A DNA stretch of 58,175 nucleotides from the NCBI GenBank assembly GCA_902604175.1, contig CACKXR010000004.1:1-58175 (forward strand), in the 5' to 3' direction. This document shows, piece after piece, positions 1 through 58,175 of this stretch. The position numbers and the translations under genes are program-made. Under the pieces are notes generated by a model. That model was not told the DNA's origin. It made no database searches and was given only the letters and a program-made list of their open reading frames with translations. The first letter of the stretch is position 1. Each line of letters opens with the position of its first letter. The stretch comes from an uncultured Pelagibacteraceae bacterium. GTDB taxonomy: Bacteria > Pseudomonadota > Alphaproteobacteria > Pelagibacterales > Pelagibacteraceae.

Positions 1-2946
1 GTTGATGAAGAAATAACTCAAAAAATTGAGGATGTCATTGGTGGAGCTGAAGGAATTAAAAATATAGACTCAAGTTCTCTAAGTGGAAGAAGTAGAATAA
101 ATATTCAATTTAATACAGACATAGATTTAGACGATGCAGCAAATGATATTCGAGAAAGAGTATCCAGAGTAGTCGACAATCTGCCAAGTGAATCTAGTCC
201 TCCTCAAATATTGAAACAGGCAGCTGGATTTACAACCACAATGTGGGTAGGCCTATCTTCTCCAAATTGGAGTGACCTAGAACTTGGAGATTATGCAGAA
301 AGATATCTTATCGACGCTTTTTCGAGTGTACCTAATGTTGGAAGAATAAGAGTTGGTGGATTAAGAGAGTTAAGCGTTAGAGTTTGGATAGATCCAATAA
401 AATTAGCGGCGAATAACCTTACTATTCAAGAGGTTGAAAGAGCATTTAGAAATGAGAATGTTAATCTTCCAGCGGGTACTTTGGAAGCAAGCAATAAAGA
501 TCTTACTCTTAATATTGATAAATCTTACTCTAATATTAATAACATCAAACAATTACCGTTAAAAAAAGATAAAGATAAAGTTATTATTTTATCAGACGTT
601 GCAAATGTTGAATTAGGTCCAGTATCAGAAAAAACTTTATTTAAAGCTCAGAGAAAAAATGCAGTTAATTTAAAAACTGTAGGGATTGGAATTTATGCTA
701 AGAGTGGTGCTTCTACTGTTGAACTTTCAAACCAAGTTAAAGAGAAAATAAATGAATTAAATAAATCTTTACCAGATGGACTAAAATTAGAGGTCGCTTT
801 TAATAGAGCTACATACGTTGGTGCAGCGATTGAGGAAGTTTATAAGAGTTTGATTATTGCATTTATTTTAGTTGTATTAATTATTTATCTATTTCTTGGT
901 AATCTTAAAGCAGTAATAGTTCCAGCGGTTGCTCTACCGGTTAGTTTAATAGGATCATTCTTAGGATTATACTTGTTTGATCTTTCAATTAATATTTTCG
1001 TATTACTGAGTTTTATTTTAGCCATAGGTATAATAACAGATGACTCGGTTATAATGGCTGATGCCATTTATACCAGAATTGAAAATGGTGAAACTCCACT
1101 TGTTGCTGCATATAAAGGATCAAAACAAATTACTTTTGCAATTATTGCAACGACATTAATTTTAGTTGCAGTTTTTTTACCTCTAATTTTTATAAAAGGT
1201 ATTTCCGGAACTTTATTTAAAGAGACTGCAATCGCTTTATCTTTTTCTATAGTGGTGTCTTCTTTTGTTGCTTTAACATTGTCCCCGATGCTAGGTAGTA
1301 AATTTTTAAATAAAAAAGAAAAAATAAATTATTTTGTTAAAAAATTTAATAATGGATTTAAATCTTTTACTGGCTTTTATATTGATACTTTAAGATATTG
1401 GATAAATAAGAAAAAAACTATTTCTGTTTTTATAATTTTAATAATTACAGCTTCTGTTTTTTTATTCGATTTTTCTAAAAAAGAATTAATTCCAACTGAG
1501 GACAGAGGTGTTTATTTGATAATTGGATCAACTGATGAAGGAAGCTCATTTGAATATACCCAAGAAAAAGCTCAAATTATTGAGAGCAAAATAATAAAAT
1601 TATTACAAGCGAAAGATAGTCCATACGAGAGAGTTATTATGAGAGTTCCTGGATTTGGTAAGTCTGCAACAACTTACAATACATTTATAATTATTGCCTT
1701 ATTAGATGAATGGAAAAATAGAGAAAAAAGTAGTCAAACAGTATTAAGAGAAGCTATCGGTCAAGTTGTTTCTGTTCCCGAAACTTTTGCTTTTCCAATA
1801 TCTCCTCAATCAATTAGAGTTTCAAGCTATAACAAGCCAGTTCAAATGGTAATTTATGGAACAAGTTACGAAGAACTTGAAGATGTACAAAAAAATATTT
1901 TACGTGAATTAAGAAAAAATAGAAATATGTCAAGAATAGAGAGTGATTACACAAAAAATAAACCTGAAGTTAAATTAATAACTAATAAAAATAGAGCTAA
2001 CGATTTAGGAGTGTCTACAGAAAATATTGGAAGAACTTTAGAAACACTTTATGGAGGAAAAAGAGTTACTACTTTTAGTAAAGAGGGAAGAGAATATCCA
2101 ATTATCTTACAACAATACCTTGCAGATAGACGAGATAAAGACGGATTATCAAAAATATTTGTTAGATCAGAGACTACGGGAAAGCTAGTATCTGTTGCAA
2201 GTTTGGTTGAATTTAAAGAAAAGGGTACAGCGGAGGTGCTTCCCAGATATAACCGACAAAGAGCGGTTACAATATCTGCAGCCCTTTCAGAAGATTATAC
2301 ATTATCAGAGGCTATAAATTATTTGGAGGATGTCATGATAAAAGTTGCACCTGAAAATCAAATAACCTGGAAAGGAAAATCTGAAGAATTAAAAGAAACA
2401 ACTAACGAAATATATTTAATCTTTGCTTTAGCATTGATCACGGCGTATTTAGTAATGGCAGCAACCTTTAACTCTTTCATTCATCCTTTTATAATTATTT
2501 TAACAGTTCCACTTGCAGTTTTTGGTGGATTAGTCTTTATTTTATTTTTAAATAGTTCGATAAATATTTTTTCTCAGATTGCATTAATAATACTGATTGG
2601 TATCTCAACAAAGAATAGTATTTTAATAGTAGACTATACAAACCAAATAAGAACAACTGGTGTTAAACTTCAAGATGCAATACTCAAAGCGTGCCAACTA
2701 AGAATAAGACCAATTATTATGACGTCATTGAGTACAATGATTGCGATGTTACCACTAGTAATTGGAAATATTGGCCCAGGTGCAGGAGAAGGGTCTAGAT
2801 TAGCTGTTGGAGGAACTATTCTTGGAGGTATGATTATTTCAACTTTCTTCACATTATATGTAACTCCGACAATGTACTTAGCATTAGCAAAAAATACAAA
2901 AAGAATTGATGCAGTAGATATAGAACTTAAAAAACAATTAAATTAA
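1..2946 (+). CDS. RND-family efflux pump, inner-membrane subunit (5' end outside window)
   Basis: This is an AcrB/MexB-like proton-driven efflux transporter of the inner membrane, which would export hydrophobic or toxic compounds with a periplasmic adaptor and an outer-membrane channel. The frame is open from base 1, so the start lies upstream. 981 codons are present against about 1030 in the family, so only the first roughly 50 residues are missing. The proton-relay signatures are visible: an Asp-Asp pair in GIITDDSVIMADA (about base 1027) and the Lys in GISTKNSILIVDYT (about base 2600). Many hydrophobic helices surround two large periplasmic loops. The stop overlaps the stop of the opposing lipoprotein gene by 4 bases. 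The adaptor gene probably lies just upstream. The family is clear, but the substrate cannot be read from sequence. Confidence 0.93.
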   Translation, partial: VDEEITQKIEDVIGGAEGIKNIDSSSLSGRSRINIQFNTDIDLDDAANDIRERVSRVVDNLPSESSPPQILKQAAGFTTTMWVGLSSPNWSDLELGDYAERYLIDAFSSVPNVGRIRVGGLRELSVRVWIDPIKLAANNLTIQEVERAFRNENVNLPAGTLEASNKDLTLNIDKSYSNINNIKQLPLKKDKDKVIILSDVANVELGPVSEKTLFKAQRKNAVNLKTVGIGIYAKSGASTVELSNQVKEKINELNKSLPDGLKLEVAFNRATYVGAAIEEVYKSLIIAFILVVLIIYLFLGNLKAVIVPAVALPVSLIGSFLGLYLFDLSINIFVLLSFILAIGIITDDSVIMADAIYTRIENGETPLVAAYKGSKQITFAIIATTLILVAVFLPLIFIKGISGTLFKETAIALSFSIVVSSFVALTLSPMLGSKFLNKKEKINYFVKKFNNGFKSFTGFYIDTLRYWINKKKTISVFIILIITASVFLFDFSKKELIPTEDRGVYLIIGSTDEGSSFEYTQEKAQIIESKIIKLLQAKDSPYERVIMRVPGFGKSATTYNTFIIIALLDEWKNREKSSQTVLREAIGQVVSVPETFAFPISPQSIRVSSYNKPVQMVIYGTSYEELEDVQKNILRELRKNRNMSRIESDYTKNKPEVKLITNKNRANDLGVSTENIGRTLETLYGGKRVTTFSKEGREYPIILQQYLADRRDKDGLSKIFVRSETTGKLVSVASLVEFKEKGTAEVLPRYNRQRAVTISAALSEDYTLSEAINYLEDVMIKVAPENQITWKGKSEELKETTNEIYLIFALALITAYLVMAATFNSFIHPFIIILTVPLAVFGGLVFILFLNSSINIFSQIALIILIGISTKNSILIVDYTNQIRTTGVKLQDAILKACQLRIRPIIMTSLSTMIAMLPLVIGNIGPGAGEGSRLAVGGTILGGMIISTFFTLYVTPTMYLALAKNTKRIDAVDIELKKQLN

Positions 2947-3548
2947 AAAACAATGTATTTATTTGTAGATAAAGAATTCTTACAATCAGATAATTGCTTT
3001 TTATAAATATTTGACTGTTTCTCTACTCTTTTTGCTAAATTAAGAACTTTCTTATTACTTTTATAATTTTTGTAATTTCCCCAACCTTCATGGTAAGCAA
3101 TATACTGTTTAAAAGCGTCTGTTTTTAAAACTTTTAAAATTTTTTCGGTTTTGGTTGTATACCACCCAATGAAATCAACACTATCTTTAAATCTTGTTCT
3201 AGTTGCAAATTTATTTCCTGTCTCAGTCTTGTATTGTTTCCAAGTTCCTTTTACAGCTTGAGAATAGCCAAATGAACTGGAAGGTCTTTTGTAGGGAAGT
3301 ATTTTAAAAAGTTTTTGACGAGGAGGTTTCGCAAGCCAATCAAATCCAGATTCCATTTTTATAATTGCAAGCTGTAAGTGAATAGGTGTTCCCCACTTTT
3401 GTTCAGCTTTTTTTGCATGTTTATACCACAAATAATTTTCATTAAAAATAGAGCAGCTATTACTGGTGTTAGAAGGTATTGTAGAACAACCTGTTAATAT
3501 AAAAATTATTATAAATAAAATTTTATTTTTCAAAAAAAAATTTATCAT
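2943..3548 (-). CDS. Lipoprotein with lytic-transglycosylase-like (SLT) domain
   Basis: The 201-aa protein starts with a hydrophobic signal and a lipobox (LTGC, Cys21), so it should be lipid-anchored in the envelope. The remainder resembles a small SLT/lysozyme-like domain. A Glu in KMESGF is the likely catalytic acid, followed by GYSQAVKGTWKQY (the GxxQ region) and a later YHEGWGNY element typical of transglycosylases. It would cleave peptidoglycan glycan strands to give anhydro-muropeptides. It is transcribed divergently from gpmA across a 46-bp gap. AmgK, MurU, AmpG and NlpC/P60 relatives elsewhere in the window could process its products. The family assignment is good; the exact reaction is inferred. 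Confidence 0.75.
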   Translation of the reverse strand: MINFFLKNKILFIIIFILTGCSTIPSNTSNSCSIFNENYLWYKHAKKAEQKWGTPIHLQLAIIKMESGFDWLAKPPRQKLFKILPYKRPSSSFGYSQAVKGTWKQYKTETGNKFATRTRFKDSVDFIGWYTTKTEKILKVLKTDAFKQYIAYHEGWGNYKNYKSNKKVLNLAKRVEKQSNIYKKQLSDCKNSLSTNKYIVF

Positions 3549-3594
3549 TAATAAGTATAGTTTTATTTATCAAATTATTCTAAAAGATAAACAA

Positions 3595-4308
3595 ATGAGT
3601 TATTTAATACTTGTGAGACACGGTCAAAGTGTATGGAATCTTGAAAATAGATTTACAGGATGGGTGGATGTTGACTTAAATGATAATGGCAGAGCTCAAG
3701 CAAAAAAATCAGGTGAACTCATCAAGGATAAACAAATAAATATAGATGTATATTACTCATCATTTCAATTAAGAGCTATCAATACTCTAAAAATTATACA
3801 GGAACAATTAAATGACTATAAAAATATTAAATCCGTTTGGCAACTAAATGAAAGACACTATGGTTCTCTTACAGGTTTGAATAAAGATGAAATGAAAAAA
3901 GAACTTGGGGAAGAAAAGGTTCATCAATTTAGAAGGTCATGGGATCTAAGACCTGATCCATTAGATAAAAATAGTGCTTATCACCCAATAAATATTAGTA
4001 CATATAAAGATATACCTGCGGATAAAATTCCGGATACTGAGTCTTTAAAAGATACTTATGAAAGGGTTATCAAATATTATATTAAATATGTTGAAAACAA
4101 TTTTAAAAATAAAAATATTTTAATTTCTGCTCATGGGAATTCCCTAAGGTCTCTATGTAAATATCTATTTAAACTAGACAACAATAAAATTGCTAAACTA
4201 GAAATACCAACTGGTAATCCATTGTTTATAGAATTTAGTGAAGACAATAAGATATTAAATTGTGAATATCTTGATACTGAACGAGCTAAAGATCTTTTAG
4301 TTTATTAA
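3595..4308 (+). CDS. gpmA: 2,3-bisphosphoglycerate-dependent phosphoglycerate mutase
   Basis: This enzyme interconverts 3-phosphoglycerate and 2-phosphoglycerate in cytoplasmic glycolysis and gluconeogenesis. The start is ATG at 3595 because the family N-terminus (SYLILVRHGQSVWN) begins there. The longer frame from 3466 would run through the opposing lipoprotein's signal region. The protein is 237 aa, normal for the dPGM family. Visible catalytic residues are His9 in the RHG motif (the phosphohistidine), Arg60, Glu87 in ERHYGSLTG and His180 in AHGNSLR. Its 3' end overlaps the convergent murU-like gene by 23 bases, the largest convergent overlap in the window. Confidence 0.95.
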   Translation: MSYLILVRHGQSVWNLENRFTGWVDVDLNDNGRAQAKKSGELIKDKQINIDVYYSSFQLRAINTLKIIQEQLNDYKNIKSVWQLNERHYGSLTGLNKDEMKKELGEEKVHQFRRSWDLRPDPLDKNSAYHPINISTYKDIPADKIPDTESLKDTYERVIKYYIKYVENNFKNKNILISAHGNSLRSLCKYLFKLDNNKIAKLEIPTGNPLFIEFSEDNKILNCEYLDTERAKDLLVY

Positions 4309-4975
4309 AAATGTTTAAGTTTGTTAAGTGATAAAATTTTTTTTTACTTTCAAACCCATACAATTTTTTTTCATCAATTAATTTATTCCAAATATTTAAA
4401 ATTGAGAATTTATTTATAGTTTGATTCATTAAAATTTTTTTATTTAAAATTTGACAACCAGTATAAATAAAATCTAAGTTATCTTTTTTTGAGATTAAAA
4501 TATTTGAAAGATTAAAATCTCCAGTTAAATTTTTATCAAAACTTAGGTTTTTATTAACTAATAAAAGTATATTTTCTAATTTTTTTGCAAAATAAATTTC
4601 TTCCATTTTTATAATTTCGTCTCGATATTCATTTGACCAAATTGTATCAGGATTAAAGACTATAAAATCATCCTCCCCTGAACGACTGATCATATTTAAT
4701 ATACCACCTCCAGTATCTAAAATACTTTCTCCATCCTCAACAATATGAATATCTAAATTGAAATTTTTATTTTTAATAAAATTTGAAAAATGTTCTTTTA
4801 GATAAAAAGTGTTAATAAAAATTTTACTAATACCTATCTCTTTAATTAAATTTATGCTTTTTTCAAGCATGGTAACATCTTTTATTTCTAGCAACGGTTT
4901 AGGTATTTTTAAAGTAATTGGATTTAACCGTTTTCCAAAGCCAGCACATAATATTAAAGCAGTATTTATTTTCAC
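4286..4975 (-). CDS. murU: Sugar-phosphate nucleotidyltransferase, MurU-like
   Basis: The 229-aa protein has the nucleotidyltransferase signature AGFGKRL...PKPLL at residues 11-29, a metal-binding FNPD at 107-110 and a DTGGG loop at 88-92. In the MurU family these bind UTP and MurNAc-1-phosphate to make UDP-MurNAc, a peptidoglycan-recycling shortcut that bypasses MurA. The gene lies 3 bp downstream of an AmgK-like kinase, the known partner that supplies the sugar-1-phosphate, which supports this role over a mannose-1-phosphate guanylyltransferase. The tsaE-amgK-murU order is common in Alphaproteobacteria. The family is sure; MurU substrate specificity is inferred from the neighbour. Confidence 0.78.
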   Translation of the reverse strand: MKINTALILCAGFGKRLNPITLKIPKPLLEIKDVTMLEKSINLIKEIGISKIFINTFYLKEHFSNFIKNKNFNLDIHIVEDGESILDTGGGILNMISRSGEDDFIVFNPDTIWSNEYRDEIIKMEEIYFAKKLENILLLVNKNLSFDKNLTGDFNLSNILISKKDNLDFIYTGCQILNKKILMNQTINKFSILNIWNKLIDEKKLYGFESKKKFYHLTNLNIFNKLKDL

Positions 4976-4978
4976 AAT

Positions 4979-5923
4979 TTATTTAATAAATTTAGGGAAA
5001 TTACTTTTCAGTATCAATTTTAAATTAAAACATTCTCTATTTTTTTTCATCCTATAGTCAATCATTTCCCAGGCATAGGGTATCATTTTGATATATTTTT
5101 TTTTATTATCTTTTATCGCTAAACGAGTAAAAATTCCTATGATCTTTAAATTTCTTAAAACAGATAAAATTTCAAAGTCATTTATAAATTTATTAATTTC
5201 AGTTTTTTTAAGTTCCTTAAAGTAATTTTTTAAAATTTTATTTTTAAGTTTATTAGATGTTTTAAATCTTACATCATCAACAAGTGAAGCTAAATCATAA
5301 GCTTTATTACCAATTAAAGCATCTTGGCTATCTATAACTGCAATATTATTTTTAAAATACATTAAATTTGATACGTGAAAATCTCTGTGAACAAAGGTAT
5401 TGTTTTTTAAAACTAGTTTAGATATCAACTTTTTAACCTCCTTTTCATATTTTTTTTTAAAATTTCTTATTTTAAACTTATTTATGTTTCTAGGTGCATA
5501 CCATTCAGAGAATAATTTTGCTTCATTGGATAATATTTTATTATCGTACTTCAGCAATTTATATTTCTGATTATTAAGATTTACCACCTGTTTATCTTTA
5601 ATTAGTTGTAATCTCCTTAAAGTTTTTAATATTTTTATAAAAATTAGCTCTTTGTTAGTTTTGGTGTGTTTCAAGACTTTGTATAAGGTATTATCTCCAA
5701 AATCTTCAACCTCTATATAATTTTTTTTATAATATTGATTTAGTAAATTTGGTGCTAGGATTTTATTTTTATTTAAAATTTTATTAATAGCATCGTAGAT
5801 TAAAAGATTTTTAACTTTATCTTTTTTAGCATAAACTATGATTGAATGATTATTCTTATTTCTATAAAATTTTCGAGGGGATGCATCACCTCTAATTTCA
5901 TTTAACTTTTTAAAATTTAGCAT
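4979..5923 (-). CDS. amgK: APH-fold sugar kinase, AmgK-like
   Basis: This is a 314-aa aminoglycoside-phosphotransferase-fold kinase. The Brenner motif HRDFHVSN lies at residues 179-186 (Asp181 catalytic) and the metal-binding IDSQDA at 197-202. AmgK phosphorylates the anomeric carbon of MurNAc/GlcNAc recovered from the wall, giving the substrate of MurU, whose gene follows 3 bp downstream. tsaE lies 4 bp upstream, so all three are probably co-transcribed. The protein is lysine- and asparagine-rich like its neighbours and shows no sign of transfer. The kinase fold is certain; the sugar substrate is inferred from gene context. Confidence 0.78.
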   Translation of the reverse strand: MLNFKKLNEIRGDASPRKFYRNKNNHSIIVYAKKDKVKNLLIYDAINKILNKNKILAPNLLNQYYKKNYIEVEDFGDNTLYKVLKHTKTNKELIFIKILKTLRRLQLIKDKQVVNLNNQKYKLLKYDNKILSNEAKLFSEWYAPRNINKFKIRNFKKKYEKEVKKLISKLVLKNNTFVHRDFHVSNLMYFKNNIAVIDSQDALIGNKAYDLASLVDDVRFKTSNKLKNKILKNYFKELKKTEINKFINDFEILSVLRNLKIIGIFTRLAIKDNKKKYIKMIPYAWEMIDYRMKKNRECFNLKLILKSNFPKFIK

Positions 5924-5927
5924 TTTA

Positions 5928-6389
5928 CTAAATCGAATTTAAACCTTTTATCTCAATTGTTCTATTTTTAAGTTCATTTTCGTATGTAAATATTAAATCT
6001 ATAGATTTTGTTTTATTTTTAATTTTTAGTAATTTAGGCCACTCAACTAAGGTAATAATTTTTTCATTTTTTTCAAAAATATCTAAGTCTTTTATTTCTG
6101 AACTATTTTTTATCCTAAATAAATCATAATGTTTAATCGTAAAATTATTAGTTTTGTACTCATTCAGTAAATTAAAAGTGGGACTAGTAACCTCAGAAAG
6201 TTCTAACTTTTGATCAATCTGAAATTTATTAACAAGATATTTTACAAAAGTTGTCTTGCCAACTCCCATCTCTCCATACAAAAAAATATATTCACCCCCT
6301 CCTAAATAGTAGGTTAAGTTTTCTGCTAATTCTCTTGTAGATTTCTCAGAAGTAATATCAATTTTGCTATCTTTAATAGCGGTAAGCAT
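5928..6389 (-). CDS. tsaE: tRNA t6A biosynthesis ATPase TsaE
   Basis: TsaE is the small ATPase that, with TsaB, TsaC and TsaD, places threonylcarbamoyl on A37 of ANN-decoding tRNAs in the cytoplasm. The 153-aa protein has a Walker A loop, GEMGVGKTT (residues 39-47), then [11 protein letters not shown] and HYDLFR, and the characteristic LVEWP near the C-terminal part. These are all TsaE hallmarks and the length is usual. Its start overlaps the end of ahcY by 17 bases, so translation is probably coupled to ahcY. The amgK-like kinase follows after 4 bp. Confidence 0.93.
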
Positions 6390-7659
6390 CTGGTTTAAAA
6401 GGACCTTCTGTTCCTACGCTTATGTAATCTGCTTGATCTTTAGACAGTTTAGTTAGTTTAGCGCCAACTTTTTTAAGATGCAAAGTAGCAACTTTTTCGT
6501 CCAAATGCTTTGGTAACACATAAACTTTATTGTCATAATTTTTATGATTATGCCAAAGTTCTATCTGTGCAATTACCTGATTAGTGAATGAAGCACTCAT
6601 AACAAAGCTAGGGTGTCCAGTTGCACAACCTAAATTTACCAATCTTCCTTCTGCTAATAAAATAATTCTCTTCCCACCAGGAAGTTCAATCTCGTGAACT
6701 TGTGGTTTAACTTCAGTCCATTTATAATTTTTCAGAGCCTCGACCTGTATTTCGTTATCAAAATGTCCAATATTACATAAAATAGCTCTATCCTTCATGT
6801 CTCTCATGTGGTCTGCTGTAACTATATCTTTATTTCCTGTAGCAGTTACAACTATATCTGCTCTACTTATAGCTTCTTCCATTAATACTACTTCGTAACC
6901 CTCCATTGCAGCTTGAAGAGCACAAATTGGATCTGCTTCTGTGACTAATACTCTTGCTCCACTTTGTCTTAAAGAGGCAGCACTTCCTTTGCCAACATCA
7001 CCAAAACCTGCTACAATCGCAATTTTACCTGACATCATAACGTCAGTTGCGCGTCTTATTCCGTCAACTAAACTTTCTCTACAACCATATAAATTATCAA
7101 ATTTTGATTTAGTAACTGAGTCATTTACATTTATTGCTGGCACTAAAAGAGATTTGTCTTTTTCCATTTTGTTAAGTGCTTTAATTCCAGTTGTTGTTTC
7201 CTCTGAAACTCCTTTAACATCTTTCATCAATTCTTTATATTCGTTATGCATGATTGCTGTTAGGTCACCACCATCATCTAATAACATATTTGGCTTCCAA
7301 CCAGATTTACCTACTATAGTTTGTTTGATACACCATAAGTACTCCTCCTCAGTTTCACCCTTCCATGCATAAACAGGTATACCTGCTTTAGCAATAGCAG
7401 CAGCAGCGTGATCTTGAGTTGAAAAAATATTACAAGATGACCATCTAACCTCTGCTCCTAAATCAACCAATGTTTCAATAAGTACAGCTGTTTGAATAGT
7501 CATATGTAAACAGCCAATAATTTTAGCACCCTTAAGGGGTTTTGTTTTTGAATATTCCTCTCTTAAAGCAATCAATCCTGGCATTTCGCTTTCTGCAATA
7601 GAAATTTCTTTTCTACCAAAATCGGCTTGTGAAATATCTTTTACTTTATAATCTTCCAT
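6373..7659 (-). CDS. ahcY: S-adenosylhomocysteine hydrolase
   Basis: AhcY splits S-adenosylhomocysteine into adenosine and homocysteine, clearing the inhibitor left by methyltransferases and closing the methyl cycle. The 428-aa protein carries the family signature around [20 protein letters not shown] (about 177-196) and the NAD-binding loop GFGDVGKG at 218-225. It ends in the conserved PDAYRY. It sits 42 bp downstream of chvG and overlaps tsaE by 17 bp. In many Alphaproteobacteria hprK and PTS genes separate chvG from ahcY; here they are absent. Confidence 0.97.
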
Positions 7660-7701
7660 GGCAAGGTTTATAACGTTAAGTATTATTTTATCAACATTAG
7701 A

Positions 7702-9243
7702 TTAAATGCTAGGAAATCTTATTTCTATCATAGCACCAACAGTATCAACTCGATTTGATGCTACAATTTCTCCATCATGTAAATCGACCAGATTTTTAAC
7801 AATATTTAATCCTAACCCTGAATGTTCTCCAAACTTATCAGGTCGATTACTATAGAATCTCTTAAATATTCTTGAAGTATCTTTTTCCTTAAACCCTTCT
7901 CCTTCATCTAGTATTTTGATTGAAACTTTATTTTCAGAGCTATCAGAAACATTAATTAAAATTCTAGAACCTTTTTTGCTAAAAGATATAGAATTATCTA
8001 GTAAATTTGCAATTATTTGTTCTATTCTGTTTTCTATACCCTTAATAAAGTACTCTTTTTTTCCATCATTTTCATATCTTACATCAATATCCTTTTTAAC
8101 TTTATGGATATTGTTATAATCATCTACAACAGATTGAATAATTGGCTCTATATTTATCTTATTCATTTTTTCTTTACTCAAAGCAACTTCATCCTTTAAC
8201 ATTTGAGAATAATCTGTAATTAATCTTTCAATACGCTGAACATCATGGCTCAGAATATTTATTAGTTTCAGTCTTTGATCTTTATCATGTGTATCCTGTA
8301 AAATTTCAGATGCACCTTTTAAAGATGCTAAAGGATTTCTAATTTCATGAACAAGATCAGTAGAAAAATTTTCTGCATGCGTTACTCTTTTTTGTAACTC
8401 ATTTGTCATATCCTCAAGGGAAGTTGAAAGAAGACCTAATTCATCGTTTCTATTTTTCAAATTTTCAATATTTGATTTAGTCTGATTTTTTTCTTGTATC
8501 AGTTTGGTATAATGGACTAAATTCTGAATTGGTTTAATAAAATATCTACTCAATACAAAAGAAAAAATTAAAATTACAAATCCTACAGATATAGCAGTTC
8601 TAATTACAAACGCCTTTCTTTCATCTGTTGCAGTTTTAATATCATTAGCAATCTCTGTTATTGCTAAATAACCTACGATTGATCCCTCTCTTTCAACATC
8701 TTTTATGGTTATTAATTTAAATTGGTTATAATTTTCTTGAATGAAAGTATATGGATTTCCAGATTTATCGGAGTCTGAGTAATCAATCAAAATATTTTTC
8801 AAGGAATATGGTTTTTCTTGATCTAAGTTAATATTTTTTTCTTCAATATTTTGATCATTTTTATCTTCACTTAAAGTTTCAAACTCAATCTCATCTAATC
8901 TTGTTGAGAATGATCTTAGATCAAGATCTAAAGTATCCGTATCGCCTATAAGATTTAAATTACTGTCAAAAAAAATTACCCTATCTAAATTTTGAAATAT
9001 AAATCTTGTCGAAAATAGAAATTTTCTAATGTCATCACTACTAAATTTTACATTTAATCTTGTGAGATTATCAACTGTATTATTAATTACTTTAATATGA
9101 TTTTTAGATTTTTTTTTAACTAGGTTTGATTGAATGCTGTTTAAGTAGACTATTGTTAGTAATCCAATAATCGTAAAAATAACAAAGTTAATAAATAAGA
9201 ATTTTTTTAATATTGATAGAGTTTTTAAGTATTTACTAAACAT
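7702..9243 (-). CDS. chvG: Membrane sensor histidine kinase, ChvG-like
   Basis: This is the sensor of a two-component system in the ChvG/ExoS family. Family members respond to envelope or acid stress in Rhizobiales. The 513-aa protein has transmembrane helices near residues 16-35 and 212-232 around an extracytoplasmic domain of about 175 residues. A HAMP linker follows (233-287), then an H-box with His299 (DLVHEIRNPLASL) and an ATPase domain with DEGEGF and the HSGLGLNIV G-box. Its ATG overlaps the chvI stop in TGATG, indicating coupled translation with its cognate regulator. The signal sensed in this organism is unknown. Confidence 0.9.
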   Translation of the reverse strand: MFSKYLKTLSILKKFLFINFVIFTIIGLLTIVYLNSIQSNLVKKKSKNHIKVINNTVDNLTRLNVKFSSDDIRKFLFSTRFIFQNLDRVIFFDSNLNLIGDTDTLDLDLRSFSTRLDEIEFETLSEDKNDQNIEEKNINLDQEKPYSLKNILIDYSDSDKSGNPYTFIQENYNQFKLITIKDVEREGSIVGYLAITEIANDIKTATDERKAFVIRTAISVGFVILIFSFVLSRYFIKPIQNLVHYTKLIQEKNQTKSNIENLKNRNDELGLLSTSLEDMTNELQKRVTHAENFSTDLVHEIRNPLASLKGASEILQDTHDKDQRLKLINILSHDVQRIERLITDYSQMLKDEVALSKEKMNKINIEPIIQSVVDDYNNIHKVKKDIDVRYENDGKKEYFIKGIENRIEQIIANLLDNSISFSKKGSRILINVSDSSENKVSIKILDEGEGFKEKDTSRIFKRFYSNRPDKFGEHSGLGLNIVKNLVDLHDGEIVASNRVDTVGAMIEIRFPSI

Positions 9244-9950
9244 CAGCTAACATTCCATCTATATCCACTACCATATCTAGTTTCAATAGCTGAAAAATCA
9301 GGATCTACTTTTTTGAATTTTTTGCGAATTCTCTTAACATGACTATCTATAGTTCTGTCTTCTATATCTGTGTCTTCTCTATAAGCTATGTCCATTAATT
9401 GAGCTCTTTCTTTAATAATACCAGGTCTTTTTGCCAACTCTTTAACAATTAAAAATTCAGTCGTTGTTAATTTATCTGGTAGTTGTTTTCCATTCCATTC
9501 GCACTCAAGTTGTGAGGGGTCTAATTTTAATCTTCCATGAGAAATTAAACTTTTATTTTCCTCTAAAATATTATTTGAATCTTTTTTTCTTAATTGAACT
9601 CTAATTCTTTCAATTAAAACTTTTATTGAAAAACCTCCTGATTTTTTTACAAAATCATCTGCACCAAGCTTCAGACCTAATAACTCGTCAATTTCATCGT
9701 CTTTAGATGTTAAAAAAATTACAGGTAAAGATGTTTTCTTTCTGAGTTTTTTTAGTAATTCTTCTCCATCCATCTTTGGCATTTTAATATCAATAACTGC
9801 TAGATCAGGTGGCATTCTTGTTAATCCAATTAATGCGCTCTCTCCATCTATGTAGGTTTGTACTTTAAAGCCCTCTTTCTCTAAAGCTATGCTTAAACTT
9901 GTAAGTATATTTCTATCATCATCTATTAAAGCTATAGTTTGTTTCTGCAT
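9243..9950 (-). CDS. chvI: OmpR-family response regulator, ChvI-like
   Basis: The 235-aa regulator begins with IALIDDDRNILTSLSIALE, nearly the ChvI family N-terminus. Asp54 is the predicted phosphoacceptor, Thr81 the switch residue and Lys103 the conserved lysine. A C-terminal winged helix (about residues 135-233, ending RYGSGYRWNVS) would bind promoter DNA. It overlaps chvG by one base. One oddity: after the conserved lysine the usual Pro-Phe is replaced by Ser-Gly-Gly-Phe, a net two-residue insertion in the beta5-alpha5 loop. Family and pairing are secure; target genes cannot be seen. Confidence 0.92.
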   Translation of the reverse strand: MQKQTIALIDDDRNILTSLSIALEKEGFKVQTYIDGESALIGLTRMPPDLAVIDIKMPKMDGEELLKKLRKKTSLPVIFLTSKDDEIDELLGLKLGADDFVKKSGGFSIKVLIERIRVQLRKKDSNNILEENKSLISHGRLKLDPSQLECEWNGKQLPDKLTTTEFLIVKELAKRPGIIKERAQLMDIAYREDTDIEDRTIDSHVKRIRKKFKKVDPDFSAIETRYGSGYRWNVS

Positions 9951-10001
9951 ATATTTATCTTAAAAATACTAAATTGTCCTAAATTGGGCAATGTTATTAA
10001 A

Positions 10002-12776
10002 TTAATGAAGCATTCCCCAATTATCACCTACATTAACGTCAACTGTTAAAGGGGTAGAAAATGAATGATAGTCGCTTTGAGCTACACTTGTCATCTCATT
10101 TTTTATTATTTTGGTCATCAACTTTTCATCTTTTTTAGGAACCTCAAAAATTAATTCATCATGAATTTGAAGTAGCATTTTTGGTTTTGTAATTTTATCC
10201 TCAGACATTTTTTTATCTAATCTAATCATTGCTAATCTCATTATCTCTGAGGCTGATCCTTGTATTGGAGCATTAATTGCGGCACGCTCTTGAAAATTTC
10301 TAACATTAAAATTTTTATCATTTATCCCATTAAAGTGTGATCTTCTTCCAAAAATATTATTTACATAACCACTTTTTCTACAAAATTTAATAGTGTTATC
10401 CATATAGACTTTGATTTCTGGAAACTTTCCAAAGTATGAGTTTAAAAATTCCTCAGCTTCGTAGTTCGATACATTAATTTGCTTTGCTAAACCATATTGA
10501 GAAATTCCATAAATTATCCCAAAATTAATTGCCTTGGCTTTTCTTCTATGGTCTTGATTTACTTTTTTAATATCTATATTAAATATTTGACTAGCTGTTA
10601 ATGAATGAATATCTTCCTCATTTTTAAAAGCTTTTTTTAACTCTTTCACATCTGCTAAATCAGCAAGAATTCTCATTTCTATTTGATTATAATCCGCAGA
10701 AATTAGTAAATGATCTTTTTTCGCCCTAAATGCTTTTCTTATATCTTTGCCATCATCAGATTTAATAGGAATATTTTGCAGATTAGGGTCACTTGAAGCT
10801 AGTCTTCCAGTTGTTGTAGCGGCTAATAAAAAGGAAGTGTGTACTCTTTTTGTTATTGGGTTAACGTGCTCGGGTAATGCGTCTGAGTAAGTATTTTTTA
10901 ATTTTGATAACTGTCGCCAGTCCAAGATTAATTTAGGAAATTTGTTACCCTTAAAGGCTAAATCCTCCAGAACAGAAGCACTTGTTGCAAATCCACCTTT
11001 TTTTGTTTTTTTTAAGCCAGCTATTTTAAGGTCATTATAAATGATTTCACCTAGTTGTTTAGGTGAACCGATGTTGAACTCTTTTTTTGAAATTTTAAAT
11101 ATATCTTTTTCTAATGTTAGAATTTTTTTTTCAAATTTTTTTGAAAGAGAAGTTAAAAACTTACTATCTATTTCAACACCTTCTATTTCCATATATGCGA
11201 GAATTTTTATTAACGGCTTTTCAAAAATTTCATAAATTTTAAACAGTTTTTCAGATTTTAGATTTTTAAGAAATTTTTTATAAAGTCTAAAGGTTACATC
11301 AGCATCCTCAGCTGCATAATCTTTTGCTTTATCGACTTCTACTTCACTAAAATTGATTTCTTTTTTTCCAGTTCCCACCATTTCTTTAAAAGAAATCGTT
11401 TTATGTCCAAAATGTAACTCTGATAATGTATCCATATTATGTCTATTTTTTCCTGCATCTAAAACATAAGACATCAACATTGTGTCTTCCATGGCAGACA
11501 ATGTTATGCCGTGTTTAAATAAAACAATAAAATCAAATTTAATATTTTGACCAATTTTTTTAACACTTGGATCCTCTAATAATTTTTTTAGTTTTTTTAT
11601 AACAACTTCTTTTTTAATACATTTTGACGATTTGTGACCAATTGGAATATAGCAGGCCTTCCCTATTTTTGAAGAAAGCGAGATACCTACTAGCTCTGCT
11701 TGATGAGGATCTAGAGAATTTGTTTCAGTATCAACAGCAACCTCTCCTAACTCTTCGGCCTCTTTGACCCAATCATCTATTTCATCTGGGTTAGAAATTA
11801 AATAATAATTTTTGTTATTAATTGGACTTTGCTTTTCTATATTTTTAATTTCTGAGACAGAGCTTGTTAAGTCTGGCTCTCCATATGCAGAAATAGCAGA
11901 ACTTAATAATCTATTAAATTCCATCTCTCTTAAAAATTTATATAATTTATCTTTATCTATACTTTTTAATTTAAACTCATCTAGCTCTCTCTTTATTGGA
12001 GATTTATGATCTAATGTAACAAGTTTTTTGCTAACTAATGCTTTATCTTTATTTTCTAAAAGAGTTTCTCGTCTTTTGTTTTGTTTGATTTCATGAGCTG
12101 ATTTCAATAATTTTTCTAGAGTACCATATTTATTAATAAGCTCAGCAGCAGTTTTTACTCCTATTCCAGGTACACCTGGTACGTTATCACTACTATCACC
12201 TGCTAAGGATTGAACATCTATTACTTTTGATGCATCAACCCCAAACTTTTTAATGACGTCTTCTTCAGTTACAAATTTATTTTTCATTGGATCAAAAATA
12301 CGGACATTTTTTTGATATAATTGCATTAAATCTTTATCTGATGAAACAATTGTGACCTTTGCTCCTTTTTTGATTATTTGGTTAACATAAGTTGCTATCA
12401 AATCATCTGCTTCATAATTGGGTAAATCTACAGAAGGTAGGTTAAATGCTAAAACAGACTTTCTTATATATTCAAATTGAGGTGCCAAGTCATCAGGCGC
12501 CTCAGATCTGTTTGCTTTGTATTGACTATAGATTTCATTTCTGAATGTTTTCCTTGCAGAGTCAAAAATAACTGCAAAATGAGTTGGTCTCTGCAAATTT
12601 TGATTTGATTTTGAGTCCTCTAAAAGTTTAAAAAGCATGCTACAAAAACCACTAACTGCACCTGTTGGTAATCCGTCACTTTTTCTACTTAATGGTGGTA
12701 ATGCATAATAAGCTCGAAAGATATATCCAGAACCATCAATAAGATAAAAATGATCAGTTTTTTGTATTTTACTCAT
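10002..12776 (-). CDS. polA: DNA polymerase I
   Basis: This is the repair and Okazaki-fragment-processing polymerase. The 924-aa protein has three domains in order: 5'-3' exonuclease (about 1-290), 3'-5' proofreading exonuclease (about 330-510) and the family A polymerase. Proofreading looks intact: DTETN, then NIKFDF, then YAAEDADVTF supply the metal-binding carboxylates. Polymerase motifs are SADYNQIEMRILA (A), RRKAKAINFGIIYG (B) and QIHDELIFEVP (C). The start at 12776 gives the family beginning DHFYLIDGSGYIFRAYYALP. It is transcribed away from bioY across a 98-bp gap that holds an inverted repeat. Confidence 0.98.
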   Translation of the reverse strand: MSKIQKTDHFYLIDGSGYIFRAYYALPPLSRKSDGLPTGAVSGFCSMLFKLLEDSKSNQNLQRPTHFAVIFDSARKTFRNEIYSQYKANRSEAPDDLAPQFEYIRKSVLAFNLPSVDLPNYEADDLIATYVNQIIKKGAKVTIVSSDKDLMQLYQKNVRIFDPMKNKFVTEEDVIKKFGVDASKVIDVQSLAGDSSDNVPGVPGIGVKTAAELINKYGTLEKLLKSAHEIKQNKRRETLLENKDKALVSKKLVTLDHKSPIKRELDEFKLKSIDKDKLYKFLREMEFNRLLSSAISAYGEPDLTSSVSEIKNIEKQSPINNKNYYLISNPDEIDDWVKEAEELGEVAVDTETNSLDPHQAELVGISLSSKIGKACYIPIGHKSSKCIKKEVVIKKLKKLLEDPSVKKIGQNIKFDFIVLFKHGITLSAMEDTMLMSYVLDAGKNRHNMDTLSELHFGHKTISFKEMVGTGKKEINFSEVEVDKAKDYAAEDADVTFRLYKKFLKNLKSEKLFKIYEIFEKPLIKILAYMEIEGVEIDSKFLTSLSKKFEKKILTLEKDIFKISKKEFNIGSPKQLGEIIYNDLKIAGLKKTKKGGFATSASVLEDLAFKGNKFPKLILDWRQLSKLKNTYSDALPEHVNPITKRVHTSFLLAATTTGRLASSDPNLQNIPIKSDDGKDIRKAFRAKKDHLLISADYNQIEMRILADLADVKELKKAFKNEEDIHSLTASQIFNIDIKKVNQDHRRKAKAINFGIIYGISQYGLAKQINVSNYEAEEFLNSYFGKFPEIKVYMDNTIKFCRKSGYVNNIFGRRSHFNGINDKNFNVRNFQERAAINAPIQGSASEIMRLAMIRLDKKMSEDKITKPKMLLQIHDELIFEVPKKDEKLMTKIIKNEMTSVAQSDYHSFSTPLTVDVNVGDNWGMLH

Positions 12777-12817
12777 TAAAATTTATTAAATGTTTTGAGG
12801 TTAATATAGTCTAAACT

Positions 12818-12851
12818 TTAATTTAATCTACTAATCACTAGATTATATTAA
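12818..12851. promoter_or_regulatory. Inverted repeat in the polA-bioY divergent region (possible operator)
   Basis: The arms at 12818-12830 (TTAATTTAATCTA) and 12839-12851 (TAGATTATATTAA) pair at 12 of 13 positions with an 8-base spacer. The repeat ends 23 bases before the bioY start and covers a TATATT at 12844-12849 that could be the bioY -10 box. That placement is typical of a repressor operator. No exact match to the published alphaproteobacterial BioR palindrome (TTATAGATAA type) is seen. AT-rich palindromes arise easily at this base composition, so function is unproven. Confidence 0.35.
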
Positions 12852-12874
12852 CAATTAAGAGTATTATTAATTTT

Positions 12875-13426
12875 ATGGAATTAACAAAAAATCTTACACA
12901 ACCTAAAATAATTAAATCTTTGTTAGCCATAGTACTTGGTTCGATAGCCCTAACTATTTCTGCAAAAATAAAAATTCCTTTTTACCCAGTCCCTATGACT
13001 ATGCAAACTTTTGTGGTCTTATTTTTAGGAATTAGCTTAGGTTATAAAATTGGATTAGCTACTATCGGATTGTATTTAATTGAAGGAATTGCAGGATTGC
13101 CAGTTTTTTCAAATTCTCCAGAAAAAGGTGTCGGACTTTTATACTTCACTGGTCCAACTATGGGATATTTAATTGGATTCTTAACAGCATGCTATTTAAC
13201 ATCTATGATTAAATATGAGGATGGTTTTTTTGTTGTTTTAGGTAAACTAGTGGTAGCAACTTCGACTATATATATTTTAGGATTATTGTGGTTAGGGACA
13301 TTAATCGGATGGGACAAGCCTATTTTCGCATTGGGTGCTAAACCTTTTTTGTTGGCTGAAATATTCAAAATTACCATACTGGCATTATTAGTTAAGCAAA
13401 TTATAAAAATTAGAAAATTTATCTAG
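12875..13426 (+). CDS. bioY: BioY-type biotin transporter substrate-binding membrane protein
   Basis: BioY is the biotin-binding S-component of an ECF-type transporter and in some bacteria works alone. The 183-aa protein is almost all membrane helices. It carries the family N-terminal stretch KIPFYPVPMTMQTFVVLFLG, the following GLYLIEGIAGLPVF, and FTGPTMGYLIGF. No bioM/bioN energising genes lie nearby. The gene stands alone between polA and a convergent regulator, which it overlaps by 8 bases. Its presence suggests that biotin is taken up; whether the cell also makes biotin cannot be seen here. Confidence 0.9.
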   Translation: MELTKNLTQPKIIKSLLAIVLGSIALTISAKIKIPFYPVPMTMQTFVVLFLGISLGYKIGLATIGLYLIEGIAGLPVFSNSPEKGVGLLYFTGPTMGYLIGFLTACYLTSMIKYEDGFFVVLGKLVVATSTIYILGLLWLGTLIGWDKPIFALGAKPFLLAEIFKITILALLVKQIIKIRKFI

Positions 13427-13988
13427 GTGATCTTTTAGAGAGGATTCTTTGAAGAGTTCTTCTGTGCATTTTAAGTCTTCGTGCGGTTTCAGATACGTTT
13501 CTATTGCAAAGCTCAAACACTCTGTGGATATGTTCCCATTTTACTCTATCCGCTGACATGGGATTTTCTGGAGGTGCAGCTTTTTTTGATGGATCTGCTA
13601 ACAAAGCTTTTTCAACATCTTCAGCATCTGCTGGCTTAGCAAGATAATCGATTGCACCTTCTTTAATAGCCGCAACTGCTGTTGGAATGTTTCCATATCC
13701 GGTTAACATTATAATTCTACTATCATTATTTGAGGTTTGAATTTCTTTTACAACTTCAAGACCGTTTCCGTCTCCAAGTCTTAAGTCTACTACAGCAAAT
13801 CCAGGTTTTTTTGCTTTAACAGCTTCGACACCCTTTTGTACACTCTCTGCTTGAAAAACCTCAAAACCCTTTTTTTCCATTGCTCTTGCCAATCTTTCTC
13901 TAAAAGGATTGTCGTCATCACAAATTAACAGTGATTTATTCTCAAAATCACTGAGGTTTTGAAGCGTTGCTTGTTCTTTCATGAGCAT
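13419..13988 (-). CDS. regA: RegA/ActR/PrrA-family response regulator
   Basis: This is the redox-responsive global regulator of Alphaproteobacteria. The 189-aa protein has a receiver domain (Asp68 in VVDLRLGDGNGL, then LTGYGNIPTA), a proline-containing linker, and a Fis-type helix-turn-helix. The HTH reads WEHIHRVFELCNRNVSETAR and continues through the almost invariant MHRRTLQRIL. In relatives RegB, a quinone-sensing membrane kinase, phosphorylates it, and regB and a SenC gene are often adjacent. Here neither neighbour is present. The start could be Met1 or Met3. The family assignment is very secure. Confidence 0.92.
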   Translation of the reverse strand: MLMKEQATLQNLSDFENKSLLICDDDNPFRERLARAMEKKGFEVFQAESVQKGVEAVKAKKPGFAVVDLRLGDGNGLEVVKEIQTSNNDSRIIMLTGYGNIPTAVAAIKEGAIDYLAKPADAEDVEKALLADPSKKAAPPENPMSADRVKWEHIHRVFELCNRNVSETARRLKMHRRTLQRILSKRSPR

Positions 13989-14050
13989 AATATGGTAACT
14001 GAATCAAATTTTTCAATATATGATTATTAAGCAATACTGACCTGAATTAT

Positions 14051-14151
14051 TTGCTTTACATTAGTGATGGTTACTTTATATGCCAGAAAATATTAAAGTT
14101 TTTTATTTTAAAAGACTTTTTTTTATTAAATTTTTTTTGGAGGCATTATTA
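14051..14151 (+). promoter_or_regulatory. Candidate promoter, leader hairpin and strong RBS of the polyamine operon
   Basis: A weak sigma70-like promoter is possible: TTGCTT at 14051-14056 and TTTATA at 14075-14080 with an 18-base spacer. Downstream, AAAGTTTTTT (14095-14104) can pair with AAAAGACTTT (14110-14119), followed by a T-run, which looks like an intrinsic-terminator or attenuator hairpin but is almost all A-T. Next comes GGAGG at 14139-14143, 8 bases before the ATG at 14152. This is one of the few near-perfect Shine-Dalgarno sites in the window, and it fixes the start. The hairpin's function is a guess. Confidence 0.35.
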
Positions 14152-15336
14152 ATGCAAAAATTTAAATCAGTTGAAGAACTTGTAAAACAACTGAACCCTG
14201 AAAAACCAGTATATTGTATTAGAAAAAGTTCAATTGAATCTGCAGTACAATTTTTTGTAAAAAAATTCTTAGGATCTGTTTTGTATGCAGTTAAGACAAA
14301 TCCTCATCCAGAAGTAATAAAAACAATAATAGATAGTGGAATAGATCAATTTGATGTTGCATCTATCGAAGAAATAAAAAGCATAAGAAATTTTAGTCAT
14401 ACAGCAAAATGCTCATATATGCATACTGTAAAAAGTAGAGAAAGTATTAAGGAAGCTTATTTTCATTATAATGTTAAAACTTTTTCATTAGATACAAAAG
14501 ATGAATTAATCAAAATTATAGAAAGTACAAATAATGCAAAAGATTTGGAATTATTTGTAAGAGTAGCAGTTTCAAACGAACATGCGGAAATAGACTTATC
14601 AAAAAAGTTTGGAGCTTTAACTTCTGAGGCTATAGGTTTAACTAGATTAGCAAAACAACATGCAAAAAAGATTGGTTTAAGTTTTCATGTTGGATCTCAA
14701 TGTATGCATCCAATTTCTTACTCTAAGGGTATAACTGAAATTGGAAACATAATAAAAAAAACAAAAATAGTTCCTGATTATATAAATATAGGAGGTGGAT
14801 TTCCAACTATCTATCCTGATTTAATTCCTCAATCATTAAATAATTATTTTAATGAAATTAAAAAAAGTCTAGAAAATTTAAAACTAGAAAAATTACCAGA
14901 AATAATTTGTGAACCTGGAAGAGCATTAGTTGCAGAAAGTGGATCAACAATTGTTAGAGTTAACCTAAGGAAGAAACAGAAGCTTTATATAAATGATGGT
15001 ACATACGGTACTCTTTTTGATGCTGGTACACCTAATATTGTTTACCCATCAAAAATGATTAAAGATAACTCAAATAAAATTATTTCTAAAAAGTTAACTG
15101 CTTTTGATTTTTTTGGTCCAACATGTGATAGCATGGATTATATGAAGGGTCCTTTTTTACTTCCAAACAATATTAAAGAAAATGATTATATAGAACTTGG
15201 TCAGCTTGGAGCTTATGGATTAACTTTTAGAACCCAATTCAATGGCTACTATTCAGATGAGATTTGTGAAGTTGAGGATAAACCAATAATGACCATGTAC
15301 GATAAAGATAGAAATAAAGATAATATGGTTGCTTAA
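14152..15336 (+). CDS. PLP-dependent ornithine/arginine/lysine-type decarboxylase (alanine-racemase fold)
   Basis: This is a 394-aa fold-type III amino-acid decarboxylase. Lys48 (YAVKTNPHP) should bind pyridoxal phosphate, and Cys325 in FGPTCDSMD is the catalytic cysteine supplied across the dimer. The overall pattern is that of eukaryotic-type ornithine decarboxylase. The ATG at 14152 is chosen over the in-frame ATG at 14080 because of the GGAGG site and because homology begins there. The next gene starts within its stop codon (TAATG). The downstream agmatine genes mean that arginine could be the substrate, giving agmatine. Ornithine (giving putrescine) is the default by family, and sequence alone does not settle it. 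Confidence 0.85.
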   Translation: MQKFKSVEELVKQLNPEKPVYCIRKSSIESAVQFFVKKFLGSVLYAVKTNPHPEVIKTIIDSGIDQFDVASIEEIKSIRNFSHTAKCSYMHTVKSRESIKEAYFHYNVKTFSLDTKDELIKIIESTNNAKDLELFVRVAVSNEHAEIDLSKKFGALTSEAIGLTRLAKQHAKKIGLSFHVGSQCMHPISYSKGITEIGNIIKKTKIVPDYINIGGGFPTIYPDLIPQSLNNYFNEIKKSLENLKLEKLPEIICEPGRALVAESGSTIVRVNLRKKQKLYINDGTYGTLFDAGTPNIVYPSKMIKDNSNKIISKKLTAFDFFGPTCDSMDYMKGPFLLPNNIKENDYIELGQLGAYGLTFRTQFNGYYSDEICEVEDKPIMTMYDKDRNKDNMVA

Positions 15337-16379
15337 TGTCAGACCAAAAAAATCTGGGTCACAATAGTAAAAAAGATTTCTTAAAAAACCCTGTAGAACA
15401 CATTGATATCACCTCCTTTGACGCAAGAAAGATAATCTCATCAATGAAAAAAATGTCTTTTGTATCTAGAGAGACAGCTAATGCAGCAAATATTTATAAT
15501 GAAATGTTGAAAGATAAAGAGTGTACAATTTTCCTAACTCTAGCTGGATCAACGTCAGCAGCAGGATGTATGAATATTTATAAGGATTTAGTTAAATATA
15601 ATATGGTCGATGCCATTGTTGCTACTGGAGCTTCAATTGTAGATATGGATTTTTTTGAAGCACTAGGGTTTAAACATTATCAAGGTTCACAGTTTCAAGA
15701 TGATACCGAGTTAAGAAATAACTATATTGATAGAATTTACGATACTTATATCGATGAGGAAGAGCTTCAAATGTGTGACAAAATTATATGTGAAATAGCA
15801 AATACGTTAGAACCAAGGAGTTACACATCTAGAGAGTTCATTCACGAAATGGGAAAATATCTTAAAAAAAACTCAAAAAAGAAAAATTCGTTAATTGAAA
15901 CAGCATTCGATAATGATGTTCCAATTTTCTGCCCTGCTTTTACAGACTCGAGTGCAGGATTTGGTCTGGTAATGCACCAAGAAAAAAATCCAAAAAAACA
16001 TATGACAATAGACTCTGTTAGAGAATTTAGAGAACTTACAGAAATAAAGATTAAATCCAAAGGCTCAGGATTATTTATGATAGGTGGTGGAGTGCCAAAA
16101 AATTTTATTCAAGATACTGTTATATGTGCTGAACTTTTAGGAAAAGATGTTGATATGCATAAGTATGCTGTTCAAATTTCAGTTGCAGATAGTAGAGATG
16201 GAGCGTGTAGCAGCTCAACTCTAAAAGAGGCAAGTTCTTGGGGTAAAGTTGATATCACGAAGGAACAAATGGTTTTTGCAGAAGCTACAAGCGTTTTGCC
16301 TCTAATTGCCAGTGATGCTTATCATAGAGGGGAATGGAAGAGTAGAGATCGGAAAAATTTTTCAAATATTTTTAAATAA
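15336..16379 (+). CDS. Deoxyhypusine-synthase-like protein, probable polyamine (homospermidine) synthase
   Basis: The 347-aa protein belongs to the deoxyhypusine synthase family. Visible features are the NAD-binding stretches LTLAGSTSAAG and ATGASIVDMD and the C-terminal SSWGKV, whose Lys304 matches the catalytic lysine of eukaryotic DHS. Bacteria lack the eIF5A substrate. Related bacterial enzymes such as SpeY of Anabaena instead transfer an aminobutyl group to make homospermidine. Position between a decarboxylase and the agmatine-to-putrescine genes fits that role. The family is certain; the product is inferred. Confidence 0.85.
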   Translation: MSDQKNLGHNSKKDFLKNPVEHIDITSFDARKIISSMKKMSFVSRETANAANIYNEMLKDKECTIFLTLAGSTSAAGCMNIYKDLVKYNMVDAIVATGASIVDMDFFEALGFKHYQGSQFQDDTELRNNYIDRIYDTYIDEEELQMCDKIICEIANTLEPRSYTSREFIHEMGKYLKKNSKKKNSLIETAFDNDVPIFCPAFTDSSAGFGLVMHQEKNPKKHMTIDSVREFRELTEIKIKSKGSGLFMIGGGVPKNFIQDTVICAELLGKDVDMHKYAVQISVADSRDGACSSSTLKEASSWGKVDITKEQMVFAEATSVLPLIASDAYHRGEWKSRDRKNFSNIFK

Positions 16380-16382
16380 TTC

Positions 16383-17264
16383 ATGGCAAAAAAAACTACA
16401 ATTGGTTTAATTCAAACTAAAGTTTATGATAATCAAAATAAAAATTTAGAAAATTCTTTAATTAAGATTAAAGAAGCAGCAAAGAAAAAAGCAAAAATAA
16501 TATGTCTTCCTGAACTATTTTTATCTCCATATTTTTGTCAAAGTGAAAATCATGCTAAGTTTAAGCTAGCAGAAAAAATTCCAGGTAGATTATCAGATAT
16601 ATATTGTAAATTAGCCAAAGAACTTTCTGTTGTTTTAATGATTTCTTTATTTGAAAAAAAAACTACTGGTTTTTATCATAACACAAGCATTGTAATTGAT
16701 GACAATGGTAAAATTATATCAAAGTATAGAAAAATGCATATTCCAGATGATCCAGGTTATTATGAAAAATTCTACTTCACACCAGGAGATTTAGGTTTTA
16801 AATCTATAAAAACAAAATACGGAAAAGTTGGTTCTTTGATTTGCTGGGATCAATGGTTTCCAGAAGCTGCCAGACTAACAACGCTAAAAGGAGCAGAAAT
16901 TTTATTTTATCCAACAGCGATTGGTTGGCACCCTAAGGAGAAAAAACAGTTTGGAAAATCCCAATTAGAATCATGGATAACCATCCAAAGATCTCATGCC
17001 ATAGCAAATGGGGTATTTGTTGCTGCTATAAATAGAATTGGTTTAGAGAAAACCGGAAAAAGAAAAATACACTTTTGGGGTAACTCAATGATTATCGATC
17101 CAAGTGGAAATATTATTGCGAAATCAAAAACAGATAAAGAAGAAATTTTAATTACTAACATTGATCTAAATAAAATTGAAACAGCTAGAAATCATTGGCC
17201 ATTTTTAAGAGATAGAAGAATAGATTATTACAAAGGACTTCTAAAAAACCCTAAAGATGAATAA
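16383..17264 (+). CDS. aguB: N-carbamoylputrescine amidase
   Basis: This is a 293-aa nitrilase-superfamily hydrolase that converts N-carbamoylputrescine to putrescine, CO2 and ammonia. The Glu-Lys-Cys triad is visible: Glu44 in LPELFLSPYF, Lys117 in YRKMHIPDDP and Cys154 in SLICWDQWFPE. The FLSPYFCQ and HIPDDPGYYEKFYFTPGD segments are typical of AguB rather than other nitrilases. It starts 3 bases after the DHS-like gene and overlaps aguA by 8 bases, so the two agmatine enzymes are translationally coupled. Confidence 0.93.
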   Translation: MAKKTTIGLIQTKVYDNQNKNLENSLIKIKEAAKKKAKIICLPELFLSPYFCQSENHAKFKLAEKIPGRLSDIYCKLAKELSVVLMISLFEKKTTGFYHNTSIVIDDNGKIISKYRKMHIPDDPGYYEKFYFTPGDLGFKSIKTKYGKVGSLICWDQWFPEAARLTTLKGAEILFYPTAIGWHPKEKKQFGKSQLESWITIQRSHAIANGVFVAAINRIGLEKTGKRKIHFWGNSMIIDPSGNIIAKSKTDKEEILITNIDLNKIETARNHWPFLRDRRIDYYKGLLKNPKDE

Positions 17265-18327
17265 TAATTTATCTCTCATTGGCTACAGAATGCCTGCAGA
17301 ATGGGAGTTGCAAGAAAGTGTATGGATAGCTTGGCCATACAACAAAAGTGACTGGCCTGGTCTTTTTAAATATATCCCAAAAGTAGTTACACAAATAATA
17401 AGTGAATTATCAAGATCACAAAAGATAAATTTATTAATAAATAATTATAAAGACAAAAAAAAAATTATAAATTTATTAGGTAAATTTCCAAGTAAGTTAC
17501 AAAATATTATTTTTTACAAAATAACTACTAATCGGATTTGGTTAAGAGACTCTGGTCCAATATATATAATAAATGAAAAGACCAAAAAAAAGTTGATTGT
17601 AAATTTTAAATTTAATGCATGGAGTAAATATAAAGATTATAAAAAAGACAACAATATCAATAATAAATTATCGAAATTTACTAAAGTAAAAAAAATAGAT
17701 CCTGTTGTTAAAATTAATAATAATTTAAAGCAATTAGTATTGGAGGGAGGTGCTATAGATGTCAATGGTAAAGGATCAGTTCTTCTAACAAAGGAATGTC
17801 TTTTAAGCAAAGTACAAGAAAGAAATCCTGGGATTACAAAAAAATCGTTAGAAAAAACATTAAGTAAATACTTAAATGTTAAAAATTTCATTTGGCTTAA
17901 TAAAGGGATTAAAGGAGACGATACACACGGACACATCGATGATATTTCAAGGTTTGTCTCTAAAGACACAATTATGACTGCAGTCGAAAAAAATAAAAAT
18001 GAAAAGAATTATAAAAATTTAAAAGAAAATTTAAATATTTTAAAGAACGCTAAAAATATAAATAAAAGAAAATTTAAAATAATTGAAGTGCCAATGCCTA
18101 AGCCTAAATATATTGAAAAAGTAAGAGTTCCTGCAAGTTATCTGAATTTTTATATTGCTAATAAAATAGTACTATTGCCAATCTTTAACGACAAAAATGA
18201 TAAAAAAGTAATTTTAATTTTTAAAAAATTTTTTAAAAAAAAAAAAATTGTACCAATTGACTGCACAAAACTCATTTGGGGTTTTGGAGGTATTCATTGT
18301 ATGACACAACCAGAGCCCAAAATCTAA
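17257..18327 (+). CDS. aguA: Agmatine deiminase
   Basis: AguA converts agmatine to N-carbamoylputrescine and ammonia, feeding AguB, whose gene overlaps it upstream. The 356-aa protein shows the family landmarks: MPAEWELQESVWIAWP at the start, IWLRDSGP, LEGGAID, DDTHGHIDDISRF and the C-terminal GGIHCMTQPEP with catalytic Cys348. The N- and C-terminal thirds are well conserved, and the middle is enriched in lysine and asparagine. Its stop is one base from the stop of the convergent yhhQ gene. With a decarboxylase making agmatine from arginine, this completes a route to putrescine. Confidence 0.94.
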   Translation: MNNNLSLIGYRMPAEWELQESVWIAWPYNKSDWPGLFKYIPKVVTQIISELSRSQKINLLINNYKDKKKIINLLGKFPSKLQNIIFYKITTNRIWLRDSGPIYIINEKTKKKLIVNFKFNAWSKYKDYKKDNNINNKLSKFTKVKKIDPVVKINNNLKQLVLEGGAIDVNGKGSVLLTKECLLSKVQERNPGITKKSLEKTLSKYLNVKNFIWLNKGIKGDDTHGHIDDISRFVSKDTIMTAVEKNKNEKNYKNLKENLNILKNAKNINKRKFKIIEVPMPKPKYIEKVRVPASYLNFYIANKIVLLPIFNDKNDKKVILIFKKFFKKKKIVPIDCTKLIWGFGGIHCMTQPEPKI

Positions 18328-18328
18328 A

Positions 18329-18877
18329 CTATACCGGCTTTAAAGTACCAAGAAGAATTCTGAATGGAATCAACATAACAAGAGCAACGAGTATCTTAAC
18401 TGCTAAATCTCCAAAAGATAACGTAACCCACGGAATACCTGTTGCATAAAACGATATTGAAAAAAATAAAAATGTATCAATCGTAGATCCAATTAAAGAT
18501 GACGTTAAAGGAGCGATAAACCACTTTTTTTTTCTTAATTTGTCAAATATTTGTACATCCAATAGTTGAGCTACTAAAAAAGCTGTTCCTGAGCCGATTG
18601 CAATTCTTACTGAAATTAGATCTGCAAAATTTGTTGAGAATATAAGAGTAAAACTTATTCCTATGGCAAAACCAATATAAACAATTTTTCTTGCAACCAA
18701 TTTTCCGTAAGATCTGTTTGCTAAGTCTGTTATTAAAAAAGCTATTGGGTAACTAAATGCTCCATAAGTTAGAATTTCCTCTAAACCATAATATTTAATT
18801 GGGAATTGAACTAAATAATTTGAGGATAAAACAACCACTCCCATTAAAAATGAGAGAAATAAGAATAATCTATTCAT
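18329..18877 (-). CDS. yhhQ: Queuosine-precursor transporter, YhhQ family
   Basis: This is a 182-aa inner-membrane protein of the YhhQ (vitamin/queuosine precursor uptake) family with about six hydrophobic helices. Recognisable pieces are TYGAFSYPIAFLITDLANR, then RIAIGSGTAFLVAQLLDVQ, then SSLIGSTIDTFLFF. In E. coli YhhQ imports preQ0/preQ1 for the tRNA base queuosine. The start ATG overlaps the stop of rpmB (TAATG), so it is co-translated with ribosomal protein L28. Substrate is inferred from family; no queuosine genes are nearby. Confidence 0.85.
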   Translation of the reverse strand: MNRLFLFLSFLMGVVVLSSNYLVQFPIKYYGLEEILTYGAFSYPIAFLITDLANRSYGKLVARKIVYIGFAIGISFTLIFSTNFADLISVRIAIGSGTAFLVAQLLDVQIFDKLRKKKWFIAPLTSSLIGSTIDTFLFFSISFYATGIPWVTLSFGDLAVKILVALVMLIPFRILLGTLKPV

Positions 18878-19188
18878 TAGGCAGATTTTGCTAAAGGTTT
18901 TTTCTTAAATGGGGATTTAATTAGAATACCTTTTTTTAATTTTTTAAGTCTTGAAGATAGGTTTTTATTTTTTACAGTCTTTAAATATTCGTCAAAACTA
19001 CCTTTTTTATCAACTGATCTAACTCCAGCATTACTCACTGTTAATTTTAAACTTCTTTTCATTAGCTCACTAGTAAACTTTACTTTCTTAAGATTAGGCA
19101 AAAATCTTCTCTTAGTTTTATTGTTAGCGTGACTAACATTATGACCTTTCATAGGAATTTTTCCAGTAAGTTCACATTTTTTTGACAT
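18877..19188 (-). CDS. rpmB: 50S ribosomal protein L28
   Basis: L28 is a large-subunit ribosomal protein. The 103-aa sequence begins with [19 protein letters not shown] and continues [11 protein letters not shown], both highly characteristic, and ends in a lysine-rich tail. The length is slightly above the 78-aa E. coli form but usual for Alphaproteobacteria. It overlaps the downstream yhhQ by one base. A 52-bp gap separates its start from the stop of the convergently unrelated upstream gene pyrD, and no promoter there stands out. Confidence 0.96.
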
Positions 19189-19240
19189 AACAGTAATGCC
19201 TATATAAGGTCAGATATTAGTGGCGTCAAGTTTAATAGAA

Positions 19241-20293
19241 TTAAGAAAGAGTTTTATTTCCTACAATTTCGCTAAAATTCTTAACACCATCTCTAGTCAA
19301 TAATTCTTTTAGGTCTTTTTTAATAATACTAGCTATATTTGGACCCTGAAAAACCATTCCTGTATATAATTGAATATAGTCTGCACCTAGTAAAAACTTT
19401 TCGTAAGCTGATTGTCCTGAGTCTATTCCTCCTACCCCAATAATCTTAATTTTACCTTTTAATAAATTATAAAACTTGTTTATTAATAAGTTTGATTTTT
19501 CCTCAATAGGTTTCCCAGATAATCCTCCTTTTTGATGTCTTTGAATATTTTTTAAAATATCTCTTGATGATTCTGAGGTATTTGAAATAATTATTCCACT
19601 TATATCATTTTCTAAAAGAATTTCTGAAATTAGATTAATTTGGTTTTCATCTATATCAGGTGAAATTTTTACCACTATTGGAATATTTGTATCTAAATTT
19701 TTTTTCTTATCCGAAACAGATTTAAGTAGATCTTGCAATTTTCTTTCATCGTGAAAATTTCTTAAGTTCTCTGTATTTGGTGAGGAGATATTAATAGTAA
19801 TATAATCTGCCACTTCATGGAACTTTTCAATTCCTATTAAATAATCATTTATTCGATTATCAGAATCTTTATTGGGACCAACGTTAATTCCTAATACGCC
19901 CAGTTTATTGTTTGATTTAATCCTATTCAATACGACATCTGAACCATGATTGTTAAAGCCCAATCTATTTATAAGTGCTTGGTCTTCTACTAATCTAAAA
20001 ACTCTAGGTTTACTATTCCCATATTGTTTTAAAGGTGTGATTGTGCCAACTTCTACTAATCCAAATCCCAACTTAAATAAAGGGTTGTAGACCTCGGCAT
20101 TCTTATCAAAACCTGCCGCTATACCGATAGGATTGTTTAACTCTTTGTTAAAAATTTTTGTTTTGAAAATAGGATCATTTTTATGCTCATCAAAGATATT
20201 TGAAACTAGGTTGAGTTTGAGCGACTGTATTGCTAAAAAGTGTGCTCTTTCAGGATCTATTTTAAATATTAAAGATCTTATATTTGAAAACAT
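19241..20293 (-). CDS. pyrD: Dihydroorotate dehydrogenase (quinone), class 2
   Basis: PyrD oxidises dihydroorotate to orotate in pyrimidine synthesis and passes electrons to the quinone pool at the inner membrane. The 350-aa protein has the class 2 N-terminal membrane-associated helix (FKIDPERAHFLAIQSLK), NPIGIAAGFDKNAEVYNPL, the catalytic-serine segment NISSPNTENLRN, and the FMN-phosphate-binding GVGGIDSGQSAYEK near the C-terminus. Its ATG overlaps the lysK stop (TAATG), so the two genes are coupled. Confidence 0.96.
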   Translation of the reverse strand: MFSNIRSLIFKIDPERAHFLAIQSLKLNLVSNIFDEHKNDPIFKTKIFNKELNNPIGIAAGFDKNAEVYNPLFKLGFGLVEVGTITPLKQYGNSKPRVFRLVEDQALINRLGFNNHGSDVVLNRIKSNNKLGVLGINVGPNKDSDNRINDYLIGIEKFHEVADYITINISSPNTENLRNFHDERKLQDLLKSVSDKKKNLDTNIPIVVKISPDIDENQINLISEILLENDISGIIISNTSESSRDILKNIQRHQKGGLSGKPIEEKSNLLINKFYNLLKGKIKIIGVGGIDSGQSAYEKFLLGADYIQLYTGMVFQGPNIASIIKKDLKELLTRDGVKNFSEIVGNKTLS

Positions 20294-21855
20294 TATTTTA
20301 ATTTATTTGTTATAAGCTCTTTAGTTTCGTTTACACCAAAAAAACTTATGAAAAAACCCATTCTTGGGCCATTTTCGTCACCAAAGACAACCTCGTAAAT
20401 TAATTTAAACCAGTTTCTTAGATTATCAGCATAACCATTTTCTTTACCAGCTGAATAAATTAAAGTTTGAATTTCTTCAGGTGACATTCCATCATTACAT
20501 GTTTCTAAAGTTTCAATTAAAGCTAGAAGAGCTTTTTTTTCACTTTCACTTGGTTTTTTATATTTTTTTTGTGATTTGATTACGTCATTAAAATATTTAA
20601 TTGCATATCCAACTAATCCATCAAAGATTGGATAGTTTTCTTCTTGGATGTTTGGTTTATATTTTTTTACAAATTTCCAAAGTAAATCCTTGCTATCTGC
20701 ATTACTTGTTTCAACTAAGTTAAGCAACATGGAAAAGGTCATAATCATTTCCTCAGTCGGAATTTTGCCTTCATGTACATGCCAGACGGGATTCATTATG
20801 AGTTGCTGTTCTGTTTGTTTTTTAGATTTTTCAATATTATCTAAATATTCGTCTACAGCCTTTGGAACAATTTCCTTATATAGTTTTTTTGCTCTTTTTG
20901 GGTTTTGATACATATATAAAGATAAACTTTCAGGAGATGCATACATCAACCATTGATCAATAGTAATTCCATTTCCCTTCGATTTAGAAATCTTTTCACC
21001 TTTTTCATCTAAAAATAACTCATATGCAAAGCCTGAGGGGTTCTTTTTACCAAGTAAGTTGATAATTTTTGTAGATAATATTGCACTTTCAATTAAATCT
21101 TTACCATACATTTCAAAGTCAATATCAAGAGCATACCACCTCATAGCCCAGTCAACCTTCCATTGAAGTTTACAGTTTCCATCAAGAATACTTTTTTCAA
21201 GTTTTTTACCTTTGTTGTCGAAAATTATTTGAGATTTTTTTTTATTAATTTCTACAACTGGTATTTCAAGTACATGCCCAGTGTCTGGACATATAGGTAA
21301 AAATGGACAGTAGGTTTTTTGACGTTCTTTACCTAAGGTTGGGAGTATAATATTCATTATGTCATTATAATTATCTAAAATTATTTTTAGTGTTGAGTTA
21401 AAGTATCCAGTTTTGTACAAATCTGTTGAACTTTTAAAGCTATATTTAAAATTAAAACTATTTAAAAAGTTTTTTAACATCTCATTATTATGTTCACCAA
21501 AACTTTTAAATTTCCCAAACGGATCTGGAACCTCAGTTAATGGTTTATGAAGATTTTCACTTAACAAATTTTGGTTAGGAATATTTTCCGGAACTTTTCT
21601 TAGACCATCCATATCATCAGAAAACGTTATAATTTCAGTTGGTAAATCTGTTAATTGCTTTAAAGCATTTACCATCATTGAGGTCCTTGCAACTTCTCCA
21701 AAAGTACCTATGTGAGGTAAACCGCTTGGTCCATATCCAGTTTGTAATGTTATTTTTCTTTTTTTTTCAATGAGCGATTTTCTTTCTCTCATCATTTTTT
21801 TGGCTTCTACAAAAGGCCATGCACTGGTTTTGTCTAAAACTTCTTTTTTAATCAT
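20293..21855 (-). CDS. lysK: Lysyl-tRNA synthetase, class I
   Basis: The enzyme charges tRNA-Lys. The 520-aa protein is the archaeal-type class I LysRS found in Alphaproteobacteria, spirochaetes and archaea, not the E. coli class II form. The HIGH motif appears as PHIG at 47-50 and KMSKS as KISKSKG at 288-294. The Rossmann segment FSDDMDGLRKVP and a cysteine region (YCPFLPICPDTGH) are also typical. It is transcribed away from trkH over an 88-bp gap, and pyrD follows with a one-base overlap. Confidence 0.95.
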   Translation of the reverse strand: MIKKEVLDKTSAWPFVEAKKMMRERKSLIEKKRKITLQTGYGPSGLPHIGTFGEVARTSMMVNALKQLTDLPTEIITFSDDMDGLRKVPENIPNQNLLSENLHKPLTEVPDPFGKFKSFGEHNNEMLKNFLNSFNFKYSFKSSTDLYKTGYFNSTLKIILDNYNDIMNIILPTLGKERQKTYCPFLPICPDTGHVLEIPVVEINKKKSQIIFDNKGKKLEKSILDGNCKLQWKVDWAMRWYALDIDFEMYGKDLIESAILSTKIINLLGKKNPSGFAYELFLDEKGEKISKSKGNGITIDQWLMYASPESLSLYMYQNPKRAKKLYKEIVPKAVDEYLDNIEKSKKQTEQQLIMNPVWHVHEGKIPTEEMIMTFSMLLNLVETSNADSKDLLWKFVKKYKPNIQEENYPIFDGLVGYAIKYFNDVIKSQKKYKKPSESEKKALLALIETLETCNDGMSPEEIQTLIYSAGKENGYADNLRNWFKLIYEVVFGDENGPRMGFFISFFGVNETKELITNKLK

Positions 21856-21943
21856 GAATTACTCTTCTAAAATCTCAAATTAGTGATTTTATTAATTCTT
21901 ATAGAGTTGAAATTTATTTACCATAAAATAATGTTCTTTCAAA

Positions 21944-23383
21944 ATGTCAAATTATAAAACAGTATTTTTTACACTTGGAATTTTACAAATAATCTTAGGG
22001 GTTTCTATGTTTGTCCCTATAATTATACAATTTATTTATGCTGAAACCGACTCATCTTTTTTTGGAGCATCAATTGTAACAATAATTTTCGGTGCTCTTT
22101 TTTTTTTAACTAACATTAATCATGATAGAAAAGTTAACTTACAGCAAGCCTTTTTGTTAACAGCTTTATCTTGGTTGAGTGTTGCAATTTTTGGATCTTT
22201 ACCTTTCATTTTTTCCTCTATGGAAATGTCAATTACAGATGCTTTTTTTGAGAGCATGTCAGGAATTACGACTACAGGCTCAACTATCATATCTAATTTG
22301 GAAGATGCTCCTAAAGGTATTCTTTTATGGAGAGCTATTTTACAATGGTTAGGAGGTATAGGTATAATTGTAATGGCAATAACTCTTATGCCGATAATGA
22401 ACGTTGGAGGTATGCAATTATTTAAAATCTCAAGCAATGACTCATCAGAAAAAATACTTCCAAAATCTAAAGAAATTGCTTTAAGGCTGATATATATTTA
22501 TTCTGTTTTAACGGCAGTTTGTGCTGTTAGTTACTGGATTTTTGGAATGGGAAAATTTGATAGCTTAACCCATTCAATGACTACAATAGCAACAGGTGGA
22601 TTCTCAAATTACAACCAATCCATAGGTTATTTTAATAGCGTTTATATTGAAATTTCTTCTATGGTATTTATTATTTTAGGAAGTGTTCCATTTATCGCTT
22701 ACATTAAGTTTTTAAATGGAAACAAAAAAATATTTTCAAGTGATACTCAAATAAAATCCTTTTTAAAAATTACAATTTTATCGATAATTATTCTGAGTTT
22801 TTATTTATTTTCAACTAATAATGAAAATTTTTCATTTAGATCAATATTTTTCAATACTATTTCTATTTTAACTGGCACTGGTTATGTAAATGCTGAATTT
22901 GATAGTTGGGGCAGTTTTCCAATAACTATTTTTCTTACGTTAATGTTTATTGGCGGATGTGCAGGATCAACTACATGTGGAATTAAAATATTTAGGATTC
23001 AAATTCTTTACCTTTTCATATTAAATCAACTTAAAAAAATTATTTATCCAAAAGGAGTTTTTTTAATAAAGTATGATCAAAATTCGGTGGATGAAAAATT
23101 TGTTGCTTCAATTATATCTTTCATATTTTTTTATTTTGTAATTTTCTTTATTTTAGCAGCATTATTATCTTTAACTGGTCTTGATTTTATTACTGCTCTT
23201 TCTGGAGCTGCAACATCTATCTCAAATGTTGGCCCAGGTTTAGGACCAATAATTGGACCGAATGGAGATTTTTCGTTGTTGCCAGATATATCAAAATGGG
23301 TTTTATCTGTTGGCATGATTTTAGGTAGACTTGAGTTATTCGCGATACTAGTATTGTTTCTTCCATCCTTTTGGAGAAACTAA
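21944..23383 (+). CDS. trkH: Trk-type potassium uptake protein TrkH
   Basis: TrkH is the ion-conducting inner-membrane subunit of Trk K+ uptake, normally gated by the cytoplasmic TrkA. The 479-aa protein has about ten helices and repeated pore loops with filter glycines: MSGITTTGSTI, TTIATGGFSNY, LTGTGYVNAEF and ATSISNVGPGLG. It ends at 23383 and the AmpG-like gene starts at the next base. No trkA is present in the window. Length and motifs are those of a complete protein. Confidence 0.94.
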   Translation: MSNYKTVFFTLGILQIILGVSMFVPIIIQFIYAETDSSFFGASIVTIIFGALFFLTNINHDRKVNLQQAFLLTALSWLSVAIFGSLPFIFSSMEMSITDAFFESMSGITTTGSTIISNLEDAPKGILLWRAILQWLGGIGIIVMAITLMPIMNVGGMQLFKISSNDSSEKILPKSKEIALRLIYIYSVLTAVCAVSYWIFGMGKFDSLTHSMTTIATGGFSNYNQSIGYFNSVYIEISSMVFIILGSVPFIAYIKFLNGNKKIFSSDTQIKSFLKITILSIIILSFYLFSTNNENFSFRSIFFNTISILTGTGYVNAEFDSWGSFPITIFLTLMFIGGCAGSTTCGIKIFRIQILYLFILNQLKKIIYPKGVFLIKYDQNSVDEKFVASIISFIFFYFVIFFILAALLSLTGLDFITALSGAATSISNVGPGLGPIIGPNGDFSLLPDISKWVLSVGMILGRLELFAILVLFLPSFWRN

Positions 23384-24760
23384 ATGATTGAACTAAAAAA
23401 ACAAACACTCTCAGAAACTTTCTTAGTATATTTTGATAGAAGAATGCTAAGAATTCTTTTGCTTGGAGCTATTTCGGGTTTTCCTTGGGTTTTAATTGGA
23501 AGTAGTCTTAGCCTTTGGCTAAAAGAAGATGGTTTGAGTAGATCAACAATTGGTTGGGCAGGATTAATTTTTGCTGTTTATGCATTTAATTATATGTGGG
23601 CCCCTCTTATAGATAGGTTGCAAATACCTTATCTTACAAAAAAGATTGGTCATAGACGTGGTTGGATAGTTTTAATGCAACTTTCTATACTAATTTGCTT
23701 AGCTATGTGGAGTATAATTAATCCAACTGAAAATTTAGCTTTAATAATTACTATCGGAGTAATTATTGCAATCTCGTCTGCAACACAAGACATAACTGTT
23801 GATGCGCTAAGGATAGAACAAATAGGTGAGAAAGAAAATCAATCAATGGCTGCTGGCGCAGCAATGGCAGTTGTGGGTTGGTGGAGTGGATATAAATTAG
23901 GTGGTGTAATAGCTCTGTTTACTGCAGAATATTTTGAAAATATGGGGATTGCTGATTACTGGCAAACTACGTTTTTAGTTTTAGGTGTTGTAGTGATTTT
24001 AATGAATATAGGCTTGATGTTTGTTCATGAGCCAATCTCTATAGATAGAAGTCAAAAACAAAACGAGACCGATCAACTAATACAAAATAAACTAGGCTCA
24101 CAGAATATTTATACAAAAGTTATTGCGTGGATAAGTGGAACGTTAGGAGGCCCAGTAGTGAGTTTTTTCAAAAAAAATGGTTTCTCCATAGCACTTGGTA
24201 TCCTTGGTTTTGTTTTTTTATTTAAGATTGGAGAGGCTTTTTTAGGAAGAATGTCAGTAATATTTTATAAAGAAATAGGATTTTCTAAAGGAGATATAGC
24301 TATTTATTCAAAAACTTTGGGATGGATAACAACTGTAGTTTTTACATTATTAGGAGGATTATTTGTAATTAGATCAGGAGTAATTAAAGCAATGTTTTTG
24401 GCTGGTGTTTTAATGGCATCAACAAATTTATTGTTTACTGCTCTTGCTTGGACTGGTAAGTCCGAATTATTATTTGCGTTTGCAGTAATTTTTGATGACA
24501 TTGCTGCAGCATTTGCAACAGTTGCTTTTGTTGCATTTATTTCTTTGTTGGTAGATAGGACATATACCGCTACTCAATATGCATTACTTGCATCAATTGG
24601 AACAGCCGGTCGAACAACACTTGCATCATCTTCTGGTGCTCTGGTTGACTGGTTAAATGGGAATTGGGGAATATTTTTTATACTTACAGCAATAATGGTT
24701 ATTCCTTCTCTAATTTGTCTATGGATGATAAAAAATAAATTAAAACTAAGTGAAAAATAA
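23384..24760 (+). CDS. ampG: AmpG-like MFS permease (muropeptide uptake)
   Basis: This is a 458-aa major-facilitator permease with about 12-14 helices. Family signs are ISGFPWVLIGSSLSLWLKE, the MWAPLIDR motif, GHRRGWIVLMQL and SSATQDITVDALRIE, which match AmpG, the importer of anhydro-muropeptides from the periplasm. The first codon directly follows the trkH stop, and the NlpC/P60 gene overlaps its end by 11 bases. That neighbour is expected to cut the imported peptides, which strengthens the AmpG reading. Other MFS substrates are possible. Confidence 0.83.
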   Translation: MIELKKQTLSETFLVYFDRRMLRILLLGAISGFPWVLIGSSLSLWLKEDGLSRSTIGWAGLIFAVYAFNYMWAPLIDRLQIPYLTKKIGHRRGWIVLMQLSILICLAMWSIINPTENLALIITIGVIIAISSATQDITVDALRIEQIGEKENQSMAAGAAMAVVGWWSGYKLGGVIALFTAEYFENMGIADYWQTTFLVLGVVVILMNIGLMFVHEPISIDRSQKQNETDQLIQNKLGSQNIYTKVIAWISGTLGGPVVSFFKKNGFSIALGILGFVFLFKIGEAFLGRMSVIFYKEIGFSKGDIAIYSKTLGWITTVVFTLLGGLFVIRSGVIKAMFLAGVLMASTNLLFTALAWTGKSELLFAFAVIFDDIAAAFATVAFVAFISLLVDRTYTATQYALLASIGTAGRTTLASSSGALVDWLNGNWGIFFILTAIMVIPSLICLWMIKNKLKLSEK

Positions 24761-25493
24761 TTTTTATTTTAAAGAACCTTTTTCAAATATTTATAAATTA
24801 CCTAATATACATTCAGAGGTAACGTCGCAGATATTATATGGAGAGAGATTTAAAATTTTATTAAAAAGAAAAGGCTGGATTAAAATAAAATCTTTATATG
24901 ATAGATACAGTGGATTTATTAAAAATAAAAACTATGTTAATAAATTAAAAATCTCACATAAAGTAAGTAATATAAAAGCAAATATATTTAAAAAACCAAA
25001 TGTCAAAACTAAAAAAGCTTTATATTTCGGATCAAAATTATCAGCTATCGAGAAAAGAAATGGTTTTGTTAGATTTGAAAAAAACCGATGGGTTAAATTA
25101 AAAGATATAAAAAAAATTACTCATAAAGAAAAAAATTTTATTAAAATATTTAAACTTTTTCTAAAAACTAAGTATGTTTGGGGTGGTAAAACAAATAAAG
25201 GGATTGATTGTTCAGCTTTATTACAAATATTTTTTTATTATAATAATTTATTTTATCCACGTGATACTAAAGATCAAATAAAGTATTCTATAAAAAAATT
25301 ATCTAAAAAATTTAAAAAGGGAGATATTATTTTTTGGAAAGGTCATGTCGCTATTTGTATTAACTCCAAAAAATTAATTCATGCTTATGGCCCTGAAAAA
25401 AGAGTAATTGTAATGCCAATTCATAAAACTATTAAAAGGATACTTGATACAGCAAATCTTAAAGTGAGAAAAATTTCTAGAATAAATTTCTAA
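24750..25493 (+). CDS. Cytoplasmic NlpC/P60 peptidase with SH3-like N-terminus
   Basis: The 247-aa protein has two SH3b-like segments (about 1-125) and a C-terminal NlpC/P60 papain-like domain. The catalytic Cys154 sits in GIDCSALLQ, His199 in WKGHVAI and a third polar residue is His211 in LIHAYGP. There is no signal peptide, so it should act inside the cell, like YkfC-type gamma-D-glutamyl-diamino acid endopeptidases that trim recycled wall peptides. It overlaps the AmpG-like gene by 11 bases, suggesting import followed by cleavage. Its stop overlaps the convergent tyrC stop by 4 bases. Confidence 0.85.
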   Translation: MKNNFYFKEPFSNIYKLPNIHSEVTSQILYGERFKILLKRKGWIKIKSLYDRYSGFIKNKNYVNKLKISHKVSNIKANIFKKPNVKTKKALYFGSKLSAIEKRNGFVRFEKNRWVKLKDIKKITHKEKNFIKIFKLFLKTKYVWGGKTNKGIDCSALLQIFFYYNNLFYPRDTKDQIKYSIKKLSKKFKKGDIIFWKGHVAICINSKKLIHAYGPEKRVIVMPIHKTIKRILDTANLKVRKISRINF

Positions 25494-26386
25494 CTTCTAC
25501 CAAAGTCAGGTTTATTTATATCTTGTTTTAATTTAATAATTTTTGATCTCACTCTTTTAGTTTGAACTAATTTTTTTAATATTGATTTATTGTTTTTTAA
25601 ATTTATATCTTTTTTAAAGGCTGTTAGATTTTTAATAAATAAATCAATAGCTTTTGAAATATTATTACTATTGTTAAAAAAAATATCTCTCCACATAATT
25701 TCATTTGAGGCTGCTATTCGTGAAAAGTCTCTAAGTCCTCCAGCACTAAATTTAATTAGATCGTAATTTTGTTTTTTTTCAAAATCTTGAGCTGATTTTA
25801 CCAAATTATAAGCAATTAAATGGGGTAAATGACTAGTTATGGAAAAAATTCTATCATGTTTTTCAGGGGTCATAACAATAACTTTTGAACCCATTTTTTT
25901 CCAAAAATTATTTAAAATGTCCAAATATTTTTTTTTTATATTTTTTTCTTTTATTAAAATACACCATCGATCTTGAAACATATTCTCCTTACCATGCTCA
26001 GGGCCACTAACTTCAGAGCCTGCAATGGGATGGCTTTGTATCCAATTTAGATTTTTTTTCAAAAATTTTTTTATAAGCTTTGAGGTTTCTATTTTAGATG
26101 ATCCAATGTCTGTAATTAGTGTTTTAGGAGAAATAAAACTATTTATCTTTAAAATTAGATTTTTGTATTCACTCATTGGTGTGCAAAAAATAATTAAATC
26201 ATAATTAATCACTCTCTTATCAAGTTTGTCAATAACAATACCTGGTAACCTTAATTTTTTTATTTTTGAAATATTTGATTTTGATTTTTCATAAATAAAT
26301 ATTTTTTTAACAATTTTTTTTTTATGAATACGTCTTAATAAAGAAGATCCTAATAAACCACATCCAATAATTAAAATATTATTCAT
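25490..26386 (-). CDS. tyrC: Prephenate/arogenate (cyclohexadienyl) dehydrogenase
   Basis: This NAD(P)-dependent enzyme makes the precursor of tyrosine from prephenate or arogenate. The 298-aa protein has an N-terminal Rossmann loop (IIGCGLLGSSLLRR), FCTPMSEY, a DIGSSK segment and SHPIAGSEVSGPEH with the conserved histidine, followed by an all-helical dimerisation half. It starts on the base next to the hisC stop. The hisC-tyrC pair beside metX is a recurring alphaproteobacterial arrangement. Cofactor and exact substrate preference are not determined. Confidence 0.92.
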   Translation of the reverse strand: MNNILIIGCGLLGSSLLRRIHKKKIVKKIFIYEKSKSNISKIKKLRLPGIVIDKLDKRVINYDLIIFCTPMSEYKNLILKINSFISPKTLITDIGSSKIETSKLIKKFLKKNLNWIQSHPIAGSEVSGPEHGKENMFQDRWCILIKEKNIKKKYLDILNNFWKKMGSKVIVMTPEKHDRIFSITSHLPHLIAYNLVKSAQDFEKKQNYDLIKFSAGGLRDFSRIAASNEIMWRDIFFNNSNNISKAIDLFIKNLTAFKKDINLKNNKSILKKLVQTKRVRSKIIKLKQDINKPDFGRS

Positions 26387-27469
26387 TTAATTTAATATTC
26401 CTTTAACCGCATTCATAAATTTAAAGTTTTCTTCTTTAGACCCTATGGTTAATCTTAATTTGTTTTTAATACCATAACCGTCCTCTGTAGACCTTAAAAT
26501 AATACCCTTTTGTTTTAATTTTTCGTACAAATATTTTGCTGAAGTTTTACAATTATCAAAGTTTAAAAATAAAAAATTTGCTGAAATTTTATTAGACGAA
26601 ATATTATAGATCTCAAGAAATTTTTTTAACTTTTTAGCATAGAATAAATTATGCTTAACAGATCTACTTATAAATTTTTTATCCTTAAGTGACTCAGCAG
26701 CTGCTAATTGTGCAACTCCATTTATATTGAATGGTGGTTTTATAACGTTTAAAGCATCTATTATTTTTTTCGATCCATAGCCCCAACCTACTCTTAAAGA
26801 TGCCAGTCCAAACATTTTTGAAAATGTTCTCAAGATAAAAACATTATCTCTATTTCTAAATAAATCTAAACCAGAAGTGTAATCATTATTTTTCATATAT
26901 TCCGAATAAGCATCGTCAACCACAAGTAAAATATTTTTATTTAATTTGTATCTAAGCTCTAATATTTCTTTTTTTGTCAAATAGGTAGCAGTTGGATTAT
27001 TTGGGTTAGCAATAAATACTATTTTAGTTTTTCTTGAAATTTTTTTTAAAATTTCTTTTATCGAGACTTTAAAATTTAACTCTTTTGCAAATAAAACTTT
27101 GGCACCTACAATTTTTGCGTAAATTCTGTACATCAAAAAACTATATTCTGGTACTATTACTTCATCTTTTGGATTTAAATATAATTGACACAACATTTGG
27201 ATTATCTCGTCAGATCCTGCTCCGCAAATGATTTTATTAAAATCACACTTGTATTTTTTTGAAATTGCTTTCCTTAACTCTTGGGACTTTCCATCAGGAT
27301 ATTTATCTAAAATCATTTTCTTATTTGATATCAATTTTTTTGCCATTGGGCTGATGCCAAGAGCAGATTCATTTGCTGAAAGTTTTATAACTTTTTTTAG
27401 TTTTTTAACCTTTGACTTACCAGGTTTATAGGCTTCGATATTAAATTTTTTAAATTTTGGAGTAATCAT
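26387..27469 (-). CDS. hisC: Histidinol-phosphate / aromatic aminotransferase
   Basis: This is a 360-aa fold-type I PLP aminotransferase. Lys218 in TFSKMFGLASLRVGWG binds PLP. IANPNNPTATY and VDDAYSEY are family motifs, and LSANESALGIS near the start is the HisC signature. HisC converts imidazole-acetol phosphate to histidinol phosphate in histidine synthesis. Copies next to tyrC often also transaminate aromatic amino-acid precursors, which may be the main role here. It is divergent from metX, with a 190-bp gap that contains a promoter and a riboswitch reading the other way. Confidence 0.92.
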   Translation of the reverse strand: MITPKFKKFNIEAYKPGKSKVKKLKKVIKLSANESALGISPMAKKLISNKKMILDKYPDGKSQELRKAISKKYKCDFNKIICGAGSDEIIQMLCQLYLNPKDEVIVPEYSFLMYRIYAKIVGAKVLFAKELNFKVSIKEILKKISRKTKIVFIANPNNPTATYLTKKEILELRYKLNKNILLVVDDAYSEYMKNNDYTSGLDLFRNRDNVFILRTFSKMFGLASLRVGWGYGSKKIIDALNVIKPPFNINGVAQLAAAESLKDKKFISRSVKHNLFYAKKLKKFLEIYNISSNKISANFLFLNFDNCKTSAKYLYEKLKQKGIILRSTEDGYGIKNKLRLTIGSKEENFKFMNAVKGILN

Positions 27470-27541
27470 TTTTTAATTTTATGAGCTCTTTATAGATAAA
27501 ATTACAAATTTTTATAGACAATAAGACAATTTTTAAAAAAA

Positions 27542-27570
27542 TTGACATAATAAATAAGTTCTAGTACAAA
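27542..27570 (+). promoter_or_regulatory. Sigma70-type promoter of metX-metW-gloB
   Basis: A consensus -35 box TTGACA (27542-27547) is followed by a 17-base spacer and TACAAA (27565-27570) as the -10 box. Transcription would start about 7 bases later, around 27577, exactly at the first base of the SAM-II aptamer. The mRNA would therefore begin with the riboswitch. The fit between promoter spacing and riboswitch start supports both calls. Confidence 0.7.
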
Positions 27571-27576
27571 AATTAT

Positions 27577-27625
27577 GCGCTGATTTAACTGAATTGCGAG
27601 CGCTTAAAAAAAACCGCTAAAATAG
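27577..27625 (+). promoter_or_regulatory. SAM-II riboswitch upstream of metX
   Basis: The segment begins GCGCTGATTTAAC, continues TTGCGAGCGCTTAAAAA and ends CCGCTAAAATAG. That is the SAM-II layout: P1 formed by GCGC 27577-27580 with GCGC 27600-27603, the conserved TGATTTAAC loop, an A-rich linker, and the 3' GCTAAAA box that forms the pseudoknot. It ends 34 bases before the metX ATG. SAM-II riboswitches bind S-adenosylmethionine and shut off metX/metA-type genes in Alphaproteobacteria, here probably at translation initiation. The structure was judged by eye, not by a covariance model. Confidence 0.88.
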
Positions 27626-27659
27626 TTTTTTTTCTCTCAATTCAAATAATAGCCTTGTT

Positions 27660-28778
27660 ATGACTACTGAGAATAATATTAAAACCCTTATAGTAAAAAA
27701 ACCTTTAAAGTTAGATTGTGGAAAAACTATTAATGAATACCCAATAGCATATGAAACTTATGGTTCATTAAATGAAAAAAAAGATAATGCCATTTTAATT
27801 TTTCATGCGTTAACCGGGGATCAATTTGTGACTGGTTTAAATCCAATAACAAAGAAAGATGGTTGGTGGTCTTATGCGGTTGGTCCTGATAAAGCAATCG
27901 ATACCAAAAAATACTTTGTTATTTGTGCAAATGTAATTGGTGGATGCATGGGCTCTTTTGGGCCAAGCCACGAAGACCCTAATACTGGAACTGCTTTTGG
28001 TACAAATTTTCCAGTTATAACTATTAACGATATGGTTAATGCACAATACAATTTGCTTGGCCATTTTGGTATAGATAAACTTTTTTCGATTGCAGGTGGT
28101 TCAATGGGTGGTATGCAAGTACTTCAGTTTATTAGTAATTTTCCTGATAAAGCTAAAACGGTTATCCCAATTGCATGTACGTCCAGCCACTCAGCGCAAA
28201 ATATTGCATTTAATGAATTAGGAAGACAGGCAATAGCTGCTGATAGTAATTGGAAAGATGGAAATTACTCCTCTAAAGATACAATCCCAAATAAAGGTTT
28301 GGCTGTTGCAAGAATGGCTGCACATATAACTTATCTTTCAAAAAAAGGTCTCCAAGAAAAATTTGGAAGAAAACTACAAGAAAGAGAAGATTTGAAATTT
28401 GGTTTTGATGCAGATTTTCAGATAGAAAGTTATTTAAGATATCAAGGCTCGGTATTTGTCGACAGGTTCGATGCTAATAGCTATCTTTATATCACAAGAG
28501 CAATGGATTATTTTGATTTAGCAAAACAATTCAAGGGTAATTTATCTAATGCATTTAAAGCAACCAGAGCAAAGTTTTTTATAATATCTTTTACATCTGA
28601 CTGGCTTTATCCAACTCAAGAAAACAAGGATATTGTCATTGCCTTAAATTCTATTGGTGCAGATGTAGGTTTTGTTGAAATAGAGTCTGATAAAGGTCAC
28701 GACTCATTTTTATTAGATGTCCCAGACTTTTTAAATGCATTAAAAAACTTTTTAGATAAATCCTATATAGAAAATTAA
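27660..28778 (+). CDS. metX: Homoserine O-acyltransferase MetX
   Basis: MetX activates homoserine with an acyl group (acetyl or succinyl) in the first committed step of methionine synthesis. The 372-aa alpha/beta-hydrolase-fold protein has the nucleophile elbow GGSMGG with Ser148, the GSFGPSHEDPNTG segment, FTSDWLYP with the catalytic Asp, and KGHDSFL with the His. The start follows the SAM-II riboswitch by 34 bases. metW comes 2 bases downstream. MetX paired with MetW in Proteobacteria can use succinyl-CoA, so the acyl donor is left open. Confidence 0.94.
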   Translation: MTTENNIKTLIVKKPLKLDCGKTINEYPIAYETYGSLNEKKDNAILIFHALTGDQFVTGLNPITKKDGWWSYAVGPDKAIDTKKYFVICANVIGGCMGSFGPSHEDPNTGTAFGTNFPVITINDMVNAQYNLLGHFGIDKLFSIAGGSMGGMQVLQFISNFPDKAKTVIPIACTSSHSAQNIAFNELGRQAIAADSNWKDGNYSSKDTIPNKGLAVARMAAHITYLSKKGLQEKFGRKLQEREDLKFGFDADFQIESYLRYQGSVFVDRFDANSYLYITRAMDYFDLAKQFKGNLSNAFKATRAKFFIISFTSDWLYPTQENKDIVIALNSIGADVGFVEIESDKGHDSFLLDVPDFLNALKNFLDKSYIEN

Positions 28779-28780
28779 TA

Positions 28781-29377
28781 ATGAAAAACGAATTTCAAGT
28801 AATAGCTGAATTAATAGAAAAAGAGAAAAAGGTATTAGATGTAGGTTGTGGAGATGGAACTTTAATGGAGTTTTTAAAAAACAACAAAAAAACTAATATT
28901 AGAGGACTAGAAATTTCAAAAAGCAAAGTACAAGAATGTATCGCAAAAGGATTGACTGTAATTGAAGGAAATGCAGAAAAAGATCTTGCACAATTCCCAG
29001 ACAAATCTTTCGACTATGTTGTTCTTAGTCAAACTCTTCAAGCTTTCTTAAATCCCGAGCTAGTTATTAACGAACTTTTAAGAGTTGGAAAAAAAGCGAT
29101 TGTAACAATTCCAAACTTTGGTTATTGGAAAGTCAGACTTCATTTGCTCATAAAAGGCACAATGCCAATTACTAAGACATTACCAGACGAATGGTACAAT
29201 ACTCCTAATATTCATATGTGTTCAATAAAGGATTTTTTTTATTTTGCAAAATCAAGAAATATCAAAATCTTTAAATCATTAGCTATAAACAATCAGAATG
29301 TTTCAATAATAAATGATGGCAATTTAACAATTAAAAATTTTATTGCAGATCTAGGAATATTTTTAATAGAGAAATAG
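28781..29377 (+). CDS. metW: Methionine biosynthesis protein MetW
   Basis: This is a 198-aa methyltransferase-fold protein with a SAM-binding-type loop, VLDVGCGDGTL, at 18-28. MetW features include YVVLSQTLQAF, VTIPNFGYWKVRL and LPDEWYNTPNIHMC. MetW is the obligate partner of proteobacterial MetX, forming a complex that raises acyltransferase activity. It is not known to act as a methyltransferase. It sits 2 bases after metX and 1 base before gloB, so it shares the riboswitch-controlled transcript. Confidence 0.95.
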   Translation: MKNEFQVIAELIEKEKKVLDVGCGDGTLMEFLKNNKKTNIRGLEISKSKVQECIAKGLTVIEGNAEKDLAQFPDKSFDYVVLSQTLQAFLNPELVINELLRVGKKAIVTIPNFGYWKVRLHLLIKGTMPITKTLPDEWYNTPNIHMCSIKDFFYFAKSRNIKIFKSLAINNQNVSIINDGNLTIKNFIADLGIFLIEK

Positions 29378-29378
29378 A

Positions 29379-30098
29379 ATGAAAGTAGAAATAATTTCAT
29401 GTCTCCAAGATAATTATAGTTATTTAATTTTAGATGAGACAAATAATTTGGCATGTATTGTTGACCCGAGCGAAGCTAGTCCAGTAATTGATTATGTAAA
29501 AAATAAAAATATTAATCTAAAATATATTTTAAATACTCATCATCATTTTGATCATATTGGAGGTAATAAGGAATTAAAAAAAAAATATAATAGTACTGTT
29601 GTTGGCTTTAAACATGATTCAGAAAGAATTCCAGAAATTGATATCTGTCTTGAAGACAATGAAATATGGAAAAGTGATAATTTTATAGCTAAAATAATTC
29701 ATGTGCCAGGACATACTAAGGGCCATATTTGTTTTCATTTTTATAAAGATAAATTACTATTTACTGGAGATACTCTTTTTTCCCTTGGCTGTGGAAGAAT
29801 TTTTGAAGGCACCTACGAACAAATGTTTAGTTCTTTAAATAAGATCAAAGCTATGCCTCTTGATACTCAAATTTATTGTGGTCACGAATATACTCTTAAC
29901 AATTCAAAATTTTGTATCAAACATGATCCAGAAAATTTAAATCTTAAGAAAAAAATACAAAATATTGAAATAAAGTTAAAGAATAGCTTGCCCACAATTC
30001 CATCTACACTTAAAGAAGAATTGGATTGCAATATTTTTCTAAGGGCAAATGATGTCAAAACCTTTTCAAAACTGCGAGATTTGAAGGATAATTTCTAG
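29379..30098 (+). CDS. gloB: Hydroxyacylglutathione hydrolase (glyoxalase II)
   Basis: GloB hydrolyses S-lactoylglutathione to lactate and glutathione in methylglyoxal detoxification. The 239-aa metallo-beta-lactamase-fold protein has the metal-binding THHHFDH at 53-59, then VPGHTKGHICF, FTGDTLFSLGCGRIFEG and YCGHEYTLNN. Its C-terminal helical domain contributes glutathione contacts. It follows metW after a single base, so it may share the metX transcript despite an unrelated function. Confidence 0.94.
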   Translation: MKVEIISCLQDNYSYLILDETNNLACIVDPSEASPVIDYVKNKNINLKYILNTHHHFDHIGGNKELKKKYNSTVVGFKHDSERIPEIDICLEDNEIWKSDNFIAKIIHVPGHTKGHICFHFYKDKLLFTGDTLFSLGCGRIFEGTYEQMFSSLNKIKAMPLDTQIYCGHEYTLNNSKFCIKHDPENLNLKKKIQNIEIKLKNSLPTIPSTLKEELDCNIFLRANDVKTFSKLRDLKDNF

Positions 30099-30108
30099 TT
30101 AATTCGGC

Positions 30109-30136
30109 TTGACTAAAATTTAGCTACAACTATATT
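30109..30136 (+). promoter_or_regulatory. Candidate promoter of rplU-rpmA-obgE
   Basis: TTGACT (30109-30114) and TATATT (30131-30136) are separated by 16 bases and lie between the gloB stop and the rplU start. Transcription would begin near 30143, leaving a leader of about 20 bases. Similarity to the sigma70 consensus is good for both boxes. It lies in the only noncoding gap on this stretch, which makes it the likely origin of the long rightward transcript. Confidence 0.5.
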
Positions 30137-30163
30137 GCGGATACTTAAATAAATAATCATATT

Positions 30164-30562
30164 ATGTCTTACGCAATTATAAAAACAGGTGGAAAACAAT
30201 ACAAAGTTAAGTCTGGAGAAATTCTTAAAGTAGAGAAGCTTCCAGATTCAAAACCTGAAACAAAAATTGAATTTAATGAAATTCTAGCATATGGTGATGA
30301 TAAATCTATTGAGGTTGGTGCTCCTCATGTGAGTGGAGCTAAAGTCGAAGCTGTTTTAATTAAAAACAGTAAAAATAGAACCATACTAATTTTTAAGAAA
30401 AGAAGAAGACACAATTCAAGAAGAAAAAATGGACATCGACAAGAGTATTCTATGATAAGAATAAATAAAATTTTTTCAAAAGATGGTAAAGTTTTATCTG
30501 AAGCTGAAAAAGTTTCTAAAAAACCAAAAAAAGAAGAAACTAAAGAAGCAGTAAGTAAATAA
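30164..30562 (+). CDS. rplU: 50S ribosomal protein L21
   Basis: The start [19 protein letters not shown] and the central [21 protein letters not shown] are diagnostic of L21. The family core is about 100 aa. Here a lysine/glutamate-rich C-terminal tail of roughly 28 residues brings it to 132 aa, as in several Alphaproteobacteria. rpmA follows 13 bases downstream in the usual rplU-rpmA-obgE order. Confidence 0.96.
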
Positions 30563-30575
30563 AATAAGGTAAATT

Positions 30576-30830
30576 ATGGCAACAAAAAAAGCAGGTGGAT
30601 CATCAAGGAACGGACGAGATAGCGCCGGTCGAAGATTAGGAGTTAAAAAATATGGTGGTGAAATGGTCGTACCTGGTAATATAATTGTAAGACAAAGAGG
30701 AACTAAAATTTTTCCTGGTGAGAATGTAGGCATGGGTAAAGATCATTCTATTTTTTCAGTAGTTAAAGGTAAAGTTGTATTCAAAAAATCAAAAGCAGAT
30801 AGAACTTTCGTTTCAGTAAAACCCAATTAA
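30576..30830 (+). CDS. rpmA: 50S ribosomal protein L27
   Basis: The 84-aa sequence starts [20 protein letters not shown], the L27 N-terminal tail that reaches toward the peptidyl-transferase centre, and continues [19 protein letters not shown]. No extra cleavable N-terminal extension like that of Firmicutes L27 is present. It lies between rplU and obgE with short gaps, the usual ribosomal operon order. An AAGG motif precedes the ATG. Confidence 0.97.
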
Positions 30831-30833
30831 TAG

Positions 30834-32937
<2,104 letters not shown>

Positions 32938-34188
32938 ATGATCAAATATATGAATTTAGTTGGAAGAAAAGCAAGAAGTGCTTTTGAACAGAAAATTGAT
33001 ACAAAAATCAAAAATAAAGTATTGAATAAATACGCAGAATTATTAGGAAATGAAAAAAAATTAATACTTAAGCAAAACTTAAAAGATGCAAATTACGCCA
33101 GTAAAATAGGTATTAATAATAACTTAATAAGTAGACTTTTAATAAATGAAACTAAATTAAAAGATATTCAAAATTCAATTATTAAAATTGCAAAATTAAA
33201 AGATCCAGTTGGAAATACTTTAGAAAAATGGAAAAGGCCTAATGGTTTAAATATTAGTAAAATATCAATACCTATAGGAGTAATTGGAGTTATTTATGAG
33301 AGTAGGCCAAACGTTACTTCGGATGTAGCTAGTCTATGCTTTAAATCTGGAAATCCAGTAATTTTGAAAGGTGGCTCAGAAGCAATAAATACTAATAGAA
33401 TTTTAGCAAAGATTTTTCGAAAAGCACTAAAAGTTAATAAAGTTGATGAAAACTTTATTCAATTCATTGATACAAAACAGAGAAGAGTGGTGGATATTAT
33501 GCTATCAGGTATGAAAAAATATATTGATGTAATCATTCCACGAGGTGGAAAAAATTTAGTAAAAAGAGTTCAAGATTTATCTAATGTACCCATTATTGGG
33601 CACCTTGAAGGACTTTGTCATACATATGTTGATAAAGATGCAACTTTAAATATGGCAAAAAAAGTTGTTTATAATGCAAAATTAAGAAATACAAGTATTT
33701 GCGGTGCAACAGAAACCATTCTGATTCATAAAAAAGTTGCAAAAGACTTTTGTAATCCAATTTTGAATGAGCTAGAAAATAAAAATTGCAAAATATATGG
33801 AGATAAATTTTTAAAAAAATATTACAATGGTAAAATATTTCCAGCTAAAGAGAAAAATTGGTCTACTGAATATTTGGCACCTACTGTGTCAGTAAAAATT
33901 GTAAATAATCTTGAAGAAAGTATTGATCATATAAATAAATATGGAACAATGCATACAGATTGTATAATTACAAATAACAAAAAAACAGCCAAAGACTTTT
34001 TAAGGAATGTTAAAAGCTCAATTGCTATGCATAATACATCAACTCAATTCGCTGACGGTGGAGAATTTGGTTTCGGTGGAGAAGTAGGAATTTCTACAAA
34101 TACATTGCCTCCTAGAGGGCCTGTAGGATTAAATCAACTAGTTTCTTATAAATATGAAATTACGAGTAAAGGAAAAATAAGAAAATAA
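32938..34188 (+). CDS. proA: Gamma-glutamyl phosphate reductase
   Basis: ProA reduces glutamyl-5-phosphate with NADPH, completing the pair with ProB. The 416-aa aldehyde-dehydrogenase-fold protein shows GVIYESRPNVTSDV, LKGGSEAI, PRGGKNLV and the catalytic Cys255 in NTSICGATET. The start at 32938 is on the base after the proB stop; Met5 (NLVGRKARSA) is an alternative. The C-terminal TLPPRGPVGLNQL segment is typical. Confidence 0.96.
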   Translation: MIKYMNLVGRKARSAFEQKIDTKIKNKVLNKYAELLGNEKKLILKQNLKDANYASKIGINNNLISRLLINETKLKDIQNSIIKIAKLKDPVGNTLEKWKRPNGLNISKISIPIGVIGVIYESRPNVTSDVASLCFKSGNPVILKGGSEAINTNRILAKIFRKALKVNKVDENFIQFIDTKQRRVVDIMLSGMKKYIDVIIPRGGKNLVKRVQDLSNVPIIGHLEGLCHTYVDKDATLNMAKKVVYNAKLRNTSICGATETILIHKKVAKDFCNPILNELENKNCKIYGDKFLKKYYNGKIFPAKEKNWSTEYLAPTVSVKIVNNLEESIDHINKYGTMHTDCIITNNKKTAKDFLRNVKSSIAMHNTSTQFADGGEFGFGGEVGISTNTLPPRGPVGLNQLVSYKYEITSKGKIRK

Positions 34189-34189
34189 A

Positions 34190-34711
34190 TTGAATAATAG
34201 AAAAATAAAAATTGGAATTCTGGGAGGTTCTTTTGATCCTGCACATAAAGGACACTTAGCAATATCTAAAGAGGCAAAAAAAAGATTTCAACTTAAGAAT
34301 ATAATCTGGGCTATAACAAAAAAAAATCCTTTTAAAGCTGAAAGTGAAACACCAGTTTTGAAAAGAATTAAAGAATGTAGACGTATTATTGGCTCAAATT
34401 CATTTATAAAAGTGAAATTTTATGAAAATTTAATTAAATCAAACAAAACTATTGATCTCATCAATCACTTAAAAAAAAAGAAAACAATAGAAATTTATTT
34501 TTTAATGGGTGCAGATAATTTAATTAATTTCCATAAATGGCATAAATCAAAATTAATTTCAAAAAAGTGCAATATTTTAGTTTTTGATCGTCATGGGTAC
34601 AAAAAAAATTCATTAAATTCAAAGACATTTAAACAGCTCAATGAAAATGTACTTAAATTTATTGAATTTAAAAAAGTCAACATTTCATCTTCTCAATTAA
34701 GAAAAATTTGA
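34190..34711 (+). CDS. nadD: Nicotinate-nucleotide adenylyltransferase
   Basis: NadD adenylylates nicotinate mononucleotide in NAD synthesis. The 173-aa protein carries GGSFDPAHKGHL (HxGH at residues 19-22), FLMGADNLINFHKW and the C-terminal SSSQLRK in place of ISSTxIR. The start must be TTG at 34190: no ATG or GTG lies between the proA stop at 34188 and the conserved IGILGGSFDP. It continues the conserved proA-nadD-rsfS order. Confidence 0.92.
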   Translation: MNNRKIKIGILGGSFDPAHKGHLAISKEAKKRFQLKNIIWAITKKNPFKAESETPVLKRIKECRRIIGSNSFIKVKFYENLIKSNKTIDLINHLKKKKTIEIYFLMGADNLINFHKWHKSKLISKKCNILVFDRHGYKKNSLNSKTFKQLNENVLKFIEFKKVNISSSQLRKI

Positions 34712-34728
34712 TAGTCTTAAAATAATTA

Positions 34729-35079
34729 ATGGATAAAATTTCAGACCTTAAAGAGATTGTAATTAACACTCTCGATTTAAACAAAGCCCAAGATATTATT
34801 ACTATCGATTTAAAAGATAAGAGTTCAATAGCTGATTATATGATCATCGCAAGTGGTACGTCATCAAGGCATATACAGTCTTTGTCAGAACAAGTTTTAG
34901 AAAAGCTTAAGAAACATGGTATTCCAGACTCTAAAATTGAAGGAAAGCAAAGTGGAGAGTGGAAACTAGTAGATGGTATAGATTTAATTATTCATATTTT
35001 TCATCCTGAAAAAAGAAAATTTTATGAACTCGAAAAAATTTGGTCTGAATTTATTCCTAAAGAAAAATTGATAATATGA
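34729..35079 (+). CDS. rsfS: Ribosomal silencing factor RsfS
   Basis: RsfS binds L14 on the 50S subunit and blocks subunit joining during starvation. The 116-aa protein shows ADYMIIASGTSSRHIQSLSE, then KIEGKQSGEWKLVDG and HIFHPEKRKFYELEKIW, the family core. In relatives rlmH normally follows; here the stop of rsfS overlaps the ctpA start (ATGA), and no rlmH lies between. Confidence 0.94.
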   Translation: MDKISDLKEIVINTLDLNKAQDIITIDLKDKSSIADYMIIASGTSSRHIQSLSEQVLEKLKKHGIPDSKIEGKQSGEWKLVDGIDLIIHIFHPEKRKFYELEKIWSEFIPKEKLII

Positions 35080-36215
35080 AAAATTTTAAATCTTACATAG
35101 TAATATTTTTATCAATTTTTTTTTTTAAAAATAATCTAAATGCAGCTGAAACCAATATTTATAAAAAAATTGATCTTTTTGGTGAAGTACTCGAGAAAAT
35201 AAATAAAGAATACGTTGATGAGATAAATCAGTCTGAAAGTATGGATTCAGCGATAAATGGTCTTTTACAATCTCTTGATCCCTATTCAGCGTATATGTCG
35301 CCAAAAATTCTCGAGCAAATGCAAACAGAAACAAGTGGTGAATTTGGAGGACTTGGTATTGAGGTAAGCATGGAGGCTGGTGTGGTTAAAGTAATTTCAC
35401 CAATTGATGATACTCCTGCGTCTAAGGCTGGATTGAAAGCAGGAGATTACATCGTAAAAATAAATAACATTCAAGTACAAGGAAAATCTTTAGCTGAAGC
35501 TGTGGATATGATGAGAGGTCCAGTTGGTTCTAGTATAGAATTGACAGTAAGGAGACGTGGAGAAAAAAAGGCATTAACATTTAATATTACAAGAGAAATA
35601 ATTGAAATTCAGTCAGTCAAATCTGAAATCATAGAAAAAAATATTGGATATATAAGGCTTACTTCATTCAATGAAAATAGTAGTGACCAAATAGAAAAAC
35701 AGATTAAAAAATTAAAAAAAAATGAAAATTTAAATGCGTTTATTTTAGATCTAAGAAATAATCCAGGAGGACTATTATCACAAGCTATAACAATATCAGA
35801 CTTTTTCCTAGATAATGGAGAAATCGTATCAACAAAGAGTAGACAAAAATCTGAGAACCGAAAGTGGTTTGCTAAAAAAGGTGATATTACAGATGGAAAA
35901 ACATTACTAGTTTTAATTAATTATGGTTCAGCCTCTGCCTCTGAAATTGTAGCTGGTGCATTAAAAGATCATAAAAGAGCAATAATTATAGGAGAGAATA
36001 GCTATGGAAAAGGGTCTGTTCAATCAATTATTCCACTTAAAAATAAAGGAGCAATACGTCTAACTGTTGCAAAGTATTATCTGCCATCTGGAAAGTCTAT
36101 TTCTGAGGTGGGTGTCAGACCTGATATTGAAATTAATGAAGAAGGAAACGATTTTAAAATAAGGTCTGATACTGACAATCAATTAAGCTACGCAATAAAG
36201 TTGATTAACGGATAA
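35076..36215 (+). CDS. ctpA: C-terminal processing protease CtpA (S41 family)
   Basis: This is a periplasmic, PDZ-containing serine protease that trims C-termini of envelope proteins. The 379-aa protein has an N-terminal signal segment ending near NAAE (residues 22-25), a PDZ domain (about 85-170, GEFGGLGIEVSM) and the S41 core. A Ser/Lys dyad is expected at Ser287 (GSASASEIVAG) and Lys312 (YGKGSVQ), spaced as in known CtpA. It is shorter than the roughly 440 aa of many relatives and lacks most of the C-terminal extension. It is translationally coupled to rsfS. Confidence 0.92.
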   Translation: MKNFKSYIVIFLSIFFFKNNLNAAETNIYKKIDLFGEVLEKINKEYVDEINQSESMDSAINGLLQSLDPYSAYMSPKILEQMQTETSGEFGGLGIEVSMEAGVVKVISPIDDTPASKAGLKAGDYIVKINNIQVQGKSLAEAVDMMRGPVGSSIELTVRRRGEKKALTFNITREIIEIQSVKSEIIEKNIGYIRLTSFNENSSDQIEKQIKKLKKNENLNAFILDLRNNPGGLLSQAITISDFFLDNGEIVSTKSRQKSENRKWFAKKGDITDGKTLLVLINYGSASASEIVAGALKDHKRAIIIGENSYGKGSVQSIIPLKNKGAIRLTVAKYYLPSGKSISEVGVRPDIEINEEGNDFKIRSDTDNQLSYAIKLING

Positions 36216-36216
36216 T

Positions 36217-36690
36217 ATGAATAAAAACTACAGTAACTTACCACTGAGAAGTGGAGTAGGAATAGTTGTTTTAAATCAAGAAAATAAAGTCTTCGTAGCA
36301 AAAAGAATAGATAATCCAAAAAATTTTTGGCAAATGCCTCAAGGTGGTGTGGACACTGGTGAAGATTTTTTAAAAGCTGCCTATAGAGAACTTGAAGAAG
36401 AAACTAGCATTAAAAGTGTTAAACTCATTAAAGAATTAGATGGTATGATAACATATGAGCTTCCAGATCGTTTATTAGGAATTATTTGGAAAGGTAAATA
36501 TAGAGGACAAAAACAAAAGTGGTTTCTGATGAGATTTACCGGCGAAGACAAAGAAATTGATATTAATACTCATGATCCAGAATTCTTAGATTGGAAATGG
36601 ATTGAACTAAATCAATTAACTAAAGTAGTTGTAGACTTTAAGTTGCATGTTTACAAAGAAGTACAAGAAAAAGTTCAAAAACTTATTTAA
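36217..36690 (+). CDS. rppH: RNA pyrophosphohydrolase (Nudix)
   Basis: RppH removes pyrophosphate from the 5' end of mRNA, starting decay. The 157-aa protein begins YSNLPLRSGVGIVVLN and has WQMPQGGVDTGED and a Nudix box from Gly43 to Ile65. The catalytic Glu/Arg residues (Glu49, Arg57, Glu58, Glu61, Glu62) are in place, but the usual Gly near the end of the box is Ser64. The later ILGIIWKGKYRGQKQKWFL region matches RppH. It starts 1 base after ctpA and overlaps the atpC stop by 4 bases. Confidence 0.92.
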   Translation: MNKNYSNLPLRSGVGIVVLNQENKVFVAKRIDNPKNFWQMPQGGVDTGEDFLKAAYRELEEETSIKSVKLIKELDGMITYELPDRLLGIIWKGKYRGQKQKWFLMRFTGEDKEIDINTHDPEFLDWKWIELNQLTKVVVDFKLHVYKEVQEKVQKLI

Positions 36691-37078
36691 TTGAGTGTTT
36701 TTAAAACTTCAATTTTTTGATTAATTAAATAATTCGATTGGTCACTTTTTTTATCCTTGTTGGACTCTTCCTCAGCTAGTTTTAATAAATCTTGTTGTTT
36801 AGATTTATCTATATCAGCAATATTTAATATTGAGCTGGTTAAAATTGAAAGAGTATTATTTTTAAATTCAACAATGCCGTCTTCAACATAATAACTCTCG
36901 TCTCCTGATTTTGACAAAATTTTTATTATTCCAGGTTTTAAAAAAGAAATAATCGAAATATGATCTTTTAATATACCCATTTCTCCTTCATAAGCAGGTA
37001 CAACAACTTCAGAAACGTCATCTTTTACTAAAAAAGATTTTTCTGGATTTACAATTTCAATTTTAAATTCTTCGCTCA

Positions 37079-37079
<1 letters not shown>
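36687..37079 (-). CDS. atpC: F1 ATP synthase epsilon subunit
   Basis: This is the central-stalk subunit of the F1 sector. The 130-aa protein has the beta-sandwich domain with VVPAYEGEMGILKDHISIIS, followed by KPGIIKI and YYVEDGIVEF, and a short helical C-terminus. It is the last gene of atpHAGDC, and its ATG overlaps the atpD stop (TAATG). Its stop overlaps that of convergent rppH by 4 bases. The F0 genes (atpIBEF) are not in the window. Confidence 0.94.
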
Positions 37080-39375
<2,296 letters not shown>

Positions 39376-39381
39376 TTATTA

Positions 39382-40914
39382 TTATTTAAAGTTTTGTTTA
39401 AGTTGAGTAATTACTTCTATTAATAGTTTTTCTTTGTCTTCTTCAATTTTTCCAGAACTTTGGATAGAATCAATTATTTCAGGCTTATCAGATTTACATT
39501 TTTCAATTATTTTTGCTTCGAACTCTGCAATATCTTTCAAATCTATATCATCCAAATAACCTTTAACTCCACAAAAAACAGATACTACTTGCTCTGCGAC
39601 TGTCAGTGGTGAATATTGTTTTTGTTTTAAAAGTTCTGTTAATTTTGAACCTCTATTAAGTAGCTGTTGGGTAGAGGCATCTAAATCTGATCCAAATTGA
39701 GCAAAAGCTGCCATTTCTCTGTACTGAGCTAACTCAAGTTTCATGGAGCCTGATACTTTTTTCATGGCTTTTGTTTGAGCTGAAGATCCAACCCTCGATA
39801 CAGACAATCCAACGTTAATTGCTGGTCGAATACCTTGGTTAAAAAGCTCTGTTTCTAAAAATATTTGACCATCTGTAATTGAAATAACATTTGTTGGAAT
39901 AAATGCAGAAACATCACCTCCTTGTGTTTCAATTATTGGAAGTGCAGTTAATGACCCGCCACCATGTTCATCACTAAGTTTTGCAGCTCTTTCTAATAAT
40001 CTACTGTGCAGATAAAATACATCTCCTGGGTAAGCTTCCCTGCCTGGAGGTCTTCTTAAAAGAAGAGACATTTGTCTATATGCAACAGCTTGTTTTGATA
40101 GATCATCGTAAATTATTAACGCGTGCATTCCATTATCCCTAAAATATTCACCCATTGCGCAACCTGTATAAGGAGCTAAAAATTGTAGTGGCGCTGAATC
40201 TGATGCTGTAGCAGCAACAATAGTTGTGTATTCCATTGCTCCAGCTTCTTCTAAAGTTTTTTGAATTTGTCTTACTGTTGATCTTTTTTGACCTACTGCA
40301 ACATAGATACAATATAATTTTTGTTTCTCATCACCTGACTCATTAATTTTTTTCTGATTTATAATCGCATCTACAGCAACAGCAGTTTTACCTGTCTGTC
40401 TATCTCCAATAATTAATTCTCTTTGACCTCTTCCGATTGGGACTAAACTATCAATTGATTTTAATCCAGTTTGCATTGGCTCACTAACTGATTGTCTCGG
40501 GATAATACCAGGGGCTTTAACTTCTACTCTTTTTTTTTTAACATTTTTATCGAGCGCTCCTTTTCCATCAATTGGATTTCCAAGACCATCAACCACTCTA
40601 CCTAAAAGTTCTTTTCCTACTGGCGTATCGACAATGTTTCCTGTTCTTTTAACAACATCACCTTCTTTAATGTTTCTATCATCACCAAAAATTACAACAC
40701 CAACATTTTCACTTTCCAAGTTAAGAGCCATACCTTTTGAACCGTCAGCAAACTCAACCATCTCGCCAGCCTGAACATTATCTAAGCCATAAATTCTAGC
40801 AATACCATCTCCAACGGATAATACTTGGCCAACTTCAGTAACCTCAGTTTTTTCACCAAAATTTTTAATTTGTTCTTTTAATATTTTTGTAACTTCTGAA
40901 GGATTGATTTCCAT
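39382..40914 (-). CDS. atpA: F1 ATP synthase alpha subunit
   Basis: This is the noncatalytic nucleotide-binding subunit of F1. The 510-aa protein has GDRQTGKT (170-177), [34 protein letters not shown] and [15 protein letters not shown]. The C-terminal helical domain ends normally. It begins on the base next to the atpH stop, in the usual delta-alpha-gamma-beta-epsilon order. Confidence 0.98.
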
Positions 40915-41472
40915 TTATTCCTCTATCATTCTGTTTTCAATTTGTTGTAATTTATTTTTAATTGAGGTATCAACCATAGTGCTTCCAACTTGAAATACTA
41001 AACCTCCTATTAAACTTTTATCATATTTGTAGTTTAATTTTATTTTTGAGCTAAAATTTTTAGTAAGCTCATCTCTAATTTTGGTTATTTCATCATTAGA
41101 TAATTCTTTTGCTGATTTTAATTCTGCCTTAAGTTCACCTCTTTTTTTTGAACATATCTCAACAAAACTTTTAAGAATTCTTTCTAAAAAAAAGCACCTT
41201 CTTTTTTGAATTAAAAAGTTTAAAAAATTTTTAAATAAAGTTTCAAATTTATAATTTTCTGAAATTGAATTTGTAATCTTTAATAAATCATCCTGTTTTG
41301 TTGTTGGATCTTTGATTAGATTTTTAAAGTCATCACTTGTTTTTATCAATTCTAAGACAGATGAACACTGTTCCTCGATTTGAGTCAAAAGATTACTCTC
41401 GTTGGATAGCTCATAAAGTGCAAGCGAATATCTTTCAGCTGAAGTTATTGAAAATCCTGTGTCTTTGCTCAA
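40915..41472 (-). CDS. atpH: F1 ATP synthase delta subunit
   Basis: This is the peripheral-stalk subunit connecting F1 to F0. The 185-aa protein shows AERYSLALYELS near the N-terminus, a helical bundle, and the C-terminal KSLIGGLVFQVGSTMVDTSI region (about residues 153-172) typical of OSCP/delta. The first few residues before AERY are slightly extended. It is the first gene of the F1 operon, with a candidate promoter 45-75 bases upstream. Confidence 0.93.
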   Translation of the reverse strand: MSKDTGFSITSAERYSLALYELSNESNLLTQIEEQCSSVLELIKTSDDFKNLIKDPTTKQDDLLKITNSISENYKFETLFKNFLNFLIQKRRCFFLERILKSFVEICSKKRGELKAELKSAKELSNDEITKIRDELTKNFSSKIKLNYKYDKSLIGGLVFQVGSTMVDTSIKNKLQQIENRMIEE

Positions 41473-41516
41473 CTTTGTTCCTCTATAATGTTGAAGATTA
41501 AATTAAAATCAGGCTT

Positions 41517-41545
41517 TAATTAGCATATGACCTTTATGTCTTCAA
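41517..41545 (-). promoter_or_regulatory. Candidate promoter of the atpHAGDC operon
   Basis: Read on the minus strand, TTGAAG (41540-41545) and TAATTA (41517-41522) are separated by exactly 17 bases in the 108-bp gap between priA and atpH. The gap is one of the larger ones in the window, and the F1 operon needs a strong start. The -10 match is only partial, so the call is tentative. Confidence 0.4.
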
Positions 41546-41580
41546 GTAACCGATTTGTGAAAAAGGTGATTTTTTGACCA

Positions 41581-43536
41581 TTAATTGAAATTTATAGGGT
41601 CAACATCAACTGAAAGTTTTATTCCAGCTGCAAACTTATAATTTGAAATAATTTTTGCAATTGAGTTTTGTACTTTCATTGATTTAATTCCTCTTATTAA
41701 CAATCTAACTCTGAATTTTCTCTTTAATCTAAATATGGGCGCATTTACTGGGCCCAATACTCTTCCTTCAATTTTAGTTTCTATAAAATTTTTAAATGCT
41801 AAAGCCTCTGTTTCTAATTTATGCTCATTTTCACCTGTAAGAATTAGTGAGATAAATCTTTGAAAGGGTGGAAGTCCATTTTTTTTTCTTATCTCTAACT
41901 CTCTATCTAGAAATATATTAGGATTTTTATTAGTAATATCATCTATCATCTTTGTATCATGGTTATATGTTTGAAAATAAACTGTTGCTGGTTTTCCAGT
42001 TCTGCCAGCTCTTCCTGAAAGTTGATGATAAAGTTGTAAATTCTTTTCAGCTCCTCTTAAATCATGTCCTTGTGATGAAAGATCGATGTCAACAACTACA
42101 ATACAATTTAAACTTGGAAAATGGAATCCCTTTGAAATTAGTTGAGTTCCAACTAAAATATTAGTTTTATTTTTAATAATTTTATCCAATTTATCAATTG
42201 AGTCTTTTTTATTCATAGTATCACTTGAAAAGATTTCTACTTTCTTGCCCGGAAATTTTTTTTTCACCTCATCTGATATCCTTTCAACACCTGGGCCACT
42301 AAAAATAAATTCACAATTTCCTTCTTTAGAACATTCTCTTTTTAGATGAGATTTATATCCACAATAATGACAAAGCAAATTACCTTTATTTTTATGATAA
42401 ACTAAATTGATACTACAGTTTGGACATGAAAAACTTATATAGCATTTATTGCATAATACATTTGGTGAAAATCCACGTCTGTTTAAAAAAAATAAAACCT
42501 GATCTTTTTTTTCTAAATGAGAATTTACTTTTTTAATAATTTCATTTGATATCCACGATTGTTTTTCCAACTTAGAATTATTTAAATTTATAATTTCATA
42601 ATTTGGAAGAGAAGCATTTTTATATCTCTTTTTTAATCTAGATAAACCATACTTTCCTTTTTTTACATTTTCATATGTTTCAACAGATGGAACTGCAGTT
42701 ATAAGATTTATTGGAATATTTTCAAATGATGCTCTGGCTATTGCCATATCTCTCGCATTATAAGTTACCCCCTCATCTTGCTTAAATGACTGATCGTGTT
42801 CCTCATCAACAATAATTATTCCAAGTTTTTTGAATGGTAAAAATAAAGATGATCTTGCTCCAATTATAACCTGAATTTTTCCATTAGAAATTCCATTCCA
42901 TATTATTTCTTTTTTCTTTTTAGATATTCCTGAATGCCATACAGCTGGATTAAAACCAAAATATTCAACAAATTTTTGCTCGAACTGACCCGTTAGTCCT
43001 ATTTCTGGAAGTAATATTAAGCTTTGAAAACCCTTCTTTATCACAGATTTTAACGCCTCAAAATAAACAAAAGTTTTTCCAGAGCCAGTTGTACCTTGTA
43101 ACACATGTACTCTAAATTTATTGTTTAATACAACCATTTCCTTAAGGGTTTTTTTTTGCTCTTCTGAAAATTTTATTGAATTGCTTTTTATGTTGCTTTC
43201 AAAAACTTTAAAATTATTTTTTATATTATCCTCAATTGCATTATTGCTTAACAGCATCAATTTTAAAGCCATGCCCTTTGGGATAATGTTATATTCTGAA
43301 AACCAATTTAAAAAGTTTATAGTTGCTTTTTTAAGTGGTTTAACTTTTAATTTCTTAAAAACTTTTTTTAATTTGAATTTTTTTTGTTCATTATCTTCTA
43401 ATTTATCCCATACCACCCCAGTAAGTTTATTTTTACCAAAGGGAACTGATACATATTCACCAATTTTTAAATCTAAATCACTTTCATATGTGAATGGATA
43501 ATTAAATATATTTGGTAATAGAATCGGGTATTTCAT
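41581..43536 (-). CDS. priA: Primosomal replication protein PriA (3'-5' helicase)
   Basis: PriA reloads the replisome at stalled forks. The 651-aa protein has an N-terminal DNA-binding part, the Walker A loop LQGTTGSGKTFVYFEAL, DEEH (IIVDEEHDQSF), a cysteine-rich zinc insertion (CNKC, CPNC, CHYC) and helicase motif VI, QLSGRAGRTGKP. It is shorter than the 730-aa E. coli form but has all motor motifs. It lies directly upstream of the ATP synthase operon, as in many Alphaproteobacteria. A 21-bp gap separates it from lpdA. Confidence 0.95.
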   Translation of the reverse strand: MKYPILLPNIFNYPFTYESDLDLKIGEYVSVPFGKNKLTGVVWDKLEDNEQKKFKLKKVFKKLKVKPLKKATINFLNWFSEYNIIPKGMALKLMLLSNNAIEDNIKNNFKVFESNIKSNSIKFSEEQKKTLKEMVVLNNKFRVHVLQGTTGSGKTFVYFEALKSVIKKGFQSLILLPEIGLTGQFEQKFVEYFGFNPAVWHSGISKKKKEIIWNGISNGKIQVIIGARSSLFLPFKKLGIIIVDEEHDQSFKQDEGVTYNARDMAIARASFENIPINLITAVPSVETYENVKKGKYGLSRLKKRYKNASLPNYEIINLNNSKLEKQSWISNEIIKKVNSHLEKKDQVLFFLNRRGFSPNVLCNKCYISFSCPNCSINLVYHKNKGNLLCHYCGYKSHLKRECSKEGNCEFIFSGPGVERISDEVKKKFPGKKVEIFSSDTMNKKDSIDKLDKIIKNKTNILVGTQLISKGFHFPSLNCIVVVDIDLSSQGHDLRGAEKNLQLYHQLSGRAGRTGKPATVYFQTYNHDTKMIDDITNKNPNIFLDRELEIRKKNGLPPFQRFISLILTGENEHKLETEALAFKNFIETKIEGRVLGPVNAPIFRLKRKFRVRLLIRGIKSMKVQNSIAKIISNYKFAAGIKLSVDVDPINFN

Positions 43537-43557
43537 ATTTTATAATATGAAAAAAAA

Positions 43558-44958
43558 TTAAGAGTGTATCGCTCTTTTATCTACTGATAAAGCTGCCTCT
43601 TTTACTGCCTCTGAAAAAGTTGGGTGAGCATGACATGTACGTGCTATATCCTCTGAACTAGCTCCAAATTCCATAGCGACACCAATTTCAGCAATTAACT
43701 CACCAGCATGTGGCCCTATTATATGAGCACCCAATACTTTATCTGTTTTTTCATCAGCTAAAATCTTCACAAATCCGTCTGCGTCATCAATAGCTTTAGC
43801 TCTTGAGTTTGCCATAAAAGAAAATTTTCCAACTTTATATTTCATTTTAGAATCTTTTAATTGTTCCTCAGTTTTTCCAATCGCTGCTACTTCTGGAGTG
43901 GTATATATAACACCTGGAATGGTATCATAATTGACATGCCCTGATTGTCCTGCAATGTTTTCAGCAACAGCGATACCTTCATCTTCTGCTTTGTGAGCAA
44001 GCATGGGTCCTGATATCACATCACCGATTGCATATATATTCTCTAAATTTGTTTTAAATGATTTATCAGTTTTAATTCTTTTTTTGTCATCCAGTTCAAC
44101 TCCAACAGTTTCTAAATTTAAGCCCTCAGTATTTGCCTTTCTGCCAACAGAAATCAAAACTACATCACAATCTAAATTATTTTTATTTCCCTCTTTATCT
44201 ACAGTGGATACTGTTACTCCAGATTTATTTTTTTTAATTGTTTCAACTTTATTTTGCATATTAAACTTTATGCCTTGTTTTTTTAAAATTTTCATAAATT
44301 CTGAGGATATTTCTTTGTCCATACCTGGAGTGATGTGATCTAAAAACTCTACTACCTGCACTTCAGAACCCAGTCTTGACCAAACCGATCCCATTTCTAA
44401 TCCAATATAACCACCGCCTACAACAACCATTTTATTTGGAACTTTTTCAAGCTTTAACGCACCAGTAGATGAAACTATTTTTTGCTCATCGATTTCAATT
44501 CCCGATAAAGAAGTAGCTACAGATCCTGTTGCTATTATAGTTTTTTCAGATTGTATAATAGTCTCTTTATTTTCATTATCTTTAATTGAAATTTCGTTTT
44601 GAGATTTGAAACTACCATAACCTTTGAAATAAGTTACTTTGTTTTTCTTAAATAAAAATTCAACCCCTTTTGTAAGAACAGTTACAGCTTTATCTTTACT
44701 TTTCATCATTTTATCTAGGTTTAGCTTAACATCTCCTACTTCTATTCCTTTATTAGCCAAACCCTTAACTTTATGAAATTCCTCAGATAAATTTAACAAA
44801 CTCTTTGATGGTATACAGCCAACATTTAGGCAAGTGCCTCCTAAAGAGCCTCTAGATTCGATACATGCTGTTTTCAATCCTAATTGAGAAAGTCTAATCG
44901 CACAAACATATCCACCAGGTCCACCACCAATTACTACTGCTTGAAATTTTTCTGACAT
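43558..44958 (-). CDS. lpdA: Dihydrolipoamide dehydrogenase (E3)
   Basis: E3 reoxidises the lipoyl arm of 2-oxo-acid dehydrogenases using FAD and NAD. The 466-aa protein has GGGPGGYVCAIR at 11-22, the redox-active pair Cys43/Cys48 in GGTCLNVGCIPSK, an NAD loop VVVGGGYIGLEMG, and the C-terminal HAHPTFSEAVKEAAL with the catalytic His. It follows sucB by adjacency and ends the TCA operon, so it most likely serves 2-oxoglutarate dehydrogenase. Confidence 0.97.
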   Translation of the reverse strand: MSEKFQAVVIGGGPGGYVCAIRLSQLGLKTACIESRGSLGGTCLNVGCIPSKSLLNLSEEFHKVKGLANKGIEVGDVKLNLDKMMKSKDKAVTVLTKGVEFLFKKNKVTYFKGYGSFKSQNEISIKDNENKETIIQSEKTIIATGSVATSLSGIEIDEQKIVSSTGALKLEKVPNKMVVVGGGYIGLEMGSVWSRLGSEVQVVEFLDHITPGMDKEISSEFMKILKKQGIKFNMQNKVETIKKNKSGVTVSTVDKEGNKNNLDCDVVLISVGRKANTEGLNLETVGVELDDKKRIKTDKSFKTNLENIYAIGDVISGPMLAHKAEDEGIAVAENIAGQSGHVNYDTIPGVIYTTPEVAAIGKTEEQLKDSKMKYKVGKFSFMANSRAKAIDDADGFVKILADEKTDKVLGAHIIGPHAGELIAEIGVAMEFGASSEDIARTCHAHPTFSEAVKEAALSVDKRAIHS

Positions 44959-46263
44959 CTAAATATCCAAAAACAACCTTCTTGGGTCCTCTAAATTTTC
45001 CTTTATCATTTTAAGAAATGACACCGACTCTTTACCATCAATAATTCTATGATCATACGACAACGCTAAGTACATTATTGGTCTTATTTTAATTTCTCCA
45101 TCAACAACGACAGGTCTTTCAACAATATTATGCATTCCTAGTACCCCTGATTGTGGAAGGTTTAATATAGGTGTTGAAAGCATTGACCCATAAACTCCTC
45201 CATTACTTATTGTGAATGTTCCTCCTTGAAGATCCTCGATTACTAACTTTCCGTCTTTTGCTTTTTCAGAAATTTCTTTAATATTTTTTTCGATATCAGC
45301 AAAAGATAACTCGTCTGCATTTCTTAAAACTGGCACGACTAAACCTTTGTCAGTTCCAACTGCAAAACTAATATTATAATAATTTTTGTAAACTATTTCA
45401 TCGCCATCAATTTCTGCATTCACTGCTGGAAAATTCTTTAGGGCGACAACACATGCTTTCACAAAAAACGACATAAAGCCAAGTTTAATATTATATCTAG
45501 ATTGAAAATCTTCCTGATTTTCTTTTCTCATTTCCATAATATTTGTCATGTCAACTTCATTGAATGTTGTTAATAAAGCTGCATTTTCTTGAGCTTGCTT
45601 TAATCTCTTAGCAATAGTTTGTCTAAGTCTAGTCATCTTGATTCTTTCTTCTTGACCATATTGAATTTTTCTCTCTGAAGGTTTTGGGTTTGCTCCCATC
45701 ATACTTATCAAATCACCTTTTAGAACTCGTCCATCTTTTCCTGAGCCTTGAACGGTAGCTAAGTCTATGTTGTTTTCACTAACAATTTTTCGAACAGCTG
45801 GTGACAATGTTTGATTCTGAATGTTATTAACAAGTGGTGCTGCCTCTTCAACTTCATCGGTTAATACTAAAGGTTTTTCACTTTGCTCCTCTTCTTTAGA
45901 AGTCTCTTCAAAAACTTTTGGTTCTTTTTTAATTGGGTCTAATTTAATCACATTATTTTCAGTGGATTTGATATCTTCTTTTTTAACTTCTTCATTCTTT
46001 TCAGGACTAGTTTTAATGCGACTACCATTTTCAGAAACTGAACCCAATAAAGCTCCGACTTCAACTACTGATCCATCTTTAGAATTTATTTCAGTTAATA
46101 CTCCTGTTATTGGAGAGGGGACTTCTAAATTAACTTTATCTGTTTCAAGTTCAACTATTGGTTCGTCTGCATCAACAGAATCTCCTGCATTTTTTAACCA
46201 TTTAGCCACTGTTGCTTCGGTTATACTCTCTCCAAGTGCAGGAACTACAATTTTTTCACTCAT
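44959..46263 (-). CDS. sucB: 2-oxoglutarate dehydrogenase E2, dihydrolipoyl succinyltransferase
   Basis: E2 is the core of the 2-oxoglutarate dehydrogenase complex. The 434-aa protein has one lipoyl domain with Lys43 ([14 protein letters not shown]) and a charged Glu/Lys-rich linker. A peripheral-subunit-binding domain (about 155-190, [15 protein letters not shown]) and the catalytic domain ending with [15 protein letters not shown] (His and Asp of the active site) follow. It lies 6 bases after sucA. Confidence 0.97.
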
Positions 46264-46269
46264 TACAAT

Positions 46270-49188
46270 TTATTCAAAAACCTTATTTATTATTTCTTGT
46301 TGTTGAGAATTGTGCCTTTTAGCATATCCGGTTGCTGGACTTGCATCTGGGCTTCTTCCTATATAAGAAATTTTGTTATTATTAGCCTTTAAACTATCTA
46401 ATGTCCATTGGATATAATCTCTAACTGAGAACCAGGCACCCATATTTTTAGGTTCTTCTTGACACCAGAAAAAATTAGCATTTTTTACATATGGTTTTAG
46501 CTCATTAGCAAGAGCTTTTGCAGGAAAAGGATATAATTGTTCAACTCTAAAAATTATCACATCATCTTTTTTAAGTTTTTCTCTAGCGTCCAATAAATCA
46601 AAATATATTTTTCCAGAACATAAAATTACTTTTTTAATCTTTGAACTATCTTTTAGCTTAATAAAACCATCTGCTTTCGGATCGATTGCGTGATCCCATA
46701 ATATTCTATGAAACGTATTTTTTTTATTAAAATCGTTTAAATTTGAAACACAGAATTTATTTCTTAATAAGGATTTTGGTGTCATAATTATTAATGGTTT
46801 TCTAAAATCTCTATGCATTTGTCTTCGTAAAGCATGAAAATAATTAGCAGGAGTAGTACAATTTAATACTTGCATATTATCATTTGAGCATAGTTGTAAA
46901 AATCTTTCTAATCTTGCAGAAGAGTGTTCTGGTCCTTGTCCTTCATAAGCATGGGGTAATAACATCACTAATCCTGAAGCTCTGTTCCACTTTCTTTCAC
47001 CTGATGCAATAAATTGATCAATTACAACTTGTGCACCATTAGCAAAATCTCCAAATTGGGCTTCCCATAAAGTTAAGGTATTAGGCTCAACTAAACTATA
47101 GCCATACTCGAATCCCAAAACTGCAAGTTCAGATAAAAAACTATCAACTACTTCAAATTTTTTTTGTTTGTTTGAAATGTTGTTTAATGGAATATATCTA
47201 GAATTATCAGTCTGATCTCTTAATACTGAATGTCTTTGACTAAATGTTCCTCTGCCAGAGTCTTGACCAACTAGCCTAACTGGATAACCTTCTTCAAGTA
47301 AAGAGCCAAAGGCTAATGCCTCTGCAGTAGACCAATCAATATCAAAACCTTTGTCTACTGAATTTCTTCTAACGTTTAAAATTTTAGAAATAGTTTTATG
47401 AATATTAATTTCATCAGGTATAGTATTTATTCTGTCTGAAATTTCTTTTAATTTGTTTTCATCAAAACCAGTCAAACCTCTTTTATCTTTACCTTTTTCA
47501 GGTTTGTATCTAGACCATGACCCTTCAAACCATTCTATTTTAGGCTTGTAATCTTTTGCACTTTTATATTGTTCATCCAATAAATCTTTAAATCCTTTTA
47601 CATTTTGATCTAAGAGATTTTGAGTAATTGAATTTTCGTTAACTAATTTGCTTCCATAAATCTTATAAACACTTGGATGTGATCTAATTTTTTTATACAT
47701 TAATGGCTGAGTAAATGAAGGTTCGTCCCCCTCGTTGTGTCCAAATCTTCTATAGCAAATTAGGTCGACTACGACATCTCTATTAAACTTTAATCGAAAC
47801 TCAGTAGCAATTCTAGTCGCATAAACAACTGCTTCTGGGTCATCTCCGTTTACGTGAAGAATTGGAGCTTCAACCATTTTTGCAACATCTGATGGATATG
47901 GTGATGACCTAGCAAATCTTGGACTAGTAGTGAATCCAATTTGATTATTTACTATAATATGAATTGTGCCGCCCGTATTATGGCCAGGAAGTCCAGACAT
48001 TGCAAAACATTCTGCTACCACTCCTTGACCAGCAAAAGCAGCATCTCCATGAATAAGAATAGGTATAACTTTATTTCTTTCTTTATCTTTATGAAAAAAT
48101 TGTTTTGCTCTTGTTTGTCCTAAAACTACAGGATTTACAGCCTCTAAATGGGAGGGATTATCTGTCAAACTTACATGAACAGAGTTTCCATCAAACTGTC
48201 TATCTGAAGATGCTCCAAGATGGTATTTTACATCTCCTGCACTTTCCTCAGAGTCTGAGCTTACTTCCCCTGCAAATTCATTAAATATTCTTTTATATGA
48301 TTTTTGTAAAACATTTGCCAAAACATTAAGTCTACCTCTATGAGACATTCCAATTTTAACTTCTTTAATCTGATTTTGTCCACCAATTTTAATTATTTGC
48401 TCAAGAGCTGGTATTAAACTTTCACCTCCATCAAGACCAAATCTTTTTGTACCGACATATTTAGTGGCTAAAAATTTTTCAAAACCTTCTGCTTGTACAA
48501 GTTTATTTAGTATTGCCTCTTTACCGTTCTTCGTAAAGTTTAAAGCATTCTGATCTTGCTCTATTCTGTCTCTAAACCATTTTCTCTCAACTGGATTTGA
48601 AATATGCATAAACTCATAACCAATATTTCCACAATATGTTTTTTTTAAAAATTTTAGTATTTCTTTAATATTTGCATATTTTTTATTAATTACTCCATTT
48701 AAGAAAATTTTCTTTTCATAATTCTGTTTTTTAAAACCATAAAATTCAGGATGTAATTCATCAAGATATTCAGATTCTCTCATTTCTAGTGGATCTAAAT
48801 TTGCTAATAAATGTCCTCTCAATCTATAAGCACGTATTAAGGCGACAGCACTTATGGAATCTTTGTTAGAGTCTGCAAGTAATTGAAAATTAAATTTTTC
48901 TGATGAATCTTTTTTGTCATTATTTACTTTATTATTATCTTCTATCTCTATTTTTTTTTGTAATTCATCAATATCTATTCTTACTTTTGAAGGCCCCCAA
49001 GATGGCCCATTTATTTCTGAAGCAATAACTTTTATCTCTTCGCCTATACCCTCAAAATAATTTACCCAGCTCTCAGGTAATTCAGGATCTTTATTGATAA
49101 ACTTAAAATACATTTGTTCAATAAATGCACTATTAGACTTATTTAAGAATGAAGTTTTTTCAAATTCAAGATTTTTTGATGAAGACAT
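46270..49188 (-). CDS. sucA: 2-oxoglutarate dehydrogenase E1 component
   Basis: E1 decarboxylates 2-oxoglutarate with thiamine diphosphate and loads E2. The 972-aa protein shows the N-terminal E2-binding segment (FIEQMYFKFINKDPELPESW), GMSHRGRLNVLANVL, HLGASSDR, the ThDP-binding ILIHGDAAFAGQGVVAE, CYRRFGHNEGDEPSFTQP and GQDSGRGTFSQRH. It is complete for the family. The 35-bp gap upstream, to sucD, is the largest inside this operon. Confidence 0.98.
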   Translation of the reverse strand: MSSSKNLEFEKTSFLNKSNSAFIEQMYFKFINKDPELPESWVNYFEGIGEEIKVIASEINGPSWGPSKVRIDIDELQKKIEIEDNNKVNNDKKDSSEKFNFQLLADSNKDSISAVALIRAYRLRGHLLANLDPLEMRESEYLDELHPEFYGFKKQNYEKKIFLNGVINKKYANIKEILKFLKKTYCGNIGYEFMHISNPVERKWFRDRIEQDQNALNFTKNGKEAILNKLVQAEGFEKFLATKYVGTKRFGLDGGESLIPALEQIIKIGGQNQIKEVKIGMSHRGRLNVLANVLQKSYKRIFNEFAGEVSSDSEESAGDVKYHLGASSDRQFDGNSVHVSLTDNPSHLEAVNPVVLGQTRAKQFFHKDKERNKVIPILIHGDAAFAGQGVVAECFAMSGLPGHNTGGTIHIIVNNQIGFTTSPRFARSSPYPSDVAKMVEAPILHVNGDDPEAVVYATRIATEFRLKFNRDVVVDLICYRRFGHNEGDEPSFTQPLMYKKIRSHPSVYKIYGSKLVNENSITQNLLDQNVKGFKDLLDEQYKSAKDYKPKIEWFEGSWSRYKPEKGKDKRGLTGFDENKLKEISDRINTIPDEINIHKTISKILNVRRNSVDKGFDIDWSTAEALAFGSLLEEGYPVRLVGQDSGRGTFSQRHSVLRDQTDNSRYIPLNNISNKQKKFEVVDSFLSELAVLGFEYGYSLVEPNTLTLWEAQFGDFANGAQVVIDQFIASGERKWNRASGLVMLLPHAYEGQGPEHSSARLERFLQLCSNDNMQVLNCTTPANYFHALRRQMHRDFRKPLIIMTPKSLLRNKFCVSNLNDFNKKNTFHRILWDHAIDPKADGFIKLKDSSKIKKVILCSGKIYFDLLDAREKLKKDDVIIFRVEQLYPFPAKALANELKPYVKNANFFWCQEEPKNMGAWFSVRDYIQWTLDSLKANNNKISYIGRSPDASPATGYAKRHNSQQQEIINKVFE

Positions 49189-49223
49189 CTTTTTTGCTTA
49201 ATATATCCTTCTAATAGTATTTT

Positions 49224-50099
49224 TCAATTAGACAGTTTATTAAACAATGTTTTTCCAATGATTGATGGTGATTCTGCAACTGTAATCCCGCATTCTTCCA
49301 TTTTTTTTATTTTGTCTTTTGCCCCACCTTTGCCTCCAGAAATAATAGCCCCTGCATGACCCATTCTTCGACCTGGCGGAGCTGTAATTCCTGCTATAAA
49401 TCCAACTATAGGTTTTTTAATTTTGTGATTTTTGACAAATTCTGAAGCCTCTTCCTCTGCTGTACCCCCTATTTCACCAATCATTAAAATCGACTCTGTC
49501 TCATCATCATTTAAAAATAAATCTAAACAATCTATAAAATTTGTACCGTTGATTGGATCTCCTCCAATGCCAATACAAGTTGATTGACCCAGTCCATTTT
49601 CAGTAGTTTGTGCTACTGCCTCGTAAGTTAATGTTCCTGATCTAGAAACGATACCAACCGATCCTCTCTTATGAATATTTCCAGGCATTATTCCAATTTT
49701 GCACTCATCAGGTGTAATTATTCCTGGGCAGTTTGGCCCGATAAGACGACTATTTGAGCTAGCCAAACTTTGTCTTACTTTAAGCATATCCTGAACTGGG
49801 ATGCCTTCTGTTATACAAACTATTAGATCTATTGATGCATCAATTGCTTCAATGATTGCAGCAGCTGCAAACTTTGCTGGAACATAAATCATAGTAGCGT
49901 CTGCACCTACCTCATTTTTTGCCTCTAACACTGTGTTGAAAACTGGTCTTTCTAAATGTTTTTGGCCTCCTTTTTTAGGGGTTACTCCACCCACAAGATT
50001 TGTCCCATATTTTATTGCTTGTTCAGAGTGGAATGTGCCATGAGATCCTGTGAAGCCCTGACAAATAACTTTTGTATTTTTATTTACTAATACTGACAT
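49224..50099 (-). CDS. sucD: Succinyl-CoA synthetase alpha subunit
   Basis: Together with SucC, SucD makes ATP or GTP from succinyl-CoA. The 291-aa protein has [42 protein letters not shown]-like [11 protein letters not shown], and [18 protein letters not shown] with the phosphorylated histidine. Length is normal. It starts on the base adjacent to the sucC stop, so expression of both subunits is coupled. Confidence 0.98.
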
Positions 50100-51260
50100 T
50101 TATTTTATCGCCTCAACAATTTTTTTAGCAGCATCATCTAAATTTTCTGCTGATATTAACTTCAAACCAGAATTATCGAGTATTTCTTTGCCTTGTTTAA
50201 AATTTGTACCTGCAAGTCTAACCACTAAAGGAACACTAATGTTTATCTCCTTAGCAGCGTCTACTACCCCTTGTGCAAGCACATCACACCTCATAATTCC
50301 CCCAAAAATATTAATTAAGATTCCTTTAACATTCTTATCAGAAAGAATAATTTTTAAAGCTGCAGAAACTTTTTCTTTTGATGCGCCACCCCCCACATCT
50401 AAAAAATTGGCAGGCTCCTTTCCATATAATTTTATTATATCCATTGTAGCCATTGCTAAGCCTGCTCCATTGACCATACAGCCTATGCTTCCATCTAATT
50501 TTATATAAGCGAGATCATGTTTGCTTGCCTCAATTTCTGTTGAGTCTTCCTCATTAAGGTCTCTAAGCTCAACAATTTCAGGATGTCTGAACAAGGCATT
50601 TGAGTCAAAATTTACTTTTGCATCTAAACAAACTATTTTTTCTTCTTTGGTCAAAATCAAAGGATTGACCTCAACCATATTAGCATCAGTGCTTGTAAAC
50701 ATTTTATAAATTGATTTAATTAAAGTTATAGCTTGATTTTTTGAATCATTGTTTAAATCAAAAATTTTTATAATTTTTTCACAATCACTATTTGAAATTT
50801 CTTCATTAATATCAACTTTTGTAGTTAAAATTTTTTCTGGTGTTTTGCTTGCTACTTCTTCAATATCCATGCCTCCTTGATCACTTGATATAAAAGCAAT
50901 TTTTGAACTAGCCCTGTCCACAAGACACGATAAATAAAATTCCTTTTCTATGTTTGACGACTCTTCAACATATAATCTTTTAACTTCTCTTCCTTCTGGG
51001 CCTGTTTGATGAGTAATAAGTGTTTTACCGAGCAACTCTTTAGCTGCTAATTCTAGCTCATCAATTGTATTTAAAATTTTTACACCTCCAGCTTTTCCTC
51101 TTCCACCAGCATGTATTTGTGCTTTGAGAACGTATTTTTCAGTTTTCAGTAATTTTACTTTCTCGAGCAGTTCCTCAACGTTTAAAGCAAATACTCCTTC
51201 TGGGACTAATGCGCCATATTTTTTTAAGATTTGTTTGGCTTGGTGCTCGTGTATATTCAT
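50100..51260 (-). CDS. sucC: Succinyl-CoA synthetase beta subunit (ADP/GDP-forming)
   Basis: The 386-aa ATP-grasp protein starts MNIHEHQAKQILKKYGALVP and shows QIHAGGRGKAGGVK, MVEVNPLILT, then GAGLAMATMDIIKLYG, PANFLDVGGGA and INIFGGIMRCD. These are the full set of SucC landmarks. It is between mdh (2-bp gap) and sucD (adjacent). The order mdh-sucC-sucD-sucA-sucB-lpdA is the classical alphaproteobacterial TCA operon. Confidence 0.98.
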   Translation of the reverse strand: MNIHEHQAKQILKKYGALVPEGVFALNVEELLEKVKLLKTEKYVLKAQIHAGGRGKAGGVKILNTIDELELAAKELLGKTLITHQTGPEGREVKRLYVEESSNIEKEFYLSCLVDRASSKIAFISSDQGGMDIEEVASKTPEKILTTKVDINEEISNSDCEKIIKIFDLNNDSKNQAITLIKSIYKMFTSTDANMVEVNPLILTKEEKIVCLDAKVNFDSNALFRHPEIVELRDLNEEDSTEIEASKHDLAYIKLDGSIGCMVNGAGLAMATMDIIKLYGKEPANFLDVGGGASKEKVSAALKIILSDKNVKGILINIFGGIMRCDVLAQGVVDAAKEINISVPLVVRLAGTNFKQGKEILDNSGLKLISAENLDDAAKKIVEAIK

Positions 51261-51262
51261 TT

Positions 51263-52225
51263 TTATTTGGAAAGATCAGGATCTATTTTTGATGCAGCTT
51301 CCCAAAGAGCTTTTACTGCATCTATAGAATGCATAAACTCTTTTTTCTCATTATCATCTAAACTGACTTCCTCAATTTTTTCAACGCCACTTTTTCCAAT
51401 GATAACAGGCACTCCAGCATAAACATTATTTACATTGTACTCTCCATTTAATTGGACCGCACATGGTAATAATTTTTTTTGATCATTTAAATACGCTTCA
51501 GCCATTTGAACACCTGATGCTGCAGGAGCATAGAATGCTGAACCTTTCTCTAAAAACTTAACTATCTCAGCTCCCCCATCTCTTGTTCGTTGATTTATTT
51601 CTTCAAGTCTTTCTTGTGATATTTTTCCATCTTTAACTAAATCAAGTAAAGGTCGGCCAGAGACTTTTGTAAATCTTGGCATAGGGACCATTGTATCACC
51701 GTGTCCACCCATCACCATCGCCTCAATCTCTTTAACTGGAACGTTTAATTCTAGAGATAGAAATAATTTAAATCTGGAACTATCCAATATACCTGCCATG
51801 CCCACAACTTTATTAGCTGGTAAACTAGAAAATTTTTGAAATGCCATAACCATCACGTCTAATGGATTAGTAATACATATAACAAAAGCATTTGGGGCGT
51901 TTTGTTTAACTCCTTCAGCAACTTGTTTAATAATTTTTAAATTTATTCCAAGTAAATCATCTCTACTCATTCCTGGTTTTCTAGGTACACCTGCAGTAAT
52001 AATTATTACATCTGAGTCCTTAATATCTTTGTAATTATCAGTACCTGTAAATTTAACATTAAAACCATCTACAGATGAAGATTGGGCTATATCTAAAGCT
52101 TTTCCTTTTGCAATACCGCTCGCTACATCAAATAACACTACTTCGTTTACTAATTCTTTTGTACCAATTAAGTGAGCAAGAGTTCCACCAATTTGGCCTG
52201 CGCCAATCAAAGATATTTTTGTCAT
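51263..52225 (-). CDS. mdh: Malate dehydrogenase
   Basis: Mdh oxidises malate to oxaloacetate with NAD. The 320-aa protein is of the LDH-like type common in Alphaproteobacteria: [13 protein letters not shown] at the start, [16 protein letters not shown] (with the substrate-binding Arg), NPLDVMV, and [15 protein letters not shown] with the catalytic His. Only 10 bases separate it from the upstream mmsA remnant, so no separate promoter fits in the gap. Confidence 0.97.
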
Positions 52226-52235
52226 TATTTTCCTT

Positions 52236-53480
52236 TTATTTCATTGTTGGCATTACAAATTCCACATTTGAACGGATACCGGAAGGCCACCTAGATGTTA
52301 CTGTTTTAAGTTTTGTATAAAATTTTATTCCTTCCATACCGTGCATTGCACTATCTCCAAATAAAGATCTTTTCCAGCCTCCAAAACTATGAAAGGCCAT
52401 TGGCACTGGTATAGGAACATTAATACCAACCATACCTACCTGAATTTTGCTAGCGAATGTTCTTCCTGTATCTCCATCTCTAGTATAAATACTTACTCCA
52501 TTTCCGTATTCATGGTCATTAATTAATTTTGCAGCCTCTTCAAAATTTTTAACTCTTACAACTGATAATACTGGGCCAAATATTTCCTCTTTGTATATTC
52601 TCATATCTCTATTGACATGATCAAATAAACAACCACCAATATAAAATCCATTCTCATAACCTTGAAGTTTAAGATCTCTTCCATCAACAACTAGTTTAGC
52701 ACCCTCTTTAACACCTAAATCTACATATCCTCTAACTCTTTCTAGGTGTTCTTTTGTTACCAAAGGACCCATTTCAGATGCTTTATCCATTCCAGGACCA
52801 ACTTTTAAAGCTTCAGCTTTTTTAGATAATCTTGAAACGAGCTCATCTCCAATATCTCCAACAGCAACTGCAACTGATTGCGCCATACATCTTTCACCTG
52901 CAGAACCATAAGCTGCACCCATTAAACCATTAACTGCCCCATCTAAATCACAATCTGGCATTACTACCAAATGATTTTTAGCACCACCTAGTGCTTGAAC
53001 TCTCTTTTCATTTTTAGCTGAGTTTTCATAAATATATTTTGCAATTGGAGTTGAGCCAACAAAACTTACTGCTTTTATAACTGGGTTATCTAGTATTGCA
53101 TCTACAGTTTCTTTATCACCATTAACTACATTAAATACACCCTCGGGTAGACCTGCTTCTGCAAGCAATTGAGCTAACATAATAGAACATGAAGGATCCT
53201 TTTCAGATGGTTTTAAAATGAAAGTATTTCCACAAGAGATTGCTATTGGAAACATCCACATTGGAACCATGGCAGGAAAATTGAATGGAGTAATCCCTGC
53301 AACCACCCCTAAAGGCTGTCTCATTGACCAACTGTCAACATTTGTTCCAACATTTTCAGAAAACTCACCCTTTAATAAATGAGGTATTCCACAAGCAAAT
53401 TCAACAACCTCAAGTCCTCTTGTTAGAGAGCCTCTAGCATCCTCAAAAACTTTTCCATGTTTAGAAATTTTAGAATTTGC
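52236..53480 (-). pseudogene. mmsA: Methylmalonate-semialdehyde dehydrogenase, 5'-truncated
   Basis: The C-terminal three quarters of MmsA (CoA-acylating, valine/propionate catabolism) is intact: [26 protein letters not shown] and the catalytic Cys in [10 protein letters not shown]. Homology extends upstream of the first ATG (53324) through [18 protein letters not shown] to HGK at about 53459, then breaks off, with an in-frame TAG at 53481-53483. The 52 codons between that stop and Met contain no ATG, GTG or TTG. About 100 N-terminal residues of the roughly 500-aa family are missing. Beyond the break the DNA encodes a different gene on the other strand. This is a true deletion or an assembly join, not a point frameshift. 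Confidence 0.85.
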
Positions 53481-53937
53481 CTATAAATACTCAACTAGAA
53501 TAAAAAAATTAATTTTTGTAGGCGGTTCTTATAAAATGCCCGTTCACCCAGATTTAATAGAATTAGCAAAAAATGGTGACTCAGATGCTGTTAAATTAAT
53601 GATGAAGTGGGGGTACGAGGGGTCAAAAAAATTTATTGGTGGCAATCCAATTGAAAGGATAATTCAATCACCTAGAGATATTAGTGAAATATTGGCTGTT
53701 GATCTTATTGCTTGTAACAATTATTCTAACGGTAAAGAGGCGGCTAGTTCAATTAATTGTCCAAGCATGTTTATATTTGGTGCCCTTGATAAGATGGTTA
53801 ATATTCAAGTAGGAAAAAAATTTTCAAATCTGGTAAAAAATTCATCTACTCACATCTTCGAGGGTTGTGGTCATATGATTATGATTGAAAAAGCATTTGA
53901 AATGAGAGAAAAGGTCCTAGAATTTTTAAAAAAATGA
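53470..53937 (+). pseudogene. Alpha/beta hydrolase, C-terminal fragment
   Basis: The fragment reads [20 protein letters not shown], then the ATG at 53536 (MPVHPDLIELA), and ends with FGALDKMV (catalytic Asp) and GCGHMIMIEKA (catalytic His). This is the second half of an alpha/beta hydrolase. The half that would carry the nucleophile serine is missing. Homology-like sequence begins before the first ATG, at about 53470, where the mmsA remnant on the other strand also breaks off. Its stop overlaps the dmdA start (ATGA). An ORF of 133 aa could still be translated, but no activity is expected without the nucleophile. Confidence 0.8.
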
Positions 53938-55043
53938 AAAACTTTTCCATAGCAAAATCAAGAAGATTACGAAGTACTCCTTATACCGACAGAATAGAAG
54001 CCCATGGTGTAAGTAGTTACACAGTATATAATCACATGTTACTTCCAGCATCATTTAAATCGCTAGAAAGTGATTATCAACACTTAAAAAAATATGTACA
54101 AGTTTGGGATGTTGCAGCAGAAAGACAAGTTGAGATCTCTGGAAAAGACTCTTCAAAATTAGTTCAATTAATGACTTGTAGAGATTTATCTCAATCAAAA
54201 GTTGGAAAATGTTATTACGCTCCATTAATTGATAATGATGGACTTTTGGTGAATGACCCAATAATTAATAAACTTGCAGAGGACAAGTGGTGGTTATCTA
54301 TAGCTGATGCAGATGTAATATTTTTTGCAAAAGGACTTGCAGCTGGCAATAAATTTGAAGTTGAAATTAATGAACCAAATGTAAATATATTAGCTGTTCA
54401 AGGACCTTTGGCTGATGATTTAATGTCAAAAATATTCGGTGAAGAGATTAGAAAATTAAAATTTTTTAATTTTGATTATTTTAAATTAAAAGGTCACAAA
54501 TATTTTATTGCAAGGTCTGGATGGTCCAAGCAAGGTGGTTTTGAAGTTTATGTTGATAATGATATAGCAGGTCAGGATTTATATGATTATTTATTTGAAC
54601 AGGGAGATGAATTTAATGTTAAGCCAGGTTGCCCAAATTTAATAGAGAGAATTGAAGGTAATTTGTTATCTTATGGAAATGATTTTGACAATAGAGACAA
54701 TCCTTTTGAAGCAAATTTTGATAAATTTGTTCACTTAGACAGTAAAGTTAATTTTTTAGGTAAAGAAAAACTTAAAAAAATAAAAGAAAAAGGAATAACT
54801 AGAAAACTTATGGGTGTAAAAATTGATCATAATAAAATTGATATGTATTGTGAAAAGACTTTATTTGCTGATAACAAAGAAATAGTTGGATATGTTAGAT
54901 CAGCAACTTATTCACCCACATTTGATAAAGTTATTGGAATTGCAATGATTAATAAACCCTACTGGAATACAAAAAATCAGTTTAATATAGAAATAAATGA
55001 AAAAATATATGTGGGTACTGTTTGTGATTTACCCCTCATTTAA
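53934..55043 (+). CDS. dmdA: Dimethylsulfoniopropionate demethylase DmdA
   Basis: DmdA moves a methyl group from DMSP to tetrahydrofolate, giving methylmercaptopropionate and 5-methyl-THF. This supplies reduced sulfur and one-carbon units to SAR11 cells. The 369-aa GcvT-fold protein matches what I recall of the Pelagibacter enzyme: the start [14 protein letters not shown], then [37 protein letters not shown] and [15 protein letters not shown], with equal length. These segments distinguish it from ordinary GcvT. It overlaps the hydrolase fragment by 4 bases. Its normal promoter may lie in the deleted region upstream. Confidence 0.88.
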
Positions 55044-55064
55044 AATTAAAAGATATTTAGTTTT

Positions 55065-56075
55065 ATGAATATAGCAATTGTAGGTGCAACAGGAAATGTT
55101 GGTAGAAAAATTATTGAAATTTTAGAGAAAAAACAAATAAATGTTGAAAATCTTTTTTTAGTAGCTTCGAAAAAAAGCGAAGGAAAAAAAATTAATTTTA
55201 ATGGAAAAGAACATACGGTAGAGGATCTTGAAAAATTTGATTTTTCCTCTGTTAAAATTGCTTTTTTTGCAGCAGGTAGTGGAGTAGCTGAAAAATGGGC
55301 TCATGTTGCTGCTGAAAAAACTATTGTTATAGATAATTCAAAATATTTTAGAAAAGACCCTGATATCCCATTAATTGTTCCAGAAGTTAATCCAAAAAAA
55401 TTATCTGATGTAAAAAATAAAAATATTATCGCTAATGCTAATTGTTCAGTGATTCCAGTTGTTGTGGCTTTAAAACCTTTGCATGATTTGTATAATATAA
55501 ATCGTATAGTTGCATCTACATATCAGTCAGTGTCTGGAGCAGGTAAATCAGCTATGGATGAATTATTGTCTCAAACAGAGGATTACTTTCAAAATAAGGA
55601 AATAATTCCAAAAAATTTTACTAAACAAATCGCTTTTAATGCAATTCCTCATATTGATAGTTTTTTAGAAAATGGTTACACAAAAGAGGAACAAAAAACT
55701 ACAGACGAAATAAAAAAAATTTTAGATAAAAGAATTAAAGTAACCTCTACTTGTGTCAGAATACCAGTTCTAGTTTCACATTGTATTAGTACAAATGTTG
55801 AATTTAATAAAAAATGCGATTTAGATGAAATAAGAAACGTCCTATCCACCTCCCCTGGGTGTAATGTTATCGATGAACATCAGGACGGGGGTTACATAAC
55901 ACCAGTTGAGGCAGAGGATAAATTTGAAACTTTTATTTCAAGAATAAGATTGGATGAGTCTCAAGAAAATACAATAAATTTGTGGATCGTATCAGATAAT
56001 TTAGTAAAAGGGGCGGCATTGAATGCAGTACAAATTGCTGAGAGTTTGATTACAAATGATTTTTATGGAAAATAA
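55065..56075 (+). CDS. asd: Aspartate-semialdehyde dehydrogenase
   Basis: Asd makes aspartate semialdehyde for lysine, threonine, methionine and diaminopimelate. The 336-aa protein begins IAIVGATGNVGRKII, has FFAAGSGVAEKWA, IVPEVNP and the catalytic Cys127 in NANCSVIPVVVALKPLHD, then TYQSVSGAGK and a conserved histidine region near VSHCIS. A 21-bp gap follows dmdA. Its stop overlaps sdhC by 11 bases, so asd and the sdh genes are probably co-transcribed. Confidence 0.96.
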   Translation: MNIAIVGATGNVGRKIIEILEKKQINVENLFLVASKKSEGKKINFNGKEHTVEDLEKFDFSSVKIAFFAAGSGVAEKWAHVAAEKTIVIDNSKYFRKDPDIPLIVPEVNPKKLSDVKNKNIIANANCSVIPVVVALKPLHDLYNINRIVASTYQSVSGAGKSAMDELLSQTEDYFQNKEIIPKNFTKQIAFNAIPHIDSFLENGYTKEEQKTTDEIKKILDKRIKVTSTCVRIPVLVSHCISTNVEFNKKCDLDEIRNVLSTSPGCNVIDEHQDGGYITPVEAEDKFETFISRIRLDESQENTINLWIVSDNLVKGAALNAVQIAESLITNDFYGK

Positions 56076-56448
56076 AAAACCTTTGTCACCACATATACAG
56101 ATTTATAGATGGCATATTTCGTCTTTAGTATCCATATCACACCGTATAACTGGAATTATTAATATTATCGCTATTTCTTTTATTTGCTTGTGGTCCTCAC
56201 TACTTATTTTGGGTGAAAGTAATTATGATATGATAAATTTTTTTTTAAGTTCTATTTTTGGGAAATTTATTACATTAGGTATTGTTTGGTCATTTAGTTT
56301 TCAAATATTAAGTGAGATAAGACATCTTATTATGGATATGGGTTATGGATTTGAGTTAGAAACAACAAAATTTACTGGTCTATTAGTAATTTTTGGCTCT
56401 TTCATTTTAACTGTTACAATATACTTAATTGGTAATTTTTTTTTTTAA
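56065..56448 (+). CDS. sdhC: Succinate dehydrogenase cytochrome b556 subunit
   Basis: This is a membrane anchor of complex II. The start is taken as ATG 56065, giving the family start ENKKPLSPHIQIYRW; an ATG at 56056 adds three residues. The 127-aa protein has three helices. Ser23 and Arg27 in SISHRITG match the quinone-site Ser27/Arg31 of E. coli SdhC. IRHLIMDMGYGFE (His87) is the family signature. The residue at the E. coli heme-b ligand position (His84) is Gln80 here. The role is clear; whether heme binds is open. Confidence 0.93.
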   Translation: MENKKPLSPHIQIYRWHISSLVSISHRITGIINIIAISFICLWSSLLILGESNYDMINFFLSSIFGKFITLGIVWSFSFQILSEIRHLIMDMGYGFELETTKFTGLLVIFGSFILTVTIYLIGNFFF

Positions 56449-56449
56449 T

Positions 56450-56776
56450 ATGAACGTTTCAACAAAAAAGTGGATTTTTATAAAGATATCTTCAGCAATT
56501 CTAATTCCACTCATGCTGTGGTTTATAATAAATTTTGTATCTATTTATGATCAGTCATATTCAGAGGTGTTGAATTTCTTTACTAATAAATTAAATAAGT
56601 TTTTATTCAGTCTATTTATTATTTTTGCATTCTTTTTCTCTTCTTTAACTATAAGTGAGGTTTTTGAGGACTATATTAATAATGAAAAAACCAAAAATGT
56701 CGCAAACAGACTGCTATATATTTCTGCTATAAGCATTTCATTTTTAACAATAATAATTATATTTAATCTTAAATAA
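56450..56776 (+). CDS. sdhD: Succinate dehydrogenase membrane anchor subunit
   Basis: This is the second anchor of complex II. The start is ATG 56450, one base after the sdhC stop; the TTG at 56429 would overlap sdhC unnecessarily. The 108-aa protein has three helices and the EDY motif (Asp74, Tyr75) that contacts ubiquinone. In other SdhD proteins a heme-ligating His lies 11 residues before this Asp; here that position is Phe63, and no His exists anywhere in the protein. Divergent sequence is normal for SdhD. Identity rests on size, helices, EDY and position. It overlaps sdhA in TAATG. Confidence 0.85.
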
Positions 56777-58175
56777 TGAGTGCTTATAATATTATAGATC
56801 ACGAATATGACGTAGTTGTTCTTGGAGCAGGAGGATCGGGCCTAAGAGCTGCAGTTGGATTAAGTGAAGCAGGTTTAAAAACTGCGTGTATTTCAAAAGT
56901 TTTTCCTACAAGAAGTCATACGTCAGCTGCTCAAGGGGGTATTTCAGCTGCTTTAGGAAATATGGGTGAGGATGACTGGAGATGGCATATGTACGATACC
57001 GTAAAAGGTGCTGATTGGCTTGGGGATCAGGATAGCATTGAGTATTTATGCAAAGAAGCACCAAAGGCTGTTCTAGAATTAGAAAAATATGGAGTCCCTT
57101 TCAGCAGAACTGAAGAGGGTAAAATATACCAAAGACCATTTGGTGGAATGACAAAAAATTATGGAAATGGAATTGTTCAAAGAACTTGTGCGGCAGCAGA
57201 TAGAACAGGACATGCAATTTTACATACTCTTTATGGACAGGCCCTTAAACATAAAACAGAATTTTTTATAGAGTATTTTGCTTTAGATTTATTAATGAAA
57301 GATGGTGAATGCAAAGGATTAATAGCTTGGAATTTAAATGATGGAACAATACATAGGTTTAGAGCACATACAGTAATTATTGCAACAGGTGGATATGGTA
57401 AAGTATATTATTCTGCAACATCTGCACATACTTGTACTGGAGATGGAAATGCAATGGTGTTAAGGGCAGGTTTGCCCTTACAAGATATGGAATTTGTTCA
57501 ATTTCATCCGACAGGAATATATGGTCATGGTACGCTGATTTCGGAAGGTGTAAGAGGTGAAGGTGGATATTTAGTAAATTCAAAGGGTGAAAGATTCATG
57601 GAGAGATATGCACCAAATGCAAAAGATCTAGCATCAAGAGATGTGGTTAGTAGATCAATGTCTATAGAAATTAACGAAGGTAGAGGTGTAGGAAAAGAAC
57701 AAGATCACGTTCATTTACATTTAAGTCACTTAGATAAAAGTGTAATTGAAGATAGGTTGCCAGGTATTACTGAGGCAGCAAGATTATTTGCAAACGTAGA
57801 TGTAACTAAGGAGCCAATCCCAGTTGTTCCTACTGTACATTATAATATGGGTGGAATTCCGACTAACTATAAAGCAGAGGTTTTAACAGTTAATGGATCG
57901 CAGAAAACGGTACCAGGCTTGATGGCAATTGGAGAAGCGGCATGTGTATCAGTTCACGGAGCAAATAGACTTGGCTCCAATTCCCTAATTGATCTGGTTG
58001 TTTTCGGAAGAGCAGCAGCAAAAAGAGCGGCTGAGTTGATAAAACCAGGAACTCCACATGAGGAGATATCAAACTATGAAACTCAAAAATGTTTAGATAG
58101 ATTTGATAGACTTAGAAATTCCCAAGGAGAAAATAGTACTGCAGAACTAAGGCTTGCAATGCAAAAAACTATGCA
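56776..58175 (+). CDS. sdhA: Succinate dehydrogenase flavoprotein subunit (3' end outside window)
   Basis: This FAD subunit oxidises succinate to fumarate. The frame is open from the ATG at 56776 to the window end (466 full codons of about 600). Visible are the FAD loop [14 protein letters not shown], His48 in [13 protein letters not shown] (the covalent FAD site), [22 protein letters not shown] and [10 protein letters not shown]. The start overlaps the sdhD stop by one base. sdhB is expected just beyond the window. Confidence 0.97.

What the first reader, a model, noticed from the sequence alone, without database searches (positions are those of the whole stretch)
56065..56776. Complex II anchors lack both heme-b axial histidines
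Aligning IRHLIMD of SdhC with IRHMMMD of E. coli puts Gln80 where the heme ligand His84 should be. Aligning EDY of SdhD puts Phe63 where His71 should be, and this SdhD contains no histidine at all. Quinone-site residues (SdhC Ser23 and Arg27, SdhD Asp74 and Tyr75) are kept. Coordinated loss of both ligands with the quinone site retained suggests a heme-free succinate dehydrogenase. That could save iron in an iron-poor ocean. Ligand mutants of E. coli complex II are reported to keep activity, so this is plausible. I do not know whether it has been described for SAR11.
Basis: partly seen in the sequence, partly recalled or inferred. Interest (0 to 1): 0.74.

Follow-up and report, generated by a model that had tools for sequence, protein, structure and literature searches.

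The report
Heme-free complex II in SAR11 bacteria
The succinate-oxidising respiratory enzyme of SAR11 ocean bacteria appears to have lost its heme, apparently several times over, which offers a natural experiment on what that heme does.

Summary
Window SdhC has Gln80 and SdhD has Phe63 where E. coli has heme ligands His84 and His71; SdhD has no His. Quinone-site residues are kept, and the genome keeps ferrochelatase and a heme-copper oxidase.

This is the common state in the SAR11 records read. Of 157 with all positions readable, 94 lack both ligands, 44 lack one and 19 keep both (not a random sample). The SdhA+SdhB tree needs four changes; at least three losses stand if weakly supported nodes are doubted.

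A second mark travels with the loss: SdhC Gly88 is Gly in 19 of 19 SAR11 records with both ligands and 0 of 138 with a ligand missing (Glu, Cys, Ser, Asp). In heme-free yeast complex II a Glu at the symmetry-related SdhD position helps replace heme propionate contacts.

Best reading: a working class C succinate:quinone reductase that shed heme b, its pocket filled by larger or charged side chains. "Coordinated" loss is not right in detail: single-ligand relatives exist. Iron saving is untested. Heme absence is inferred, not measured.

The parts
56065..56448 (+). sdhC, succinate dehydrogenase cytochrome b556-type anchor, 127 aa
   Evidence: TIGR02970 118.8 bits, PF01127 93.9 bits; ATG at 56065
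56302..56304 (+). codon CAA, SdhC Gln80 = E. coli His84 (axial heme ligand)
56314..56316 (+). codon GAG, SdhC Glu84 = E. coli Gly88 (ligand + 4)
   Evidence: Gly in 19 of 19 SAR11 two-ligand records, 0 of 138 others
56140..56145 (+). SdhC His26-Arg27 = E. coli His30-Arg31, kept
56450..56776 (+). sdhD, membrane anchor, 108 aa, no histidine
   Evidence: TIGR02968 53.3 bits; AlphaFold model on E. coli SdhD Z 13.3; His count
56483..56485 (+). SdhD Lys12 = E. coli Arg20 (propionate-holding position), proposed partner of SdhC Glu84 (inference)
56636..56638 (+). SdhD Phe63 = E. coli His71 (axial heme ligand)
56648..56650 (+). SdhD Thr67 = E. coli Gly75
56669..56674 (+). SdhD Asp74-Tyr75 = E. coli Asp82-Tyr83, quinone site, kept
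56776..58175 (+). sdhA, flavoprotein, cut by the contig end; sdhB lies beyond the contig
   Evidence: TIGR01816 809.8 bits, cut-off 727.35; window is the whole contig G000:C4

Best explanation
The window encodes a working succinate:quinone oxidoreductase of the class C fold that no longer binds heme b. Electrons go from FAD through three Fe-S clusters to ubiquinone, as in other complex II, where the heme lies off that path. The structural job of the heme is taken over by protein: SdhC His84 became Gln and Gly88 became Glu, SdhD His71 became Phe or Tyr and Gly75 became Ser or Thr; these fill the pocket, and the new carboxylate probably pairs with a basic residue that used to hold a heme propionate. 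Shown: the substitutions, their clade-wide spread, repeated loss in SAR11 (at least three times, four on the best tree), the link with Gly88, the conserved quinone site, retained ferrochelatase and COX1. Inferred: that heme is absent, that the enzyme is active, and the salt bridge.
For: Ligand positions by sequence and, for SdhD, by model. 94 of 157 complete SAR11 records lack both ligands and 44 lack one. SdhC-88 is Gly in 19 of 19 SAR11 two-ligand records and 0 of 138 others; outside SAR11 in 121 of 122 two-ligand records. Tree and tests: intact/broken and Gly88/not each need 4 changes; f1 losses as one clade rejected, p-AU 6e-38. Quinone-site residues S27, R31, D82, Y83 unchanged in every row with a letter. 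Ferrochelatase and COX1 in 12 of 12 genomes. In 61 genomes PF01127 gives two matches or none, so no second SdhCD was seen. Precedents: yeast complex II is heme-free, with Arg97(Sdh3)-Glu112(Sdh4) among the contacts that replace the propionates (PMC13066397); a heme-free E. coli variant keeps significant activity and supports growth on succinate (PMC3290573).
Against: No spectrum or structure of a SAR11 complex II. SdhC His30/His91 and the basic SdhD-20, which touch the heme in E. coli, are kept, though R31 also serves the quinone site. Gly88 is not a perfect mark: G196 lost SdhC His84 yet keeps Gly88, and G106 keeps both His with Asp at both glycines. Only three independent pairs stand on supported branches, too few for significance. 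One-ligand E. coli mutants can retain heme (title of a 2001 paper seen in a reference list), so the one-ligand SAR11 groups are less certain.
Confidence: 0.82

Rival explanations
1. Heme b is still bound, weakly or with other ligands (SdhC His26 or His87, Gln80, or Tyr in relatives), held mostly by its propionates.
For: Propionate-holding positions SdhC R31, H91 and basic SdhD-20 are kept. A paper title in a reference list reports heme retention in axial-ligand mutants of E. coli. Ferrochelatase is kept.
Against: SdhD has no His; SdhC His26/His87 are ordinary conserved residues of two-ligand enzymes; Glu replaces Gly88 beside the lost ligand in 116 of 138 ligand-poor SAR11 records, the other 22 have Cys, Ser or Asp. 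Position SdhD-71 drifts among F, Y, N and H in the window's genus, which suggests that it is free of a ligand's constraint.
Confidence: 0.12
2. The anchor is degenerate: complex II is being lost or SdhCD serves only as a tether without quinone reduction.
For: Losses are in small genomes; 50 of 397 SAR11-order genomes had no SdhC match, 13 of the 151 that are at least 90% complete.
Against: Quinone-site residues are invariant; the operon passes curated cut-offs; 138 of 151 good genomes have SdhC. Missing matches may be assembly gaps; I did not test SdhA in them.
Confidence: 0.04
3. Motive, not exclusive with the best reading: loss was selected to save iron in iron-poor ocean.
For: HIMB114, a cultured strain, keeps both ligands, while the window's clade is ocean Pelagibacteraceae. 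Losses recur.
Against: Ecology is confounded with phylogeny and most genomes here are unnamed; HIMB114 is itself marine (recalled). One Fe of ten per enzyme (established cofactor content). The held text of a 2010 study of P. ubique under iron limitation has no hit for 'succinate' or 'sdh' (PMC2864753, passages).
Confidence: 0.25

Closest known systems
Saccharomyces cerevisiae complex II (PMC13066397; PDB 9qdl, 9qdm)
   Same: Class C anchor without heme b; a ligand His lost; a Glu four residues after the lost ligand position helps replace propionate contacts.
   Different: Yeast keeps the SdhC His and has Tyr in SdhD, with Glu in SdhD (Glu112). SAR11 Pelagibacter-like enzymes lack both, with Glu in SdhC. 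SAR11 shows several losses in bacteria.
E. coli SdhCDAB heme-free engineered variant (Tran 2007, not held; cited in PMC3290573)
   Same: Works without heme b.
   Different: Engineered, without the compensating substitutions seen here as far as I know (paper not read).
E. coli SdhCDAB wild type
   Same: Fold, quinone-site residues, His30, Arg31, His91, Asp82, Tyr83.
   Different: Two axial His and Gly88/Gly75, all four replaced in the window.
Tetrahymena and Perkinsus complex II (named in PMC13066397 introduction)
   Same: Reported to lack the heme.
   Different: Described there as divergent; I did not compare sequences.
Class D complex II (E. coli FrdABCD)
   Same: Two anchors, no membrane heme (PMC10238741, passages).
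   Different: Window anchors pass the SdhC and SdhD models; Fumarate_red_D is below its cut-off.

Membership tests
Class C succinate:quinone oxidoreductase | two membrane anchors of the SdhC and SdhD families with sdhA in one operon | tested here: met
Class C succinate:quinone oxidoreductase | quinone-site residues SdhC Ser27/Arg31, SdhD Asp82/Tyr83 | tested here: met
Class C succinate:quinone oxidoreductase | one axial ligand from each anchor for one b heme | tested here: not met
   Gln and Phe at the ligand positions
Class C succinate:quinone oxidoreductase | heme b bound | not testable with these tools
   needs spectrum or structure
Class C succinate:quinone oxidoreductase | SdhB with three Fe-S clusters | tested here: inconclusive
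   the contig ends inside sdhA; SdhB relatives were found in other SAR11 loci for the tree, clusters not checked one by one
Class D (FrdCD-type) complex II | FrdC/FrdD family anchors | tested here: not met
   Fumarate_red_D 16.2 and 15.9 bits, cut-off 25; no FrdC model listed
Heme-free class C enzyme as in yeast | loss of an axial ligand with replacement contacts between the anchors | tested here: inconclusive
   ligand loss met; the Glu84-Lys12 contact is inferred, no complex was modelled

The most novel reading that the evidence does not exclude
Heme b of complex II has been discarded again and again in small-genome Alphaproteobacteria: at least three times inside SAR11, and in up to four further families. 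The route is convergent: an acid or bulkier residue replaces one of two pseudo-symmetric glycines at ligand + 4, takes over propionate contacts and makes the axial ligands dispensable; yeast reached the mirror-image solution. If so, much of the ocean's bacterial succinate respiration runs on a heme-free complex II.
Probability: 0.55. Interest if true: 0.8.

Novelty: new variant of a known kind. Interest (0 to 1): 0.7.

Why it matters
What heme b does in complex II is an open question: it lies off the electron path, and an engineered heme-free E. coli enzyme still works. SAR11 offers related natural enzymes with two, one and no axial ligands, so the question can be tested by comparison. It also bears on heme and iron budgets of very abundant ocean bacteria, and on annotation: the family models still name these subunits cytochrome b556.

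Tried and rejected
Another His as axial ligand: not supported. SdhD has none; SdhC His26/His87 are the usual His30/His91.

Sequencing error or one odd genome: rejected by recurrence.

A second, heme-bearing SdhCD elsewhere: not seen in the incomplete own genome (70%) nor in any of 61 genomes scanned; G597 and G627 gave a second weak TIGR02970 match, which is their own SdhD.

General loss of heme: ferrochelatase and COX1 are present in 12 of 12 genomes; other heme genes were not searched.

One loss in all SAR11: f1 losses as one clade are rejected (p-AU 6e-38); f2 losses as one clade are not (p-AU 0.137); the test of all losses as one clade did not finish.

SdhD Gly75 as a second mark: in the pair test it does not follow ligand loss (0 of 3 pairs); it is replaced in the window's clade and in two-ligand genus g231, but kept in the other loss groups of SAR11.

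Print: seven searches listed no report of ligand loss in SAR11 complex II; several lists were capped, and only open-licence PMC text is held.

Dropped rows: 7 of 288 records lacked a readable position and are outside the counts: G397, G563, G618, G199, G122, G171, G275. The last three have SdhC Tyr; at a looser threshold G171 and G275 show SdhD His71 with Glu75, and SdhD of G122 was not aligned. Some records may be one assembly twice: L109 and G350 were merged; L096 and G015 share a contig length and were not.

Full report
What is there. The end of the window holds sdhC (56065-56448), sdhD (56450-56776) and the start of sdhA, cut by the contig end. The proteins pass the cut-offs of TIGR02970, TIGR02968 and TIGR01816. 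The window is from Pelagibacteraceae (SAR11): its SdhA is 98% identical to that of isolate AG-349-K23.

The ligands. In an alignment that carries E. coli K-12 SdhC and SdhD, window SdhC has Gln at His84 and Glu at Gly88; SdhD has Phe at His71 and Thr at Gly75. The SdhC register is anchored by S23, R27, H87 and D91, invariant among 63 sequences, and by the match to an avian PDB chain, ungapped here; the structural ranges for SdhC are one residue off. For SdhD the AlphaFold model superposes on E. coli SdhD with a constant offset of 8, so Phe63 is at 71.

Spread. I read four positions in 288 records, 281 complete. In SAR11 (157 complete): Q/F 77, Y/H 21, H/F 20, H/H 19, Q/Y 15, Q/H 2, Q/N 1, N/H 1, Y/N 1 (SdhC-84/SdhD-71). 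In the clade of the window's genus g1 with g229 and g230 none of 115 has both His. Two-ligand SAR11 records are of genera g5 (with HIMB114), g227, g228, g231 and g3, and named MAG L108. The records are not a random sample: the order search matched 347 of 397 genomes, and I read those fetched as loci. Outside SAR11 I have 128 records: 80 of a class search in which 234 of 289 genomes matched (30 best, 30 weak-scoring, 20 middle) and 48 named records, Gammaproteobacteria among them. Of these 122 are H/H, one is truncated and five have SdhC Tyr: G145, G196, G171, G275, G122, in four families with genomes of 1.2-2.0 Mb. All five come from the weak-scoring set.

A linked residue. SdhC-88 is Gly in 19 of 19 SAR11 H/H records and 0 of 138 ligand-poor ones (Glu 116, Cys 18, Ser 3, Asp 1); outside SAR11 in 121 of 122 H/H records. 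On the tree each character needs four changes; the three independent pairs on supported branches all agree, too few for significance. Against an absolute rule: G196 lost SdhC His84 but keeps Gly88, with Glu at SdhD-75; G106 keeps both His with Asp at both glycines.

History. The SdhA+SdhB tree (57 rows, 851 columns) parts SAR11 from the other Alphaproteobacteria (100/99). Losses fall in the g1+g229+g230 clade, in MAG MED817 (L110, sister to H/H genera g5+g228, 97/86, with H/H genus g227 outside, 98/96), and in family f2, where H/H genus g3 sits between the loss genera with weak support (84/20). The first clade is itself weak (68/55) against H/H genus g231, so there could also be more losses. 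Holding all f1 losses as one clade is rejected (p-AU 6e-38); holding the f2 losses together is not (p-AU 0.137). So at least three losses, four on the best tree. The replacing codons at SdhC-84 (CAA, CAG, TAT, AAT) are all one base from a His codon (SdhC part).

Function. Quinone-site residues are unchanged in every row with a letter. Ferrochelatase and COX1 are kept in 12 of 12 genomes. PF01127 gives two matches or none in each of 61 genomes. Literature: yeast complex II is heme-free; His156(Sdh3)-Tyr108(Sdh4) replaces the His-heme-His link, and Arg97(Sdh3)-Glu112(Sdh4) is among three contacts that replace those of the propionates (PMC13066397; passages and sections 4, 8, 13 read). In E. coli SdhC R31 and SdhD R20 hold the propionates from equivalent positions, and a heme-free variant keeps significant activity and supports growth on succinate (PMC3290573, passages). 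Yeast Glu112 is ligand + 4 in SdhD; SAR11 Glu84 is ligand + 4 in SdhC. By that symmetry its partner would be SdhD-20, Lys or Arg in 114 of 114 readable rows of the clade. The pairing is my inference: the residue is basic in most H/H enzymes too, and it is Gln in the one genome with Asp88.

What is not shown. Heme absence was not measured. The title of a 2001 paper reports heme retention in E. coli axial-ligand mutants (reference list), so one-ligand SAR11 groups are less certain than no-ligand ones. Iron saving is a guess.

Names. That G352 is HTCC1062, G012 HIMB5, G476 IMCC9063, G090 HIMB59, g1 Pelagibacter, g227 LD12-like, and that L108 is from Lake Tanganyika, is recalled.

Noticed in passing
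window 53250-53620: A methylmalonate-semialdehyde dehydrogenase gene (minus strand, matches TIGR01722 only from profile position 133) and a hydrolase-like fragment (plus strand, no NCBIfam match) both seem to lack their N-termini where they face each other; a deletion or an amplification/assembly chimera.
   Followed up: partly
window 53934-55043: Dimethylsulfoniopropionate demethylase (NF009133, 545.5 bits, cut-off 410), close upstream of aspartate-semialdehyde dehydrogenase and sdhC.
   Followed up: no
L335 (G106): A non-SAR11 alphaproteobacterium with both axial His but Asp at SdhC-88 and SdhD-75 and Gln at SdhC-91; perhaps a pocket altered before ligand loss.
   Followed up: no
L330-L334 (G171, G275, G145, G196, G122): Further alphaproteobacterial families with Tyr at SdhC-84, four of the five with Glu at SdhD-75, the position of yeast Glu112.
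   Followed up: partly
L260, L261 (G627, G396): Two genomes of the window's genus have Gln at SdhC-84 but His at SdhD-71; retained or regained His could not be told apart.
   Followed up: partly
G476 contig C1, 594829-596187 and 599285-600676: Two COX1-family genes close together in one two-ligand SAR11 genome; the other eleven genomes searched have one.
   Followed up: no
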